From positions 124,001 through 188,000 of the forward strand of contig NZ_JANBBF010000009.1 of NCBI RefSeq assembly GCF_024648885.1: a stretch of DNA of 64,000 nt. The letters run 5' to 3'. The stretch comes from Prauserella salsuginis. Its GTDB lineage: Bacteria > Actinomycetota > Actinomycetes > Mycobacteriales > Pseudonocardiaceae. The translations under genes and the position numbers were made by a program. The notes under the pieces were generated by a model that saw nothing but the letters and a program-made list of their open reading frames with translations, was not told the origin of the DNA and ran no database searches. How positions within the stretch are numbered: position 1 is the first letter of the stretch; every line of letters begins with the position of its first letter. Positions 1 through 64,000 of this stretch are shown in pieces.

Positions 1-2
1 CG

Positions 3-368
3 CCGCGGATGCTGTCCTACGTCGACGTCGAGGACAAGGGCCTGCCGGACGACTGGTTCCTGGCCTCGGTCGTGGTGCGAGACCTGATGGTCGTCGCGCT
101 CTGCGTACTGATCGTGCGGGAGATCTACCGGCCGTCGTCGGACCTGGTGCGCTGCCCGTCGGGGCCCGGTTCCGGGGACGACGATCCGATGGGCGGGGTG
201 CTGTCGGGGGCGCGGGACGCCGTCGTCCTGCCACGTATGTCGTCGCTGCTGCGGCGCAGGCCCGCGGCGGAGTCCGCTGCGGAGTCGGCAACTGCCTCGC
301 CCAGCACGTCGCGGGGTGGGACGTCGAACGGGGAGTCCGCCCCGGAATCGACGTGGAACGGGCGGTAG
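3..368 (+). CDS. GT87-type membrane glycosyltransferase, C-terminal fragment
   Basis: Only the last roughly 120 codons are present; the frame is open at the left edge. A hydrophobic span (DDWFLASVVVRDLMVVALCV) is followed by the basic stretch IVREIYRPSSDLVR and then GDDDPMGGVLSGA. This anchor plus acidic GGVL tail matches my memory of the C-terminus of Rv0051-like GT87 polytopic transferases, which precede rpsF in actinobacteria. The last 45 residues are low-complexity (Ala/Ser/Glu) and overlap the 3' end of the opposite-strand gene by 244 bp. The family call rests on this tail only. Confidence 0.55.
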   Translation, partial: PRMLSYVDVEDKGLPDDWFLASVVVRDLMVVALCVLIVREIYRPSSDLVRCPSGPGSGDDDPMGGVLSGARDAVVLPRMSSLLRRRPAAESAAESATASPSTSRGGTSNGESAPESTWNGR

Positions 369-1768
369 CCGGGGGAGAGCGGACCGGCCGGCGTGCGGTC
401 GGTGACCGCGCGGGAGGTCAGGAACGCCACGAACAGCCCGGCCAGCAGCGCCGCCCTGCCCCACACCCCGATGACGACCGCCTGCGCCGCGAAACCGTCC
501 GCGACGGACTGTTCGAAGTCGCCGTACCAGCGGAAGACGCCGACGCCCAGCGCCACGTCCGCGGCCAGATAGCCCGCGATCCAGCCCCAGCGCACACGCA
601 GCAGCACGAACATCGGCAACAGCCACAGCGTGTACTGCGGAGAGTGGACCTTGTGCAACAGCAGGAACCCGCACAGCGCCGCAGCGCACACCTGCAGCAG
701 CGGGAAGCTCCCCTCCCGCAGGGCGCGGTCCCAGCCGACGCCGCACGCCAGCGCCAGTGCAGTGAGCACCGCCAACGGCGACACGACGTCGGTGAACTGC
801 TGGAACGCCACGTCACCCGAGAACAGGTGCCGCACACCCCAGTACCAGATCGAGTTCGACGTGCCGTCGGCCTGCCGCTGCCCCTGGAACTCGATGGAGG
901 CCCACCAGCCGTCGAACCCGGCCAGCACGAACGGCAGATTCACGGCTGCCACGACCCCGCCGGCCAGCAGCGGCACCCGCAGCGCCTCCAGCACGGCCCG
1001 GCTTCTGCCGACATCCCGGTCGTCACCGGCGCCGCGCCTGCTCTCGACATAGACATACAGCGCGAGCGGCACCACGAACAACGCGGGATACAGCTTCAAC
1101 ACCGCCCCGACACCGAGCAGCACGGCCGCCCACCCCGCGCGGCTGCGCAGCGAACCGCGCGGGCTCTGCAGCACGAAGAAGGCCGCCACCGCCGCCGCGA
1201 CCACCGGCAGATCCCAGTTGTGGAACGCGTACAGCACCAGCGGTGGACCGAGCGCCCACAGCAGCGCACGCCACCCGGCGAGCCTGCCCAGCAGCCACGC
1301 GGTGAGCAGTCCGAACGGCGCCAACAGCACGGCGGAGCCGAGCAGGAACTCGGCGTCGGTGTCGGCGAAGGCGGCCCCCGCCCAGATCAACATGCCGGTC
1401 AGCACCGGATACTCCAGTGTGCCGCCGACGAGCCTGCCGTCCGGCGTGATGTCGCCGTGGACGTACGGCAAGACGTGGTTGTCGACGTCCCTGCCCAGCC
1501 AGAGGAACTGGATGTCCGAGTAGCACGCGTCGTGGTAGTTGCGCTCGGCGTAGTTGGGCGTGCTGCGACCGTTCTCGTCGAACGATGGCCCGGTGCAGCG
1601 GTGCTTGTTCAGCAGTCCGAACGCCAGCGTGATGCCGCACAGCAGGATGGCCGCCGCGGCGGCGGCACGGGTCGACGGCGACGGGCCCGACCCGGCGGCC
1701 GTTCCGCGCCCTGGATCGCCGGGCGGACCGTCAGCCGCGGAGGTATCCGATGTCGTCTCGCTGGCCAT
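125..1768 (-). CDS. GT87 (DUF2029) polytopic membrane glycosyltransferase
   Basis: 547 residues with about ten hydrophobic spans after a 35-residue Pro/Ser-rich cytoplasmic N-terminus. Motifs of the GT87 family are visible: acidic CYSDIQFLW after the first span, LEYPVLTG, KLYPALFVVPL and HKVHSPQYTLWLLP near the C-terminal spans. These enzymes are expected to use polyprenyl-phosphate sugars on the outer face of the membrane. The tail after about residue 450 is low-complexity and runs antisense into the rightward GT87 gene. It overlaps the end of the upstream endonuclease IV gene by 38 bp, so the two form a leftward operon. The donor sugar cannot be read from the sequence. Confidence 0.8.
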   Translation of the reverse strand: MASETTSDTSAADGPPGDPGRGTAAGSGPSPSTRAAAAAAILLCGITLAFGLLNKHRCTGPSFDENGRSTPNYAERNYHDACYSDIQFLWLGRDVDNHVLPYVHGDITPDGRLVGGTLEYPVLTGMLIWAGAAFADTDAEFLLGSAVLLAPFGLLTAWLLGRLAGWRALLWALGPPLVLYAFHNWDLPVVAAAVAAFFVLQSPRGSLRSRAGWAAVLLGVGAVLKLYPALFVVPLALYVYVESRRGAGDDRDVGRSRAVLEALRVPLLAGGVVAAVNLPFVLAGFDGWWASIEFQGQRQADGTSNSIWYWGVRHLFSGDVAFQQFTDVVSPLAVLTALALACGVGWDRALREGSFPLLQVCAAALCGFLLLHKVHSPQYTLWLLPMFVLLRVRWGWIAGYLAADVALGVGVFRWYGDFEQSVADGFAAQAVVIGVWGRAALLAGLFVAFLTSRAVTDRTPAGPLSPGYRPFHVDSGADSPFDVPPRDVLGEAVADSAADSAAGLRRSSDDIRGRTTASRAPDSTPPIGSSSPEPGPDGQRTRSDDGR

Positions 1769-2528
1769 CGGGTGGAGTCTCCACGATCACCGGTGCCTGC
1801 GCGGCCAGCGCCACGGCCCGCAGCACCTCGGGGTCGATCGTGCCTTCCTCGCCGACGACGTTCGCGTGGCGGTCGCGCTGCGAACCGGCCTCGTCGCGCG
1901 AGTTGTTCAGGTGCACCAGGTCGATCCGCCCGGTGATCGCCATGACGTCGTCGACGACCGTGGCCAGGTCCCAACCCGCCGCGTGCGCGTGGCACGTGTC
2001 GAGGCAGAACCCCGCGCCGAACTCACCGACCGCGTCCCACAGCCGCGCCAGCATGTCCAGGTCTCGCGCCATGGCGCCGTCGCCGCCCGCCGTGTTCTCG
2101 ATGAGGATCGGCACGTCGAGCGAGAGTCGTTCGAACAGCTTCCGCCAGTTCGCGATGCCCTCTGCCGGGTCCTCGCCCTTGCGGACGTGCCCGCCGTGCA
2201 CGACCAGTCCCCGCGCGCCGACCGTGGCCGCCGCCTCCACGTGCTGCGTCACGCCCTTGCGCGACGGGATGCGGATGCGGTTGTTCAGCGAGGCCACGTT
2301 CAGCACGTACGGCGAGTGGATGAACACCTCGACGTCGCTCGCGACCAGCTCCTCGGCGTGCGGATGCGGCTGCGGCTTCTTCCAGCCCTGTGGATCCGCT
2401 AGGAAGAACTGGACGGCGTCCGCCCCGACCTCACCCGCTGTGGTCAACGGATCGTCGTCGGGGACGTGCGCGCCGACACGCGTAGCGAGCTCCATCGCCC
2501 GAGGGTATCGACCACCCACGACACTCAT
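1731..2528 (-). CDS. nfo: Endonuclease IV (AP endonuclease, TIM barrel)
   Basis: 265 residues with the whole xylose-isomerase-like barrel of endonuclease IV. Metal-ligand motifs appear in order: HSPYVLNVAS, VVHGG, LIENTAGG, LDTCHAHA, HLNNSRDEAGSQRDRHANV and VETPP. The enzyme cuts 5' of abasic sites in base-excision repair using three zinc ions. An AGGAG 12 nt before the ATG at 2528 supports this start; an internal ATG at 2495 (MELATRV) is the alternative. First gene of a leftward pair with the GT87 gene and divergent from the secreted-protein cluster. Confidence 0.93.
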   Translation of the reverse strand: MSVVGGRYPRAMELATRVGAHVPDDDPLTTAGEVGADAVQFFLADPQGWKKPQPHPHAEELVASDVEVFIHSPYVLNVASLNNRIRIPSRKGVTQHVEAAATVGARGLVVHGGHVRKGEDPAEGIANWRKLFERLSLDVPILIENTAGGDGAMARDLDMLARLWDAVGEFGAGFCLDTCHAHAAGWDLATVVDDVMAITGRIDLVHLNNSRDEAGSQRDRHANVVGEEGTIDPEVLRAVALAAQAPVIVETPPDGQRDDIGYLRG

Positions 2529-2765
2529 CGAGTACCTTCACTCCTGACGACACCGATCACTCGGTGCGACCGCAGAGTGACGGAACCGAAGGCGGCGACC
2601 GACCGTCGCCGAGGCGGCAGCGGCAGTGCCCGGACGGCGGCGGTCGAGCGGCAGTGGTCGAGCGGGCGGCGGTCGAAAGGGCGGCGGTCTAACGGCACCG
2701 CCCGGAAGGCAGTGCTCAGAAGGCCGGGCATCGAACGGCAAGGCAGTGAAACGAGGGTGGGGCTC

Positions 2766-3791
2766 GTGAGGAACGTGCGGAAGACGGCGCGGAAGAGCGT
2801 CGTGCGCACGGGCGTCGTGACGGCGGCGGCCGGTATCGCCGCGTTCGGCATCGGCGGAGTGGCGCAGGCACAGGACAGCGGTATCGAGACCGGGGGTATC
2901 GAAAGCACGGCTGTCGACGGCACGGCCACCGACAGCGCCACGGAGGACACGACCACCGGCGAGTCCGCACCCAACGAGTCCGCGACCGACGACTCCGCGA
3001 CCGGTGACAGCGAAACCGGTGACAGCACCGCACGGGACGCCGAACGCGAGGACACGACGCCGAAGGTCATCGAGGGCGAGTGCGACGCGACGGTCAAGGG
3101 CGACGACGGCGAGCCGCTGACCGTCGACGCGGGTGCCGCGGCGGGCGCCGAGGGCCTCGCGGGAATCGGCACCGGCTCCGAAGCCGAGGACACGCTGGTG
3201 TCACTGCCGCTGAAGGAGACCCTCGCAGGCACGGGCCTGAGCGAGACCGGCGTCGTGGTCGACTCGCTCGGCCAGGTGTGCGACACCGCGCAGAGCACCG
3301 TCAACACACTCGGGGCGACGACCCGCGACGTCACCGACGGCCTCACGCCCGACGAGCCCGCCCCCGAGGAACCGGCCGACCCGCCGCAGCCCGGCGATCC
3401 GCAGCCCGAACCCGACCCCTCGCCGGCCCCAGAGCGCCCTGCTCCCGGAGAGGGCGAGGACGTCCCCGAAGCCGACGTCCCGCCCGCTCCGGACGCGCCT
3501 GCCGTGCCGCCCGCCGACCAGGGTGCGCTCGTCGAGCCACTCAGCCCCGTCGCGCTGCCGCCGTCGGCGGACATCACCGTGCCGAAGGCTCCCATCGGTC
3601 CCGGCATGGAGGCGCCGAACCGCGGTAGCAAGCCCGGCGAGCAGGAGAACACCGCGCGCAAGTCCGGCACGGCCAGGGCGTTGCCGCAGGCCTCCGAGAC
3701 CGACCGCACGCCGCTCGTGCTGTCGGTGGGTGCGCTGTTGCTGGTCGTCGCCGGCCTGAGCAGGGCGTGGATCGCGCGGAAGAACGCCTGA
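2766..3791 (+). CDS. Secreted protein with C-terminal membrane anchor (tandem family, copy A)
   Basis: GTG at 2766 follows GAGGGTGGGG and opens directly onto a signal peptide (basic VRNVRKTARKSVVR, hydrophobic core, AQAQD cleavage region), so the longer upstream frame is not used. About 341 residues. After a Ser/Thr/Asp-rich segment comes a domain with two cysteines about 65 residues apart (EGECDATVK and GQVCDTA), then a long Pro/Glu-rich stalk and a C-terminal span (PLVLSVGALLLVVAGL) with RKNA tail. The layout matches the next two genes. Exported and membrane-tethered by inference; no enzymatic motif seen. Confidence 0.75.
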   Translation: MRNVRKTARKSVVRTGVVTAAAGIAAFGIGGVAQAQDSGIETGGIESTAVDGTATDSATEDTTTGESAPNESATDDSATGDSETGDSTARDAEREDTTPKVIEGECDATVKGDDGEPLTVDAGAAAGAEGLAGIGTGSEAEDTLVSLPLKETLAGTGLSETGVVVDSLGQVCDTAQSTVNTLGATTRDVTDGLTPDEPAPEEPADPPQPGDPQPEPDPSPAPERPAPGEGEDVPEADVPPAPDAPAVPPADQGALVEPLSPVALPPSADITVPKAPIGPGMEAPNRGSKPGEQENTARKSGTARALPQASETDRTPLVLSVGALLLVVAGLSRAWIARKNA

Positions 3792-3861
3792 TCGGAGGGC
3801 ATCCGTCACGCCTCCCCGTGTGGTTCGTTGTTCCCAGTGAGCCGACCTGGGAGGCCCCCCG

Positions 3862-4956
3862 ATGCGCACACCCGGCAGTGAGGCCGACGGCCGCGCCCAC
3901 GACGACGTCGGGCCCACCCGCGCGGACGGACCCACCAAGACGAGGGTGACCTCGGCGGTGGCGAAACCGGCCGCCGTGGCAACAGCCGGCTTGATGCTCG
4001 CGGCGACCGCGGGACTCGCGGCTCCCGCCACGGCCGTGGCCGAGACCAAACAGGTCCGCTGCGGCGACACCGTGACGGCCGCCCCCGGCGACCGGATCCA
4101 GGGCATCACCGCGCTCGGCGTACCGCTCGACCTCGGCGTCGTCACGGACACGGTCGGCTCGCTGCTGAGCGGCGTCTGCAAGGTGACGGTCAACGTGGTC
4201 GACACGGCGGTGCGACCCGTTCCCGGTGCCGGAGAACCGGTCGCCGACGGGGTGAACGACGCCGTCGGCGACGTCACCCGCAACGCCAAGAAGGCCACCG
4301 ACACGCTCGGCGGACGCGACTCCGTCGTGCCCGGTCCCGGTGACGACTCCGGCGAACCGTCGGAACCGGAACCCGGTGAGGATGGCGGTGGCGGCCCGGA
4401 CTCCGGCTCGGGTGCCGGCAACGGATCCGACCACGGAGCCGGCAACGGATCCGGCGGCGACGAAGGCGGCACGGGTACCCGCGAACCGAACAGCCCGGTC
4501 GTGGAAGGAAACGGGTCGGGGTCGGGCTCCGGGGGTTCCGGCGGCGCCTCGGCGCTGGCGGCACCCGCGGCGATGTCGCCCGAGCTCCGGTACGCCGGGA
4601 TCCCGGTGGCCCGCGGGGCGATGTTCGACGCCGCGCCCGGCCTGCGCTACGGCGGTCAGATCCCCGGCTACAACCCCGAGTTCGGCGTACTGGGCAGTGC
4701 CGGCGACCCCGGCGGCCCGGCAACCGGCGCGGGCGGGAACGCCCAGGACACCGCACCCGAACCCGACGGCAGGGCGACGGGACAGGGCCAGGAGAACACC
4801 GACCTGCGCACGGCCGGCGACGCCTCGTCACTGCCCTCGGCCGCACCCGAGGACGAACGCGGGCCGTCGATCCCGATGCTGCTGGCGGTGCTCGCACTCG
4901 CGGGTGTCAGCGCGGGTCTGGTCCGCACCTGGGTCATCCAGCGCGCGAGCGCCTGA
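3862..4956 (+). CDS. Secreted protein with C-terminal membrane anchor (tandem family, copy B)
   Basis: 364 residues; ATG preceded by CTGGGAGG. A 27-residue polar leader precedes a signal-peptide-like span ending AVAETKQV. Two cysteines (VRCGDT, GVCKVT) about 40 residues apart bound the folded N-terminal domain, followed by a Gly/Asp/Ser-rich stalk, a conserved block (ELRYAGIPVARG...PEFGVLGSAGD) and a C-terminal anchor (SIPMLLAVLALAGVSAGLVR). The anchor is nearly the same as in copy C (PMLLAVVALAGVTAALVRTW), so B and C are recent paralogues. No known domain recognised. Confidence 0.75.
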   Translation: MRTPGSEADGRAHDDVGPTRADGPTKTRVTSAVAKPAAVATAGLMLAATAGLAAPATAVAETKQVRCGDTVTAAPGDRIQGITALGVPLDLGVVTDTVGSLLSGVCKVTVNVVDTAVRPVPGAGEPVADGVNDAVGDVTRNAKKATDTLGGRDSVVPGPGDDSGEPSEPEPGEDGGGGPDSGSGAGNGSDHGAGNGSGGDEGGTGTREPNSPVVEGNGSGSGSGGSGGASALAAPAAMSPELRYAGIPVARGAMFDAAPGLRYGGQIPGYNPEFGVLGSAGDPGGPATGAGGNAQDTAPEPDGRATGQGQENTDLRTAGDASSLPSAAPEDERGPSIPMLLAVLALAGVSAGLVRTWVIQRASA

Positions 4957-5257
4957 CCCGGCAACGTCGTCGCGGCCCGGCAGCGTCCGGGCACGTCGTC
5001 CCGGCACACGGTGCGGGCCCGCACCGCCACTGCAGGCCACCACCCACGGTCCGGCCTCGCACGGTCCGGTGACGACGCGCGGCGAGCTTGTCACCGGACC
5101 GTGGTCGGCACCACGACGATTCGGCGACGGTGAGTGGTTACCGGCCCGTATCCGTCCGCCCACCCGGTCGTTTACCTTGATAACGCCTCGCTGTGCCGAC
5201 GCCGCAGGCTTCAGGTCCAGGCCGGGCAACGCCGTTCGGAAAGGGATACCGCTCGAA
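4957..5257 (+). terminator. Intergenic stretch with a 14-bp inverted repeat terminator
   Basis: The 301 bp between copies B and C hold no coding signal. Arms at 5060-5073 and 5090-5103 (CACGGTCCGGTGAC and its complement) are perfectly complementary with a 16-nt loop, a likely terminator for copy B although no T-run follows. GATAAC at 5179 may be a -10 element for copy C, suggesting C has its own promoter. Confidence 0.5.
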
Positions 5258-6220
5258 GTGCGTACCAAGACCGCTTTGACCCGCGCGCTGGGTACGGCCG
5301 CCGCCACGGTGGTCGCCGCAGGCCTGACCGCACTGTCCGCGCCGGCCGCAGCCGCCGAGACACAGACGATCGTCGACTCGTGCACCTCGACGGCCGCGGC
5401 CCCGATCGGCGCGAAGGTGGTGGTCGACGGCGCCGCGGTCAAGGGCCCGGTCCGTACCGGTGCCGAAGAGGCGAAGACCCAGATGCTGCAGGCGACGTGG
5501 CCGAAGAAGCTGGCCGAGGAGATCTCGAAGCACAAGCTCGAGGTCGGCACCGTGCCGAACAAGGCCACGGGCGCCATCGGCGGCGAACCCATCGCCGCGG
5601 CCGTGGGCGAGGCACTCGACGGCCACTGGGCGCTCGGCGTCATGCCCAGTACGAAGGAGCGCGTCCTCGAGTCGATCAAGAACAAGGTCGGCGGCGTCTG
5701 CGGGATGCCGGTGGAGGCCACGAACTACTCGAAGCCCACGAGCTCGCGGCCGCAGTCGCCGAACCAGGGCTCGAACCCGCAGCAGGGCGGCGGCTCCTCC
5801 GGTGAGCACCAGCAGCAGCCGTCGCAGCCCGGTGGCCAGCAGCGCGGCGTTCCTGTCACGCCGGACGGCCCGCAGGGCAGCGGCGATGCCTACGCGGCCC
5901 CGCGCGACTACAGCGACATCCCCGAGGCCTCCGCACCGACGCAGGGCAGCGCCGTACCCCCGGACATGCGGTACTCGCCGCAGGACGGGGTCCCCGGTGC
6001 CCCGGATTCGCCCGAGTACGGCGTGCTGAGCGACGGCGGCATCGGTGAGGGCGGCAAAACCGGCGGAGGCGACGTGCGCAACGCGGGCAACGCCGACGCG
6101 CTCGCCGCCGACGACGCGGCCCCGAACCAGGTGCAGCTGCCGATGTTGCTCGCCGTGGTCGCCCTCGCGGGCGTCACCGCGGCACTCGTCCGCACCTGGG
6201 TTCTCCGCAAGGCCGCCTGA
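5258..6220 (+). CDS. Secreted protein with C-terminal membrane anchor (tandem family, copy C)
   Basis: GTG at 5258 after GGAAAGGG starts a 320-residue protein with a signal peptide (VRTKTALTRALGTAAATVV ... AAAAETQT). The N-terminal domain has paired cysteines (VDSCTST, GGVCGMP) about 110 residues apart, contains a Lys-rich helical part, and is followed by a Gln/Ser/Pro/Gly-rich stalk. It shares with copy B the block DMRYSP...PEYGVLSDGG and the anchor QLPMLLAVVALAGVTAALVR. The track's longer frame reading through copy B is a shadow. The role is unknown; position just upstream of rpsF and family layout suggest an envelope-associated function. Confidence 0.75.
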   Translation: MRTKTALTRALGTAAATVVAAGLTALSAPAAAAETQTIVDSCTSTAAAPIGAKVVVDGAAVKGPVRTGAEEAKTQMLQATWPKKLAEEISKHKLEVGTVPNKATGAIGGEPIAAAVGEALDGHWALGVMPSTKERVLESIKNKVGGVCGMPVEATNYSKPTSSRPQSPNQGSNPQQGGGSSGEHQQQPSQPGGQQRGVPVTPDGPQGSGDAYAAPRDYSDIPEASAPTQGSAVPPDMRYSPQDGVPGAPDSPEYGVLSDGGIGEGGKTGGGDVRNAGNADALAADDAAPNQVQLPMLLAVVALAGVTAALVRTWVLRKAA

Positions 6221-6242
6221 CCCCACCGGCTTCCGGTTGCGT

Positions 6243-6261
6243 CCCGAAGGAGCCCTTCGGG
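6243..6261 (+). terminator. Short hairpin after the secreted-protein cluster
   Basis: CCCGAAGG and CCTTCGGG form an 8-bp stem with a 3-nt loop, 23 bp after the copy C stop. GC-rich with no clear T-run; probably ends the upstream transcript. Confidence 0.5.
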
Positions 6262-6359
6262 GCATCCGCCTGCCTCCCCCGGGGACGCGCGGCGGTGGCT
6301 GACGTGGCCGTTCCGGTGCGATGACCGGCCCCGGAACAGGTCTCGTCGGCCCCGGCGGA

Positions 6360-6425
6360 TAGACTGTCGGTTCGACATTGCCCTCCTGCCACGGATCGTC
6401 CGTGGCCGCCCGAGCCCATAGGAGG
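6360..6425 (+). promoter_or_regulatory. rpsF promoter -10 and structured leader
   Basis: TAGACT at 6360-6365 is a good -10 hexamer; the -35 is weak. The leader that follows contains a 7-bp hairpin (CCACGGA/TCCGTGG, 6389-6405), and CCTCCT at 6382-6387 can pair with the AGGAGG ribosome-binding site at 6420-6425. Autogenous control of rpsF leaders by the S6:S18 complex is established in bacteria; that this leader does so is inference. Confidence 0.4.
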
Positions 6426-6434
6426 TGAGTGGTT

Positions 6435-6767
6435 GTGTCACGCCATTACGAGGTAATGGTCATCCTCGACCCGTCGCTCGACGAGCGGACGGTCGCACCC
6501 ACCCTGGAAAACTTCCTCAAGGTCATCCGCAACGCGGGTGGCAGCGTGGAGAAGGTCGACATCTGGGGTCGTCGCAGGCTCTCGTACGAGATCAACAAGA
6601 ACGCCGAGGGCATCTACGCGGTGCTCGAGCTGATCTCCGAGCCCGACGACGTCAAGGAGCTCGACCGGCAGCTGTCGCTGCAGGAGACCGTGCTGCGCAC
6701 CAAGGTGGTCCGCCGCCAGGAAGTGCGCGGAGCCAAGCGCGCCGCGAAGATCGCCGCGAAGGCCTGA
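6435..6767 (+). CDS. rpsF: 30S ribosomal protein bS6
   Basis: 110 residues, starting [16 protein letters not shown], typical for the family, with [19 protein letters not shown] in the core. GTG at 6435 is chosen over GTG at 6429 because GGAGG at 6421 lies 9 nt away, the proper spacing. Binds 16S rRNA with bS18 in the 30S platform. First gene of rpsF-ssb-rpsR-rplI; ssb starts 10 bp after its stop. Confidence 0.97.
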
Positions 6768-6777
6768 GGCGGCAGCC

Positions 6778-7284
6778 ATGGCCGGAGACACCATCATCAC
6801 GGTGGTCGGCAACCTGACCGCGGACCCGGAACTCCGGTTCACGCCGTCCGGTGCCGCCGTTGCGAACTTCACCGTCGCCTCCACCCCGCGCCAGTTCGAC
6901 CGGCAGAGCGGTGAGTGGAAGGACGGCGAAGCGCTGTTCCTGCGCTGCAACATCTGGCGCCAGGCCGCGGAGAACGTCGCCGAGACGCTCACGCGAGGCG
7001 CTCGGGTCATCGTGCAGGGCCGGCTCAAGCAGCGGTCGTTCGAGACCAAGGAAGGCGAGAAGCGGACCGTCGTCGAGCTCGAGGTCGACGAGATCGGCCC
7101 GTCTCTGCGGTACGCGACGGCCAAGGTCAACAAGGTCAGCCGCGGCGGTGGCGGCGGCGGTTTCGGTGGCGGAGGTGCTGCGGCGCCCGCGGCCTCCGGT
7201 TCCGGTGCTCCCGCCGACGACCCGTGGGGCAGCGCGCCTCCCGCCGGCGGCGGTGGCGGCTTCTCCGACGAGCCGCCGTTCTGA
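6778..7284 (+). CDS. ssb: Single-stranded DNA-binding protein
   Basis: 168 residues. N-terminal OB fold (about 1-115) starts [20 protein letters not shown] and includes the [16 protein letters not shown] block. A Gly/Ala-rich linker follows, then an acidic tail ending DEPPF, which is the protein-interaction tip of bacterial SSBs. Coats ssDNA in replication, recombination and repair. Sits between the bS6 and bS18 genes as in most bacteria. Confidence 0.97.
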
Positions 7285-7343
7285 GACCGCGCTCGCCAGT
7301 CCCGACATCAGCAACCACGCACTAAGTTCCCCAGGAGTACACA

Positions 7344-7592
7344 GTGGCTAAGCCACCGGTTCGTAAGCCGAAGAAGAAGGTCTGCGTCTTCTGCAAGGCC
7401 ATCAAGCAGGGCCACCCCGAGGCCATCGACTACAAGGACACCAACCTGCTGCGGAAGTACATCTCCGACCGCGGCAAGATCCGTGCCCGTCGAGTCACCG
7501 GTAACTGCAGCCAGCACCAGCGCGACGTCGCCATCGCGGTGAAGAACTCGCGCGAGATGGCGCTGCTGCCCTACACGTCGACCGCGCGCTGA
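7344..7592 (+). CDS. rpsR: 30S ribosomal protein bS18, zinc-binding (C+) type
   Basis: 82 residues, GTG start after CCAGGAG. It keeps cysteines at CVFCKA and GNCSQHQ, the pattern of the zinc-binding C+ form; many actinobacteria also carry a cysteine-free paralogue elsewhere that replaces it under zinc limitation. Partners with bS6 on the 30S platform. Confidence 0.96.
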
Positions 7593-7606
7593 GAAGGGAG
7601 TCAGTC

Positions 7607-8062
7607 ATGGCGAAGATCATCCTGACGACCGACGTCGACCACCTCGGCGGCCCCGGCGACATCGTCGAGGTGAAGGACGGTTACGCGCGCAACTACCTGC
7701 TGCCGCGCGGCTACGCGATCCCGTCCTCGAAGGGCGCGGAGAAGAACATCCGCACCATCCGCCGTGCCCAGGAGGCCCGCCGGGTCCGCGACCTCGACCA
7801 CGCCAAGGAGCTGAAGACGCAGCTCGAGGGTATGGGCCACATCGCGGTCGCGGCGAAGGCGTCCGAGGGTTCGAAGAAGCTGTTCGGTTCGGTCACCACG
7901 GCCGACATCGTCGGTGCGATCAAGGCCGCGGGCGGCCCGCTGCTCGACAAGCGGGTCATCCACGTCGACGGTCACATCAAGACCGTCGGCAAGCACGCGG
8001 TGACGGCCCGTCTCCACCCCGATGTGAAGGCGGACGTGAAGCTGGATGTGCAGCCCAAGTAA
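7607..8062 (+). CDS. rplI: 50S ribosomal protein bL9
   Basis: 151 residues; begins MAKIILTTDVDHLGGPGDIV, then the canonical GYARNYLLPRGYA motif, a long Arg/Lys/Glu-rich connecting helix and a C-terminal rRNA-binding domain. ATG after GAAGGGAG. Last gene of the ribosomal operon, followed within 20 bp by a strong hairpin. Confidence 0.97.
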   Translation: MAKIILTTDVDHLGGPGDIVEVKDGYARNYLLPRGYAIPSSKGAEKNIRTIRRAQEARRVRDLDHAKELKTQLEGMGHIAVAAKASEGSKKLFGSVTTADIVGAIKAAGGPLLDKRVIHVDGHIKTVGKHAVTARLHPDVKADVKLDVQPK

Positions 8063-8080
8063 GTCCTGAGCTCACACGCG

Positions 8081-8115
8081 AATGGCGGGTCCTCCGACAC
8101 GGAGGGCCCGCCATT
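8081..8115 (+). terminator. Intrinsic terminator of the rpsF-rplI operon
   Basis: Arms 8081-8095 and 8101-8115 form a 15-bp stem (AATGGCGGG...CCCGCCATT, one G-T pair) with a GACAC loop, 18 bp after the rplI stop. Confidence 0.85.
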
Positions 8116-8151
8116 CGTCGTTGGGTGCCCCGACCCACGGCCGACCCACGC

Positions 8152-8318
8152 GGGTGAACAGTCCTGGGTGAACAGTGCGTGAATCGCCCGGCAGACGCCC
8201 AGCGCCGGAGGCCGGTTCCCGTCGCGGGCGAAGATTTCCGGACGCGAAGGAAACCTTTCCGCTGCCAGGATCGTCCTACTTTCGACACGGTTGACGCCCT
8301 CGACCGGGGGCGTAAAGC
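8152..8318 (+). promoter_or_regulatory. Candidate promoter region of the ESX-associated island
   Basis: TTGACG at 8291-8296 and TAAAGC at 8313-8318 are spaced 16 bp, a plausible housekeeping promoter 54 bp before the PE-like gene. Upstream, GGGTGAACAGT occurs twice in direct repeat (8152-8162, 8166-8176), which may be a regulator site. The rest of this 309-bp gap holds no coding signal. Confidence 0.4.
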
Positions 8319-8371
8319 TTGCGGACAGGCGGTGTCGAACCGCGACGGGGGACGAGAGGAAGGGGCAGCAG

Positions 8372-8815
8372 GTGGAAGCGCAGATCGCCGGCGGCGGCGG
8401 GGGCATGTTGTCGAAGATGCCGACGCCGATGGTCCACATGACCAAGAACACGGCGAGCTTGGGCGAGTTCGCCAAGCAGGCGGCGAGCTCGGCGGCCGGC
8501 GGTGGCTACTCCTTCAGCCCTGAGGAGATCGACGCGGTGTTGTCGCAGTGGGAGCAACTGCGCGACGACCTGCAGAACGACGTCGACGAGGCCAACCGGA
8601 TCGCGGGCGTGCAGGCACCGGGCAACGAACCGGCGAGCAACACGTTCGTCGGCTCGGCCAACCCTGCGGGACAGGCGCTGCTGCAGCAGACCATGAGCAT
8701 GCTCAAGCACACCGAGCAGTACATCGAGGCATTGAAGAAGGCCAAGGGCGTCACCGAGGCCGCCGACACGCAGGCCGCCGAGGACGCGGGCAAGGCCGGC
8801 GGGGTGCTTGGATGA
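8372..8815 (+). CDS. PE-like ESX-associated small helical protein
   Basis: 147 residues from GTG 8372 (GAGAGGAAGGGG upstream). Mostly helical: a Gly/Met-rich N-terminus, then FSPEEIDAVLSQWEQLRDDL and a second helix (QALLQQTMSMLKHTEQYIEA), a two-helix layout like WXG100/PE proteins, with a QW just where a turn is expected. Its place in front of a DUF3558 lipoprotein, a PPE-like protein and EspG supports a type VII substrate-family role. Overlaps the next gene by ATGA. No exact family recognised. Confidence 0.6.
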   Translation: MEAQIAGGGGGMLSKMPTPMVHMTKNTASLGEFAKQAASSAAGGGYSFSPEEIDAVLSQWEQLRDDLQNDVDEANRIAGVQAPGNEPASNTFVGSANPAGQALLQQTMSMLKHTEQYIEALKKAKGVTEAADTQAAEDAGKAGGVLG

Positions 8816-9453
8816 GACGCCGCCCCGCGGGTGCGGTGCTCGCCGCGGCGGTTGCCGGCCTGGTGCTGTCGGCCTGCGGTTCCCCGACCGAAGGAGAGGC
8901 GACCGGCGGGGGCGACCCGTCGGCGCCTGCCTCGTCGGCGAGTGAGCCGGGCCCGTCGTCTCCTGCCGACGACTCGAGCGGACAGGCACCGCCAGTGAGC
9001 GATCCGGTCGACGTCGCCGCCCTCGAACAGGATCCGTGCGCGGCGCTGTCGAGCTCGCAGACGCAGGAACGCAACCTGGAGCAGGGCGAGTCCGAACCGA
9101 TGTCCGACGGTTCGCCGACCTGCATCTACCGCTACGCCGACGGTTCGGGCAGCCGGGTCCGGTTCGTCGCGGTGCAGGATTTCGCGAATGGTCTGGACGA
9201 CGTCTACGCCAGGGCCGACAGCCTCGCGGTGTTCGAGCCGACCGAGGTCGAAGGCCACCCGGCGGTGGTCACGCAGACCCACCGCGACGACCGCGACAAC
9301 GGCTTCTGCGACCTGCAGGTCGGGCTCACCGACGAGTACGTGGTGTCGCTGATGGCCCAGGTCACCGAGGCGAGCGAAGACTATCCGCAGGGATGCGAGG
9401 TCGCCGAGGTACTCGCCGGCGACATGATTCACAACCTTCGAGGGGACGCGTGA
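8812..9453 (+). CDS. DUF3558-family lipoprotein
   Basis: 213 residues. Signal peptide with lipobox LSAC (AGLVLSACGS) followed by a Ser/Pro/Gly-rich linker and a DUF3558-type domain: DPCAALSSSQ, PTCIYRYADGSG, FCDLQVGL and YPQGCEVAEVLAG supply the conserved cysteines. Expected to be a lipid-anchored extracytoplasmic protein; DUF3558 lipoproteins are common beside PE/PPE-like genes in Pseudonocardiaceae. ATG at 8812 overlaps the preceding stop, implying translational coupling. Confidence 0.8.
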   Translation: MRRRPAGAVLAAAVAGLVLSACGSPTEGEATGGGDPSAPASSASEPGPSSPADDSSGQAPPVSDPVDVAALEQDPCAALSSSQTQERNLEQGESEPMSDGSPTCIYRYADGSGSRVRFVAVQDFANGLDDVYARADSLAVFEPTEVEGHPAVVTQTHRDDRDNGFCDLQVGLTDEYVVSLMAQVTEASEDYPQGCEVAEVLAGDMIHNLRGDA

Positions 9454-9516
9454 CGCAGATGGAACCGCCCTCCGCCGCGCCCCGTCAGAACCACATCGCG
9501 ACCAAGGGAGCCTGAG

Positions 9517-11001
9517 ATGGTGCTGCCAGTTCTCGTTCCGATCGCCGCCGGTGCGGGCGGCTACATCGCCGACTCGGTGGCGAACAGCCAGGACGGTCAA
9601 CAGCAGGTCAGCTCGTCCGGCTGCATCGACGCATACCAGATTTACCAAGCCATCACGGGCGGTCCCGGCACTGCCTCGCTGCACGACGGTCGGTCCGCGA
9701 CCGAGGTGCTGCAGAGCCGCTACCAGCAGCGCGTGGCGCAGATCGAGCAGCTCGACAAGAAGATGGACGCCGCCTGGACCGGTGAAGGCGGCTCCAGCGC
9801 CCGGATGGGCGCCGAGCCGCTGAAGGTCTGGATGGAGGATTCCAACGCGAACCTCGCCAAGAGCGGCGCCGTCCTGAACAACCAGTCGAGCGCGTTCGAG
9901 AAGGTCCGCACGACGGTTCAGCCGCTGCCGAACAATCCGCCGGAGAGCGGCTTCTGGAACGACGTGGCCCCGTGGGAGACCGACACGGACCGCGAGATCC
10001 AGCAGTACAACGAGAACGCCAAACGCAATGTCGCGGCGTTCGAGGCGTACAACAGCGAGAGCACGCACAACGCCAATTCGATGCCGCAGTTCAGCGAGAT
10101 GCAGGGCTCGTTCGGAGACGTGTCACTGGCCGAGTCGGGTGTCGCCGAGGGCGGTATCGCCAAGGACTTCATCCACAACGGCGGCGGGTCTGCCGACGGC
10201 AGCGGTGGCAGTGGAGGTGCCGGCGGCTACGGCACCGGAGGCGGCAGCGGTAGCGGCGGTGGTAGCGGCGGTGGTCAATACCCCGGCCCTGGCACGCCCG
10301 GTCCCGGCGCTCCCGGTCCCGGTACGCCCGGTCCCGGCACGCCCGGTCCGGGCAACCCCGGGCCCGGCTACCCGCCCGGCACACCCGGTCCCGGCACTCC
10401 GGGGCCCGGTTACCCGCCGGGGACCCCCGGTCCTGGTGACTCCTGGGATCCGTCGATTCCGGGTCGCCTGCCCGAGGACGACAGCACCAGTTCATCGGGC
10501 TTCGACACGGGCTTTCCCAACGGGCAGTTCGGTGGCCCGTACGCACCCGGCACGCCCGGCCCTGGCGCGAGCAACTTCGGCCCCGGTAGCAGCAACTTCG
10601 GTCCGGGCGGCACCAGCGCTTACGGTCCCGGTGCCGTCGGATTCGGTCCGGGCGGCAGCGGTGCCGGTTCGGGTTACGGCTCGGGTTCCGGTTACGGCTC
10701 GGGTGCAGGCGGCGCGGCCGGTGCAGGCGGCGCCGGTGCGGGCAGCGCGGGCGCGGGCGGCGCGGCCGGCCGTGGCGGTGCGATGGGCATGGGCGGTGGC
10801 GCCATGGGCTCCGGAGCCGGTGCCGCGGGCGCCGCGGGCGCGGCGGGAGGTCGCGGCGGCATGATGCCGATGGGCGCCGGTGGACGTGGCCAGCAAGGTG
10901 ACGACGACGAGGAACACGAGCGCAAGTTCATGATCGACGAGGACGGCAACAAGCTGTTCGGCACCGATCAGAAGACCGCTCCGCCCGTGATCGGCGAATA
11001 G
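9517..11001 (+). CDS. PPE-like protein with collagen-like Pro-Gly region
   Basis: 494 residues; ATG after AAGGGAG. The N-terminal about 180 residues are helical with a WTGEGG turn (W-x-G, about residue 88) and resemble PPE-type ESX substrates. Then a Gly/Ser linker, a block of GPGTPGPG repeats (about residues 257-310), more Gly/Ala-rich sequence, and an acidic C-terminus (EEHERKFMIDEDGNKLFGTD) ending APPVIGE, a tail I recall from PPE-domain proteins of this family. Probably chaperoned by the EspG encoded downstream. Confidence 0.7.
   Translation: MVLPVLVPIAAGAGGYIADSVANSQDGQQQVSSSGCIDAYQIYQAITGGPGTASLHDGRSATEVLQSRYQQRVAQIEQLDKKMDAAWTGEGGSSARMGAEPLKVWMEDSNANLAKSGAVLNNQSSAFEKVRTTVQPLPNNPPESGFWNDVAPWETDTDREIQQYNENAKRNVAAFEAYNSESTHNANSMPQFSEMQGSFGDVSLAESGVAEGGIAKDFIHNGGGSADGSGGSGGAGGYGTGGGSGSGGGSGGGQYPGPGTPGPGAPGPGTPGPGTPGPGNPGPGYPPGTPGPGTPGPGYPPGTPGPGDSWDPSIPGRLPEDDSTSSSGFDTGFPNGQFGGPYAPGTPGPGASNFGPGSSNFGPGGTSAYGPGAVGFGPGGSGAGSGYGSGSGYGSGAGGAAGAGGAGAGSAGAGGAAGRGGAMGMGGGAMGSGAGAAGAAGAAGGRGGMMPMGAGGRGQQGDDDEEHERKFMIDEDGNKLFGTDQKTAPPVIGE
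10285..10435 (+). repeat. Collagen-like GPGxPGPG coding repeat
   Basis: Tandem imperfect units of CCCGGTCCCGGC(AC)G inside the PPE-like gene encode about ten GPGTPGPG/GPGAPGPG/GPGYPPGTP units; prone to length variation. Confidence 0.8.
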
Positions 11002-11046
11002 GACATACCACCCAGACGGGTCGGATATACCATTACGGCTCACCCG

Positions 11047-11086
11047 ATCGGGCCGCTGCCACGTAGCTTCTCGGCAGCGGCCCGAT
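11047..11086 (+). terminator. 14-bp hairpin between the PPE-like and EspG genes
   Basis: ATCGGGCCGCTGCC (11047-11060) is perfectly complementary to 11073-11086 across a 12-nt loop. No T-run; it may end or attenuate the PPE-like transcript before espG. Confidence 0.55.
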
Positions 11087-11180
11087 GTCTGGCCCACCCG
11101 GTTCCACTCGACTCAACCCCTGGCCCGATGCCGCGGCCGGACTCCGGTCCGCGGGCCGTGCACCCCGAAGAGGCAGCGCC

Positions 11181-11966
11181 GTGCTCGAGCACCAGGAGAT
11201 TCTCCGTACCCGCACCCTCGTCCGCCTGCTCCAGCGGACGGGAACCGAACCACACGCGACTCTCGAGAAGGGCGCGACGTGGTACAGCCGCGAGGCGCTG
11301 CAGCAAATCGACGCCGAGATCCATGCCGAGCTCGCGCGCGTCGGCCTGGCGAACGAGAACGGGGTGCACCCGGACCTGCTTGCAACCGTCGAGGCCATCG
11401 GTCACCCCGAGCTGGAGTACTACGGCTGGATCAGCGGCCTGCACGACGGCGCGCCCGTCGACCTGTCCGTGCTGGCGGGCAGCGGCCGCGGTGAGGCGTT
11501 CACGCTGGTCAACAACGAGGCCGCCGGAGTGGTGGTACTGGCCAGCGTCCCGGCGCGGGAGCTGGTGGACGCGTTCCTGCTGCAGTTGCCACAGCAATCG
11601 CCCGCGAACGCGCACGCACTCTCGGTGCCGAAGGCCAAGGTGGAGGGCCGGAAGGGCGAGTCGCTGAGCGAGGACTCGCTGATGCGGTCCGAGGTGCCGG
11701 ACGCGGCCCAGCGGGAGCTGAACGAGTTCAAGCGCATCATGGGGCTCGAACGCACCGGTGGTGGGCAGTTGTACGTGGCGGCACGGAACCGGTCCGGACA
11801 ACGCCAGCGCGCGGAGAAGCCGATCACCTACCTCGACACCGCCGAGGGCCGTTGGCTGATCGAGGAGACCCCGGGCACGGGTGAGCCGATGCTCGCCGCC
11901 GCGCCCGCGACGCCGGAGCTGCTGCGATCGCGCCTGCGTGAGGCGCAGCGCACGCTGGCCGACTGA
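11181..11966 (+). CDS. ESX secretion-associated protein EspG
   Basis: 261 residues from GTG 11181 (GAAGAGGC upstream). Family features: an N-terminal helical segment, the ISGLHDG and FTLVNNEAAGVVVLA strands, the LMRSEVPDAAQRELNEFKRIM helix and a C-terminal YLDTAEGRWLIEE strand. EspG proteins are cytosolic chaperones that bind PE-PPE pairs for type VII export, fitting the three genes upstream. The length is usual for the family. Confidence 0.85.
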   Translation: MLEHQEILRTRTLVRLLQRTGTEPHATLEKGATWYSREALQQIDAEIHAELARVGLANENGVHPDLLATVEAIGHPELEYYGWISGLHDGAPVDLSVLAGSGRGEAFTLVNNEAAGVVVLASVPARELVDAFLLQLPQQSPANAHALSVPKAKVEGRKGESLSEDSLMRSEVPDAAQRELNEFKRIMGLERTGGGQLYVAARNRSGQRQRAEKPITYLDTAEGRWLIEETPGTGEPMLAAAPATPELLRSRLREAQRTLAD

Positions 11967-12091
11967 CAGGCTGCCCCCGGCCTCCGCTGCCCTCTCGACG
12001 GTGCGTGATGAACGGTGACAGTGAGTGCCCGCTCGTTCGGCCGCTGGACAACCCGCCCACAGCACTCGCCGTGATCACACCGGCACCGGCG

Positions 12092-12295
12092 ATATCCACA
12101 GCCCGCAACGCTCCCGGACTCTCGCGACACGCCGAAGGAGCGGTTTCCGCCGACACGCCGAGAGTGTGACCACAAACTTATCCACAACCTGCCCACAAGG
12201 ATTGACCAGGGGCTTTCCCTCGGACGGGCGATGGTTTCCCCACCTTGTACACAGGCCGACGGCACGTTGTGACTGGTTCAGCCCACTCATCCACA
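12092..12295 (+). promoter_or_regulatory. Cluster of DnaA-box-like sites upstream of dnaB
   Basis: Four same-strand nonamers lie in a 704-bp gap that has no coding signal: ATATCCACA (12092), perfect TTATCCACA (12178), TTGTACACA (12245) and TCATCCACA (12287). The second is the classical box; the others differ from TTRTCCACA by one base. The rest of the gap up to dnaB holds the SOS box listed separately and a GACAGCCACG-type low-complexity run near 12560-12640. Confidence 0.5.
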
Positions 12296-12446
12296 GGCAA
12301 TGCACAGCGGGACGCACACCGGTCCCCAGGCCCAATTGCAATGCGCCGTCCGAGCGATCTAGCGTGCTTCTCGCGCGCCCGTCTGCGCGTGTGAGGCAGC
12401 GACCCCGGCGGCGCTCCGACAGTGCCGTCCGGCGGCCGGACTACGG

Positions 12447-12468
12447 TATGATTCGAACTTCCGTTCGA
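12447..12468 (+). promoter_or_regulatory. LexA (SOS) box over a -10 element upstream of dnaB
   Basis: TCGAACttccGTTCGA at 12453-12468 matches the actinobacterial SOS consensus TCGAAC-N4-GTTCGA at all twelve positions. TATGAT at 12447-12452 just before it is a good -10 hexamer, so LexA bound here would block the start site. The nearest downstream gene is dnaB, 200 bp away, with no other gene between. Confidence 0.7.
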
Positions 12469-12670
12469 TGTCCAGGCGTACGCAGGCCCGGCCGGGCGGT
12501 GGCCGTGCCCGCCGGACACCCCGCACGAGGGCACCCGGCACCGTGGAGACTCGAACGGCGCACACGGCCGATCGACAGCCACGGCAACCACGACCACCGA
12601 GACAGCCACGAGAGCCACGACATCCACAACAGCGGATGCTCGAACGACGACGAAGGAGGTGCGCGAACCG

Positions 12671-15262
12671 GTGGCGATCACCGACGACCGCGGTCCCACG
12701 ACGAGCGGCGGCGAGCACGGCACGTTCGACCGCCAGCCGCCCCAGGACGTCGCCGCGGAGCAGTCCGTGCTCGGCGGCATGCTGCTGTCGAAGGATGCGA
12801 TCGCCGACGTCGTCGAGGTGCTGCGGCCCGGCGACTTCTACCGGCCCGCGCACCAGGCGGTGTACGACTGCATCCTCGACCTGTACGGCCGCGGTGAACC
12901 CGCCGACCCGATCACGGTGTCGGCGGAGCTGGAGCGCCGCAGTGAGCTGAGCCGGGTCGGCGGAGCGCCGTACCTGCACACGCTCATCGCGACCGTGCCC
13001 ACGGCCGCGAACGCCGGGTACTACGCACAGATCGTCGCGGAGAAGGCGGTCCTGCGACGGCTCGTCGAGGCGGGCACGCGGATCGTGCAGTACGGCTACG
13101 GTGCCGACAACAGCGGCGGCGACGGTAACGACATCAACGAGGTGGTCGACCGCGCCCAGGCCGCGATCTACGAGGTCACCGAGCGCCGCACCAGCGAGGA
13201 CTACGTCGCGCTTGAGGAACTGCTCCAGCCGACGATGGACGAGATCGACGCCATCGCCTCCCGCGGCGGTGACGCGCAGGGCATTCCCACCGGCTTCACC
13301 GACCTCGACGACGTGACGAACGGGCTGCACCCCGGTCAGATGGTCATCGTCGCGGCCCGGCCGGGTGTGGGTAAGGCGCTCGCGCTCGACACGCAGCTGG
13401 CCACTCCGTCCGGGTGGACCACGATGGGCGAGGTGCAACCGGGTGACCAGCTGATCGGCTCGGATGGGCGGCCCACGACCGTCGTGGCCGCGACCGACGT
13501 CATGCACGGCCGCCCGTGCTACGAGGTGGAGTTCTCCGACGGAACCGTGATCGTCGCGGACGCCGAGCACCAGTGGCTGACCGACACGCGCGCATCCCGG
13601 CGGGGAAACGCCCGCGCCGAGGTCCGCACCACCGAGCAGCTCGCCGCCACGGTCCGGTGTGGCACCGCCGACAGCCGCGTCAACCACTCCGTACAGCTCG
13701 CGCAGCCGCTGGATCTTCCCGAACGCGTCCTCCCACTGCACCCCTACGCGCTCGGTGCCTGGCTCGGCGACGGCCACGCCGCAGCCGCCCGGTTCACCAC
13801 CGCCGACCCGGAGATCATCACCTACCTCGAAGCCGAGGCAGGGCTGTTCGTCCCCAGGACCGGCAAGTACGCGTACACGTTGCGCTTCCCGGAACCCGAA
13901 CCGACGGAATTCCGGTCCTGCGTCGTCTGTGGCGCGGCGTTCCTACCGCGGACCAGTGAGGTCAGGACCTGCGGCCAGTCGTGCGGTGGAAAGGCGCGCT
14001 TCGTCTCCGAACCCGTTCCGGCCCCCTCGTGTCCCGACTGCGGGAAGCCGTCCTCGGGTTTCCGACTGTGTCAGGAATGCCGCGATCACCACGGGACCGT
14101 GCAAGCGGTGTTGCGGACTCTCGGCGTGCTGGGCGACAAGCACATTCCGGTCGACTACCTCCGCGCTTCGGAGGAACAACGACGAGCGCTGCTGGCGGGG
14201 CTCCTCGACACCGACGGCACCGTGACGGCCTCGGGCGGTGTCCAGTTCTCCGTCACCGACGAACGTCTCGCGGACGGCGTGTACGAGTTGGTCGTCGGCC
14301 TCGGCTACCGGTGTTCCCGGACCACCAAGCAGGTGCGTGGACGAACCGGAGCGACGTCGGTGGCGCACACGCTCACGTTCACGACCCATGACCGCGTTTT
14401 CTGGTTGCAGCGCAAACACCTGGTGCACAAGGAACGGCTCACCGGGCGCAGCCCGCGGCCGACCCCGCGGTACGTCGTGGAGGTCCGCCCCGTGACCAGC
14501 GTGCCCGTGCGGTGCGTCGAGGTCAGCGCGGGGGACCACCTGTATCTCGCCGGACGCTCCATGGTCCCGACACACAATTCGACCCTGGGCCTGGACTTCG
14601 CCAGGTCGTGCTCGATCAAACACGGCATGACCAGCGCGATCTTCTCGCTGGAGATGAGCCGCACCGAGATCGTCATGCGCATGCTGTCAGCCGAAGCACG
14701 CATCCGACTGGCCGACATGCGCGGTGGCCGCATGTCCGACGACGACTGGACGCGGCTGGCGCGGCGCATGAGCGAGATCAGCGAGGCGCCGCTGTTCGTG
14801 GACGACTCGCCGAACCTGACGATGATGGAGATCCGCGCGAAGGCCCGCCGCCTCAAGCAGCGCAACGACCTGCAGCTCGTCGTCGTCGACTACATGCAGC
14901 TGATGACGTCGGGCAAGCGCGTCGAATCGCGGCAGCAGGAGGTGTCGGAGTTCTCTCGGCAGCTGAAGCTGCTGGCGAAGGAACTCGAAGTGCCGGTCGT
15001 GGCGATCAGCCAGCTGAACCGTGGCCCGGAACAGCGGACCGACAAGCGTCCGATGCTGTCGGACCTGCGTGAATCCGGTTCGCTGGAACAGGACGCCGAC
15101 ATCGTCATGCTGATCCACCGGCCGGACGCCTTCGAGCAGGACGACCCACGCGCGGGGGAGGCGGACCTGATCCTGGCCAAGCACCGTGCCGGTCCGACGA
15201 GCACGATCGCCGTCGCCCACCAGCTGCACTACAGCCGCTTCGCCGACCTCGCCCAGCAGTAG
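12671..15262 (+). CDS. dnaB: Replicative DNA helicase DnaB, interrupted by an intein
   Basis: 863 residues as translated, about 462 after splicing. GTG at 12671 is chosen because AAGGAGG ends 11 nt before it; GTG 12659 lies inside that site. N-terminal primase-interacting domain (PQDVAAEQSVLGGMLLSKDA), then the RecA-like motor: Walker A ARPGVGK/STLG is split by the intein, followed by SLEMSRTEI, VVDYMQLM (Walker B), SRQLKLLAKELEVPVVAISQ and DLRESGSLEQDADIV. Hexameric helicase at the fork; splicing is essential for function. Alone behind its own regulatory region. Confidence 0.96.
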   Translation: MAITDDRGPTTSGGEHGTFDRQPPQDVAAEQSVLGGMLLSKDAIADVVEVLRPGDFYRPAHQAVYDCILDLYGRGEPADPITVSAELERRSELSRVGGAPYLHTLIATVPTAANAGYYAQIVAEKAVLRRLVEAGTRIVQYGYGADNSGGDGNDINEVVDRAQAAIYEVTERRTSEDYVALEELLQPTMDEIDAIASRGGDAQGIPTGFTDLDDVTNGLHPGQMVIVAARPGVGKALALDTQLATPSGWTTMGEVQPGDQLIGSDGRPTTVVAATDVMHGRPCYEVEFSDGTVIVADAEHQWLTDTRASRRGNARAEVRTTEQLAATVRCGTADSRVNHSVQLAQPLDLPERVLPLHPYALGAWLGDGHAAAARFTTADPEIITYLEAEAGLFVPRTGKYAYTLRFPEPEPTEFRSCVVCGAAFLPRTSEVRTCGQSCGGKARFVSEPVPAPSCPDCGKPSSGFRLCQECRDHHGTVQAVLRTLGVLGDKHIPVDYLRASEEQRRALLAGLLDTDGTVTASGGVQFSVTDERLADGVYELVVGLGYRCSRTTKQVRGRTGATSVAHTLTFTTHDRVFWLQRKHLVHKERLTGRSPRPTPRYVVEVRPVTSVPVRCVEVSAGDHLYLAGRSMVPTHNSTLGLDFARSCSIKHGMTSAIFSLEMSRTEIVMRMLSAEARIRLADMRGGRMSDDDWTRLARRMSEISEAPLFVDDSPNLTMMEIRAKARRLKQRNDLQLVVVDYMQLMTSGKRVESRQQEVSEFSRQLKLLAKELEVPVVAISQLNRGPEQRTDKRPMLSDLRESGSLEQDADIVMLIHRPDAFEQDDPRAGEADLILAKHRAGPTSTIAVAHQLHYSRFADLAQQ
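13376..14578 (+). other. Class 3 intein with LAGLIDADG endonuclease and zinc modules
   Basis: 401 codons inserted in the P-loop (GVGK^ALALDTQL ... VPTHN^STLG, the DnaB-b site). The first residue is Ala, not Cys/Ser/Thr, and the class 3 W-C-T set is present: Trp in AEHQW (block B), Cys in VPVRCVEV (block F), Thr in VPTHN (block G). LAGLIDADG motifs are LGAWLGDGH (about 13751) and LLAGLLDTDG (about 14189). Between them, 13919-14092 encodes cysteine pairs CVVC...CGQSC and CPDC...CQEC, two zinc-ribbon-like modules. Ser+1 is the first extein residue. Confidence 0.93.
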
Positions 15263-15296
15263 CCGGGCACGGCCGGACGCGCGGCCGTAGCCGGAG

Positions 15297-16022
15297 TCAC
15301 GTCGACACGGGCAGGCATTCGGCGAGCAGGCCGACGACGTCGCGCCACGCCCGCTCGGCGTGCAGCGGGTGATGGCCGACGCCGGGGAGCACCTCCTGGT
15401 CGACCGTCGGATGGTGGAACGCGTGGAGCGCTCCGCCGTAGACCACGAGGCGCCAGTCGACGCCCGCGTCCTGCATCTCGGCGGCGAACGCGTCCCGCTG
15501 CTCCGGTGCCATGATCGGATCCTCGGAGCCGACCCCGGCCCACACGGGGCACCGAATGTTCCGTGCTTCGTCGGGCCTGCCCGTGACCAGGCCGTTGACC
15601 GTGCCGATCGCGCGGAGGTCGGCGCCTGCGCGGCCGAGTTCCAACGCGACCGCACCGCCGGTGCCGTAGCCGACGGCGGCGATCCGCTCGGGGTCGGTCC
15701 GTGGTTCGCCGCGGAGCACGTCGAGTGCCGCCTGGCCGATGTCACGCAGTCGGTCCTGGTCGCCGAGCAGCGGACTCACCCGCGCCAACATCTCGTGCGG
15801 GTCGGTGAACCAGTGCCCGCCGTGGAGGTCGAAGGCCAGCGACACGTATCCGAGTTCGGCGAGGGCGTCGGCCCTGCGGCGCTGGACGTCGGACACCCCA
15901 GGGCCTTCGGGGCCGAGCAGGACCGCGGGTCGACGTCCGGATCCGGCGGGGAGCGCGAGGTGGCCGACCATCGTCAGGCCGTCGGCGGGGTATTCGACAG
16001 TGCGCGTGGTGACAGCTGGCAT
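15297..16022 (-). CDS. Dienelactone hydrolase-like alpha/beta protein lacking the nucleophile
   Basis: 241 residues with the dienelactone-hydrolase fold: LLGPEGPGVSD, a GSEDPI acid turn and the YGGALHAFHHP histidine motif. At the nucleophile elbow the family has G-Y-C-x-G-G, but here codons 15657-15674 read GYGTGG, so the catalytic Cys is Gly. It may be inactive or non-enzymatic. Convergent with dnaB; divergent from the SRPBCC gene. Confidence 0.8.
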   Translation of the reverse strand: MPAVTTRTVEYPADGLTMVGHLALPAGSGRRPAVLLGPEGPGVSDVQRRRADALAELGYVSLAFDLHGGHWFTDPHEMLARVSPLLGDQDRLRDIGQAALDVLRGEPRTDPERIAAVGYGTGGAVALELGRAGADLRAIGTVNGLVTGRPDEARNIRCPVWAGVGSEDPIMAPEQRDAFAAEMQDAGVDWRLVVYGGALHAFHHPTVDQEVLPGVGHHPLHAERAWRDVVGLLAECLPVST

Positions 16023-16211
16023 GGAGTCGAACGTAGGCCACGTGGGTACCCGACGGTCCCGTGTTCACCCGCGGCGGAATCCGCTCCGGAGCTCTGCGGT
16101 GGCGGTATCCCGGTGTGACCGCCGCCGACTCGGGAATGGACGAGTACACCGAGCCACATCTCCGCGCGCCCACCGACCTCACGGCACCGCCGACACCCGA
16201 AGGGCATCACG

Positions 16212-16703
16212 ATGACCGACACCCGCACCACACAGGTCCATACCGTCTACATCGATGCGCCGGCCGAGAAGGTGTGGCAAGCACTCACCGATTCCGAGTA
16301 CACGAACAAGTTCGGCTACGGCGGCGAGGTCACCTTCGAGGCGCAGCCGGGTGGGCGGATGGTCCACCACACGACGCCCGCGATGAAGGAGATGGGCATG
16401 GGCGATGTGGCAGTGACCGCCACGGTCGTCGAGATCGACGCGCCGCACCGGCTCGTACTGGACTGGCAGGCCGCCTGGCACACCGACGAACCGCCGCAGC
16501 GCCTCACCTACGACGTCGTCCAGGGCGGGTCCGGTCTGACCAGGGTGACCCTGACGCACGACGTGACCGATGCCCCGGAGACCGGGAGCGACGTGGCGGG
16601 CGGCGGCGACGCGGAACGGGGCGCAGGCGGCTGGCCGTGGATCCTGTCCAGCCTGAAGACGCTGCTCGAGACCGGCCGCACGATGACCACCGCGGGCAGC
16701 TGA
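16212..16703 (+). CDS. SRPBCC/AHSA1-family protein
   Basis: 163 residues. Starts with the family strand VHTVYIDAPAEKVWQALTDS, then FGYGGEVTFEAQPGGRM and RLVLDWQAAWH, ending with a long amphipathic helix (WILSSLKTLLETG). AHSA1-like START-fold proteins bind small hydrophobic ligands or act as chaperone co-factors; the ligand cannot be read from sequence. ATG follows GAAGGG. Confidence 0.8.
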   Translation: MTDTRTTQVHTVYIDAPAEKVWQALTDSEYTNKFGYGGEVTFEAQPGGRMVHHTTPAMKEMGMGDVAVTATVVEIDAPHRLVLDWQAAWHTDEPPQRLTYDVVQGGSGLTRVTLTHDVTDAPETGSDVAGGGDAERGAGGWPWILSSLKTLLETGRTMTTAGS

Positions 16704-16760
16704 CACCCGCGGACCGACCATCGGACGGTGGTCGGACAGTGGTCGGGGCACCGCGGCGCA

Positions 16761-17342
16761 CTAGGGGCGGTAGCTGGCACGCACGTGGAAGCGTTCGCCC
16801 TGCGGGCCGAGGATGCTGAGGAACTCGGCAGGACGTTGGTCGGCGTTCCCGAACCAGTGGGGCAGATGGGTGTCGAACTCGGCGACCTCGCCCGCGGTGA
16901 GCACGAGGTCCTGGTCACCGAGGATGACGCGCAGCCTGCCGCTGAGGACGTACAGCCAGTGGTAGCCCTCGTGCGACCGGGGCGTCGGGGTCCGGTCGTT
17001 CGGCTCACCCGGCAGGATGTGCTTGAACGCCTGCAACCCGCCCGGCCTGCGCGTCAACGGCAGGACGGTCAAGCCGTCGCGGCGCATCGGCCGCGGATAC
17101 ACCCGCGGATCGCCGACCTCCGGCGCTCCGACCAGGTCGTCCAACGCCCGCCCATACGCCCTCGCCAGCGGCAGCAGCAGGTCGAGCCCCGGTTTGCGCT
17201 GTCCCGATTCGAGGCGCGACAGCGTGCTCACCGAGATGCCCGTGAGTTCGTGCAGCGCGCTCAACGTCAGGTCCGCCTCCGCGCGCAGCTTCCGCAACCG
17301 CGGTCCCACGGCCGTCAACACGGCGTCGAAGTCATCGTCCAT
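16761..17342 (-). CDS. XRE-family regulator with C-terminal cupin
   Basis: 193 residues from ATG 17342. Helix-turn-helix at about 12-65 (LRAEADLTLSALHELTGISVSTLSRLESGQRKP), then a cupin barrel with HEGYHWLYVLSGRLRVILGD and GEVAEFDTHLPHWFGN. Such regulators sense a small ligand in the cupin and repress nearby genes. Divergent from the methyltransferase, with two copies of a 15-bp operator-like site between the two genes. Confidence 0.88.
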   Translation of the reverse strand: MDDDFDAVLTAVGPRLRKLRAEADLTLSALHELTGISVSTLSRLESGQRKPGLDLLLPLARAYGRALDDLVGAPEVGDPRVYPRPMRRDGLTVLPLTRRPGGLQAFKHILPGEPNDRTPTPRSHEGYHWLYVLSGRLRVILGDQDLVLTAGEVAEFDTHLPHWFGNADQRPAEFLSILGPQGERFHVRASYRP

Positions 17343-17350
17343 GCCCGAAA

Positions 17351-17410
17351 TTGCAGTTCCGGCAACAGGTGTTGTCAACACGCGCGGTCACGGTGTTGCG
17401 GATCCGGCAA
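17351..17410. promoter_or_regulatory. Two copies of a 15-bp operator between regulator and methyltransferase
   Basis: TTGCAGTTCCGGCAA (17351-17365) and TTGCGGATCCGGCAA (17396-17410) differ at three positions and share the imperfect dyad TTGC(N)...GGCAA. They lie 45 bp apart in the divergent promoter region, the likely target of the XRE-cupin protein. Confidence 0.65.
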
Positions 17411-17452
17411 GAGGGTTTGTCGGTTCACGGTCGGCGAGCGCACCGTGGCGGT

Positions 17453-18085
17453 ATGACTCAGCAGCAGACCGGCGGCGCCGCCTTCTGGGACGAGCGCTAC
17501 CGCGAACAGGAGCAGCTCTTCAGCGGAAACCCCAACGGCGTGCTCGTCACCGACGTCGCAGACTTGCCGCCGGGGCAGGCGCTCGACGTCGGCTGCGGCG
17601 AAGGCGGCGACGCGTTGTGGCTCGCGCAGCGCGGCTGGCACGTCACCGCGATCGACATCTCACGCGTGGCACTGGAACGAGCGGCTCGGACCGCCCGCGA
17701 GCACGGCCTCGGCGAGCGCATCAGCTGGGTCCGCGGCGACCCCACGACCATGCCCCCGCCAGCGCGAGCGTTCGACCTCGTGTCCGCGCACTACTTCCCG
17801 CTGCGCCGGGACGCCGGAAGCGGCGCCGAATCGGGACGCGGTGCGCTCCGCAGCCTGCTCGACGCCGTCTCGCCGGGCGGGACGCTGCTGTTCGTCGGCC
17901 ACGACCCGAGAGGCGTCGACGAAAGTCACGAGCCGCACGCCTACTACCAGCCCGACCAGGTCGCCGAGCTGCTCGACGACGACTGGAACGTCGAGTGCCA
18001 CGAGACCCGCGCCCGCACGTCAGCCCCGCCCGAAGGCACGCACCACACCCACGACGTCGTGCTCCGCGCCCGCCGCCGTCGGTGA
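17453..18085 (+). CDS. Class I SAM-dependent methyltransferase
   Basis: 210 residues from ATG 17453. Opens AAFWDERYREQEQLFSGNPNGVLV, typical of TehB/thiopurine-type methyltransferases, with SAM motif I ALDVGCGEGGDALWLA, AIDISRVALERA and SPGGTLLFVGHD. Substrate unknown. Divergently transcribed with the XRE-cupin regulator and probably under its control. Confidence 0.85.
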   Translation: MTQQQTGGAAFWDERYREQEQLFSGNPNGVLVTDVADLPPGQALDVGCGEGGDALWLAQRGWHVTAIDISRVALERAARTAREHGLGERISWVRGDPTTMPPPARAFDLVSAHYFPLRRDAGSGAESGRGALRSLLDAVSPGGTLLFVGHDPRGVDESHEPHAYYQPDQVAELLDDDWNVECHETRARTSAPPEGTHHTHDVVLRARRRR

Positions 18086-18428
18086 AGGGCCCGCTCACGC
18101 GGCGCGTCGACGTGGCGGCGCGGCAGACATTTCACCCTGAGGAGGGCGATCTCTGGTCGCCGCTCTAGAGATGTCTTCGCGCAAGCTCCGCGATCCGGCT
18201 CCAGGGCAGGTGGCGCCGAAGCAGCCCGGCTCGCTTTCGCGGATTCGGTTCGCTTCTGGCGGCATCTGCCGCTACCTGCACGACTGCAGGAACCTTGCCC
18301 AGAGCCTCGGCCATCCAGACGAGCGAAGCAGGGCCAAGAAGCCGATTGTAGGTCCGCTTCGCGCTCGTGTTCGGTTGACGCCTTCCTAACCAGCCCCTCG
18401 GTGCAACTAGCCCGGTGGCCGGGTCCAC
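18086..18428. other. 343-bp stretch without a convincing gene
   Basis: Base composition is less GC-rich than the neighbours and codon periodicity is poor. A leftward 87-codon frame (GTG at 18428) exists but shows no domain, no ribosome-binding site and resembles nothing I know. It may be debris downstream of the HNH gene. Confidence 0.4.
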
Positions 18429-19796
18429 CTAGAACGGCGGGCTGTCGTCGTTCTGCCGTTCCGCGTCGGTGGTGTCTCGCGCCGGTGCAGCTACGACGGC
18501 TTGGCGATGTACCGGGGCGTCGCGTCCCAGTACGCGACGTGTCGGGCTGTCGTGTCGCGCGGCGCAGCGCGCCGAGGTGTCGCGTGTCGGGGCAGTGCGT
18601 GTCGGGGTGAGGATGGGGTGGCGGTGTGCGGTGTAGGTCGCCCCGTGTGGTGTGGTCACGCGGGTGTTGCCGTGGACGGGGTCGTAGCGGGTGTTCCAGC
18701 CGGGCTGGTCTTTCAGCCGGTGGTGCCGTCGGCAGCGCGGCCCGCCGTTGGCGACCGAGGTTGAACCACCACCGCCGCCGTCGTCGGTTGTGGCCCAGGG
18801 GTGTTCGTGGTCGTGGTCGCAGTGCCGGGCCGGTCGGTGGCACCAGGGCATGACGCATTCCCGGTCCCGCACCCGCACCAGCTCGCGGATCACCGCACTC
18901 GGCCGCCGCCGCCTGCGCCCCAGATCGACCGGTTCGCCCGTGCCGGGATCGCACAACACCGCGCGCCAGATGCTGCGCTCGTTGGTCATGATCTCCCGGG
19001 CAATCGGAGCCGGGACCGGCCCGTAACCGTCCAGCTCACACCCCTCGTCGGAGATCGCCAGGGCCGCATCCACCGGAATATGCAGAGACACCATCGCCGC
19101 CGCCTCCAGCGGCGTCACCCCGGGATCGCGTCCCAGCAGCAGGTCGGCGGTAACGTCCGCGCGCAACTGGTCGAGGGTGCGCTGGTCGCCACCGCGGCGC
19201 AGCGACCGCGCCATCCCATCCACCCGCGAATAACACGCCGCCGCCACCTCCGCCGGCAGGCTCACCTCCAGCGACGACATCACATGCTCACCCGGGGCGA
19301 GTTCCAGCTTCCGCTCCACCCGCGCCCGGCGGGAACGCTCAACCTGCCCACCCGGGTCGACCCTCTCCACCAACCGTCGCACCCGCTGGGCCAGGTTCCC
19401 CGGCTGCCACGCCGTCTCCGGCGCATCCACCAACTTGTCCGCCAACAAAGCATCGACGCTCCGGGCAGCCTCATCGTCGAGCGGGTCGACCACCGCCAAC
19501 ACCCGCCGCGCTCCGTACGCCTCGAGCTCACCGGACCGCATCGCGTCGAGCAGCTGCGGCATCCGCCGCACCAACGAGGCACCGTCGTCGATGCGGCGTT
19601 CGACCTCCCGCGTCGAGACCCGCAACACCGGCGTCAACTCCTCCGCCACACCGCGGTCATCACCCACAGCCGCCGAAATATCGGCCAGCAGCGCCAGTTC
19701 CTCGGCATCCAGCCGCGCCCGCCGACCCCGCAGGCCCTGAAGCCGCTCGATCTTGTCACCAACACCGTCGTCCCCCACGTCATCCACAACCTCCAT
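18429..19796 (-). CDS. 13E12-family DUF222/HNH endonuclease protein
   Basis: 455 residues from ATG 19796. N-terminal DUF222 helical domain (about 1-290) followed by a zinc-type HNH module: RECVMPWCHRPARHCDHDHE...GPRCRRHHRLKDQPGW. The last about 60 residues are a Thr/Arg-rich tail. 13E12 proteins are dispersed, multi-copy genes in actinobacteria and several are known SOS genes; a LexA-type site lies right at this start. A leaderless start at GTG 19787 is also possible since TAATAT ends 7 bp upstream of it. Confidence 0.88.
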   Translation of the reverse strand: MEVVDDVGDDGVGDKIERLQGLRGRRARLDAEELALLADISAAVGDDRGVAEELTPVLRVSTREVERRIDDGASLVRRMPQLLDAMRSGELEAYGARRVLAVVDPLDDEAARSVDALLADKLVDAPETAWQPGNLAQRVRRLVERVDPGGQVERSRRARVERKLELAPGEHVMSSLEVSLPAEVAAACYSRVDGMARSLRRGGDQRTLDQLRADVTADLLLGRDPGVTPLEAAAMVSLHIPVDAALAISDEGCELDGYGPVPAPIAREIMTNERSIWRAVLCDPGTGEPVDLGRRRRRPSAVIRELVRVRDRECVMPWCHRPARHCDHDHEHPWATTDDGGGGGSTSVANGGPRCRRHHRLKDQPGWNTRYDPVHGNTRVTTPHGATYTAHRHPILTPTRTAPTRDTSARCAARHDSPTRRVLGRDAPVHRQAVVAAPARDTTDAERQNDDSPPF

Positions 19797-19816
19797 ATTA
19801 TCGAACTCATGGTCGA
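19795..19816 (-). promoter_or_regulatory. LexA-type SOS box and -10 of the HNH gene
   Basis: Read leftward, TCGACCatgaGTTCGA (19816-19801) matches TCGAAC-N4-GTTCGA in 11 of 12 positions and runs straight into TAATAT (19800-19795), a near-consensus -10. Confidence 0.65.
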
Positions 19817-20045
19817 AACAACCATTACACAATGGAGTGGACCGATGCCGACCGCGCAGCCGAAAGCTCGACCAAGGAAACGACTCGGGGCGGCCCGCAC
19901 ATGGTCGGCCGGTTCCATCGCCGCACGGTTCTCGACCTGCCCATCGATCCGGCAACGCGCAGCGGAAGTCTGCTGGCCCTGGTGCTCCATCCATAGATCG
20001 TTGTGGTCATGGTTCTCGGATGGAGCGCTAGGGCATGATCACGTC

Positions 20046-20690
20046 ATGAGCGACGTCATTCTGATGTCCGATCCCCGGGTCGCTGCCGTGCCTGTCGATG
20101 ACTGCGATGAGCCACTTGTCGATGTGGGAAGCGACGGCGAGATTCTGGTGGACGACCGCCGACGCGACCCGGCAGGCGATTTCCGCATGGTTCGCCGTGG
20201 CGTACACGAACGGATCCACCACGCACAACGCCTGCTTCCCGCCGGGATGCGTTTCCTGTTCGTCGAGGGCTACCGCCCACCCTCGCTGCAACGCCGCCAC
20301 TTCGAGGAGTACGCCGCGACCCTTGCCACTGCCCAGCCCGATTTGTCGGGCGATCAACTCCACGCTGCAGCCAGCCGTTACGTGTCACCACCGGAGATCG
20401 CTCCGCACAGCGCAGGCGCGGCGGTCGATCTCACCCTCGCCGACGCCGAAGGACGCGAGTTGGACCTCGGCACCCGCGTGAATGCCAACCCGGAGGAAAG
20501 CTCCGGAGCCTGCTACATGGCTGCCTCGAGCATCAGCGACGAGTGCCGCACCCGTCGCGAGGTGCTGGCGGCGGCGCTGACCGGCGCGGGGTTGGTCAAT
20601 TACGCGACCGAGTGGTGGCACTGGTCGTACGGTGACCGCTACTGGGCTCTCACGAGCGGAGCCCCGGCTGCCGTCTACGGTCCGGCCTGA
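20046..20690 (+). CDS. D-alanyl-D-alanine dipeptidase (VanX-like M15D)
   Basis: 214 residues. The M15D zinc-site motifs are present: FVEGYRPPSLQRRHF, PHSAGAAVDLTL (His and Asp ligands) and EWWHWSYGDRYWA (catalytic Glu, His ligand). Hydrolyses D-Ala-D-Ala and related dipeptides; no vanHA or two-component partners are nearby, so a housekeeping role in cell-wall turnover is more likely than glycopeptide resistance. No signal peptide. Its 3' end overlaps the convergent membrane-protein gene by 41 bp. Confidence 0.88.
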   Translation: MSDVILMSDPRVAAVPVDDCDEPLVDVGSDGEILVDDRRRDPAGDFRMVRRGVHERIHHAQRLLPAGMRFLFVEGYRPPSLQRRHFEEYAATLATAQPDLSGDQLHAAASRYVSPPEIAPHSAGAAVDLTLADAEGRELDLGTRVNANPEESSGACYMAASSISDECRTRREVLAAALTGAGLVNYATEWWHWSYGDRYWALTSGAPAAVYGPA

Positions 20691-21105
20691 GTTCACGGCC
20701 TCGGCCCGTTCCCAACCTGGTGGTCAGCACCAGCAGGACGGCGGGGATGGCGACCGCAGCGGACAACGCGATCATCAGGCCGATTCCTTCGGCCTGCGTG
20801 AGGTGGTGCAGCAGCCGGGCGTGGATGACGACGTGGGCCACTGCGAACACCAGGTAGCTGACCAGAGCGATCCGGGCCAGATCGCGCGTGGTCACGACGA
20901 CGGCCGCGATCAACACGACCGACAGAGCCAGGCTCATCGCGCCGTAGTCGAGCATCAGATGTTCGTTGTAGTCCATGCGCATGCCGACCCACGGGATCGC
21001 AAAGAACGCCCGCGGGAACAGCAGGGCCCAGCAGCCGATGACGAGCTGCGTGGCGAGGAGGAACCCCAGCCCGCCGCGCAGTACCGCCGTGACACCCGTG
21101 TTCAT
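20650..21105 (-). CDS. Four-span membrane protein of unknown function
   Basis: 151 residues with four hydrophobic spans and the loop GMRMDYNEHLMLDYGAMSLA between spans one and two; the last 25 residues are basic. Start overlaps the stop of the upstream NAD(P)-binding (pseudo)gene by ATGA, so they were one operon. Small four-span proteins (DUF4345-like) of this kind occur beside ECF41 sigma/oxidoreductase modules; no function is known to me. Confidence 0.65.
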   Translation of the reverse strand: MNTGVTAVLRGGLGFLLATQLVIGCWALLFPRAFFAIPWVGMRMDYNEHLMLDYGAMSLALSVVLIAAVVVTTRDLARIALVSYLVFAVAHVVIHARLLHHLTQAEGIGLMIALSAAVAIPAVLLVLTTRLGTGRGRELRPDRRRQPGLRS

Positions 21106-21867
21106 CCCGGCCTCCTCGTCGACCCTGCCAGGAACTCGTCGAACGTCGTCCGGCCGGCGGCGTTGCCGGGGACGAGATGTCTCCCTTCGCGATAGCCGCG
21201 GAACGTCCTGCCCGGCAACGGAAGCGGCAGCACGACTCGGCGACGGCCCGTGACCTGCAGGTATGCCCGGGCGAGTTCGCGAGTGGTGCGGATCTGCGGG
21301 CCACCCAGATCGGCCACCCGGCCCGCCGCGGGCTCCGCGGCCAGTGCCGCCAGGCGATCGGCCACATCACGCACGTCGATCGGCTGGAAGCTGACACCCG
21401 CAGGCACCGCGACGGCGGGAGACCACCGCTGCATGGCGAAGAACGTCGCGACGAGGTCGTGGAACTGCGTCGTGCGCAGGATCGTCCACGGCAGTTCGGA
21501 GCGTTCGACGAGGCGCTCGCAGTGCTGTTTCGCCCGGTAGTAGGCGAGCGGTATCCGGTCACTGCCGGCAATGGACACGTAGACGACGTGGGGGCGGCCG
21601 GCGCGGTGAGCTGCGGCGAGCAGATTCCGTGTGGCCGCCACGTCGCCGCGCCCCATTGGTCGTCGCACAGTGGACGACGACCTCCACACCGGCGACGGCG
21701 GTCGCCACCCCGGCACCCGTCCGCAGGTCGCCCCGCACCCACTCCGCGCGCCGATCATCCGCGTGCACGCGACTCAGCACCCGCACCTCATGACCGGCGG
21801 TCAGCTTGTCCACAACGGCTCTGCCCAGGGTGCCCGTACCACCCGTGACCAGGATCGAAGTTCCCAT
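21102..21867 (-). pseudogene. NmrA-type NAD(P)-binding protein, frameshifted
   Basis: From ATG 21867 the frame reads MGTSILVTGGTGTLGRAVVD (Rossmann GxxGxxG) to VVHCATTNG, then continues in another frame as GRGDVAATRNLLAAAHRAG...YYRAKQHCERLVERS to 21102. The shift falls in GGGG near 21652-21655 and is repaired by removing one G. Intact length would be about 255 residues, normal for this SDR family. Either a real inactivating mutation or a sequencing error. Confidence 0.8.
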
Positions 21868-21941
21868 CGGTCCCACCTTCGGATCGGCGTGCGACACCGC
21901 CCGTCGCCGGCGGACGGCATCGCGCGCAACTGGCATTCCCC

Positions 21942-22538
21942 TTACGAATCGGACGGCCACGCGGAGTGTGACAGCCGCAGAGTCCGGGCCGAGGCGAAAC
22001 CGAGCTTGTCCGGGGTCGCGGCGATTCGGATTCCGGTGATGACACCGTCGCTCACCTCCAGCACCAGCACCCGACGAGGCCGGGCCCGTGCACGCTCGAC
22101 CGCTGCACGGCGGGCCGCCGCCGCGTCGCCGTTGACCTCGGACACCACCAGATCCGGACTGTCGCCTGCCTTCGCCAGCGTGCCGAGCAGATACCGCGCC
22201 ACCTTCGAGCTGCCCACCACGGAACGGCGCGCCCACCCGGCCACCGCCGTCGACCCAGGAGACGACATCCTCGGACAGCAGCCGTTCCGGCAGCTACGGA
22301 CCCGGTAGTGCTCCCGTCGGGTCCTGGCGGAGATGAGCCGGTTCAGGCAGAGGTTCGTCGCAACCCGGACCAGCCACGCCGACGGCGTCCTGATCGTCTC
22401 CGGCCGCGCGCCCGTGCCAACTGACGAACGTGTCTCCTGCAGGACGTCCTCGGCGTCGGCGGCCGAGCCGAGCATCCCGTACGCCACCCGGAACACCAGC
22501 GGCCGGTGCCGTTCGAACTCGGCCACGTGGCCTGTCAT
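21942..22538 (-). pseudogene. ECF41-type sigma factor with internal deletion
   Basis: Sigma region 2 is recognisable (EFERHRPLVFRVAYGMLGSAADAEDVLQET; TPSAWLVRVATNLCLNRL). The frame then becomes abnormal after SARTRREHYR and resumes in the C-terminal SnoaL-like domain (RSVVGSSKVARYLLGTLAKAG). Sigma region 4, about 100 residues, is missing; intact relatives are about 290-330 residues against 198 here. ECF41 sigmas are typically encoded beside an oxidoreductase/epimerase, as seen here, so a whole module is decaying. Confidence 0.75.
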
Positions 22539-22557
22539 GACGTCGCCGCATGACAGG
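22531..22557. promoter_or_regulatory. 9-bp inverted repeat over the ECF41 gene start
   Basis: CCTGTCATG and CATGACAGG, perfect arms separated by 9 bp, cover the start codon of the sigma remnant; possible operator or hairpin. Confidence 0.4.
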
Positions 22558-22637
22558 GACGGTGAGCCAGGGAACCCATCCGACCTGCGGTGACGGACAC
22601 CTCTGTACGCGAACCGTGGACCGGGCGTATCGTTGTC

Positions 22638-22651
22638 GTTGAAATTTCAAC
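22638..22651. promoter_or_regulatory. Perfect 14-bp palindrome before the LigB-type gene
   Basis: GTTGAAATTTCAAC lies 38 bp before the dioxygenase start in an AT-poor genome; the form is typical of a dimeric MarR/HxlR-type operator. No regulator gene is adjacent. Confidence 0.6.
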
Positions 22652-22688
22652 ATGATGCCGAGAGTTGTCGACCACCGGAGGAGGCGTC

Positions 22689-23456
22689 ATGACCGACCGG
22701 ATGCCCGTGCTGTACCTGAGCCACGGGGCGCCGCCGCTCGCCGACGACGCCACCTGGACACGCCAGCTCGCCGACTGGTCCACCGATCTGCCGAAACCGA
22801 CGTCGATCCTCGTCGTCTCCGCCCACTGGGAAGAGGCACCCGCCACGCTCGGCGCCACCACGACGGTCCCGCTCGTGTACGACTTCTGGGGCTTCCCCGA
22901 CCGCTACTACGAAGTCACCTACGCGGCACCCGGCGCCCCCGACCTCGCCGCCGACGTGCGGAAACTCCTCGGCGAGAACGTCCACGACGACCCCACTCGC
23001 GGCCTCGACCACGGCGCCTACGTGCCGCTCGTCGAGATGTACCCCGGCGCCGACATACCCGTCCTGCAGGTGTCGCTGCCGACCCTCGACCCCCGTGCGC
23101 TCTACGACTTCGGCCGCCGCCTTGCCCCGCTCAGGGACCGCGGCGTGCTGATCATCGGTAGCGGCTTCTTCACGCACAACCTCGTCGCGATGCGCCAGAC
23201 CGACGGCTCCGCCGGAACGCCACCCGCGTGGTCGGCCGAGTTCGACGACTGGGGTGCAGGCGCACTGTCCACCGGCGACATCGACGCGCTCCTCGACTTC
23301 CGGCACAAAGCCCCCGCGGCCGGGATCGCCCACCCGAGGACCGAACACTTCGCGCCACTGTTCGTCTCCCTCGGCGCAGGCGAGGGCCGCCGGCCGGACA
23401 CCGTCATCGACGGCTACTGGCACGGCCTCGCGAAACGCTCCGTCCAGCTCGGCTGA
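22689..23456 (+). CDS. LigB-superfamily extradiol dioxygenase (DODA type)
   Basis: 255 residues; ATG 22689 follows GGAGGAGG, so the longer frame from 22665 is rejected. Metal-site histidines occur in YLSHGAPPL, VVSAHWEEA, GLDHGAYVPL and GSGFFTHNL, the YgiD/4,5-DOPA dioxygenase pattern. Opens catechol-type rings using a single metal; the natural substrate is unknown. A palindromic operator precedes it and a strong hairpin follows. Confidence 0.88.
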   Translation: MTDRMPVLYLSHGAPPLADDATWTRQLADWSTDLPKPTSILVVSAHWEEAPATLGATTTVPLVYDFWGFPDRYYEVTYAAPGAPDLAADVRKLLGENVHDDPTRGLDHGAYVPLVEMYPGADIPVLQVSLPTLDPRALYDFGRRLAPLRDRGVLIIGSGFFTHNLVAMRQTDGSAGTPPAWSAEFDDWGAGALSTGDIDALLDFRHKAPAAGIAHPRTEHFAPLFVSLGAGEGRRPDTVIDGYWHGLAKRSVQLG

Positions 23457-23490
23457 TCCACCGGCACCGGCGATCGCCCCACACACGGAA

Positions 23491-23526
23491 GCGGGCCCCG
23501 GAAGCGTCATCGCTTCCGGGGCCCGC
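23491..23526. terminator. Bidirectional terminator, 16-bp perfect stem
   Basis: Arms 23491-23506 and 23511-23526 (GCGGGCCCCGGAAGCG and complement) with a TCAT loop lie between two convergent genes. Confidence 0.85.
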
Positions 23527-23572
23527 GAATCACTCAGTCGGCGTCACACGGCCGACGGCGGATGTGTTCGGC

Positions 23573-26500
23573 TCAGATGAACGCACCCAGGCCGTAGCCG
23601 TTGACGGCCACCTCGTCGGCCGCGCCCTGCAGCGCGTCCGCGTCGGCCGGCACGTCCGCCGGAACCTCCGGAGCCGACGGCACGCCGCCGAAGTCCGCGG
23701 AACGCATGTCCGTACCGCCCAGCTCGACACCGTTCAGCGACACGTCGTCCAGCGCACCCGCGAACTCACCCTGCGTCGGGTCGGCCGGCAGCTGCGGCAC
23801 GTGCGAACGCTGCGCCGGCATCGCGGGCAGCTCCGGGGCACCCGCACCGGACAGCTCCGGCAGCAGGCCGTTCACCGGCAGCTCACCGGCGGGCAGGTCG
23901 CCCGCACCCGGCATGCCCGGCGCGGCGGGCAGCTCCGGGGCCGACGGCGCCGCGGTGGGCGTCGCCGAACGCTGCATCGGCGAAGCGGAAGCCAGCTCCG
24001 GCGCCCGGTTGGCCAGCGCGTCGAAGTACGGCGTGTTCGGCATGCCCGTCGCGGGCAGCTCCGAACCGGTGATCTGCTTGTCGATGATCGGGTCGATCGG
24101 CGCGTCGGCGACGGTCAGGTCCGTGTCGTTGCTGGCCATGGTGGTGGCCTGGCCGAGCAGCGCGAGCGGCACGTCGTACACCTGCGCGACGACACCGATC
24201 GGACGCTGCATGTCCACACCGGACAGCGCCTGCTGGTCGCCGGCCGTCGTGGTGGTGCCGCTGGACTCGCCCACCGTCGTGTTGTCGCCGATGGCGTTCG
24301 CGACCCCGCCGACAGTGGCTGCGTTGCCGAACAGCTGCGCCACCGCGGTCAGCGGCACGTCGACGATCGAGCCGGAGATCGCGCCGCCCATGCCGGACGT
24401 CTCCTTGTCGCCGCCGGAGGTGACGTCCACGAAGTTCGCACCGGCACCGTTCGCGACACCGGTGAGGCTGGCCGCGTTGCCGAAGGCCGACACGATCGGC
24501 ATCGCGTCGGCGCTGACGATGTTGCCCGCGATCGAACCGCCGTCGCCGACGGTCTCCGAGTCGCCGCCCGCCTCGGAGACGACGTCGTTCACGCCGGTGC
24601 CCGACGCGGTGCCGATCCAGTTCGCGCCGTTGCCGAACACCGACGCCGCGCCACCGGCCGGAACCTCGACCAGGTTGCCCGCGATGGAGCCTTCCTCACC
24701 CGACGTCGTGGCGTCGCCGCCCGCCATCGAGTCGGTCAGGTTGCTGCTGGTGCCGTGACCGTTGCCGATCCAGCTGGCGCCGATCCCGTGCACCTGCGCG
24801 GGCATCGACACCGGGACGAAGCCGATGTTGCCCGCAATCGTGCCCTTGTCGCCCGCAGCGGTCGCGTCGCCGCCGGCCTCGGTGATCGTGTCACCCTCGC
24901 CCTCGCCGATGCCGTTGCCGATCCAGCTGGCGCCGACACCGAAAACCTGCGCGGGCAGCGCCACCGGCGCCTGCACCAGGTTGGCGTTCGCGAAGCCGTA
25001 GTCGTCGATGGTGCTGCCGCCACCGCCGGCGATGACCTCCTTGGTCTCCTCGCCCTCGCCGACGCCCTGGCCGATCCAGCTGCCGCCGACGCCGAAGACC
25101 TCGACCGGCGTGGCCAGCGGCACCTGCACCAGGTTGCCCGAACCGGAGGACTCGTTGGCGAGCGTGCCGTTGTAGCCGCCCGCGTCGACGAGCTTGTCGG
25201 ACTCGGCGCTGCCAGAGGCGTTGCCGATCCACGCGCCGCCCACGCCGAACACCTCGGCGGCCGACGCGATCGCGGCCGAAGCCGTGTTGGAGGACAGGAC
25301 GGACTCGTCACCCGGCGTCAGCGTGTCGCCGCCGGCGACCGCCTCGGTGCTGTTGACGTGGTCGTTGGCGTGCGCGTTGCCGATCCACGTGCCACCGACA
25401 CCGAAGATCTCCACCGGCAGCGCCACCGGGGCGTCGACGATGTTGCCCGAGCCCGCGGCCTCGTTGCCGTTCGTGTTGGAGGCGCCGCCCGCGGTCATCG
25501 TCGCGTCGGACGCCGTGCCGCCGGCCTGCCGGTCGCCCGAGGTGCCCGTCGCGGCGTTGCCGATCCACGAACCCGCGACGCCCGTCACCGACGCCAGCGA
25601 CGCGACCTGCGGCTGGGCGATCGTGCCGGATGCGAAGCCGTTCTCGCCCTCCGTCTGGATGAAGCTGTCGATGTCGTGCATGCCCGGCGAGGTGTCGTCG
25701 CCCGCGGCGGCGTCGACCATCGACGAACCGGATGCATCGGCGTCACCGCCCCACGTGGCGGCGTTGTTGGCTGCCCGCACCGGCAGCGCGACCGGAGCGC
25801 CCACCACGTTGCCCGCGACGGAGCCGCCCTCGCCGTTGGTGGCGAGGTAGCCGCCGCTCTCGGCGGAGCTGTTGGCGTCGAAGTCGGTCTCCGAGTGGCC
25901 GAGGAACCATGCGATGGCGTTGCCCGACACCTGCACCGGCGTCGCCAGCTGCGGCGAGACGACGTTGCCCGCACCGGCGCCGTTGGAGCCGTCGGTGTCC
26001 ACGTCGCCCGTGGTGGTGGCATCCTGCGACGCGCTGCCCGTGGACTTGCCCGAACCGAACAGGCTGCCCGCGTTGCCGGAGATCTGCACCGGCGCCGCCC
26101 AGTCGAGGGCCACGACGTTGCCCGCGAGCCCACCGGAGGAGCCGTCGGTGCTGACGTCGGAGTTGTGCTCGTAGGACTGCTCGGAGTCCGAGTGCACCTC
26201 GGCGTCACCGAGGATGCCCACCGCGTTGCCCGTGATCTGGATCGGCAGCGCGATGTTGGTGTCGACCTTGTTGCCCATGAACGGGTCGTCGCCCGGCTCG
26301 GGCACCTGACGCGCGTCGGTGCTCCCGGCCTGCTGCGTGAGCGTGTCCGTGACCTGATCGGCCTGCGGAACGGACTCGGACACCGGCCCGGGGAGCCGGT
26401 CGGCGCCGGCATCGGTCGCCTTCGTGACCGGCGATTCGGCGCTCGGCGCGGCCTTCTCGGTGTGCGGGCCCGTCTGGGTCATCGCCGCATTGCCGCGGTC

Positions 26501-26842
26501 GGCCGCGGACTGCACGCGCTCGGTGACGGGGGCCGCAGCGTCGTTGACCTTGTCCGTGACGGGCTGGGCCTTCTCCATCGCCGGAGCGGCGGCCTCGTTG
26601 ACCTTGTCCGTGACGGGCTTGGTGCTGACCTCCCTGTCGACACCGGGCAGGTCGTGCTGGCCCATCGGCGTGCCGACCGCGTTGTCCTCGATCTGAACGG
26701 GAACGCTGACGCCAGCATCGAGCGGACCGGCGGGGGAGTCCGGGTCGACGTTCTCGTCTGCGGAAGCGATGCCGGTACCCAGCATCATCATGCCACCGGT
26801 CACCAGCGCGGTCTGCAATCCGCGCTTCGCCCAGGTCTGCAT
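23573..26842 (-). CDS. Large secreted repeat protein with chaplin-like units
   Basis: 1089 residues; ATG after AAAAGGAG. Signal peptide (MQTWAKRGLQTALVTGG...ASADE, cleavage near 28), a charged linker (45-188), then about 14 tandem units of 50-62 residues (190-905) of the form GN(I/V)V..P.A.PV.VFGVG.(S/T)WIGNA followed by an acidic, Gly/Thr-rich loop. The strand pattern resembles chaplin domains but has no cysteines. The C-terminal 180 residues are Pro/Ala-rich with no membrane anchor; an internal LPATG at 929 is not a sorting signal. Probably a cell-surface or aerial-hypha fibre protein. Confidence 0.8.
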   Translation of the reverse strand: MQTWAKRGLQTALVTGGMMMLGTGIASADENVDPDSPAGPLDAGVSVPVQIEDNAVGTPMGQHDLPGVDREVSTKPVTDKVNEAAAPAMEKAQPVTDKVNDAAAPVTERVQSAADRGNAAMTQTGPHTEKAAPSAESPVTKATDAGADRLPGPVSESVPQADQVTDTLTQQAGSTDARQVPEPGDDPFMGNKVDTNIALPIQITGNAVGILGDAEVHSDSEQSYEHNSDVSTDGSSGGLAGNVVALDWAAPVQISGNAGSLFGSGKSTGSASQDATTTGDVDTDGSNGAGAGNVVSPQLATPVQVSGNAIAWFLGHSETDFDANSSAESGGYLATNGEGGSVAGNVVGAPVALPVRAANNAATWGGDADASGSSMVDAAAGDDTSPGMHDIDSFIQTEGENGFASGTIAQPQVASLASVTGVAGSWIGNAATGTSGDRQAGGTASDATMTAGGASNTNGNEAAGSGNIVDAPVALPVEIFGVGGTWIGNAHANDHVNSTEAVAGGDTLTPGDESVLSSNTASAAIASAAEVFGVGGAWIGNASGSAESDKLVDAGGYNGTLANESSGSGNLVQVPLATPVEVFGVGGSWIGQGVGEGEETKEVIAGGGGSTIDDYGFANANLVQAPVALPAQVFGVGASWIGNGIGEGEGDTITEAGGDATAAGDKGTIAGNIGFVPVSMPAQVHGIGASWIGNGHGTSSNLTDSMAGGDATTSGEEGSIAGNLVEVPAGGAASVFGNGANWIGTASGTGVNDVVSEAGGDSETVGDGGSIAGNIVSADAMPIVSAFGNAASLTGVANGAGANFVDVTSGGDKETSGMGGAISGSIVDVPLTAVAQLFGNAATVGGVANAIGDNTTVGESSGTTTTAGDQQALSGVDMQRPIGVVAQVYDVPLALLGQATTMASNDTDLTVADAPIDPIIDKQITGSELPATGMPNTPYFDALANRAPELASASPMQRSATPTAAPSAPELPAAPGMPGAGDLPAGELPVNGLLPELSGAGAPELPAMPAQRSHVPQLPADPTQGEFAGALDDVSLNGVELGGTDMRSADFGGVPSAPEVPADVPADADALQGAADEVAVNGYGLGAFI
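24128..26275 (-). repeat. About 14 coding repeats of roughly 153 bp
   Basis: Repeat units begin at residues near 190, 241, 292, 344, 406, 466, 519, 569, 619, 671, 722, 773, 823 and 874 of the secreted protein. Units 6-10 are the most alike (FGVGGSWIGN core); the two longest, near 344 and 406, carry extra loop residues. Confidence 0.8.
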
Positions 26843-27041
26843 TATGTGGTGTTCTCCTTTTCCTAGGTTCCCTGTTGAGAGGGCATATTTGCGCTCCGCC
26901 GAACGCGCGGGGACATGAGGCGGATGGCGAGCACGCCGAAAGGCGCGTCGCGGGAAATGCGGGGAAAGGAAAAGCCGACGCGGAGAATAAAAGCGGAAAA
27001 ACGGAATCCGCAGGGGCGCGCCGGCTACCCCGCGGAAGTGA

Positions 27042-28388
27042 TCAGTCGGGCGTCACACCGGGCTGCGAACCCGGGGACATCGACTTGTGCAGCAGGCCGG
27101 AGCGCAGGGCCGCACCCACGGCGGCCACGGCGAACGGCTCGGCCGTGGTGATGACGGCGCCGGACGGCGCATCGGCATGCGTGCTGCCGGCGATCGACGA
27201 GTGCGACGGCACGGATGCCGGCACGTACTGCGGGTCGAACTCCGGGACCGACGACCTCGTCGGCTCGCCGGAGTCGGTGTCGACGGCGGCACTTTCGGTG
27301 CTCTCGCCGTCGTGACCGGTGTCGTCGACACCGGACGTCTCATGGTGACCGTGGTCCGAAGTGGACGTCACGGTGTGATGCCGCTCGCCGCCGGGCGCGC
27401 GGGCGTCGGCGTCGTGCGGTGAAGTCTGGGGCGCGCCTTCGGACAGGTCCGGGCCGCCCGGGCCCATCGGCACGTCGGACGGCGACGGCAAGTCGGCCGG
27501 ATCGGCCGTGAAGCCGGACCACGGCAGCTCGAAGCCGGACCAGTCGTCCCAGCCGACCGAACGGTCACCGGACCAGTCGTCGGCGGCTGCGCGCAGCGCG
27601 TCACCGAAACCGTGAACGGCCTCGCGGGCCCGGCCGGTGACCTTTTTCCAGGTGTGCTCGGCGTGAGGTCGCCCTGCGGAACCGTCGGCGGCGCCGCATG
27701 ATTCGGACGGCTCGGCGGTCTCCGGCGTGTCGGTGTCGTCCGGGCGATCGGCATCCGGGCGGTCGGCGTCCGAGTCCTGGCACGTTGCGCTCTCGGCGTC
27801 GCCGGAGGCTTGGGTGGCGTCGGCACTTTCGGCCGGCTCGGCGGCATCCTCAGCATCCGCCAGGTCTCGGCCACGATCGGCGAAGCGGCCGATGTCGAAC
27901 CGGTCGCTGTGCGCGTCGTCGAACAGGCCGCGCACGTCGGTCGGACCGGGCGCGGCTGGGTCACACTCGGCGAGATCGCCGGCGTCGACACGGTCCGCGA
28001 GGTGGCGGCCGAACGCGGTGTCGGCCGATGCCTCATCGGCCTCCGAGGTGTCGCCCTCCGGCGCACCACCGTGGTCCACACCACCGTCGGGCGACTGCGT
28101 CTGCCGTCCGTCGGACCGATCGCCGGAGGACTGGGAATCGGCTGCCTTGGAGCTCGAGGAACCGGAGTCCTTCGCTTGGGAATCCCCGGCACCGGAGGTG
28201 AACGGCACGTCGGCCGACGGCTTGGCTTCGCCGATGTTGTCGAGCGGGTTCTCGACCGCGGAGGCGGACGTCGCGCCGAAGCCCCATGCGATCGCGGTGG
28301 CGGCCGCTGCGCCTCCGGAGACGGTGAGCGCGCGCCACAACCACCGACGGACGCGCCGGGCGTCCGGTGTCGGGGTCGTCGCTGTCAC
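27042..28388 (-). CDS. Secreted acidic low-complexity protein
   Basis: 448 residues from GTG 28388, which has GAGGAG five nt before it. An Arg-rich start and hydrophobic core (WRALTVSGGAAAATAIAWGFG) end at SASAVENP, a secretion signal. The mature part is very rich in Asp/Ser/Glu/His with three cysteines and no known domain; it ends AAVGAALRSGLLHKS. It lies 200 bp upstream of the chaplin-like repeat gene on the same strand, suggesting a shared envelope role. The 200-bp gap is unusually A-rich and holds the next gene's promoter. Confidence 0.7.
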   Translation of the reverse strand: MTATTPTPDARRVRRWLWRALTVSGGAAAATAIAWGFGATSASAVENPLDNIGEAKPSADVPFTSGAGDSQAKDSGSSSSKAADSQSSGDRSDGRQTQSPDGGVDHGGAPEGDTSEADEASADTAFGRHLADRVDAGDLAECDPAAPGPTDVRGLFDDAHSDRFDIGRFADRGRDLADAEDAAEPAESADATQASGDAESATCQDSDADRPDADRPDDTDTPETAEPSESCGAADGSAGRPHAEHTWKKVTGRAREAVHGFGDALRAAADDWSGDRSVGWDDWSGFELPWSGFTADPADLPSPSDVPMGPGGPDLSEGAPQTSPHDADARAPGGERHHTVTSTSDHGHHETSGVDDTGHDGESTESAAVDTDSGEPTRSSVPEFDPQYVPASVPSHSSIAGSTHADAPSGAVITTAEPFAVAAVGAALRSGLLHKSMSPGSQPGVTPD

Positions 28389-28714
28389 GCGCACTCCTCG
28401 CGAATCTCGAACCCGCACGAATCGGCATCGGGGAACGCCGGTGCGTGCAAGGGCCTCACAAGCCTCGTCCCGTCAGCGCCCACCCTTGGACACCGCGGAA
28501 CATGAAGAAGAATCGGAAAATGAATTCCGGCGCGGTTTCACCCGCGTGCCGATGACAATGGCAAACCCGAGCCCCGGAAATCACGTCCAGCACGACTTGA
28601 TGGCACGAAGGTGTGAAAATCACGCGCCGTATCAACGCATCACTCGGCGTAGCAGCCCCCGCCCGTAGATCGACTCACCGCACACGGCGACGTCGACCTC
28701 GATACGGTTAGCCC
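28389..28714. promoter_or_regulatory. 326-bp divergent promoter region
   Basis: Between the acidic secreted protein and the AI-2E-type gene. AT-richer near 28500-28530 and 28600-28620, in line with promoters for the leftward secreted genes. TACGGT at 28701, 9 nt before GTG 28715, could be the -10 of a nearly leaderless rightward transcript. No coding signal. Confidence 0.35.
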
Positions 28715-29989
28715 GTGGACGACGACACGGCCCGGACGCCCGGGAGCCTCCCCTCCGACCCCGCATCCCACGGCAGCCCCCTCGACGCCGACGTCGCACG
28801 ATCGGTGCCGAAGGGCTTCCGGGTCGCGGCAGCGTTGTCCTGGCGGTTCCTGGTCATCGTCGCCGCGCTGTACGTCATCGGGGAGGTCGTCGGCTACCTG
28901 CCCGTCGTCGTGATCCCGCTGTCGGTGGCGCTGCTGCTCGCCGCGTTGCTGATCCCCGCGGTGCACCGGCTGATGCGGATCGGCCTGCCGCAGACGTTGG
29001 CGGCCGTGATCGTGCTGATCGGCGGACTCGGTGTCGTCGGCGGGCTGCTGACGTTCGTCATCATCCAGTTCACCGAAGGCCTGCCCGCGCTGCAGCAACA
29101 GGTCTCGCAGAGCCTCGAACAGATCGAGGACTGGCTCATCAACGGGCCACTGCACCTGCAGCAGACGCAGATCCAGGACGCCATCAACAACGGCGTCCAG
29201 TTCATCCAGGACAACCAGGCCGCGGTCACCTCCAGCGCACTGACCACCGCGGGCACCATCGGCACGTTCCTCACCGGGTTCCTGCTGACGCTCTTCATCC
29301 TGATCTTCTTCCTGACCAGCGGAAACCAGATCTGGACGTTCCTCATCCGCGGCGTGCCCCGCAACGTGCGCGATCGCGCCGACCTCGCGGGCCGCCGGGG
29401 GTTCACCTCGCTGATCAACTACGTGCGCGCGACCGCCGCCGTCGCCGTCGTGGACGCCGTCCTCATCGGCGTCGGCCTGTGGATCATCGGCGTTCCCCTC
29501 GTGGTGCCGCTGTCCACCCTGATCTTTCTCGGTGCGTTCGTCCCGATCATCGGTGCCGTCGTCACCGGTGCCGTCGCGGTGCTCGTCGCACTGGTGACCA
29601 ACGGCTTCATCGCCTCGGTCATCGTGCTGGCCATCGTGGTCGGCGTCATGCAGGTCGAAGGCAACGTCCTGCAGCCGCTGCTGCTCGGCCGTTCGGTGCG
29701 GTTGCACCCGCTGGCCGTCGTCCTCGCGATCACCGTCGGCCTGACCGTGGCGGGCATCCCGGGCGCCCTGCTGGCCGTCCCACTGCTCGCGGTGCTGAAC
29801 GCCGGCATCAAATCGCTGGTCCACGGCGACGAATTCGAAGGTGACGGTGATCCCGTGACCGGAACCGATGTGGCCGGATCCGAGTCCGACCCCGGCGGTA
29901 CGGACCACGACGACCCGAACGCCGCATCCCGGGACACGAATTCCGACACTACGGTGACGACCGGCGAATCAGACAGATCAGAGGAGTAG
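28715..29989 (+). CDS. AI-2E (PerM) family membrane transporter
   Basis: 424 residues with about eight membrane spans. Family features: the WRFLVIVAALYVIGEV and VVIPLSVALLLAALL N-terminal spans, a long periplasmic-type helical insert (LQQQVSQSLEQIEDWL), and the C-terminal block IFLGAFVPIIGAVVTG...QVEGNVLQPLLLGRSVRLHP. The acidic 60-residue C-tail is cytoplasmic. Substrate not predictable. The two-component system starts 13 bp downstream. Confidence 0.88.
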   Translation: MDDDTARTPGSLPSDPASHGSPLDADVARSVPKGFRVAAALSWRFLVIVAALYVIGEVVGYLPVVVIPLSVALLLAALLIPAVHRLMRIGLPQTLAAVIVLIGGLGVVGGLLTFVIIQFTEGLPALQQQVSQSLEQIEDWLINGPLHLQQTQIQDAINNGVQFIQDNQAAVTSSALTTAGTIGTFLTGFLLTLFILIFFLTSGNQIWTFLIRGVPRNVRDRADLAGRRGFTSLINYVRATAAVAVVDAVLIGVGLWIIGVPLVVPLSTLIFLGAFVPIIGAVVTGAVAVLVALVTNGFIASVIVLAIVVGVMQVEGNVLQPLLLGRSVRLHPLAVVLAITVGLTVAGIPGALLAVPLLAVLNAGIKSLVHGDEFEGDGDPVTGTDVAGSESDPGGTDHDDPNAASRDTNSDTTVTTGESDRSEE

Positions 29990-30002
29990 TCAGGCGGCCC
30001 CG

Positions 30003-31157
30003 ATGACGACCGCATCCAAACCGAACCTGCTCGACCCGATCACCCCGTTGTGGTGGGGAACCATCGTGTTGCGGTGGATGACGCTGGCGTTCGCGCTGGG
30101 TGCGGTGATCGTCCACTTCCACGAGTACCGCAACCTGGCCCTGGCATGGGGCGCGTGGGCCGTGATGCTCGTGTGGTCGATCGTGACGACGGCGGCGTTC
30201 GTGCGCGTGCGCACCCGCTACGCGGGTCTCGTCGTGGCGGACGTGGTCGTGACGTGCGGCATCATGCTGCTCTCGCAGCTGGCGCTGTCCGAGTACCAGT
30301 TCGCCATCACCGCGCCGCTGCTGACGACCGTGTGGGCGTCCGTCGCGCCGCTGACGGCAGGCGCGCGCTTCGGCGCCGTCGGCGGGGCTGCAGGCGGGCT
30401 GATCGTCGCCGTGTGCACCGGTGTCGCCCGCTGGAAGTTCGACCTGGACGTCGCACGCGACGGGCTGCTGCTGTTCGCCAGCGGCACGATCATCGGCATG
30501 GCCGCGACGACCGCGCGCCGGTCGCAGGCGGTGGTCTCGCGCGCGATGCGGGCCGAGGCCGCCACCGCCGAACGCGAACGCCTCGCGCGCTCCATCCACG
30601 ACAGTGTGCTGCAGGTGCTAGCGCGGGTGCGCAGGCGCGGCGCCGAACTCGGCGGCGAGGCCGCGGAACTCGCCAAGCAGGCGGGCGAGCAGGAGATCGC
30701 GTTGCGGGCCCTCGTGACGTCGGAACCCCTCGGCCCCAGCGACGGCAACGCCGACCTGCGCGCCGCACTCGGGGTGCTGGCGACCTCGAGGGTGCAGGTC
30801 TCCGGACCCGCCTCCGAGGTGCGGCTGCCCGCGGACACCGTCGGCGAACTGCTGACCGCCGTGAAGGAGGCCCTCTCCAACGTCGACAAGCACGCGGGCG
30901 AGGGCGCGAAGGCGTGGGTGTTGCTGGAAGAGCTCTCCGACGAGATCGTACTGACGGTCCGCGACGACGGGCCAGGCATTCCCGAGGGCCGGCTCGAAGC
31001 GGCGGCCGAGGAAGGACACATCGGCGTCGCCCAATCCATCAGGGGCCGGCTCGCCGAACTGGGCGGGACGGCCCGGCTCGACACCGCACCCGGTGCGGGA
31101 ACCGAGTGGGAAATGCACCTGCCACGACCGGTCGACCTGAGGAGGACCACCCGATGA
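30003..31157 (+). CDS. MacS-type sensor histidine kinase
   Basis: 384 residues: four to five N-terminal spans (about 20-165), HisKA_3 phospho-acceptor helix ERERLARSIHDSVLQVLA (His near 199), N-box EALSNVDKHAGEGAKAW and G-box VRDDGPGIPEG in the ATPase domain. Resembles the actinobacterial MacS membrane sensors. Overlaps the response regulator gene by ATGA; likely co-transcribed with the AI-2E-type gene. Confidence 0.9.
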   Translation: MTTASKPNLLDPITPLWWGTIVLRWMTLAFALGAVIVHFHEYRNLALAWGAWAVMLVWSIVTTAAFVRVRTRYAGLVVADVVVTCGIMLLSQLALSEYQFAITAPLLTTVWASVAPLTAGARFGAVGGAAGGLIVAVCTGVARWKFDLDVARDGLLLFASGTIIGMAATTARRSQAVVSRAMRAEAATAERERLARSIHDSVLQVLARVRRRGAELGGEAAELAKQAGEQEIALRALVTSEPLGPSDGNADLRAALGVLATSRVQVSGPASEVRLPADTVGELLTAVKEALSNVDKHAGEGAKAWVLLEELSDEIVLTVRDDGPGIPEGRLEAAAEEGHIGVAQSIRGRLAELGGTARLDTAPGAGTEWEMHLPRPVDLRRTTR

Positions 31158-31807
31158 CGGTGTCGGTGATGATCGTCGACGACCATCCGATGTGGCGGGA
31201 CGGCGTCGCGCGGGACCTGAGTGAACACGGCTTCGACGTGCGCGCCACGGCGGCTGACGTCGACTCGGCCGTGCGGGTGGCGACCACGGTCACCCCCGAC
31301 GTCGTGCTGATGGACCTCAACCTCGGCGAACAATCCGGGGTCGACGCGATCAGGGCGATCGCCGGACAGCTGGCCGACACCCGGGTGCTCGTGCTGTCGG
31401 CCAGCGGTGAGCACGCCGACGTGCTGGAGGCCGTGAAGGCGGGCGCGTCGGGCTATCTCGTCAAGTCGGCGTCCGTGACCGAGCTGGTCGACGCCGTGCG
31501 GCGAACCGCCGACGGCGACCCGGTGTTCACGGCGGGCCTTGCCGGCATGGTCCTGGGCGAGTACCGGCGGATGGCCGAAACACCGAGCGGGGGCGATCCG
31601 CCACCCCAGCTGACCCAGCGCGAACAGGACGTGCTGCGGTTCGTCGCGAAGGGCCTGACGGCGCGGCAGATCGCCGACCGGCTCGTCATCTCCCACCGCA
31701 CCGTGGAGAACCACGTGCAGTCGACGTTGCGGAAACTCCAGCTGCACAACCGCGTCGAACTCGCCCGATACGCCATCGAGCACGGTCTCGATCAGGAACA
31801 GGAGTGA
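31154..31807 (+). CDS. NarL/LuxR-type response regulator
   Basis: 217 residues. Receiver domain with acidic pair VDDHP, phospho-acceptor Asp in LMDLNLGEQSG, switch Ser in VLSASG and Lys in LVKSAS; C-terminal LuxR HTH (LTQREQDVLRFVAKGLTARQ...HRTVENHVQSTLRKL). Cognate partner of the kinase just upstream, forming a MacRS-like pair. Confidence 0.93.
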   Translation: MTVSVMIVDDHPMWRDGVARDLSEHGFDVRATAADVDSAVRVATTVTPDVVLMDLNLGEQSGVDAIRAIAGQLADTRVLVLSASGEHADVLEAVKAGASGYLVKSASVTELVDAVRRTADGDPVFTAGLAGMVLGEYRRMAETPSGGDPPPQLTQREQDVLRFVAKGLTARQIADRLVISHRTVENHVQSTLRKLQLHNRVELARYAIEHGLDQEQE

Positions 31808-31895
31808 GCCTTCTCCGACATCCGGTGTGGTTCGGGGGCGGTTCTCAGGGGTTTCCCGGATCCGCCGCGGCGGTCGCGGTCGTACCGTTCTCGGT

Positions 31896-32903
31896 GTGAC
31901 TGAATACTCCAGCGACGCGACTCCCGCCGACGGCGCGCACGCAGCCGCGCCGGGTGCCGATGCGACGAGCTCCGCGGAGCCTGCCGACACGGCGGAACCG
32001 GCGGCCACGGCCGACCCGGGCTCGGCGACATCGGCTGAGTCCGCGAGCGCCGCGGAGTCGGGGGACACCACGGGCACCACGGGATCGGCTGACACTCCGG
32101 GGTCGGGGGGCACGCCGGAGTCGGCGGGCGCCACAACGTCTGCGGGCGGCACAACGTCTGCTGGCGCCGCGGGGTCGGCGGGCACGCCGGGGTCGGGGGG
32201 CACTCCGGGATCGGCTGACACTCCGGGGTCTGCGGGCACGGCGTCCGAGTCGGCTCCCGGTGCGACCCATCGGGAGCGGCTGCGGAACCTGCGGGTGTCC
32301 GACGCCGAGCGCGAGCACGTCGTCGAACTGCTCCAGCGCGCGATCGGTCACGGCATGCTGGACCTGGACGAGTTCTCGGAGCGCACCGACACGGCGCTCG
32401 GGGCGCGCACGCGGGGTGAGCTGAACTCCGTGCTGGTCGACCTGCCCGGATTGCGGCACGAGGACGCCGTACCCGCCGCCGGAGCTGCGAGCCCGGCCTG
32501 GACCGGTGGGCAGCCCGACGACCCGTGGATCGACCGGCCGACGGGCAGGCGCGTCGAACTCAAGGGCGTCGGCAGCACGCTCGTGCGCCGCGGCCGGTGG
32601 CGGGTGCCGACGGACATGCTGGTGCGCAACAAGTACGGCGAGACGAAACTCGACTTCTCGTCGGCGGAGTTCACCAGCAAAGCCGTGCATGTCGAACTCG
32701 ACACGAAGTGGGGTTCGGTCAACCTGATCGTGCCGGAGCAGGCGTCGGTCGACCTGAACGGGATCGACGAGCTGAAGTGGTCGACGCTCACCGACAAGAC
32801 AGACTCGACACGGGCCGCGGGCACGCCGCGGATCGTGGTGACGGGCCGGGTCGTCGGCGGTTCGATGACGGTGCGGTACCCGCGCCGCAGCTGGCTCGCC
32901 TGA
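31896..32903 (+). CDS. DUF1707 protein with long repetitive N-terminus
   Basis: 335 residues from GTG 31896 (VTEYSSDATPADG). The first about 125 residues are Ala/Thr/Ser/Gly repeats such as GSADTPGSGGTPESAG, encoded by imperfect DNA repeats around 32070-32250. Then DUF1707 (LRVSDAEREHVVELLQRAIG...SERTDTAL, about 135-190) and a C-terminal beta-rich part (VRRGRWRVPTDMLVRNKYGE). DUF1707 proteins often sit by envelope two-component systems, as here. No ribosome-binding site is obvious, so the start is uncertain. Confidence 0.75.
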   Translation: MTEYSSDATPADGAHAAAPGADATSSAEPADTAEPAATADPGSATSAESASAAESGDTTGTTGSADTPGSGGTPESAGATTSAGGTTSAGAAGSAGTPGSGGTPGSADTPGSAGTASESAPGATHRERLRNLRVSDAEREHVVELLQRAIGHGMLDLDEFSERTDTALGARTRGELNSVLVDLPGLRHEDAVPAAGAASPAWTGGQPDDPWIDRPTGRRVELKGVGSTLVRRGRWRVPTDMLVRNKYGETKLDFSSAEFTSKAVHVELDTKWGSVNLIVPEQASVDLNGIDELKWSTLTDKTDSTRAAGTPRIVVTGRVVGGSMTVRYPRRSWLA

Positions 32904-32969
32904 CCGCGTCCGGCCGCCGACGACCGCCGCTCACCGGCGAACGTGTCGGCGGCGGCCGAACCCCTGGCC

Positions 32970-34598
32970 CTACTTCGTCGCCGTACGGGCCGCCTGCGCA
33001 TTCGGCGCAGCCAGCGCCTGCTCGGCGGCACGTTCGCACTCGGCCAGCGTGACGCCGGCGAGAGCGGCACCGACGGCGCGCACCGACGCGGCGTTCATCG
33101 ACAGGCTCGTCACGCCGAGGCCTGCCAACACTCGGGCGAGTCCCGGGTCGGCGGCCGCCTCGCCGCACACGCCCGCGGGTTTACCGGTCGCCTTCGCCGC
33201 GTCGCCGACCATGCCGATGAGCCGCAGCAGTGCGGGCTGCCACGGGTCGTTGAGCGTGGCCACCGCGCCGAGCTGCCGGTCGGCGGCGAAGGTGTACTGG
33301 GCGAGGTCGTTGGTGCCGACGGACACGAAGTCCACGGCTTCCAGCACCTCGCGGGCGCTCAGCGCCGCGGCGGGCACCTCGATCATCACGCCTGCCCGCG
33401 CGATTCCGGCCGCGCGCGCCCGCTCCGCGAACCACGCCGCCTCGTCGGCGGTGGCGACCATCGGAGCCATGACGGCGACGTCGGCACCCGAGTCGGCCGT
33501 CGCGCCCGCGATGGCCTCGAGCTGACGATCCAGCACGCCGGGCCGGTCGAACGCCACACGCACCCCGCGGACGCCGAGCGCCGGGTTCGGCTCCGCCTCC
33601 GGCGCGAGGAACGCCAACGGTTTGTCGGCGCCCGCGTCGAGCGTGCGCACGATGACCGGCTTGCCGCGGAACGGTTCGAGGACCGCGGCGTAGGCCGAAC
33701 GCTGCCCGTCGACGCCCGGTTCGTCGTCGGCGTCGAGGTAGCAGAACTCGGTGCGGAACAGGCCGACACCTTCGGCGCCCGCGTCGGCGGCGGCACGCGC
33801 ATCGGTGGGCGCACCCACGTTGGCCAGCACCTTCACGCGGTGACCGTCGGACGTCTCACCCGTGCCGTTCCACTCGGCGGCTCCGCCGGCGGTGGCCGTG
33901 ACGACGGGCGCCGCCGGATCGGCCGCTTCGACCGTGCCCGCGTCGCCGTCGACCACGAAAGCCCCGGCGTCGAACGTCAGCGCACCCCGCACGGCCACGA
34001 TCGCCGGGATGCCGATCGACCGCGCCAGGATCGCCGTGTGGCTGGTGGGACCGCCTTCCTCGGTGACGAGCGCGAGCACCTTCGCCGGGTCGAGCCCAGC
34101 CGTGTCCGCGGGGGCCAGGTCACGGGCGACGAGCACACTCGGGGTGGTCAGCTCCGGAACGCCGGGCGGTGCGATGCCGAGCACCTCGGCGATGATCCGG
34201 TCACGCACGTCGTGGACGTCGCGGACGCGTTCGGCCATGTACCCACCCGCGTTGGACAGTGCCTGCGCGAAGTGGCCCGCCGCCTCGTAGACGGCGCGGG
34301 CCGCAGGGATGCGCTGCGCGGTGACGAGCTGTTCGGCCTGACTGACCAGCGACGGGTCGGCGGCCATCGCGGCCGTGGTGGTGAGGATCGCGGCGGCGTC
34401 ACCGGTCGCGGCGGAAGCCATCGTTTCGAGCCGGGCGGCGACCTTCTCCGCCGCGGGGCCGATCAGCGCGGACTCGGCGTACGGATCATCCGGTCCCGGC
34501 GTGCTCGCCGGCTCCTCGATGGTGTCGGTGACCCGTACGACCGGGCCGCTCGCGCGGCCGGGGCTGACGCCCACGCCGGACAACTTCGCCTCGGCCAT
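32970..34598 (-). CDS. ptsI: PTS enzyme I (phosphoenolpyruvate-protein phosphotransferase)
   Basis: 542 residues, normal length. Phosphohistidine site EEGGPTSHTAILAR, PEP-binding GVGLFRTEFCYLD, KPVIVRTLDAGADKPL and the catalytic Cys motif PAGVCGEAAADP are all intact. Transfers phosphate from PEP to HPr for sugar uptake. It follows rbsK by 31 bp on the same strand; no HPr or EII gene is in the window. Confidence 0.95.
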   Translation of the reverse strand: MAEAKLSGVGVSPGRASGPVVRVTDTIEEPASTPGPDDPYAESALIGPAAEKVAARLETMASAATGDAAAILTTTAAMAADPSLVSQAEQLVTAQRIPAARAVYEAAGHFAQALSNAGGYMAERVRDVHDVRDRIIAEVLGIAPPGVPELTTPSVLVARDLAPADTAGLDPAKVLALVTEEGGPTSHTAILARSIGIPAIVAVRGALTFDAGAFVVDGDAGTVEAADPAAPVVTATAGGAAEWNGTGETSDGHRVKVLANVGAPTDARAAADAGAEGVGLFRTEFCYLDADDEPGVDGQRSAYAAVLEPFRGKPVIVRTLDAGADKPLAFLAPEAEPNPALGVRGVRVAFDRPGVLDRQLEAIAGATADSGADVAVMAPMVATADEAAWFAERARAAGIARAGVMIEVPAAALSAREVLEAVDFVSVGTNDLAQYTFAADRQLGAVATLNDPWQPALLRLIGMVGDAAKATGKPAGVCGEAAADPGLARVLAGLGVTSLSMNAASVRAVGAALAGVTLAECERAAEQALAAPNAQAARTATK

Positions 34599-34629
34599 GT
34601 GCCTGATCCTCCCAAACCTGATCGGAAAC

Positions 34630-35577
34630 TCAGCTTAATTCGTCGAGCAGCGGATACGAGGGCTGGGCGCCGCGCTTGGTCACCGACACCGCGGCGACGT
34701 CGACCGCCCGGCGCGCCGCGTCGGCAACTGTCGCACCCGAGGCCAGCCACGTCACGAGCGCGCCGGTGAAGGCGTCGCCCGCTCCCGTCGTGTCCACGGC
34801 GGTGACCTGCGGCGATGACACCTCCACGTGGTCGATATCCGCCTGCTCGCCGCGGGTGGCGACGAGCGCTCCCTCCGGTCCGCGCGTGATCACGACCGCG
34901 TCCGGACCGAGGTCGAGCAGGCTGGCCGCGTCACTGTTGTGACTGTCGTGGCCGCCACTTCCGTCGCTGCCGCCACTGCCGTCGCCGTCGCCACTGCCGT
35001 CGCCGTCGGTGCCGAGTAGCCAGGCGGCCTCGTGTTCGTTCACCACGAGGACGTCGAGGTGCCGCAACGTCTCCTCGGACAGCTTCGCCGTGGGCGAGAG
35101 GTTCAGCACCGTGCGGACGCCGGCCCGTGCGGCGCAGGCGATCGCGTGCTCCACGACGTCGAGCGGAACCTCGAGCGAGGCGACGAGCACCTTCGCGCCC
35201 GCCGGGTCGGCGGCATCGGCCGGTGCGAGCGCGTGGTTGGCGCCGGGGGAGACGAGGATCGAGTTCTCGCCGTCGGGGGTCACGGTGATGTACGCGGCCC
35301 CGGTCGGCCGGTCGACCACACGCACGCGGTCGGTGCCGACTCCGGAACCGCGGAGCGAGTCGAGCAGCAGCCTGCCGTGGGCATCGTCACCGACCGCGCC
35401 GATCAGTGCGACGTCGGCGCCGAGGCGGGCGGCGGCCACGGCCGTGTTCGCCCCCTTGCCACCGGGGAGGATCTGCGTGTCACCACCGAGAACGGTCTCT
35501 CCACCTGCTGGCCGGCGATCCGTGGCGACGACGAGGTCGGCGTTCGCCGAGCCGACGACGAGAACAGCTTCGGTCAC
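34630..35577 (-). CDS. rbsK: Ribokinase (PfkB family) with Gly/Asp-rich insertion
   Basis: 315 residues from GTG 35577. PfkB motifs: VVGSANADLVVATDRRP, GGKGANTAVAAARLG and the catalytic VDTTGAGDAFTGAL. Between VVNEHEAAWLLG and SLLDLGPDAVVITRG lies an insertion of about 30 residues of Gly/Asp/Ser repeats and HDSHNSD, absent from typical ribokinases and likely a surface loop. Phosphorylates ribose at O5. Operon with ptsI; divergent from the TetR gene. Confidence 0.88.
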   Translation of the reverse strand: MTEAVLVVGSANADLVVATDRRPAGGETVLGGDTQILPGGKGANTAVAAARLGADVALIGAVGDDAHGRLLLDSLRGSGVGTDRVRVVDRPTGAAYITVTPDGENSILVSPGANHALAPADAADPAGAKVLVASLEVPLDVVEHAIACAARAGVRTVLNLSPTAKLSEETLRHLDVLVVNEHEAAWLLGTDGDGSGDGDGSGGSDGSGGHDSHNSDAASLLDLGPDAVVITRGPEGALVATRGEQADIDHVEVSSPQVTAVDTTGAGDAFTGALVTWLASGATVADAARRAVDVAAVSVTKRGAQPSYPLLDELS

Positions 35578-35932
35578 CCCTACACCCTGCCATGCCGCCG
35601 GTGGGGGCATTTGCAGATGCAGATATGCGGACGCAGATGTGAAAGTTTTTGTAACTGCGGCGGCGATCAGTGCGACAATCAGGCGAGCCGCCCAGCACAG
35701 GCGTTCCTACTTTCGAGTGAGACGGGAACGTCGGCGTCATGGTTGGAGCCTGCAAGGGCTCTCACAGGCATGCCGCGTTCGCGCGGTGTGTTGTCCGGCG
35801 GGACCGTCCGGTCCGGTCGGGCGTCGGGTCGCCGGCATCGGTCACGTAGCCCCCCGAGTGATCGGTGCCGGCGGCGCCCCGACTTCACCGATGAACTGCA
35901 CGCGGTGGGCGCGGCGAACATAGACTTTGCGG
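35578..35932. promoter_or_regulatory. 355-bp divergent promoter region of rbsK and tetR
   Basis: GCAGAT occurs three times in 35613-35640, followed by an AT-rich GTGAAAGTTTTTGTAAC run upstream of rbsK, a candidate control region. TAGACT at 35921-35926 lies 6 nt before the tetR ATG, the spacing of a leaderless transcript. No gene seen. Confidence 0.4.
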
Positions 35933-36838
35933 ATGGACAGGCCGTCGAGCCCACCTCCCCGTTCAGGCCCGGTATCTGCGTCGAACGCGGTTCCTGAGTC
36001 GAACGCGGTTCCGGCGCAGGATCCGCAGCCGTCGAACCCGGCCGGCTCGGCGGGCCCCGCGCCCCGAGCCGGTGCGGCACCGCACCGCGGCGGACGGGAT
36101 CAGGCGGGCAGGCGCAGGGCTCGGGAGCGCGCCGCCACCGATCGCGACATCCGGCAGACGGCGCGGACGCTCCTCGTCGAACACGGACCCGAGGCGGTGA
36201 CGCTGCGCGCGATCGCCCGCGAACTGGGCATCACCGCGCCTGCGCTGTACCGGTACTACGGATCGCGCGACGACCTGCTCGAACACCTCCGCGCCGACGT
36301 CGTAGCCGACCTGGGAGAAGCCCTGGCCGGTGAGATCGCCGGGCACGAGGCCGGCGGACCGCGGCGGTTGTTCGCGATCTGCCGCGGGTTCCGGCAGTGG
36401 GCGTTGGCGCACATCAACGAGTTCACGCTGGTGTTCGCGTCGGGTGCGACCGCGGCGACGAGCAGTACGGCCAAGTTGCAGCAACTCACCGAACCGTTCG
36501 GCAGGCTCTTCCTCCTCGCCGCGGGCGACGTGCTGCTCGCCGACGAGGCGGCACTGCCCAGCGACGACGTCGTGCCCGCCGAGCTGCGCGACGATCTGGC
36601 CGGTTACCGTGACGCGCTACTGGCTGTGCTGGCCGGGGCCGGAATCGACGTGCCGCCGCAGCGGCTCACCGTGGGCACGACGTACCTGATGATGCAGTTC
36701 TGGGCGCGGCTGTACGGCCACGTCACCCTCGAGGTGTTCGGGAACTATCCGATCCCGCTGGCGAAGCCCGATGCGCTGTTCGACGCCCTGCTGGCGGACC
36801 TGGCCAGGGAGATCGGCCTCGACACCACCGTGACCTGA
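35933..36838 (+). CDS. TetR-family transcriptional regulator
   Basis: 301 residues from ATG 35933. A 65-residue Pro/Arg-rich N-terminal extension precedes the HTH (DIRQTARTLLVEHGPEAVTLRAIARELGITAPALYRYYGSRDDLL); the C-terminal domain is a TetR_C-type helical bundle (VGTTYLMMQFWARLYGHVTLEVFG). Ligand and targets unknown; it may control the divergent rbsK-ptsI operon, though TetR proteins do not usually control sugar kinases. Confidence 0.85.
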   Translation: MDRPSSPPPRSGPVSASNAVPESNAVPAQDPQPSNPAGSAGPAPRAGAAPHRGGRDQAGRRRARERAATDRDIRQTARTLLVEHGPEAVTLRAIARELGITAPALYRYYGSRDDLLEHLRADVVADLGEALAGEIAGHEAGGPRRLFAICRGFRQWALAHINEFTLVFASGATAATSSTAKLQQLTEPFGRLFLLAAGDVLLADEAALPSDDVVPAELRDDLAGYRDALLAVLAGAGIDVPPQRLTVGTTYLMMQFWARLYGHVTLEVFGNYPIPLAKPDALFDALLADLAREIGLDTTVT

Positions 36839-36844
36839 GCGCCC

Positions 36845-36877
36845 CCAAGGTGCCCGTGCCCCCCGAGGGCACCTTGG
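36845..36877 (+). terminator. Hairpin after the TetR gene
   Basis: CCAAGGTGCCC and GGGCACCTTGG form a perfect 11-bp stem six bp after the stop. Its right arm continues TTGCATTGA, the same 3' flank seen in the 24-bp inverted repeat at 38092. Confidence 0.75.
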
Positions 36878-36933
36878 TTGCATTGAACGCGACGAATCCT
36901 CCCCTCGCGAAGCCGCCCCAGCGGGCCGTCACG

Positions 36934-37962
36934 TCATGCAGCGGGGAAGTCCGGCCCACTGGACGTCGACCCCCGCGATGCTGACGCGCTGTCGAGTCCG
37001 ACGATCCGCACCCGTGGGCGACCGAGTTCGGAAGCGGCACGGTAGGCGGCTTCGAGCTCACTGCGCACGGTGCTCGGGTTGCCTCGCAGTTCCGAAGGCA
37101 GCGTCTGCACGACCGGAACGCTCACCTGGCCGTACCGGGAGTTGCGTTTCACGGTCCGGTCGTACGCGTCCCGTGAGTAGTGGAACTCGGCCGAGTCGAT
37201 TTCCCACGCCAGTCCGACGTCGTCCCACCAGGCGTCAGGAGTGGCGATATACCGCCCATCAGGGGAGAACAGCTTGACGTTCCAGTGGGTCGGCGGACGA
37301 GACATCGCTGCAGTGAGCCGCTTCGCATCCAGTTCCGCGACGGATCGCAGGTGTGTGATCTCGCTGAGGATCCGTCGGGGAATCGCCGTGCCGCGTTGCC
37401 CACCGATGTCGAGCTCCACCCGAAGGTCGTCGGGCGTGCAATGTCCGCGCTGCATCGCTTCGAACAGCAGATTCGCGACCGGTTCATCAGCCCGAAGCCG
37501 GCGTGCGGCGTCCAGCGCCGCCCGCCGGACCGTAGCCACAGGAACATCGTCGATGTACGTACTTCTCGGCATGCGTCGGGTCCGCTCGACCAGTACGAAA
37601 CCAGAACTTTCGACACGATGCGTGTGCGGGATCAGGATGTGGATCTTCTCGGGATCGCGTGCCGTTGTGCCGAACTTGTTCAGGCGCAAACCCTGCCGTC
37701 GACATGCGTGAACACCCGTGATCAGCGCGCCCGGACCGCCGTACAGCAACGCGGCTGTCAACTGTTGGTCGAGGGTCGGTGGGGAGTTCTCGAGCAGAAT
37801 GATGCCAGGCAGGAGACGCTGCCACGGCCCACCGGGAAGGCAGCGGCGATAAACCGTGCTCTTGTCGACGGTCAGTTCCTGCAGCGTTGCCGCGCGCGTC
37901 ACGCCCAGTCTGCTGTGCAGCCTTAACGTCTCGGGGTTGTCAGCCCATCGCCCTCGTCTCAT
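36934..37962 (-). CDS. AbiEi-like/DUF559-type actinobacterial protein
   Basis: 342 residues. N-terminal winged-helix-like part (GVTRAATLQELTVDKSTVYRRCLPGGPWQRLLPGI) resembles AbiEi antitoxin domains, followed by LITGVHACRRQGLR and VPVATVRRAALDAARRL. The C-terminal part (AWEIDSAEFHYSRDAYDRTVKRN ... VVQTLPSELR) recalls the Vsr/DUF559 nuclease-like fold. Members of this actinobacterial family are multi-copy and rarely sit beside a toxin; none is next to it here, so a toxin-antitoxin role is not supported. Confidence 0.65.
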   Translation of the reverse strand: MRRGRWADNPETLRLHSRLGVTRAATLQELTVDKSTVYRRCLPGGPWQRLLPGIILLENSPPTLDQQLTAALLYGGPGALITGVHACRRQGLRLNKFGTTARDPEKIHILIPHTHRVESSGFVLVERTRRMPRSTYIDDVPVATVRRAALDAARRLRADEPVANLLFEAMQRGHCTPDDLRVELDIGGQRGTAIPRRILSEITHLRSVAELDAKRLTAAMSRPPTHWNVKLFSPDGRYIATPDAWWDDVGLAWEIDSAEFHYSRDAYDRTVKRNSRYGQVSVPVVQTLPSELRGNPSTVRSELEAAYRAASELGRPRVRIVGLDSASASRGSTSSGPDFPAA

Positions 37963-38015
37963 CCGTCCGATCGTGCGGACCGCCGGGGGACGACGGAACC
38001 ACTGATCGTCATCCC

Positions 38016-38042
38016 TGTGGACAACCGGCGCGATGTGGACAA
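38016..38042 (-). promoter_or_regulatory. Two tandem perfect DnaA boxes
   Basis: TGTGGACAA occurs at 38016-38024 and 38034-38042, each the exact complement of the actinomycete DnaA box TTGTCCACA, 18 bp apart and in the same orientation, in a non-coding gap. Confidence 0.6.
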
Positions 38043-38091
38043 CTCGCGTCCACGGTTCGACACGACCGGCCCGTCGGCGATTCGGACCGCC

Positions 38092-38144
38092 GCCCCCAGG
38101 GGCACTTTGGTTGCATTGAGTGCAACCAAAGTGCCCCTGGGGGC
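38092..38144 (-). terminator. 24-bp perfect inverted repeat after leuS
   Basis: Arms 38092-38115 and 38121-38144 are perfectly complementary with a TTGAG loop; core CACTTTGGTTGCA. It starts 14 bp after the leuS stop and would be a very strong terminator; related half-elements lie at 36869 and elsewhere. Confidence 0.8.
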
Positions 38145-38157
38145 TTTCCGCACTTCC

Positions 38158-41010
38158 TCAGACGACGACGTTGACCAGCTTGCGCGGTACGACGATGACC
38201 TTCTTCGGCTCGCCGCCGTCCAGCGCCGCCGCGATCTTCTCGTCGGCCAGCGCCGCCGCCTGCACGTCGTCGGAGCTCGCGTCGGCCGCGACCGTGATCC
38301 GCGAACGCACCTTGCCGTTGACCTGGATCGGGTATTCGACCGTGTCGTCGACCAGGTACTTCTCGTCCGCCACCGGGAACGGGCCGTGCACCAGCGTGTC
38401 CGGGTGGCCCAACCGGTGCCACAGCTCCTCGGCCATGTGCGGGCACAACGGCGCCAGCATCAGCACCATCGGCTCGGCCAGCGCGCGCGGCGTGGCCCCT
38501 GCGGAACCGTACGTCTTCGTGACGTGGTTGTTCAGCTCGATCAGCTTCGCGCCCGCCGTGTTGAACCGCAGCTCGGCGTAGTCCTCGCGCACGTTCGCGA
38601 TGGTCTTGTTCAGCAGCTTCAGATCCGTCTCCGACAGCTCGTCGTCGGAAACGCGCAGGTCACCGGTGTTCTCGTCGACCACAAGGCGCCACAGTCGCTG
38701 CAGGAAGCGGTGCGCGCCGACGACGTCCTTCGTCGCCCACGGCTTCGAATCGGCCAGCGGCCCCATGGACATCTCGTAGAAGCGGAACGTGTCGGCCCCG
38801 AAGGTGTCGGCCATCTCGTCGGGAGCGACCGAGTTCTTCAGGCTCTTGCCCATCTTCCCGTATTCCTGGGTGACCTCTTCGCCGTTGTGGAAGAACTTCC
38901 CGTCGGACTCGGTCACCTCCTCGGCGGGTACGTACACGCCACGGGAGTCGGTGTAGGCGTAGGCCTGGATGTAGCCCTGGTTGAACAGCTTCCGGTACGG
39001 CTCGGACGACGAGAGGAAGCCCAGGTCGTGCAGCACCTTGTGCCAGAACCGCGAGTACAGCAGGTGCAGCACCGCGTGCTCGACACCGCCGACGTACAGG
39101 TCCAGCCCGCCCGGGTCGTTCACGCCGTGCTCGGCGGCGCGCGGACCCATCCAGTACCGCTCGTTCTCCGGGTCGACGAACTGCTCCTCGTTCGTCGGGT
39201 CGACGTAGCGCAACTGGTACCAGCACGAACCGGCCCATTGCGGCATCACGTTGGTGTCGCGGCGGTACTTCTTCGGCCCGTCGCCCAGGTCCAGCGTGAC
39301 CTCGACCCAGTCGGTGGCCTTCGCCAGCGGCGGCTCGGGCTCCGAGTCGGCGTCGTCCGGGTCGAACGTCTTCGGCGAGTACTCGTCGACGTCCGGCAGC
39401 ACGACCGGCAACTGGTCCTCGGGCAGCGGGATCGGCGTGCCGTGCTCGTCGTAGACGATGGGGAACGGCTCGCCCCAGTACCGCTGCCGCGCGAACAGCC
39501 AGTCGCGCAGCTTGTACGCCGCGGTGCCCTCGCCGTGGCCCTTCTCCTCCAGCCAGCCGATGATGGTCTTCTTGGCGTCGTCGACGCCGAGGCCGTTCAG
39601 GCTGATGTCCTCGTTGGTGGAGTTGATGGCGGTGCCGTCACCGGTGTAGGCCTCGTCGGCCGGGTGCCCCTCCGGCGCCTCGACGGTGCGCAGGATCGGC
39701 AGCTCGAACTTGGTCGCGAACTCGAAGTCGCGCTCGTCGTGCGCCGGCACCGCCATGACGGCGCCCGTGCCGTACCCCATCAGCACGTAGTCGGCGATGA
39801 ACACCGGGATGGACTCGCCGTTGGCCGGGTTCGTCGCGTACGAGCCGGTGAACACGCCGGTCTTGTCCCTGGTCTCCTGGCGGTCCAGGTCGGACTTGCG
39901 CGCGGTCTCCTTGCGGTACGCCTCGACGGCCTCGGCCGGTGTCGCCGCGCCGCCCGTCCAAGCCTCCTTCGCGCCCTCGGGCCAGGCGTCGGCGGTCAGC
40001 TTGTCGACCAGCGGGTGTTCGGGCGCCAGCACCATGTACGTCGACCCGAACAGCGTGTCCGGGCGCGTGGTGAACACCTCGATGGTGTCGTCGCCCACCG
40101 GGAATCGGACGTTCGCACCGCGCGAGCGGCCGATCCAGTTGCGCTGCATGGACTTGACCTTCTCGGGCCAGTCCAGCAGATCCAGGTCGTCGACCAGGCG
40201 GTCGGCGTACGCGGTGATCCGCATCATCCACTGCCGCAGCGGCTTGCGGAACACGGGGAAGTTGCCGCGCTCGGTCAGCCCCTCGGCGGTGACCTCCTCG
40301 TTCGCGACGACCGTGCCCAGGCCGGGCGCCCAGTTGACGGGCGCCTCGGAGATGTACACCAGCCGGTACTCGTCGATGACCTTCCGCTGCTCGGCGGCCG
40401 ACAGCTCCGACCAGGCGCGGCCGTCCGGCGTCTCGCGCTCACCGGCCGCGAACTGCTTCTCCAGCTCCGCTACCGGCCGCGCCTTGTTCTCGCGGTCGTC
40501 GTAGTACGAGTTGAAGATCTGCAGGAAGATCCACTGCGTCCACTTGTAGAACTCGATGTCCGTGGTCGCGATGCGGCGGCGCTCGTCGTGGCCGAAGCCC
40601 AGGCGGCGAATCTGGTCCAGGTACCGCTCGATGTTGCGCTCGGTCGTGGTGCGCGGGTGCGTACCGGTCTGCACCGCGTACTGCTCCGCGGGCAGGCCGA
40701 ACGAGTCGAAACCCATCGTGTGCAGCACGTTCCGGCCGATCATGCGGTTGTACCGCGCGAACACGTCGGTGCTGATGAAGCCCAGCGGGTGGCCGACGTG
40801 CAAGCCCGAACCCGACGGATACGGGAACATGTCCTGCACGAACAGCTTGTCGGACGGCATCGGCGCGGACTCGTCCGAGAGCGGGCCGGCCGGATTGGGG
40901 GCGTGGTAGGTGCCGTGATCGGACCAGTAGTCCTGCCAGCGCCGCTCGATCTGCCCCGCCAACGCCGCGTTGTACCGCTGCGCCGGGGTCGTATCGCTGC
41001 CGTCTGTCAT
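38158..41010 (-). CDS. leuS: Leucyl-tRNA synthetase
   Basis: 950 residues, class I synthetase. HIGH-type motif in [16 protein letters not shown], the editing (CP1) domain with [18 protein letters not shown] and the KMSKS equivalent in [11 protein letters not shown]-terminal anticodon and tRNA-binding domains end with RKLVNVVV. Charges tRNA-Leu. Upstream lies a short leader frame with three Leu codons and a terminator-like hairpin, suggesting leucine-responsive attenuation. Confidence 0.97.
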
Positions 41011-41084
41011 CTCTCGCCGGAACCCTTCCGCACTCGTGGCCTGCCCGCCTGTGGCATCTGGTCTAACGCCCTGAAAAGCAATCG

Positions 41085-41176
41085 ACCCCCCAGCCTGGAG
41101 GCATGAGGGGTTCGCCGCGCCGACCGCTGGTCGCGGGTCAGCGCGGCCGGCTAAGGAGCAGGCTCGCCGAATTCAC
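41085..41176 (-). promoter_or_regulatory. Putative leucine attenuator of leuS
   Basis: Read leftward, GTG at 41176 (GGGAG 12 nt upstream) opens a 12-codon frame, [12 protein letters not shown], with CTG CTC CTT in a row and a stop at 41138. A CGACC/GGTCG hairpin follows, then a hairpin ACCCC...GGGGT with inner GCC/GGC pairs (41111-41085) and the T-rich TTGCTTTT at about 41077-41070, 60 bp before the leuS ATG. The layout fits leader-peptide attenuation, an established mechanism for leuA and ilv genes in actinobacteria. The remaining gap (41177-41380) shows only promoter sequence. Confidence 0.5.
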
Positions 41177-41380
41177 GGTGCCATGGTAACTCCCGATGTC
41201 ACCCGGTTTACGTAGGCGTACTGGTCCGGGGCCGCAACCGGCGGTGCGATCACACCGGGTGCCGCCGCCGTGACCCCGCGCACCGAGCATCACCGCGGCC
41301 GTTTCCGCACGGCATGACGCTGCGCACAGCCGGTTCGGGTGTCGACATGACGATCCGGTCCGCTGCGTATTCTCGGGGTC

Positions 41381-41818
41381 GTGATCGTCGTGATCGTCGC
41401 CTCGTTGATTCCCGCAGTCCTCGGCGTCCTCGTCGGCTGGGGCGGTGTCCTCGGCCTGCGCGAGAAGCTGCCTCGTGACCGCGGGGCAGGCGTGCGCACG
41501 CGGGCGACACTGCGCAGTGACGAGGCGTTCCGGGTTGCGAACCGCGTTGCGGGGCTGCCGACCATCGCGGCGGGCGCCGTCGGCGTGCTGGCAGGCGTGG
41601 CCGGTTTCGTGATGCCGAGCATCTGGGGAACGGTGATCGCCGCGGCGATCGGCCTCGTCGGCATGTTCGCGCTGGTCGCGGGCGGTGGAGCGCTCGGGAA
41701 CCGGGCGGCGCAGGCCGTGCCCGAACCGGCGCCCGAACCCGCGGGCTGCGGCGGCTGCGCGTGCGGCGGAGGCGGCTGCGGCGCTCTTGCAGCCGCGCAA
41801 GCCGACGAGGCGCAGTAG
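41381..41818 (+). CDS. SdpI-family membrane protein with Cys-rich tail
   Basis: 145 residues: three hydrophobic spans and the SdpI hallmark RGAGVRTRATLRSDEAFRVANRVAG after span one. The C-terminus is unusual: EPAGCGGCACGGGGCGAL, five cysteines in about 15 residues, a possible metal-binding tail. SdpI proteins give immunity to killing peptides in Bacillus, but actinobacterial members are uncharacterised. GTG 41381 lies 7 nt after TATTCT, so the transcript may be leaderless. Confidence 0.75.
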   Translation: MIVVIVASLIPAVLGVLVGWGGVLGLREKLPRDRGAGVRTRATLRSDEAFRVANRVAGLPTIAAGAVGVLAGVAGFVMPSIWGTVIAAAIGLVGMFALVAGGGALGNRAAQAVPEPAPEPAGCGGCACGGGGCGALAAAQADEAQ

Positions 41819-41830
41819 CCGGGTTTCGAT

Positions 41831-41852
41831 GCCCCAAGGGCACCTTTGGGGC
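41831..41852 (+). terminator. Hairpin after the SdpI-type gene
   Basis: GCCCCAA and TTGGGGC form a 7-bp stem with an 8-nt loop, 12 bp after the stop; a second short hairpin (ACGTTCG/CGAACGT) follows. Confidence 0.5.
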
Positions 41853-41968
41853 GCCCACACGTTCGTGTCGAACGTGCCCAGTAGTCGCATGCCCATTGGG
41901 CCGTTGCGTCCGCCTCGGATGGGCCGAGGCGGGAGGGCGTGCCCTGGGAAGCTTTGAGCACTGCGACG

Positions 41969-43207
41969 TCACGGCCGTTCGAAGGTTCGCAGCGGGCGGT
42001 CGGTGAGCGTCAGCACGCACAGGCCCACCACGCAGAGCAGGCCGCCCGACACCGCCGCGAACGGCGCCGACGTCATCCCGGCGACACTGCCCGCGCGGAA
42101 GTTGCCCACATCCGGGCCCGCCGCGCCGAGGACGAATTCCACGCTGCTCACCCGTCCGCGATACGAATCCGGCGTCGCCAGCTGCGTCGTCGCGCCGCGC
42201 GACACCACCGCCATCACGTCGCATGCGCCCGCGACCGCCAAGCAGCCGAGCGCGACCCACAGCGGCTCCGCCAGCCCGAACCCCGCCAGCCCGAACCCCG
42301 TCAGGGCGACGCCCCATCCCAGCGACCCTGCGAGCTGCACCGCCCCGAGTCGCCGGGCCCGGGCGAACACGCCCGATGCCAGGCCCGCCAGCAGCCCGCC
42401 CACGGCGATCGCCGACAGGAACCAGCCGATCAGTCGCGGATCGCCGTCGAACCGCTGCGCGGCGATCGCCGGGAACAGCGCCACCGGCATGGCGACCACA
42501 GTCGCCAGCACGTCCGTCAGGAACGACCCGCCGAGCACCGGGTTGACCACCACGAACCGCAGCCCCGCCGCGATGGAACGCAGCCCGGGACGGTCCCCGC
42601 CCTCGGGCCGTATCGAGGGCAACCCGCCCAGGCCGCAGGCGGCCACCAGCAGGAACGACGCGTCGAGCGCGTACGCACCGGCCGGGTCCCACGCCGCCGT
42701 GACCACTCCGCCGAGTGCGGGCCCCACCAGCAGCGCCACCTGGAAGCTCAGGCTCGACAACGCCAGCCCGGCGCCGAGCTGCCCGGACGGCAGGAGGTTC
42801 ACCGCCAGCGTCCGCCGCGCGGGCGCCCCGAGACCGGCCAGCGCTCCCTGCACCCCGACCAGAACCAGCAGCAGCACGAACGACCGCAGCTCCGCAAACG
42901 CTTGCGCCGCGAGCGACGCCGCCGCGACCGTCTGGCCGACCGTGGTCCACAGCACGAGCCGCCGCCGATCGACGGCGTCGGCCAGTGTGCCACCGACCAG
43001 TCCACACACCACCATGCCGACCGCCTGCGCCAACCCGACGGCGCCGACCGCGAACGAACTGCCCGTCAGCGCCCACGCCTGCGCGAGCACCGCCACCACA
43101 GCGACCTGCTGCCCGAACATCGACGCCGAGGTGCTGATCCACAGCCTGCGGAAGTCCGCGCTGGTTCGGAGCGGCCGCACGTCGACGAGCGCGCGACGCA
43201 GGCTCAC
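41969..43207 (-). CDS. Major facilitator superfamily exporter
   Basis: 412 residues with about eleven to twelve spans. Starts with ALVDVRPLRTSADFRRLW, typical of EntS-like MFS exporters, with motif A GGTLADAVDRRRLVLW after span two and DSYRGRVSSVEFVLG near span ten. Substrate unknown. Downstream of a MarR regulator on the same strand, the usual arrangement for a regulated drug exporter. The 150-bp gap holds a duplicated GCCGGGTTCAGGGC. Confidence 0.88.
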   Translation of the reverse strand: MSLRRALVDVRPLRTSADFRRLWISTSASMFGQQVAVVAVLAQAWALTGSSFAVGAVGLAQAVGMVVCGLVGGTLADAVDRRRLVLWTTVGQTVAAASLAAQAFAELRSFVLLLVLVGVQGALAGLGAPARRTLAVNLLPSGQLGAGLALSSLSFQVALLVGPALGGVVTAAWDPAGAYALDASFLLVAACGLGGLPSIRPEGGDRPGLRSIAAGLRFVVVNPVLGGSFLTDVLATVVAMPVALFPAIAAQRFDGDPRLIGWFLSAIAVGGLLAGLASGVFARARRLGAVQLAGSLGWGVALTGFGLAGFGLAEPLWVALGCLAVAGACDVMAVVSRGATTQLATPDSYRGRVSSVEFVLGAAGPDVGNFRAGSVAGMTSAPFAAVSGGLLCVVGLCVLTLTDRPLRTFERP

Positions 43208-43355
43208 GACCCGATCCCGCAGGGAAGTTCCGCGCAGCCGGGTTCAGGGCTGCCGGGTTCAGGGCGGAGGTGTTCGGATCCGGGGTGTTCGGCGGGGTGA
43301 TGCGCGGCGCGGTGGCGTTCGGGGTCGTGCCGAGGGGCGCGTGGCCCCGGCACGC

Positions 43356-43850
43356 TCACGGCGAGTCCGGAAGCCGGGCCGCGATGCGATCGCGGAACGA
43401 CCTCCGTTCGAGCGCGGCGGCCATGTCCTCGACGACGCGACCGAAGGAGTACGGCAGTTCGGCGTCGAGCTCGGCGACGGCCTCCTCGGTGGCGCGCCAC
43501 TCGGCTTCGAGGAACGGCAGCAGCTCGCGGCCTGCGTCGGTGAGTTCGACGACGCGGGTGCGCGCGTCGTCGCCGGGACGCGTGACGACCAGGCCGTCGC
43601 CGCGGAGGGAGGCGACCGTCTGGCTCATCGCCGAATGCGTGACCTCGGTGGCTTCGGCGAGCTTGCGAATGGTCATCGGTCCGCGCCTGCCGAGGCGGAT
43701 CAGCGGCATCGTGTGTCTCGGCCGGACGTCCACGCCGCGTTCGGCGTACAGCCGCGCGATCTCGGCGTCCATCGCGTCCTGCAGCCTTCGCAAGGGTCGC
43801 CAGAAGCCGACGTCGGTCGGATCGCCTTGACCAGGGGTTTCGTCACTCAC
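43356..43850 (-). CDS. MarR-family transcriptional regulator
   Basis: 164 residues with winged HTH: TIRKLAEATEVTHSAMSQTVASLRGDGLV and wing VTRPGDDARTRVVELTDAGREL. A 30-bp palindromic operator lies 9 nt before the start, indicating autoregulation; the MFS exporter downstream is the likely second target. Confidence 0.92.
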   Translation of the reverse strand: MSDETPGQGDPTDVGFWRPLRRLQDAMDAEIARLYAERGVDVRPRHTMPLIRLGRRGPMTIRKLAEATEVTHSAMSQTVASLRGDGLVVTRPGDDARTRVVELTDAGRELLPFLEAEWRATEEAVAELDAELPYSFGRVVEDMAAALERRSFRDRIAARLPDSP

Positions 43851-43858
43851 TCGGATAC

Positions 43859-43888
43859 TGTAACAGGGCTTATATAAGCACTGTTACA
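43859..43888. promoter_or_regulatory. MarR operator
   Basis: TGTAACAG, 2 bp, CTTATATAAG, 2 bp, CTGTTACA: outer arms are perfectly complementary and the centre is itself a perfect 10-bp palindrome. TTATAT may double as the -10 of the marR promoter. Confidence 0.75.
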
Positions 43889-43920
43889 TTGGCACGGCCC
43901 AACTGGCCGTCCGCAGCCGG

Positions 43921-44388
43921 CTACCCGGCCGTGCGAACCCGCAGGAACTCCTCCATCGAAAAGACCTTCGCCCCGATCCGGGCGGATGGCGGCAGCAGAT
44001 CGGCCACGTCGCCGTAGGGCATCACCGCCGGATCGACCACCCGGTGGCTCGCACCGTCGTGAACGATCGTGGCCTCGCCGGCGGCGAGAATGTTGCGAGC
44101 CCAGTCGACCCGCGAGGTGTACGGCAACGCGATCAGGAAGCCGCCGCTGATCGGCACCGGGGTCACCGGCGTCGCGTACTCGCGGCCGCTCGTGCGTCCC
44201 CGGTGGTGCACCACGCCGTTGCCCCGCCCGGCGGTGCCGGCGGTCGGCAGTACGGCCGGCGTCATGACGTGCTTGCTGAACTGACGGACCCGGTCCTGGA
44301 CGGCGGGCGACTTCCGACGCATCGCGACGACGAACGCGCCCAGCGCGGCGGCCACGGCGACGAGCACGGAGATCAGCAGGCGGCGCAT
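43921..44388 (-). CDS. Ddn-type deazaflavin-dependent nitroreductase family protein
   Basis: 155 residues. An N-terminal hydrophobic segment (RRLLISVLVAVAAALGAFVV) may be a membrane anchor. The core RGRTSGREYATPVTPVPISGGFLIALPYT...VDWARNILAAGEATI is the F420-binding split-barrel signature of Ddn-like quinone/nitro reductases, common in actinobacteria. Exact substrate unknown. Start at ATG 44388. Confidence 0.82.
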   Translation of the reverse strand: MRRLLISVLVAVAAALGAFVVAMRRKSPAVQDRVRQFSKHVMTPAVLPTAGTAGRGNGVVHHRGRTSGREYATPVTPVPISGGFLIALPYTSRVDWARNILAAGEATIVHDGASHRVVDPAVMPYGDVADLLPPSARIGAKVFSMEEFLRVRTAG

Positions 44389-44479
44389 CCCCCAACCGTA
44401 CGGTGAGGCCACTACCGCTGCACGACGCTCGACAACCCCGAACCGGGCCTGCGCGGGATCCGAATCGCGGCACACAGGA

Positions 44480-44947
44480 TTACGTCGGCCCAGCCCGGTT
44501 CGCCCGCGCCATGACCCGGCGATGGGCCTCGCGCACCAGGTCGGCGACGAGCCCGTGCGTCCGTTCCCCCGGGTTGACGACGGCCACCAGGCCGGCGCGC
44601 GCATACACCGGATGCGGCAGCACCGTGTCGGTCGCCGCGAGGTCGACGTCCGCGAAGTCCACAGCGGCCGCAGGCCGCCCGACGAGCTGGGCGAAGCGCT
44701 CACGGGTGACCTGCACATTGATCCGCCACCGGCCGTCGGCGTCGAGCCGGGACTCCTCGTCGCCGGGATAGTTCTTCGTGACGATCGTGGCGTAGGGCTG
44801 TATCCGCTGCGGAACCTGCCCGTCCGGCGAGTAGTAGAAGAAGTGATCGCCCCACGCGAGCTCCGGATACGCACTGCCCGGCTCCGGCGAGAGCACCAGC
44901 GAACCGGAAAGGGACCGGGCCACTCCGAGAATGTCGTCGATGGTCAT
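44480..44947 (-). CDS. DUF6194-family protein
   Basis: 155 residues, MTIDDILGVARSL start, then AWGDHFFYYSPDGQVPQRIQPYATIVTKNYPGDEES, RINVQVTRERFAQLVG and LPHPVYARAGLVAVVNPGERT. This is the layout of a small actinobacterial family with a YjbR/MmcQ-like fold; function unknown. Divergent from the MerR gene by 20 bp. Confidence 0.8.
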   Translation of the reverse strand: MTIDDILGVARSLSGSLVLSPEPGSAYPELAWGDHFFYYSPDGQVPQRIQPYATIVTKNYPGDEESRLDADGRWRINVQVTRERFAQLVGRPAAAVDFADVDLAATDTVLPHPVYARAGLVAVVNPGERTHGLVADLVREAHRRVMARANRAGPT

Positions 44948-44967
44948 GGCTCAAGTCTGTTATTGAA

Positions 44968-45708
44968 GTGCTTATGGAGGGTTCGACGACCGGTGACCGC
45001 TCGCTGACCACGGCTTCCCTAGCCTCGGCGTCCGGGTACAGCCCACAGCAGGTGCGCGACCTCGAACGTCTCGGCGTCATCCCGCCCGCCACGAGGGCCC
45101 CGAACAACTACCGGCGATTCACCCCACGACACGTCGTCGCGCTACGTGCTTACCGAGGGCTGGCCGCCGCGATCGGCCCCGTCGTCGCACGCCGCACCCT
45201 GCGAGAGGTCCGCACCCTGCCGCTCGACCAGGCGGCCGCCGTCGTCAGCGCACTCCACGTCGACCTGACCCGCCTGCGCACGCAGGCGCTCGACGCAGTG
45301 GCGGCGCTCCGGACGATCCGCTCCGAGACCGACTCGTACACGGCGGAGACGTCGGCCGACGCCATGTCCATCGGCGAGCTGGCGGAGGCACTCGGGGTGC
45401 GCACCTCGACGTTGCGGTTCTGGGAACGCGAAGGGCTGGTGCTGCCGGAGCGGGTCACGTCGTACGGGGCGCGGCGATACCCGCAGGGCGCCATTCGCGA
45501 GGCGCGCATCACGGCCGCGTTGCGCGCGGCTGGCTACGGCATCCCCGCGGTGCGCGGCACCCTCGAGACCGTCCGCGAGCTCGGCGACGTCGACGCGCCC
45601 GTCGAGGCACTCCAGGGCAGATTGACCGACCTCGCCCACCGCATGGTCGCCCTGGTCGCGGCGGGCGCCGACATCGCGGCGCTGCTCGGCGACGCGGAAC
45701 GGGGATGA
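44968..45708 (+). CDS. MerR-family regulator with two HTH domains
   Basis: 246 residues carrying two MerR-type DNA-binding domains: residues about 12-75 (ASGYSPQQVRDLERLGVIPP...NYRRFTPRHV) and about 132-200 (MSIGELAEALGVRTSTLRFW...RRYPQGAIREAR), joined by a coiled-coil-like helix. MerR proteins usually have one. Start may be GTG 44968 or ATG 44974. It probably controls the divergent DUF6194 gene; promoters for both must lie in the 20-bp gap and the gene starts. Confidence 0.82.
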   Translation: MLMEGSTTGDRSLTTASLASASGYSPQQVRDLERLGVIPPATRAPNNYRRFTPRHVVALRAYRGLAAAIGPVVARRTLREVRTLPLDQAAAVVSALHVDLTRLRTQALDAVAALRTIRSETDSYTAETSADAMSIGELAEALGVRTSTLRFWEREGLVLPERVTSYGARRYPQGAIREARITAALRAAGYGIPAVRGTLETVRELGDVDAPVEALQGRLTDLAHRMVALVAAGADIAALLGDAERG

Positions 45709-45813
45709 CATGCCGACGGGCCGGCCGGAGCCGTCGCGGACGCAGAACACGCGGGAGGACGCAGCCGCGCCCAGCGGATCGTCGAGGGGTGGTGGTCGGG
45801 CGACGGGCCGGAG

Positions 45814-45897
45814 CAGAACACGCGGGTCTGGGCGCAGAACACACGGTGCTGAATGCAGGACACGCGGTGCTGGGCGCAGGACACGCGCGTCGGTCAG
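45814..45897. repeat. Four copies of a 21-bp tandem repeat
   Basis: Head-to-tail units start at 45814, 45835, 45856 and 45877, each opening CAGRACACRCG; units two and three share CGGTGCTG. A further lone copy (CAGAACACGCGG) is at 45742. The array lies between the convergent merR and yqgE genes and reaches the yqgE stop. Confidence 0.85.
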
Positions 45898-46475
45898 TTG
45901 AGTTGCAGGTCGCCCGGGTGAGTGGCGAGCAGTGCGGTCGGCAGGCCCTGCCTGCGCAGGACGTGTGCCCACAGGTCGCGGTGGGGCGTGGCCAGCACGT
46001 CTCCCGGCAGGGCGGGCACGATCAGCCAATCGCCGCGGTTGATCTCCGCGGCGAGCTGTCCCGCGTCCCAGCCCGCGTACCCGGCGAACACGCGCATGCC
46101 GCGAACCTTGGCGACGAGCTCGTCGGGGTCGGCGTCGAGGTCGACCAGCGCCACGGGACCGCGAACCGCGATCAGGCCTTCCAGTTCGGAGGCGTCCTCG
46201 CCGGTGCGCAACGCGGCCAGGCACAACGCAGTCTTCTTCTCCACCGGGCCACCGACGAACACCGATTCCGGCTCGACGACGTGCGAACCCCAGCCCGGCA
46301 GAACCTCACCCACCGGCACTTCGCTCGGCCGGTTGAGCACCACCCCGAGCGTTCCCTCGTCACGATGATCGATGACGAATACGACCGTCCGCCGGAAGTT
46401 CTCGTCGAACATCGTGGGGGCGGCGACCAGCAGTGTTCCCGGTTCCACCTCGGAGTCCGCTTGCACGCCGGACAT
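45894..46475 (-). CDS. YqgE/AlgH-family protein
   Basis: 193 residues from ATG 46475. Family motifs: GTLLVAAPTMFDENFRRTVV, GTLGVVLNRPSEVPVGEVLP, VFVGGPVEKKTALCLA, FAGYAGWDAGQLAAEI and WLIVPALPGDVL. Function is not established in actinobacteria; AlgH was linked to alginate regulation in Pseudomonas. An 18-bp palindrome overlaps its ribosome-binding region. Confidence 0.92.
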   Translation of the reverse strand: MSGVQADSEVEPGTLLVAAPTMFDENFRRTVVFVIDHRDEGTLGVVLNRPSEVPVGEVLPGWGSHVVEPESVFVGGPVEKKTALCLAALRTGEDASELEGLIAVRGPVALVDLDADPDELVAKVRGMRVFAGYAGWDAGQLAAEINRGDWLIVPALPGDVLATPHRDLWAHVLRRQGLPTALLATHPGDLQLN

Positions 46476-46801
46476 GATCCCACCCACGTGGGTGGGCGAA
46501 GGGAACGGAGGGGCTGTTTGCGGTATCGCCAACGTCCCTCTGGACCTGACGTGAAACTTGCTGTAAGTGAGCGGATCCCGGCTCGCCGTGATCGGTAACC
46601 CGTTAAGGTGAGGCGGGCCGCGCGACGGCCGTCCGGGGCCACGCTGGGGGCGAGTCCCGGGCCGGGTCACGACCCGCTGGAGCGCGGCCGGGCGTCGGAG
46701 GGGGCACGCTCCGCGGCCGAGCGGGCGAGTCCGGCGAGGGTGGATACAGTGAAGCCCGCGTGAACCGCGGGTGGGGACCGAAGCGAGGGGGAGAGGAACG
46801 C
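46476..46801. promoter_or_regulatory. 326-bp divergent region with an 18-bp palindrome
   Basis: CCCACCCACGTGGGTGGG at 46479-46496 is a perfect palindrome ending 3 nt before the yqgE ATG and including its GGTGGG ribosome-binding sequence. The rest, up to the TNT-protein gene, holds promoter-type sequence only; no gene seen. Confidence 0.55.
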
Positions 46802-48709
46802 GTGCGACACCGAGTCGAAGTGGCAGAGCGGCCGGACGCGTTGTACGCGCTGTGGAACGGGCAGATGTTCCGCGCGCAACGTTCGACGACCGATTCCAGT
46901 GTGCTGCTGACACCGTTGCCCGGCGAGGACGCGCCCGAGGAGTTCGACACCGAGGCCCACGGCACGCGCGGCAAGGTCGTCCCCGCGGAGGAGGCGCCCG
47001 CGACGTTCGCCCTCCACACCTACTGTCTCCACGACGACGAGCCGTACCTCGTCGAACCCGCGTCCGACGACGGTGAGCTGATCCTCCGCTGGACCGGCAC
47101 CGACGAACAGCGTGCCCGCGATCTCGGCCTCGTCGACCTCACCACCAGGGTGAAGGACCCCGACACGATCACCGCGCTGTGGCAGGAGCGGCACGACTTC
47201 GCCGCCGCCCACACCCCGCGGAGCGAACCGGGCACGGGTGACGTGCAGGCGCTGCTCAAGGCCATCGGGAGGACGCTGCTGGGGTTCCTGCCGTCCGGCT
47301 GGCAGCGGGTGGCGGCACAGTTCCGGCAGGTGGGCGACTACTCGGAGCTCGAGGTCAAGGCCGACGCGGGAGAGGACACCGCGGTGTCGCTGTCGGCTCC
47401 GCCGCAGCTCGGCCAGCTGATGTCGCAGCTGCGGTCGGCGATGTACACACCGGAGGACGGCACCTGGTTCCAGGGCACGTACGCACTCGACCCGCAGCGC
47501 AACTTCGATTTCGACTTCGACACGGTGGCCGAGCCGCAGTGGCAGCTACCGCCCGCGGGCAGACGTACCGCACGCACCTACGACGCCGAACTGGAGTACT
47601 TCCCGCGCAAAGAGCCGCCGCCGTGGCTCGCCGGCAAGGCGGGCAAGCCGCTCGACGTCGAGTTCCGGCACGCGCGGGTGCTCGACAGCGGCGGCGAGGG
47701 CGAGCAGCCGGTCGTCAACCGGCCGCCGCTGCCGCAGGAGGAGATCCCGCGCGTGCTCGGGTACCTGTTCCGCGCGCCGGTGGTGCTGGCCAGGCAGGGC
47801 GGGCTACGGGACGTGTTCGCCCCGCAGGGCGCGCCGCACGACGTGCCGGATGCGTTCCACACGGACGGCACCTGGATCTGGCCGGCCGCTGTGCCGCACT
47901 ACCTGCGCAAATACGGTGTGCCGCCGGAGTCGGACCTGCTCGACGCGATCAGGGCGCAGCAGTACAACGTGCCGTACGCGAACCGGTCGGTGCGCGTGAC
48001 GGCCGAGGCCGACCTGCTGGGCAAACCCCGGCCACCGCGTGCACCCGAGGACGTCGCCGAACCGAGCACCCTCACCAAGGTCCAGCGCGGCGTGGAACCG
48101 CGGCGGCTGCGCGCGTCGGAGGTGCTGTCGGCGCTGCGGATGCGGCTCGCCGAGTACGGCATCGGTGAATCGGCGTACCGGATCGGGGAGACCGCCGACG
48201 ACGTGTGGTGTCTGCACCGCACGGCCGACGGCTGGGAGGTCGCGCGCTACGCCGACGGTGCCCCGACCGAACCGCGCTACTTCCCGCGGGTGCACGACGC
48301 CGCGGAGGCACTGCTCGGATCGTTGTTGCTGCTGCCGGGGCGCATGGGCGGCGGCACGTCGGCCGAACAGGAGCACCCGACCGATTGGCCGATCCAGCCG
48401 CTGCGCGGGGAACCGCCGTTGCCGTTCTTCCGCAACAAGCGCATGGTCACGTTGCCCGCGGGGATGCGGCTACGGCGGTTCGGAGGCGAGCAGGGCAACC
48501 TGCTGCACCCGGACCGGACGCCGTTCCCGGAGACGTCGCTGCCGACCGAACGCGAAGGTGACCTGCGGACGTTCGTCGTCAAGCGGCCGGTGCACGTGCT
48601 GACGGGCGTGACGGCCCCGTGGGGGCCGCTGCCCGGCGGAGCGGTCGGGTACCTGTTGCCGCGTCCCATCGGCGCCCACGTCGAGTCCGGCGCGCTGGAG
48701 CGCGTGTAG
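46802..48709 (+). CDS. TNT-domain (NAD+ glycohydrolase toxin-like) protein
   Basis: 635 residues from GTG 46802 (GGGGGAGAGGAA upstream). No signal peptide. Three unrecognised upstream domains (residues 1-550) precede a C-terminal TNT domain (about 555-635): LRRFGGEQGNLLHPDRTPFPETSLP, VTAPWGPLPGGAVGYL and a final ESGALERV. In the mycobacterial necrotizing toxin a Gln follows the GGG turn; here the matching place reads GGAVGY, so activity is doubtful. No immunity gene is adjacent. Confidence 0.72.
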   Translation: MRHRVEVAERPDALYALWNGQMFRAQRSTTDSSVLLTPLPGEDAPEEFDTEAHGTRGKVVPAEEAPATFALHTYCLHDDEPYLVEPASDDGELILRWTGTDEQRARDLGLVDLTTRVKDPDTITALWQERHDFAAAHTPRSEPGTGDVQALLKAIGRTLLGFLPSGWQRVAAQFRQVGDYSELEVKADAGEDTAVSLSAPPQLGQLMSQLRSAMYTPEDGTWFQGTYALDPQRNFDFDFDTVAEPQWQLPPAGRRTARTYDAELEYFPRKEPPPWLAGKAGKPLDVEFRHARVLDSGGEGEQPVVNRPPLPQEEIPRVLGYLFRAPVVLARQGGLRDVFAPQGAPHDVPDAFHTDGTWIWPAAVPHYLRKYGVPPESDLLDAIRAQQYNVPYANRSVRVTAEADLLGKPRPPRAPEDVAEPSTLTKVQRGVEPRRLRASEVLSALRMRLAEYGIGESAYRIGETADDVWCLHRTADGWEVARYADGAPTEPRYFPRVHDAAEALLGSLLLLPGRMGGGTSAEQEHPTDWPIQPLRGEPPLPFFRNKRMVTLPAGMRLRRFGGEQGNLLHPDRTPFPETSLPTEREGDLRTFVVKRPVHVLTGVTAPWGPLPGGAVGYLLPRPIGAHVESGALERV

Positions 48710-48805
48710 CCGTCACGAACGGCCCACACCCACACCCTCCCGGCGATGCCCCGAAGGGCACCCGCCGGGCGGGTGAAGGGTTGCCGACCGGGAATCGGCC
48801 TCCCG

Positions 48806-50290
48806 CTAGTCGGCGGGGTCGATGCCCTGCTCGGTGGCCCAGCGGCGGAGTTCGGCGACGGCCTCGTCGTGGTCGAGCGGGCCGCGATCGAGGCGCACTT
48901 CCTTGAGGTGCTTCCACGCCTTGCCGACGATCGGTCCGGGTTCCACGCCGAGGACGCGGATGATCTCGTTGCCGTCGAGGTCGGGGCGCACCCGTTTGAG
49001 GTCCTCCTCCTCGGCGATCCGCGCGATCCGGGCCTCGAGGTCGTCGTACGTGCGCTGCAGCGCGGCGGCCTTCCGACGGTTGCGGGTCGTGCAGTCGGCG
49101 CGCACGAGCTTGTGCAGGCGCGTCAGCAGGTGGCCCGCGTCGTTGACGTAGCGCCGCACGGCCGCGTCGGTCCACTCGCCCTTGCCGTAGCCGTGGAACC
49201 GCAGGTGCAGGTACACGAGCTGCGACACGTCCTGCACGATCTCCTTGGAGTACCGCAATGCGCGCAAACGCTTGCGCGCCATCTTGGCACCCACGACCTC
49301 GTGGTGGTGGAAGCTCACCCCGCCACCGGACTCGAACCTGCGCGTGTCCGGCTTGCCGATGTCGTGCAGCAGCGCGGCCATCCGCAGCACCAGGTCCGGC
49401 TCCGACGCCGGTTCGTGGGAGGTCTCCAGGTCGACCGCCTGCTCCAGCACCGTCAGCGAGTGCTGGTAGACGTCCTTGTGCTGGTGGTGCTCGTCCATCG
49501 CCAGGCGCATGCCGGGCACCTCGGGCAGCACGACGTCGGCCAGCCCCGTCTCGACCATCAGCTCGAGCCCGCGCCGCGGCGCCTTCCCGAGCAGCAGCTT
49601 CGACAGCTCCGCCTGCACCCGCTCGGCCGTGATGCGCTCGAGCTCACCGGCCATGTCCCGCATCGCCGCGACCACCCGGTCGGCAGGCGTGAAGTCCAAC
49701 TGCGCCACGAACCGTGCCGCGCGCAGCATCCGCAACGGGTCGTCGGCGAACGACTCCTCGGGCGTCGCGGGCGTGTCGAGCAGGCCGGACGCCAGCGCCG
49801 TCATGCCGCCGTGCGGGTCGACGAACGTCTTCGTCGACAGTTCGATCGCCATCGCGTTCGCCGTGAAGTCGCGGCGCACCAGGTCACCCTCGATCGTGTC
49901 GCCGAACGACACCTCGGGGTTGCGGCTCACGCGGTCGTAGACGTCGGCGCGGAACGTGGTGATCTCCAGCTGTACGCCACCCCTGGCCGCTCCGACGGTG
50001 CCGAACTCGATGCCGGTGTCCCACACGGCGTCGGCCCAGCCGGACACGAGCCGCTGGATCGCCTCCGGCCGCGCGTCGGTGGTGAAGTCGAGGTCCGACG
50101 ACAGTCGGCCCAGCAGTGCGTCCCGGACGCTCCCCCCGACCAGGTACAGCCGGTGGCCCGCGTCGGCGAACCGCGCAGCCAGCTCGTCGGCGACGGGGGA
50201 CACGCGCAGCAACTCCGCGACGGCGTTGCGCTGGGCGTCCTTCATCGCTCGCAGCTGGGATTCGGTGGTGTTCACGGCGGCCTGGTTCAC
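48806..50290 (-). CDS. pcnA: CCA-adding tRNA nucleotidyltransferase (PcnA-type)
   Basis: 494 residues from GTG 50290, which has GGAGG 10 nt upstream; GTG 50275 and ATG 50245 are alternatives. Class II nucleotidyltransferase motifs LYLVGGSVRDALLG and SDLDFTTDA, RRDFTANAMAI, and the RNA-binding/HD part (AALLHDIGKPDT, FHHHEVVGAKMA). Adds or repairs the tRNA 3' CCA. Divergent from the nudix gene, as in Mycobacterium (Rv3907c-Rv3908). Confidence 0.94.
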   Translation of the reverse strand: MNQAAVNTTESQLRAMKDAQRNAVAELLRVSPVADELAARFADAGHRLYLVGGSVRDALLGRLSSDLDFTTDARPEAIQRLVSGWADAVWDTGIEFGTVGAARGGVQLEITTFRADVYDRVSRNPEVSFGDTIEGDLVRRDFTANAMAIELSTKTFVDPHGGMTALASGLLDTPATPEESFADDPLRMLRAARFVAQLDFTPADRVVAAMRDMAGELERITAERVQAELSKLLLGKAPRRGLELMVETGLADVVLPEVPGMRLAMDEHHQHKDVYQHSLTVLEQAVDLETSHEPASEPDLVLRMAALLHDIGKPDTRRFESGGGVSFHHHEVVGAKMARKRLRALRYSKEIVQDVSQLVYLHLRFHGYGKGEWTDAAVRRYVNDAGHLLTRLHKLVRADCTTRNRRKAAALQRTYDDLEARIARIAEEEDLKRVRPDLDGNEIIRVLGVEPGPIVGKAWKHLKEVRLDRGPLDHDEAVAELRRWATEQGIDPAD

Positions 50291-50403
50291 GCCTTCGCGA
50301 CCTCCGCGACGTCTGCGGCACCCGCGGGCCGGCGGGTGTTTCGGTTCAACACGGACACAGCAAGCCAGCCTACCGGCGGCGCGATGTGATCTAGCATCGC
50401 AGC

Positions 50404-50895
50404 ATGCCTGGATCGGCCGGTCGCTCCGGTGATGCCACACCACGGCGCCGGCCGCGGCGCCGTCGAGGGCGGCGCATGACGACTGTCGACGAGACCTCCG
50501 CCGGTGGTCTCGTGGTCGATCCTGCACGCACGCACGCCGCGCTCATCGGCAGGCTGAACCGGCACGGCCGCCTACTGTGGTCCCTGCCGAAAGGCCATAT
50601 CGAGGACGGTGAGACCGTCGAGGACACGGCCGTACGCGAGGTTCGGGAGGAGACCGGCATCGTCGCACGGGTGATCCGCCCACTGGGTTCGATCGACTAC
50701 TGGTTCGTGGCCGAGCGCAGGCGGATTCACAAGACGGTGCATCATTTCCTCCTCGAGGCACACGGCGGCGAGCTGTCCGACGACGACGTGGAGGTCACCG
50801 AAGTGGCCTGGGTCCCGCTCGACGAACTGGATTCACGGCTCGCCTACACCGATGAGCGCAAGCTCGTGCGCAAGGCGCGAGAGTTGTTCGGGTAG
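50404..50895 (+). CDS. Nudix hydrolase (MutT4-like)
   Basis: 163 residues with an Arg-rich N-terminal extension ([12 protein letters not shown]) that is usual for this orthologue group. Complete Nudix box [24 protein letters not shown] (G-x5-E-x7-REVREE). Hydrolyses a nucleoside diphosphate-X substrate, probably oxidised or dinucleoside polyphosphates. Starts the rightward run toward the origin. Confidence 0.9.
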
Positions 50896-50954
50896 CGGAC
50901 ACGCACGCCGGCAAGCACGCGGGCAGGCACGGACAGGCACGGAGGCGGCGAGCA

Positions 50955-53153
50955 GTGAAGAGGTTCAGCGCGTTCGCGCTGGCGTTGGCCTTCCTCCTCA
51001 CGCAGGGGCTGTCCGCTCCCGCCGCGACCGCAGCGGCGACGACGGCGCTCGGCGCCGCCGACCGGGCCGCCCACCTGCAGCCGGCACAGGCCCAGCCGAG
51101 CCCTGAGCAACGCCTCAGCGCTCCCGACCTGCTCGAGCTCGACATCGACACGTTCTCCCCGCGCATCCTCACCGCGGGGGAGGCGGACCGGACGCGCGTG
51201 CAGGTCACGGGCACGGTCACGAACACCGGCGACCGCGACATCTCCGACGTGGTGGCGCGCCTGCAGGTCGGCCAGACGGTCCCGACGACGTCGGCGTTCC
51301 AGCAGGCCGTCAGCGAGCCGCCGCCCGCTGACGCAGGGACGACGGAATGGGTGACGCTGACCGACGCGCTCGCGCCGGGGGAGTCGGCACCGGTGCGGTT
51401 CGACGTCCCTGCGGCCGACCTTCCACTGGCGACTCCCGGCATATACCCGCTGCTGGTCAACGTCAACGGCACCCCCGCCTACGGCGGACCCGCACGGCTC
51501 GCTTCGATGAACCTGCTGATGCCGGTGATCGACCCGCCGAGCGAGGCCGCGCCCGCACGGACCACGCTGCTGTGGCCGATCACGGCGACCCGGCCGCGAG
51601 TGGTGTCCCAGCCGCACGACGACACGATCATGCTCGCCGACGACGGCCTCGCCACCGCGCTCGCACCGGGCGGCCGGCTCGACGCGCTGGTCGAATCCGC
51701 GCTGGCCAAGCAGGAGAACTCGGCCCTGTTCGGGTCGATGTGCTTCGCGATCGACCCGGAGCTGCTCGACACCGTCGAGGCGATGACCGACGGCTACCGC
51801 GTGCGCACCACCGACGGGCACGTCGAAGGCCAGGGCGCGCAGGACGCACGCAACTGGCTGGACAAGCTGCGCTCACTCGTGGCGTCGCACTGCGTCATCC
51901 AGTTGCCGTACGCCGACGCGGACCTGGGCACGCTCGCCGAGGTCGACTCCGAGACCGACCTGACGAGCATGGCCGTCGGCGGTGGACCGTCGATCCTGCA
52001 GCGCACGGGGGTGCAGCCGCGGCAGGGTGTGGTGTGGCCCGCGCACGCGCTCGACAAGGACGCGATGTCGGCGGCCACCGCGGCGGGCGCGCGAACGTTC
52101 CTCGTCCCGCCGGCGGCATCGACGAGCGCCGACGCCATCGGCCGCGTGTCGACCGCCGGGCAGGCGAGGACACTGACGTACGACCCGCTCGTGTCGGCGG
52201 CACTGACCGGCCGCAAGGCACGCGGCAATCGGCTGACCGCGGTGAACGACACCGAGGTCGCCACCCAGAACGGCATCGCGGCGCTGGCGCTGCGTGGCGG
52301 ACTCGGCGAGCAGACCGGCGGACCGTTGGTGATCGCGCCGCCACGGCGGATCAACGCGACGACCGGTGAGCTGACCGCCTTCCTCGACGCCTACGCCCAG
52401 CTGCAGCAAGCGAACATGCTGACCCCGACGCCGCTCGACGAGGTACTGGCCACTCCGCCGCAGGGCGCGGCGCCGGCCAGGGAACCGGGTGACGGCTCCG
52501 CCGCAGCCGCGCTCGACGCGGATCTGCTCAACTCGCTGTCGGGCACCGAAGCCACCACCGCCGAGCTGAACCGCGCGATGCGGGTCGACCCGGCGCGGCA
52601 GGTTCCGCCGGCCGAGCTGCTGAGGCCCCTGCACAACGCCGTCATCCGCGCGACGTCGTCGGCGTGGAGCGCCCGTCCCGCGACGGCGATGGCGGCGGCC
52701 CGCAGCGCCGAGGCCCAGCTCGACGACCTCACCGGACACGTCACCGTCGCGACGCTGGCTCAGCCGGTGCTGCGCGGGTCCGAGTCCGCCCCGTTGCCCG
52801 TGAGTGTGAGCAACGACCTGCCGGTGCAGATCCGCGTGCGGCTGCAGCTGGAGAACATCGCGGGGCTGCGACCTGCGCACATCCCGGTGCAGACGCTGTC
52901 GGCCAACAGCACCTTCAGCCCGCAGGTGCCGGCCGAGACCCTCCGGTCGGGGCGGTTCAAGATCACCGTGTCGCTCACCACGCCCGGCGGTGCGAACCTC
53001 GGCGAGCCCGCCGAGCTCGAACTCAGCTCCACGGAACTCTCGACCGTGACGCTCGTCATCACGATCGTGGCCGGCGTGGCGCTCGTGCTGCTGTCGGGCA
53101 GGCGGATCATCCGCAGGATCAGGCACACGGGCGACGGCGAACCCACCTCGTAG
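50955..53153 (+). CDS. DUF6049-family secreted/membrane protein (Rv3909-like)
   Basis: 732 residues. Signal peptide (KRFSAFALALAFLLTQGLSAPAAT), beta-sandwich N-terminal domain (LLELDIDTFSPRILTAGEAD), a large middle domain (LLWPITATRPRVV; YADADLGTLAEV), a second Ig-like domain (PLPVSVSNDLPVQIRVRLQL) and a C-terminal span (VTLVITIVAGVALVLLSGRR). Conserved immediately upstream of murJ in actinobacteria; probably an envelope protein working with it. Molecular function unknown. Confidence 0.85.
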   Translation: MKRFSAFALALAFLLTQGLSAPAATAAATTALGAADRAAHLQPAQAQPSPEQRLSAPDLLELDIDTFSPRILTAGEADRTRVQVTGTVTNTGDRDISDVVARLQVGQTVPTTSAFQQAVSEPPPADAGTTEWVTLTDALAPGESAPVRFDVPAADLPLATPGIYPLLVNVNGTPAYGGPARLASMNLLMPVIDPPSEAAPARTTLLWPITATRPRVVSQPHDDTIMLADDGLATALAPGGRLDALVESALAKQENSALFGSMCFAIDPELLDTVEAMTDGYRVRTTDGHVEGQGAQDARNWLDKLRSLVASHCVIQLPYADADLGTLAEVDSETDLTSMAVGGGPSILQRTGVQPRQGVVWPAHALDKDAMSAATAAGARTFLVPPAASTSADAIGRVSTAGQARTLTYDPLVSAALTGRKARGNRLTAVNDTEVATQNGIAALALRGGLGEQTGGPLVIAPPRRINATTGELTAFLDAYAQLQQANMLTPTPLDEVLATPPQGAAPAREPGDGSAAAALDADLLNSLSGTEATTAELNRAMRVDPARQVPPAELLRPLHNAVIRATSSAWSARPATAMAAARSAEAQLDDLTGHVTVATLAQPVLRGSESAPLPVSVSNDLPVQIRVRLQLENIAGLRPAHIPVQTLSANSTFSPQVPAETLRSGRFKITVSLTTPGGANLGEPAELELSSTELSTVTLVITIVAGVALVLLSGRRIIRRIRHTGDGEPTS

Positions 53154-53401
53154 CGAGGCCGAACGGCGGCGGCCTCACGTGCGCAGCCGTGACCGGTCAC
53201 GCACCGCTACGCACGCCCATCCGAAACGGTCCCCACGGGACCTGAGTTTTACGGCCGTGCGCATTACCCTGAACCGAGCTTGACGCCGAGTTGATGGGGC
53301 ACGCGTTGGACAGACAGCCGGGCCGGCCACCCGAACCCGGGGGCAGGCCGGGAGGACCGGCGAGGCCAGGGGGGCCAGCAGCATCCGAGGGGGATGACGC
53401 C

Positions 53402-56194
53402 ATGCAGTGGCCGGGTGACTCCGCGGAGCCGCCTGCGCAGGATCCGCGCGCCGTCGACCCCGACGCGCGCCGCCGAGACCCTCGCGGCCATGACCCCCGC
53501 GGCTCCGAGCCTCCCGAACCCCTCAACCGGGATCGCGACCGCCGGGAACACCACCCCGGGCAGCGCCCCGACGGCGACCCGCGCGAGCCCCGCCGTCCGC
53601 GTGCGGATCCGGGCTCCCGAGCGACACCGCCGCCGGGTCCGCCCGCCGCGCCACCCGCCGGGCCGCACGAGCCACAACGGAACGGTCGCCGCGCCCCAGA
53701 GGCCGGCGACCGGCGTGTGCCGCCACCCCCGGATGCCGAACGGCCTCCCCGTCGCGGCGCGCCACCTCCTCCGCAGGGAGCCGGGCCGCAGCAGCGGCCG
53801 CAGGGCCCGCCACCCGGCAGGCCACCCGTCGATCCGCGGGCGGGCCAGGAGCCGCCGCGTCGCGGCCACCCCGGCGGCCCGAACGCACAGGGCCCCGGCG
53901 CCCCGCCTCCCGGTCAATCCGGGCCGCCGCAGGGCAGGCAGGCACCGCCGCCGGACCGCACGCGGCGCGCCCGCCCTGCTCCGCCGCCGGCGGATCAGCG
54001 TCCACCGCAGGACAGCCCACCGCAGGACCGTCCACCGCAGGACCGGCCGCCCGAGCCACCCCCCGGCAGGCCGCCGCAAGGGTCCCCGGCTCCGCCGCCA
54101 CCGGCTGCGGACCGGTGGCCGCCGCCTGACGAGCAGCTGCCGCCCGACCCGCGCCGCAAGCCGCCACGCCGTGGCAGGCCTCCCGAGGCCGCGCGGCGCG
54201 GTCCGGTGCGCCCGTGGCAGGGCGGTCCGCCTGCGGACCGGCCCGACGGTGCGGGCGTTCCCGGCGAACCCCCACGCCAACCACACGGCGGTTCCCACGA
54301 CGGCCCACCGCAGGACCGCACCCGCGCCATGCCTGCACCGGAGGGACAGCCGCCGCGCGGACCGCAGGCCCGCCCGACACCGCCACCGCTGCCGCCCGAA
54401 CCGGACGCGACGGTCTACATCCCGCCGCGCTCGGCGCGCTGGCCGGGGATAGACCCGGACGTGCAGGGGCCGTACGACGAGCTCGCGACACAGATGATGC
54501 CGCGGATCCTCGACGGCCCCCGGCACACGGAGATCGGCGAACGGCTTCCCGCGGTCGGCGTCGACGAGCGCGCCGAACCCGAGGCCGAGCCGCAGCCCGC
54601 TGCGAAGAAGCAGTCACTGGCCAAGGCCACGGGGCGGATGGCCATCGCGACCATGACCAGCCGCATCACGGGTTTCCTGTGGAAGGTGCTGCTGGCGTGG
54701 GTGGCCACCTTGGGCGTGCTGTACGACTCGTTCACGGTCGCCAACACGATGCCGCTGATCATCAACGAGCTGCTACTCGGCGGCGTGCTGACCAGTGTCG
54801 TCGTGCCGCTGCTCGTGCGGTCGCAGGACGACCCGGACGGCGGCGAGTCGTACACGCAGCGCCTGATCACGATGGCGATCACGATCCTCGGCATCGGCAC
54901 GATCGCCTCGACCGCGGCCGCGCCGTGGCTGACGTCGCTGCTGATGGACGACTCGGGTGATGCGAATCCGCAGTTGGCGACGTGGTTCGCGTACCTGCTG
55001 CTGCCGGGCCTGTTGTTCTACGGCCTGTTCGCGGTGCTCTCGGCGGTACTCAACGCCAAGCAGATCTTCGGGCCTGCCCAGTGGGCTCCGGTGGTCAACA
55101 ACCTGGTCATCATCGTCACGATCATCGCGTTCGCGCTGGTCCCGGGCGATCCGACGATCGTGCCGACGACCATGACCGACCCGCAGGTGCTCGTGCTGGG
55201 CCTCGGCGTGCTGACGGCCATGACCGCGCAGGCGCTGTTCCTCGTTCCGGCGCTGCGCAGGGCGGGGTTCCGGTTCAAGTGGAACTTCGGCCTCGACGAG
55301 CGGCTGAAGGAGTTCGGCGGGCTCGCGGCGTGGATCCTCGGGTACGTCGTCGTCAGCCAGATCGGCATGGTCATCAACACGCGCGTGCTCACGGCGGGCG
55401 CGGCCGGTGGCGCGTCGATCTACTCGAACGCGTGGCTGCTGTTCCAGCTGCCCTACGGCGTCATCGGCGTGTCGCTGCTGACCGCGCTGATGCCGAAGAT
55501 GAGCAGGGCAGCGGCCGACGGCGACCACCGCAGGCTCGTCGGCGACCTCTCGTACGGGTCGCGGCTGACCACCCTGATGCTGCTACCCGTGTCCGCGGTG
55601 ATGGCCGTTGCGGGCACGTCGATCGGTGTCGCCCTGTTCGCGCTGGGCAAGGGCTCGGTGGAAGACGCCGAACGGCTGGGGCAAGCGCTTGCGGTGTCGG
55701 CGTTCGGCCTGTTGCCGTACGCGCTCGTGATGTTGCAGATGCGCGTGTTCTACGCCATGAAGGACTCACGTACGCCGACGCTGATCATGGTCGTGATGAC
55801 GGTGGTGAAGATCCCGCTGCTGTATCTGGCGCAGGCACTGCTTTCACCGACCCACGTCGTGCTGGGCGTGATGATGGTCAACTCGCTCGTGTTCGTCGTC
55901 GGCGCGGTCCTGGGACAGGTCTGGCTGTGGGTGAAACTGGGCAACCTGCGCAGCAAGCGAGTGGTTGGCGTCATCCTGTTCACGGTCGTCGCCAGCGTGC
56001 TCGGTGCCGCCGCCGCGGCGGCGGCAGGCATGCTCGTTCCGGACTTCCTCGGGATCATCGGCGGCGCCTGGGTGACGCTGATCCTGCAGGGCATCGTCGG
56101 AATGGGTGTCTCGTTCGGGGTACTGATGGCACTCAAGGTGGATGAGCTCGCGCCGGTGACCAGGAGAGTCACCCGGTTGCTGGGCCGTGGTTAA
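53402..56194 (+). CDS. murJ: Lipid II flippase MurJ with long Pro/Arg-rich N-terminus
   Basis: 930 residues from ATG 53402, which has GGGGGATG nearby; the frame is open to ATG 53294, but those 36 codons use rare aga/gga/cca/gca and lack a ribosome-binding site. Residues about 1-400 are disordered (Pro, Arg, Gln repeats); residues about 430-925 hold the 14-helix MurJ/MviN core (KATGRMAIATMTSRITGFLWK; AVLNAKQIFGPAQWAPVVNN; KDSRTPTLIMVVMT). Flips lipid II outward. Unlike Rv3910, the pseudokinase is a separate gene. Confidence 0.92.
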   Translation: MQWPGDSAEPPAQDPRAVDPDARRRDPRGHDPRGSEPPEPLNRDRDRREHHPGQRPDGDPREPRRPRADPGSRATPPPGPPAAPPAGPHEPQRNGRRAPEAGDRRVPPPPDAERPPRRGAPPPPQGAGPQQRPQGPPPGRPPVDPRAGQEPPRRGHPGGPNAQGPGAPPPGQSGPPQGRQAPPPDRTRRARPAPPPADQRPPQDSPPQDRPPQDRPPEPPPGRPPQGSPAPPPPAADRWPPPDEQLPPDPRRKPPRRGRPPEAARRGPVRPWQGGPPADRPDGAGVPGEPPRQPHGGSHDGPPQDRTRAMPAPEGQPPRGPQARPTPPPLPPEPDATVYIPPRSARWPGIDPDVQGPYDELATQMMPRILDGPRHTEIGERLPAVGVDERAEPEAEPQPAAKKQSLAKATGRMAIATMTSRITGFLWKVLLAWVATLGVLYDSFTVANTMPLIINELLLGGVLTSVVVPLLVRSQDDPDGGESYTQRLITMAITILGIGTIASTAAAPWLTSLLMDDSGDANPQLATWFAYLLLPGLLFYGLFAVLSAVLNAKQIFGPAQWAPVVNNLVIIVTIIAFALVPGDPTIVPTTMTDPQVLVLGLGVLTAMTAQALFLVPALRRAGFRFKWNFGLDERLKEFGGLAAWILGYVVVSQIGMVINTRVLTAGAAGGASIYSNAWLLFQLPYGVIGVSLLTALMPKMSRAAADGDHRRLVGDLSYGSRLTTLMLLPVSAVMAVAGTSIGVALFALGKGSVEDAERLGQALAVSAFGLLPYALVMLQMRVFYAMKDSRTPTLIMVVMTVVKIPLLYLAQALLSPTHVVLGVMMVNSLVFVVGAVLGQVWLWVKLGNLRSKRVVGVILFTVVASVLGAAAAAAAGMLVPDFLGIIGGAWVTLILQGIVGMGVSFGVLMALKVDELAPVTRRVTRLLGRG

Positions 56195-56285
56195 CAACGG
56201 AAGACACCGCCCTTGCACTGCGTGTTCACGTACCCTCTCTTAGAGACAGCAGGGAGCGAGAGCCGAATTTAGGGGGTCAGGCCGG

Positions 56286-57833
56286 ATGGGCACGAGAGCG
56301 CAGCGTGGTGCGCTGGCGCCCGGCGGGGTCGTCGGTGACGGCCGCTACCGCCTGCTCGCGCAGTTCGGCATCGACGAACGCGCGGGCGCCCACCTGTGGC
56401 GTGCGCGCGACGGGCAGCTGCGCCGGGACGTCGCGCTGACCATGCTCGTCGGCGACCCTGCCGACCCGGAAGCCGCCCTGCTCGGCAGGCGCACGCTCGA
56501 GCGCGCCGCGCACGCCGCGACGTTCGAGCACCCCGGGGTGGCCCGGGTGCTCGACGTGCTGTCACTCGGCAGCGGCATCTCCTCGTCGGAGGGGCTGCTG
56601 GGCATCGTCGTGGCCGAATGGACCAAGGGCACCGACCTGATCGACCTTGTCGCCGAACGCCCCGTCGAACCCGGCGCGGCCGCCCGCATGGTGCGTGCCC
56701 TCGCCGAATCGGTCGACCAGGCACACCAGTCCGGCCTCGTGCTCGGGATCGACCACCCGCAGCGGCTCCGGCTCACCCCGGACGGCAGGCTGCGGCTGGC
56801 GTTCCCAGGCCCGCTGCCCGACGCCACGCTGCGCGACGACGTCAAGGCCCTCGGCTCGGTGCTGTATCTGCTGCTCACCGGGCGGTGGGCGCTGCCGGGC
56901 GGCCCGCCCGCGCTGCCGCCCGCACCGAAGTCGCCGACCGGCAGGATCGTGCCGGCCAAGTCGCTGCAGCCGCGGGTGCCGCCGGAGCTGTCGGCACTGT
57001 CCGTACGCACCATCGAGGACGGCGACCACGGCGGCATCCGCACCAGCGCGGCGATCCTGCGCGCGCTCGACCACGCCGCCGAGGCAGCCGAACGCGCCAA
57101 GCAGGCGCAGGCCGAACCGGCCGAGCCCGACGGCAGCGTGTGGACCACGAAGAAGCCGACCAAGGACAAGGCGCGTCGCCGCAAGCTCGCACTCGGTGTC
57201 ACCGCACTCGTGTGCGCCGCCGTGGCCGTGCTCGCGTGGCTCGGCATGATGGCCATCAACTTCTTCCAGGACGACGGCGACACCTCGGGCCCGCCCGTCA
57301 ACCTCGCCGACCCACCTGCCCAGCAGCAGGACGGCGGGCAGAACAACGGAAACGGCCAGAACAACGGAAACGGCAACCAGCAGACACAGACCGGCCGGCC
57401 GGTGCAGCCGTCGGAGATCACCGTCTACAACCCCGAGGGTGAAGGCGACAGTCCCTCGGACGCGCCGAAGGCCACCGACGGCGACCCCGCCACCGTGTGG
57501 CGCACGGACCTGTACAAGCAGCAGCTGCCCGCGCTGAAGCGTGGCGTCGGCCTGCTGGCGACCTTCGACGAGTCGATCGACCTGTCGAAGGTGCGGGTCA
57601 TCGCCGACAGCCCCGGCACCGAGGTGGAGATCCGCACCAGCGACTCGCCGAACGCACCCCTCGACGCGACCGAGGTCGTCGGCCAGGGCAAGCTCGACGA
57701 CATCAACACGACGATCTCGCTCGACCAGCCCGTCGACAGCACGCACGTGATCGTCTGGGTCAAGACCCTGGGAGGCGAGGAACCCGAGCTCAACTCGGAG
57801 TTCGGCGAGGTCAAGTTCCTGCCCTCGGCGTGA
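56286..57833 (+). CDS. Membrane pseudokinase with discoidin-like external domain
   Basis: 515 residues. Kinase-like fold (about 10-260) in which the VAIK lysine is absent (DVALTML) and HRD/DFG motifs are not found, so it is a pseudokinase. One membrane span (LALGVTALVCAAVAVLAWLG, about 300-320), a Gly/Asn/Gln linker, and a C-terminal galactose-binding-like domain (YNPEGEGDSPSDAPKATDGD...TVWRTDLYKQQ). It corresponds to the C-terminal half of mycobacterial MviN, where the phosphorylated pseudokinase recruits FhaA and halts lipid II export. Confidence 0.85.
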   Translation: MGTRAQRGALAPGGVVGDGRYRLLAQFGIDERAGAHLWRARDGQLRRDVALTMLVGDPADPEAALLGRRTLERAAHAATFEHPGVARVLDVLSLGSGISSSEGLLGIVVAEWTKGTDLIDLVAERPVEPGAAARMVRALAESVDQAHQSGLVLGIDHPQRLRLTPDGRLRLAFPGPLPDATLRDDVKALGSVLYLLLTGRWALPGGPPALPPAPKSPTGRIVPAKSLQPRVPPELSALSVRTIEDGDHGGIRTSAAILRALDHAAEAAERAKQAQAEPAEPDGSVWTTKKPTKDKARRRKLALGVTALVCAAVAVLAWLGMMAINFFQDDGDTSGPPVNLADPPAQQQDGGQNNGNGQNNGNGNQQTQTGRPVQPSEITVYNPEGEGDSPSDAPKATDGDPATVWRTDLYKQQLPALKRGVGLLATFDESIDLSKVRVIADSPGTEVEIRTSDSPNAPLDATEVVGQGKLDDINTTISLDQPVDSTHVIVWVKTLGGEEPELNSEFGEVKFLPSA

Positions 57834-57960
57834 CCGCCCCGCGCAGCGGGCGTCGCCGACCCGCCCGGGCCGACGACGACATTCCCGGCAACGCGATGTC
57901 ACCCGGACGATCCACGCAGGGCGTGCTCACGCCGTAGCGCTCCTTAGTAATCTCTTCCGG

Positions 57961-58572
57961 GTGACAGCGCCCACCGCCGAGCCCACCGATGCGGATCTGA
58001 TCAAGGCGCACGCCGCCGGCGATCCGCACGCGTTCAACGAGCTCGTACGCAGACACCGAGACCGCATGTGGGCCGTCGCCTTGCGCACGGTCCGCGACCC
58101 GGAGGAGGCCGCCGACGCGCTGCAGGACGCATTCATCTCGGCTTTCCGCGCGGCGTCGAACTTCCGCGCCGAGTCGCAGGTCACAACGTGGCTGCACCGG
58201 ATCGTCGTGAATGCGTGCCTCGACCGCATCCGCAGGCGTCAGGCCAAACCGACCGTGCCGTTGCCCGAGGAGGGGCACCAGGAACCGGCAGTGCCGCGTG
58301 ATTCGATGGCCGAACGCGAGACGTCCCTGGTCATCAAGGAGGCACTCGACCAGCTGCCGGAGGATCAGCGCGCCCCGATCGTGCTCGTCGACGTCGAGGG
58401 GTACTCGGTGTCGGAGACGGCCGAGATGTTGGGTATCGCTGACGGCACGGTTAAGAGCAGGTGTGCGCGAGGTCGCTCCAAACTGGCGAAACTTCTCGGT
58501 CATCTACGGAACCCGACGGAGGAAGGCGGCGTCCCAACTTACGAAAGCAAACACGGGGAGGGACGACGATGA
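57961..58572 (+). CDS. sigM: ECF sigma factor SigM
   Basis: 203 residues from GTG 57961. Region 2 (ELVRRHRDRMWAVALRTVRDPEEAADALQDAFISAFR), region 2.4 (TWLHRIVVNACLDRIRRRQ) and region 4 (LDQLPEDQRAPIVLVDVEGYSVSETAEMLGIADGTVKSR) are all intact. Position between the murJ pair and trxB matches Rv3911/SigM. Overlaps its anti-sigma gene by ATGA. Confidence 0.93.
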   Translation: MTAPTAEPTDADLIKAHAAGDPHAFNELVRRHRDRMWAVALRTVRDPEEAADALQDAFISAFRAASNFRAESQVTTWLHRIVVNACLDRIRRRQAKPTVPLPEEGHQEPAVPRDSMAERETSLVIKEALDQLPEDQRAPIVLVDVEGYSVSETAEMLGIADGTVKSRCARGRSKLAKLLGHLRNPTEEGGVPTYESKHGEGRR

Positions 58573-59369
58573 CGGACGAGTTCAGGGGGAATGGCGGGAC
58601 CGCCGACGGTTCCGCGTTGTCTGTCGACGTGCTCGCCGACCTGCACGCCGGTGCGCTGAGCGAGAGCGAAGCGGCCGAGCTGTGGCCTCGCGTCAACGCC
58701 GACCCGGAGGCGCGAGCCGTCATCGAGGCGCTGGAGGCGGCCCAGGCGGACCTGGGTTCCCTGAGCCGCGAACCGGTCGAGCCGATGCCCGCCCACGTGG
58801 CTTCGCGGCTCGACGCGGCGCTCGCCGACGAACAACGCACGCGTGAGCAGCAGGCCGCAGGAACGAACGTCGTCAGTCTCGACCGTGCTCGCAGCAGGCG
58901 GAAGAAGCAGGGCATGGCTGCCGGTTTCATCGCGGTGGCCGCCGCGGTCGTGGCCGCTGTCGCGATCGCCGTGCCGAATCTCGGCGGAGGCAGCGAGACG
59001 CCGGGAGTGGCGCAGCCCGCACCGTCGGAGCAGTCCGGCGACAGCGATGCCGGTGCTCCTTCGGACGGTTCCGGGCCGCTGGCGTTGACGAAGGACAACG
59101 GCGACCTGGCCGCTGCGATCGGCAGCGTCCAGGCGGTACGCGACTTCGGTCCGCTCGAGACGAGGAGCCGCTTCGACCAATGTGTCCAGGCGGCGGGAGC
59201 CGACACGAGCAAGGAGCCGGCCGGGGTGCGGCCGGTCACCATCGACGGTGAGGAAGCCGTCATGGCGATCTACACGACGGGCGAGTCCGCCCAGTTCCGC
59301 GTGGTCGCAGTGAGCGCGGACTGCAGCTCGGCACCGGTGGTCGACCGGGTCATCGGCGCAGGCGGCTGA
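58569..59369 (+). CDS. Anti-sigma factor of SigM
   Basis: 266 residues: N-terminal cytoplasmic anti-sigma helices (LSVDVLADLHAGALSESEAAEL), a single span (GMAAGFIAVAAAVVAAVAIAV, about 117-137), and an external domain with cysteines in RFDQCVQAA and VSADCSSA. Membrane-bound regulator releasing SigM on an envelope or oxidative signal. Coupled to sigM by ATGA. Confidence 0.88.
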   Translation: MTDEFRGNGGTADGSALSVDVLADLHAGALSESEAAELWPRVNADPEARAVIEALEAAQADLGSLSREPVEPMPAHVASRLDAALADEQRTREQQAAGTNVVSLDRARSRRKKQGMAAGFIAVAAAVVAAVAIAVPNLGGGSETPGVAQPAPSEQSGDSDAGAPSDGSGPLALTKDNGDLAAAIGSVQAVRDFGPLETRSRFDQCVQAAGADTSKEPAGVRPVTIDGEEAVMAIYTTGESAQFRVVAVSADCSSAPVVDRVIGAGG

Positions 59370-59425
59370 GCCGCCTCGGCCGGATTCCCGGCCGAGCAAC
59401 GCCCGGCGGCGCAGATTCAGCGAAC

Positions 59426-59459
59426 GGCCGGCGGCGTCCACTCCAGGACGCCGCCGGCC
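59426..59459 (+). terminator. Terminator of the sigM operon
   Basis: GGCCGGCGGCGTCC and its complement form a perfect 14-bp stem with a 6-nt loop, 57 bp after the anti-sigma stop. Confidence 0.8.
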
Positions 59460-59546
59460 TGTTCGTGCGCCCGGTCGAGGGCCGCGTCCCGGTCGAATCC
59501 GCGGGGACGTCCGCGCGTCGTGGTGGAGGCCATACCGCGAATTTTA

Positions 59547-59595
59547 TATCGATCGATACATAACTGCTAGGCTCAGCATTTGCTATCGATCGATA
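59547..59595. promoter_or_regulatory. Two copies of the palindrome TATCGATCGATA
   Basis: Identical perfect 12-bp palindromes at 59547-59558 and 59584-59595, both continuing ACA, flank a candidate -10 region (CTGCTAGGCT). The second ends 14 nt before the exporter start and just before its AAAAAGGG site, so a bound repressor would block the gene. No regulator gene is next to it. Confidence 0.75.
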
Positions 59596-59609
59596 CAAAA
59601 AGGGTGGGC

Positions 59610-60823
59610 GTGGCAGCGAAACGGAGCGGGATGCCGCTCGCGATCTGGGGCATCGGATTCGGGATCTTCGCGCAAGGCACCAGCGAACTCATGCTCGCCG
59701 GTCTCCTGCCGGAGATGGCGGCCGACCTGGACGTGACGATCCCCACGGCCGGCTGGCTCATCAGCGCATTCGCACTCGGCATGCTCGTCGGCGCACCGGC
59801 CCTGGCGGTACCGACCCTGCGCTGGCCGCGACGTTCCGCACTGCTCGTGTTCCTGGCCGCGTTCGTACTCAGCCACGTCGTGAGCGCCCTGACCGACAGC
59901 TACGGGCTGCTGCTGGCGATGCGGTTCGTCGGCGCGTTCGCCTACGCGGGCTTCTGGGCCGTCGGCGGCAGCACCGCGATGGCTCTCGTCGGGCCCGACC
60001 GACGCGGGAGGGCGAATGAGCATCGTCGCGGGAGGACTCACGGTCGCGACCGTGGTCGGCCTGCCCGCAGGCACCTGGATCGGGCAACACCTGGGCTGGC
60101 GCGGGGCCTTCTGGGCGGTCGCGGTCCTCTCGTCCGTCGGCGCGGCCGCGATCATCGCCGCGGTTCCGCCCCTCCGGCCGGAGAACCCGCCGAGCCTGCG
60201 CAACGAGCTGCGCGGCCTCAGGCCGCCCCGGCTGTGGCTCTCCTACGCGATGACGGCGGTCGCCACCACCGCACTGCTGGGCACTTTCTCGTACCTGGCC
60301 GCCATGCTGATCGAGACGACCGGCCTCGACTCGACGTGGGTTCCTGCGGTGCTGTTCGGATACGGATTCGGTGCCCTCATCGGTATCGCGATCGGGGGAA
60401 AGACCGCCGACCGTCATCCCAGGGCCGTCCTCGGCATCGGGTTCACCGGGCTGCTGATGGCCTCGCTGCTGCTCGCCCTCACCGCGCACCACGTGGGCAC
60501 GACCGTCGTGCTCGTGGTCGCGCTCGGCGTGCTCGGGTTCGGCACCAACCCGGCGCTGAACTCCCGCTTCATGACCATCGCCCCCCGACGCGCCCACGCT
60601 CGCCGTCTCGGGAAACGTCGCCGCGTTCAACGTCGGCATCACCCTCGGTCCCTGGATCGGTGGCCTCGTACTCGCGGCCGGTCACGCCTACCCGGCCGTC
60701 CCGGCCGTCGGAGCCGCGGTCGCCGGGCTCGCACTCCTGCTGTGGGCCTGGGACCTCACACTCCAAGCCCGCGCCGGCCGGCCGAAGCGCACCGTCGGTC
60801 AGGAGCCGAGCGTGGCGCGCTAG
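59610..60823 (+). pseudogene. MFS drug exporter (Cml/CmrA-like) with two frameshifts
   Basis: Three frames together give one 12-span exporter: [21 protein letters not shown] to GPDRRGRA (59610 to about 60014), [23 protein letters not shown] to NSRFMTIAP (60016 to about 60590), and [23 protein letters not shown] to EPSVAR (stop 60823). The first break is one extra A in GCGAATGAGC, the second one extra C in a run of six. Start at GTG 59610 after AAAAAGGG. Real double mutation or sequencing errors; the intact protein would have about 403 residues. Confidence 0.82.
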
Positions 60824-60927
60824 CGGCGTAATACCGGGGGCGCACGGTCGGCAATGGACCTTTCCCGTCCACATCGCGGGAGCGCACGCCGGCGAAAGAC
60901 CCGTCACATGCGGGCGTGGGCCACGGC

Positions 60928-60955
60928 GGGAACAGACGCACCTACGATGCTGTTG
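60928..60955 (+). promoter_or_regulatory. SigR/SigH-type promoter of trxB-trxA
   Basis: GGGAAC (60928-60933), 18-bp spacer, GTTG (60952-60955) matches the thiol-oxidative-stress ECF consensus GGGAAY-N18-GTT, 38 bp before the trxB start. Confidence 0.65.
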
Positions 60956-60992
60956 GACCCGGTGTCAGGCGTTATCGAAGCGGAGGAAACCA

Positions 60993-61994
60993 GTGGCTGC
61001 AGAGGACGTTCGGAACCTGATCATCGTCGGGTCGGGTCCCGCGGGGTACACCGCGGCCGTGTACGCGGCACGCGCACAGCTCGAGCCGCTGGTGTTCGAG
61101 GGTTCCCAGTTCGGCGGTGCCCTCATGACGACGACCGAGGTCGAGAACTACCCGGGCTTCCGGTCCGGCATCCAGGGCCCGGACCTGATGGAGGAGATGC
61201 GCGAGCAGGCCAAGACCTTCGGGGCGGACCTGCGAGCCGAGGACGTCGAGCAGCTCGAACTGACCGGCGACGTCAAGTACGTCACCGCGAACGGCAAGCG
61301 CTACGCCGCTCGCTCCGTCATCCTCGCGACCGGCGCCGCGCCGCGTTACCTGGGCGTTCCGGGTGAGCAGGAACTGCTGGGCCGCGGCGTGTCGTCGTGC
61401 GCGACCTGCGACGGCTTCTTCTTCCGCGAGCACGACATCGCCGTGGTCGGCGGCGGCGACTCGGCGATGGAGGAGGCGACGTTCCTGACGAAGTTCGCCA
61501 AGACCGTCACGATCGTCCACCGGCGCGAGGAGTTCCGCGCTTCGAAGATCATGCTCGAGCGCGCCCAGCAGAACGACAAGATCCGCTGGCAGCTGAACTC
61601 GCAGGTCACCGAGGTACTCGGGGACGGCACGGTGGCCGGCCTGAAGGTCAAGGACACGGTGACGGGCGAGGAGTCCACGCTGGACGTGACGGGTTTCTTC
61701 GTCGCGATCGGCCACGACCCGCGCAACGAGCTGTTCCGCGACCAGGTCGAGGTCGACGAATCGGGCTACGTGCTCACCAAGGGCCGCAGCTCGTACACCA
61801 ACGTCGACGGCGTGTTCGCCGCAGGCGACCTGGTGGACCAGACCTACCAGCAGGCCGTCACCGCCGCGGGCAGCGGCTGCACCGCGGCCATCGACGCCGA
61901 GCGCTGGCTCGCCGAGCACGCCCACGTGGCCGAAGCGGCGGAGACCTCCGAGATGGTGGGCGGCGGCTACGCGACCGCCGGCGCCGTCCACTGA
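60993..61994 (+). CDS. trxB: Thioredoxin reductase
   Basis: 333 residues from GTG 60993 (CGGAGG upstream). FAD motif [19 protein letters not shown], redox-active [10 protein letters not shown] (CxxC), NADPH motif [15 protein letters not shown] and C-terminal FAD site [10 protein letters not shown]. Transfers electrons from NADPH to thioredoxin encoded next door. Confidence 0.97.
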
Positions 61995-62044
61995 CCGATC
62001 CGATTTCACCAGGTACCAGGCCCAACGACACAGAAAGAGGCACC

Positions 62045-62368
62045 ATGACCGACACCGTCAAGGTCACCGACTCCAGCTTCGCCGACGAGGTGCTCACGAA
62101 CGACAAGCCCGTGCTCGTCGACTTCTGGGCCACCTGGTGCGGCCCGTGCAAGATGATCGCCCCGGTGCTCGAGGAGATCGCCTCCGAGCACAAGGACAAG
62201 ATCCAGATCGCCAAGCTGGACATCGACGAGAACCCGAACACCGCTCGCGACTACCAGGTCATGTCGATTCCGACGCTGATCCTGTTCCAGGGCGGCAAGC
62301 CGGTGAAGCAGATCACGGGCGCCAAGCCGAAGGCGGCGCTGCTCGACGACCTGTCGGAAGTCCTCTGA
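62045..62368 (+). CDS. trxA: Thioredoxin
   Basis: 107 residues, one thioredoxin fold with active site FWATWCGPCKM and the cis-Pro SIPTLILFQGG. Disulfide reductant in the cytoplasm. 50 bp after trxB, sharing its SigR-type promoter; followed by a strong terminator. Confidence 0.97.
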   Translation: MTDTVKVTDSSFADEVLTNDKPVLVDFWATWCGPCKMIAPVLEEIASEHKDKIQIAKLDIDENPNTARDYQVMSIPTLILFQGGKPVKQITGAKPKAALLDDLSEVL

Positions 62369-62383
62369 CGAAGACCGACACGT

Positions 62384-62421
62384 GAAAGCCCGGGACGTGG
62401 TCCTCCCCGTCCCGGGCTTTC
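62384..62421 (+). terminator. Intrinsic terminator of trxB-trxA
   Basis: GAAAGCCCGGGACG and its complement form a 14-bp stem with a 10-nt loop; CATTTTCTTC follows. Confidence 0.88.
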
Positions 62422-62637
62422 GCATTTTCTTCCCGCGATGTGCGTCACGCAGGCGTGGGCCGATCGTCACGTAGGTGATGGGCTTCCGAGACGGGCCTGG
62501 CGCGCTCGGCAAGGAAGCGCAAGGCACAATAGTCAGGCGCAGGGCCCCACGTCCTGTATTGGTTTGCACAGCATCAAGCACCGGATCGGGCAGTCATCCG
62601 CCCGCTGGTCCGATGCCCAAGGTAGAGCGAGGAGTGC

Positions 62638-63831
62638 ATGCGGGTACTCCGCCGCGGCGACAGCGGACCGGACGTCGCCGACATCAGGTCCCTGCTGGTC
62701 AGCCTGGACCTACTCCCGGGTGCGGGCACCAACGGCGCTCACGGAGAAAGTGGCGCCGGTCACACCAATGGCGCACCGGACGGCGCGGACACCGTCTTCG
62801 ACGATCAGACGGAACACGCCGTCCGCGCGTTCCAGCAGCGCCGGGGCCTGATCACCGACGGTGTGGTGGGCCCCGCGACGTACCGTGCGCTGCGCGGATC
62901 CTGCTACCACCTGGGTAGCCGCCCGCTGGCCTTTCTCGTCTCGTCGCCGGTGCACGGGGACGACGTCTTCTCGCTGCAGGAGCGCCTGACCGAGCTGGGC
63001 TACAACGCGGGCAGGCCGGACGGGCATTTCGGACCCCAGACCGAGCGCGGCCTGAAGAACTTCCAGCGTGACTACGGGCTCACCATCGACGGCATCTGCG
63101 GTCCTTCCACGGTCCGTGCCCTGCGGCAGCTGTCGCCGCGTGCGCGCGGTGGCCGTCCGGTGTTCCTGCGTGAGCAGGAGCAGGTGCGGCAGGCCGGGCC
63201 CCGGCTCCGTGGCAAGCGCATCGTCATCGACCCGGGGCACGGCGGCGACGACCCTGGCGTCGAGGTCGGCGGGGTGGCCGAACGGGACATCGCGTGGGAC
63301 CTGGCGCGCCGCCTCGAAGGGCGCATGAAGGCCACCGGCATGGAGGCGCTGATCTCCCGCGGGCCCACCCGGAGCCCTTCGGAGATCGAGCGGGCGCAGT
63401 TCGCGAACGACGCGGGCGCCGACCTGTTCCTGTCGCTGCACAGCGACGGCAACTCCTCGCCGCACGCCCAGGGTGTCGCGAGCTTCCACTTCGGCACCGG
63501 TAACGGCACCACCTCGACCGTCGGCGAGCTGCTCGCCGGCTACATCCAGCGGGAGCTGGCCGCCCGCACCGGCCTGCTCGACTGCCGCACGCACCCCAGG
63601 ACGTGGGACATCTTCACGCGCACGCGCTGCCCAGCGGTGCGCGTCGAGATCGGCTACCTCACCAACGGCCAGGACCGGCTCAGGATGTCGGATCCGGCCT
63701 TCCGCGACGTGGTCGCCGAGGGGCTGCTCATCTCCGTGAAGCGGCTGTACCTGCTCGGTGAGGGTGACCAGCCCACGGGCACGTTCACGTTCGCCGACGT
63801 CCTCGCTCACGAACTCGCGAAGGCGGAGTAG
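62638..63831 (+). CDS. cwlM: CwlM: peptidoglycan-binding, amidase_3-like regulator
   Basis: 397 residues; ATG after GCGAGGAG. Two PG_binding_1 domains (about 1-85, with an inserted Gly/Asn-rich loop near 33-50, and 95-165: FSLQERLTELGYNAGRPDGHFGPQTE), then an amidase_3 domain: IVIDPGHGGDDPG, VGGVAERDI, FLSLHSDGN and VRVEIGYL give the zinc and catalytic residues. No signal peptide. In mycobacteria CwlM is cytoplasmic, is phosphorylated by PknB and activates MurA; the same role is inferred here. Confidence 0.93.
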   Translation: MRVLRRGDSGPDVADIRSLLVSLDLLPGAGTNGAHGESGAGHTNGAPDGADTVFDDQTEHAVRAFQQRRGLITDGVVGPATYRALRGSCYHLGSRPLAFLVSSPVHGDDVFSLQERLTELGYNAGRPDGHFGPQTERGLKNFQRDYGLTIDGICGPSTVRALRQLSPRARGGRPVFLREQEQVRQAGPRLRGKRIVIDPGHGGDDPGVEVGGVAERDIAWDLARRLEGRMKATGMEALISRGPTRSPSEIERAQFANDAGADLFLSLHSDGNSSPHAQGVASFHFGTGNGTTSTVGELLAGYIQRELAARTGLLDCRTHPRTWDIFTRTRCPAVRVEIGYLTNGQDRLRMSDPAFRDVVAEGLLISVKRLYLLGEGDQPTGTFTFADVLAHELAKAE

Positions 63832-63909
63832 TCCGGGCGGGTTCACACCGGACAGGGCACTGCTGGGTGAGCCGGGTTCCGATCAGGTGACGTTCCGATG
63901 TCGCGGGTC

Positions 63910-64000
63910 TCAGCGGTTCGGCCGGGGCAGCCGAACCGCCACCCGGGTGGCGGCTTCCATCCTTTGGAGCGTCTCGTCGTCCGGCGAGCCGCCGAGCAGC
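63910..64000 (-). CDS. C-terminus of a leftward gene (partial)
   Basis: The last 29 codons, LLGGSPDDETLQRMEAATRV followed by AVRLPRPNR and TGA at 63912-63910, have normal codon use for this genome and run off the right edge. By position, convergent with cwlM and before parB, it would match the Rv3916c-type gene; the product cannot be identified from this fragment. Confidence 0.5.
   Translation of the reverse strand, partial: LLGGSPDDETLQRMEAATRVAVRLPRPNR

Follow-up and report, generated by a model that had tools for sequence, protein, structure and literature searches.

The window analysed here, a stretch of 64,000 nucleotides from a Prauserella salsuginis contig, carries ssb and rplI upstream of dnaB, an open reading frame at 12659..15262 on the forward strand (as are the intein and its parts given below) that encodes the chromosomal replicative helicase with one intein and comprises 867 aa with the GTG start as listed. 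The frame matches TIGR00665 at 519.5 bits (cut-off 385.25), and the Pfam domains DnaB and DnaB_C are both found in it. Between rplI and dnaB, at 9517-11966, lies an ESX-type pair, one gene being PPE-like and the other a member of the EspG family. The intein itself occupies 13376..14578, which amounts to 1203 bases in open frame throughout and 401 aa; codon 13376 (GCG) gives Ala1 directly after GVGK, and codon 14576-14578 (AAT) gives Asn401, followed by the Ser-Thr of STLGLD. The insertion falls between the P-loop Lys and Ser (GVGK^ST), which is the DnaB-b (P-loop) position. Codon reading confirmed exactly the coordinates and the insertion point put forward by an earlier sequence-only reading; its residue numbers, 236-636, denote the same intein but correspond to residues 240-640 of the 867-aa frame, a difference that stems only from the choice of start. 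The closest named relatives are found in three Prauserella species (80-89% identity). Within the genus, the intein is present in five of the seven genomes searched, the window's own counted, and the other two congeners (G255 and G257) possess an uninterrupted P-loop, GVGKSTLGLD, at exactly the same position.

The splicing domain carries the residues of a class 3 intein, as defined by the WCT set in an excerpt of PMC5050341: Ala1, Trp67, Cys380, Thr399-His400-Asn401 and Ser+1. The N-terminal splicing region (residues 1-72, 13376..13591, starting at Ala1), which includes Cys48 (13517-13519) and Trp67 (13574-13576), aligns with the solved structures 6bs8 and 6rix, while the C-terminal region (residues 366-401, 14471..14578), delimited by alignment, holds the block F Cys380 (14513-14515), Tyr390 and the terminal Thr-His-Asn (399-401). 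By sequence, the nearest solved structures are the class 3 DnaB inteins 6rix (MchDnaB-1, E 1e-39) and 6bs8 (M. smegmatis, E 5.5e-39), and the predicted model superimposes on 6bs8 with 64% identity over 125 aligned residues (rmsd 1.1 A). A search of the organism's own genome with the Pfam model Intein_splicing (PF14890) found nothing, hence that model misses this intein. Judged from its residues, the splicing domain would excise itself via the Cys380 route and, since it would do so from the P-loop, we propose that DnaB works only after splicing.

Between the splicing regions lies a LAGLIDADG-type endonuclease, as the sequence-only reading had recognized. Its first motif, LGAWLGDG (residues 126-133, 13751..13774, with Asp132), is identified by sequence and by a fold match to PI-SceI, and its second, LLAGLLDTDG (residues 272-281, 14189..14218, with Asp280), falls within a Pfam LAGLIDADG_3 match covering residues 267-318 (30.6 bits, cut-off 22.5). 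The two motifs with their acidic residues, together with the two-repeat fold predicted by the model, place the enzyme among the LAGLIDADG homing endonucleases. PI-SceI, the yeast VMA intein, is a class 1 intein, and we know of no two Cys4 modules between its motifs. By analogy with PI-SceI, we take D132, K255, D280 and K347 to be the candidate catalytic positions. The intein contains 12 cysteines, eight of which stand between the two motifs, at residues 182, 185, 199, 203, 219, 222, 232 and 235. They form module 1 (C182-x2-C-x13-C-x3-C203, 13919..13984) and module 2 (C219-x2-C-x9-C-x2-C235, 14030..14080), both delimited by sequence and conservation. One of the four pairs, CGQSC, is of the CxxxC form, and the remaining three are CxxC. 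According to the sequence and the secondary structure of the model, the modules follow the strands of the first LAGLIDADG repeat and precede the helix running up to 'LGDKHIP'. Of 20,000 shuffles of the intein, 7 brought at least four CxxC/CxxxC pairs into a span of 60 residues; conservation, given below, is the stronger test. The notion that the pairs lie beside the block F cysteine did not hold at the sequence level, as the nearest of them, C235, is 145 residues N-terminal of C380.

To place these features among relatives, we read 198 loci, of which L079, L102, L117 and L171 are incomplete at one end and were dropped, and L194 was empty. The comparison set comprises 162 DnaB inteins, 150 of them distinct, and excludes inteins with other flanks (26 distinct among the first 125). 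Loci L001-L030 are the 30 best matches of the intein search, and L139-L198 were hand-picked down the same list. The genome-contig loci were collected with six peptide patterns, one of them within module 2 and another immediately ahead of the modules, so that module-bearing inteins are over-represented among them. The class 3 assignment was borne out throughout the set: A1, W67, C380, Y390, T399, H400 and N401 occur in all 150 distinct inteins, C48 in 148 (the exceptions being L050 and L095) and V381 in 142. Both modules are present in 89 of the 150 and neither in 47, and 14 possess one or part. Among the two-module relatives, each of the eight cysteines is kept in 87-89 of 89, which substantiates the two Cys4 modules between the motifs; across the other 54 columns of the modules, the most common residue averages 0.65 in frequency, although eight of these columns also reach 0.95. 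The spacing of the window's intein, C2C13C3C15C2C9C2C, recurs in 66 of the 85 rows in which all eight cysteines are readable.

Several loci depart from this general plan. In L155 and L156 (G366 and G367), a long stretch rich in Glu, Ala, Pro and Ser takes the place of the modules, and these inteins are altered at three of the four catalytic positions. L071, L076, L078, L081-L084, L153 and L154 hold an extended version of this DnaB intein (498-519 aa) that is longer by about 100 residues; in those whose match is split, the addition lies near residue 80. L093 and L104 are class 3 inteins at a non-DnaB GK^S site, with a different Cys cluster (CACGCG...) at residues ~100-160, after block B and ahead of the first LAGLIDADG motif.

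Genomes drawn evenly across the class, 394 in number, provide a less biased view than the locus set. Among them, the intein shows a patchy distribution and was matched in 117 genomes (not necessarily all in DnaB) and the module in 48, with 47 of the 48 module places lying inside an intein match. Outside inteins, the module was found in L215, in the viral HNH gene of L217 and at the one remaining place of the draw, in G532, which contains a stop codon. Phage matches to the intein, of which 40 were listed from 736 records, lie mostly in terminase genes (31-45% identity), with one in a DnaB-like helicase. Phage class 3 inteins, of terminases and others, share the class 3 splicing domain with the window's intein, and mycobacteriophage TerL1-c/e were grouped with DnaB-b in a section of PMC5050341. 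The eight-Cys module pair was absent from the 23 distinct viral-contig inteins that we read; one of the viral-contig inteins, L111, possesses a single Cys4 module at the corresponding place.

The sequence relatives of the modules point to HNH endonucleases. Of 44 module sequences, 40 matched PHROG 1333 (unknown function), 21 PHROG 1271 (HNH endonuclease) and 4 NinG/Rap (PHROG 171); the window's own module matched PHROG 1333 only and did not reach PHROG 1271 at the limit used. PHROG 1271 links 21 of these modules to the Cys modules of HNH enzymes, a group that includes NinG/Rap and the ShiLan insertion described in an excerpt of PMC11855218; unlike those modules, the one in the intein sits inside a LAGLIDADG enzyme, i.e., a different nuclease fold. 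When 60 related genomes were searched with the module profile, eight matches emerged: seven in DnaB inteins, as a check of the loci confirmed, and one (L215) in a 267-aa HNH endonuclease of a same-family genome, in which both kinds of module precede the HNH domain; a BLASTP match to this protein shows 48% identity over 27 residues (E 1e-4). Scanning viral contigs with the module confirmed one locus, L217, where a 209-aa HNH endonuclease has the same stretch, 'TCGRSCG'. The L217 gene itself is a phage gene with a class-1-like intein frame of 325 aa (707-1681), and the HNH frame with its Cys modules (982-1611) overlaps the middle of that intein in another reading frame; an out-of-frame homing endonuclease inside an intein recalls the ShiLan insertion (PMC11855218). 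Other comparisons of the module were less informative. The Pfam double zinc ribbon DZR_2 stayed below its cut-off of 27 bits, both with the intein (16.4) and with the insert alone (21.6). A structure search with the module folded alone gave no significant match to a solved fold, and querying the PDB by sequence with the profile of the module brought up weak matches only (best E 0.002), mainly to zinc finger proteins and ribosomal L32. As a protein query against phages, the module alone had two matches, both at chance level (E 0.3 and 0.9).

The presence of the modules goes with the state of the endonuclease. All four candidate catalytic positions are kept in 86 of the 89 inteins with both modules vs. 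25 of the 61 without both (Fisher p 6e-15, a value that ignores kinship). A fairer and weaker test relied on a tree from which the module and catalytic columns had been left out, built by a quick method and with long branches meeting. This tree requires 32 changes of module state, at least 20 of them on well-supported branches. Among 20 independent pairs, the catalytic state differs in the same way as the module in 7.1 on average, in the opposite way in 0.5 and not at all in 12.3 (median p 0.039, range 0.002-0.45). Counted on the whole tree, there are 38 module-lacking groups, and the catalytic positions are kept in every row of 18 of them and in no row of 17. The tree itself is blind to direction between gain and loss; we read the changes as losses rather than gains because of remnants, such as that in L162, and of deletions with differing endpoints. 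We dropped the idea that losses occur mainly at the tips, since single-row groups make up 26 of the 38 module-lacking groups but also 27 of the 47 module-bearing ones. In 18 disjoint close pairs, the last of which (L027 and L041) spans different families, the module has a dN/dS of 0.194, compared with 0.166-0.216 in the endonuclease core and 0.141-0.154 in the splicing regions. The module is under purifying selection similar to that on the endonuclease core. Estimates from distant, saturated pairs were set aside in favor of these close pairs, and those on module-lost sequences, mostly from unrelated pairs, were not relied on. Conservation, tree and dN/dS collectively suggest that the module is maintained with the endonuclease, while the splicing residues are kept regardless of it. 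In a comparison of intein with extein divergence, the intein was more alike in 8 of the 37 pairs listed of up to 70 closest (best L061/L063 and L003/L089), with the reverse in the rest; because exteins are themselves strongly selected, the comparison carries little weight, and we make no claim of frequent recent transfer.

Given these results, we consider it probable that the window holds a full-length class 3 P-loop intein whose LAGLIDADG endonuclease possesses two HNH-type Cys4 modules that serve homing and not splicing. The basis of this reading is the anatomy, the conservation, the endonuclease-linked presence of the modules, the purifying selection, the likeness to HNH modules and the empty sites. 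Its endonuclease, a two-motif LAGLIDADG enzyme of the PI-SceI type, is expected to cleave dnaB genes that lack the intein at their P-loop codons, upon which the intein would be copied in. Two Cys4 modules like those of phage-type HNH homing endonucleases are inserted in the first half of this enzyme; each would most likely hold one zinc, and together they would add contacts to the homing site. Contact with the DNA target, already suggested by the sequence-only reading, is the likeliest role of the modules, as we infer from their endonuclease-linked loss, purifying selection and likeness to HNH modules. Alternatively, the modules might be structural zinc clips that merely stabilize the endonuclease fold and do not touch DNA. 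The good confidence of the modules in the whole-protein model (block pLDDT 81-92 vs. 74.6 when folded alone) would fit such clips, as would a selection that matches the core; however, 17 of the 47 relatives without either module keep the LAGLIDADG core and all four catalytic positions, the recognizable sequence relatives are modules of HNH endonucleases, and the added regions of phage HNH and GIY-YIG homing enzymes, zinc fingers included, contact the DNA target (PMC3943268, excerpt), which leaves this explanation rather unlikely. A strict need for the module is contradicted by the 25 of 61 inteins without both modules, and by the 18 module-lacking groups on the tree, in which all four catalytic positions are kept: either the nuclease can do without the module, or the module is lost early on as decay sets in. 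That the cysteines are a decaying remnant or a chance cluster that binds no metal might be argued from the 61 inteins in which one or both modules are missing, but it is scarcely credible given how strictly the cysteines and their spacing are retained in the two-module relatives and how low the module dN/dS is.

A further possibility, raised by the sequence-only reading, is that the modules make splicing zinc- or redox-sensitive, with oxidation or metal loss altering the splicing domain and thereby timing helicase activity. Modules and splicing domain do share one polypeptide, and mycobacterial inteins of this group are redox- and zinc-sensitive: according to excerpts of PMC6195587 and PMC7360933, M. 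smegmatis DnaBi1 forms a Cys48-Cys118 disulfide under oxidant and binds zinc on Cys118, Val119 and Tyr128. This sensing, however, takes place in a mini-intein that lacks an endonuclease. DnaBi1 (DnaB-b; M. smegmatis, M. leprae and M. chimaera; 6bs8, 6own and 6rix) has the P-loop site (PMC6195587) and the splicing class in common with the window's intein, which differs from the M. smegmatis one by its full LAGLIDADG endonuclease and two Cys modules. The DnaBi1 residues Cys48, Cys118, Val119 and Tyr128 correspond to C48, C380, V381 and Y390, so the residues that sense in mycobacteria are all present here, and a redox or zinc response of splicing, if there is one, is best looked for there first. 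C48, termed 'non-conserved' in a passage of PMC6195587, is nearly fixed among the DnaB P-loop inteins examined and, like C380, is kept whether or not modules are present. Moreover, the module state changes repeatedly on the tree while the tested splicing residues stay invariant, and module presence tracks the catalytic positions of the endonuclease. Hence, we regard control of splicing by the module cysteines as very unlikely. It is also quite doubtful, if conceivable, that zinc acts in opposite ways on the two halves of the intein, with metal in the modules licensing homing and excess zinc or oxidant blocking C380 and restraining the helicase. If this were true, the intein would couple its own spread to the zinc and redox state of the host, and the sensor mini-inteins of mycobacteria would descend from such an element by loss of the zinc-bearing endonuclease, with the sensor retained.

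Each component is already known: DnaB inteins of class 3 in the P-loop, intein endonucleases of the LAGLIDADG type, and HNH homing endonucleases with zinc fingers. Among the papers listed by searches of the open-licence PMC literature, we recognized none that describes a LAGLIDADG enzyme into which two HNH-like Cys4 modules are inserted, though an earlier mention elsewhere may exist; a partial precedent is a mycobacteriophage LAGLIDADG protein whose C-terminal ~50 residues resemble HNH proteins (PMC3706429, excerpt). The review PMC3943268 sets LAGLIDADG enzymes, which are compact, against the HNH and GIY-YIG enzymes of phages, whose tethered modules let them span long sites. The window's intein appears to mix both strategies, joining a compact LAGLIDADG enzyme to the modular approach usually credited to HNH and GIY-YIG enzymes, and such a module-bearing enzyme is a possible scaffold for meganucleases with longer sites. 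Mycobacterial DnaB-b inteins lack endonucleases according to PMC5050341; the redox-sensor DnaB-b intein of mycobacteria, described without an endonuclease, turns out to have endonuclease-bearing kin, among them L048, from a genome bin labelled Mycobacterium sp. Finally, the modules occur in a large number of actinobacterial families and have repeatedly and independently switched between present and absent, which constitutes a natural experiment on what such a module contributes to homing.
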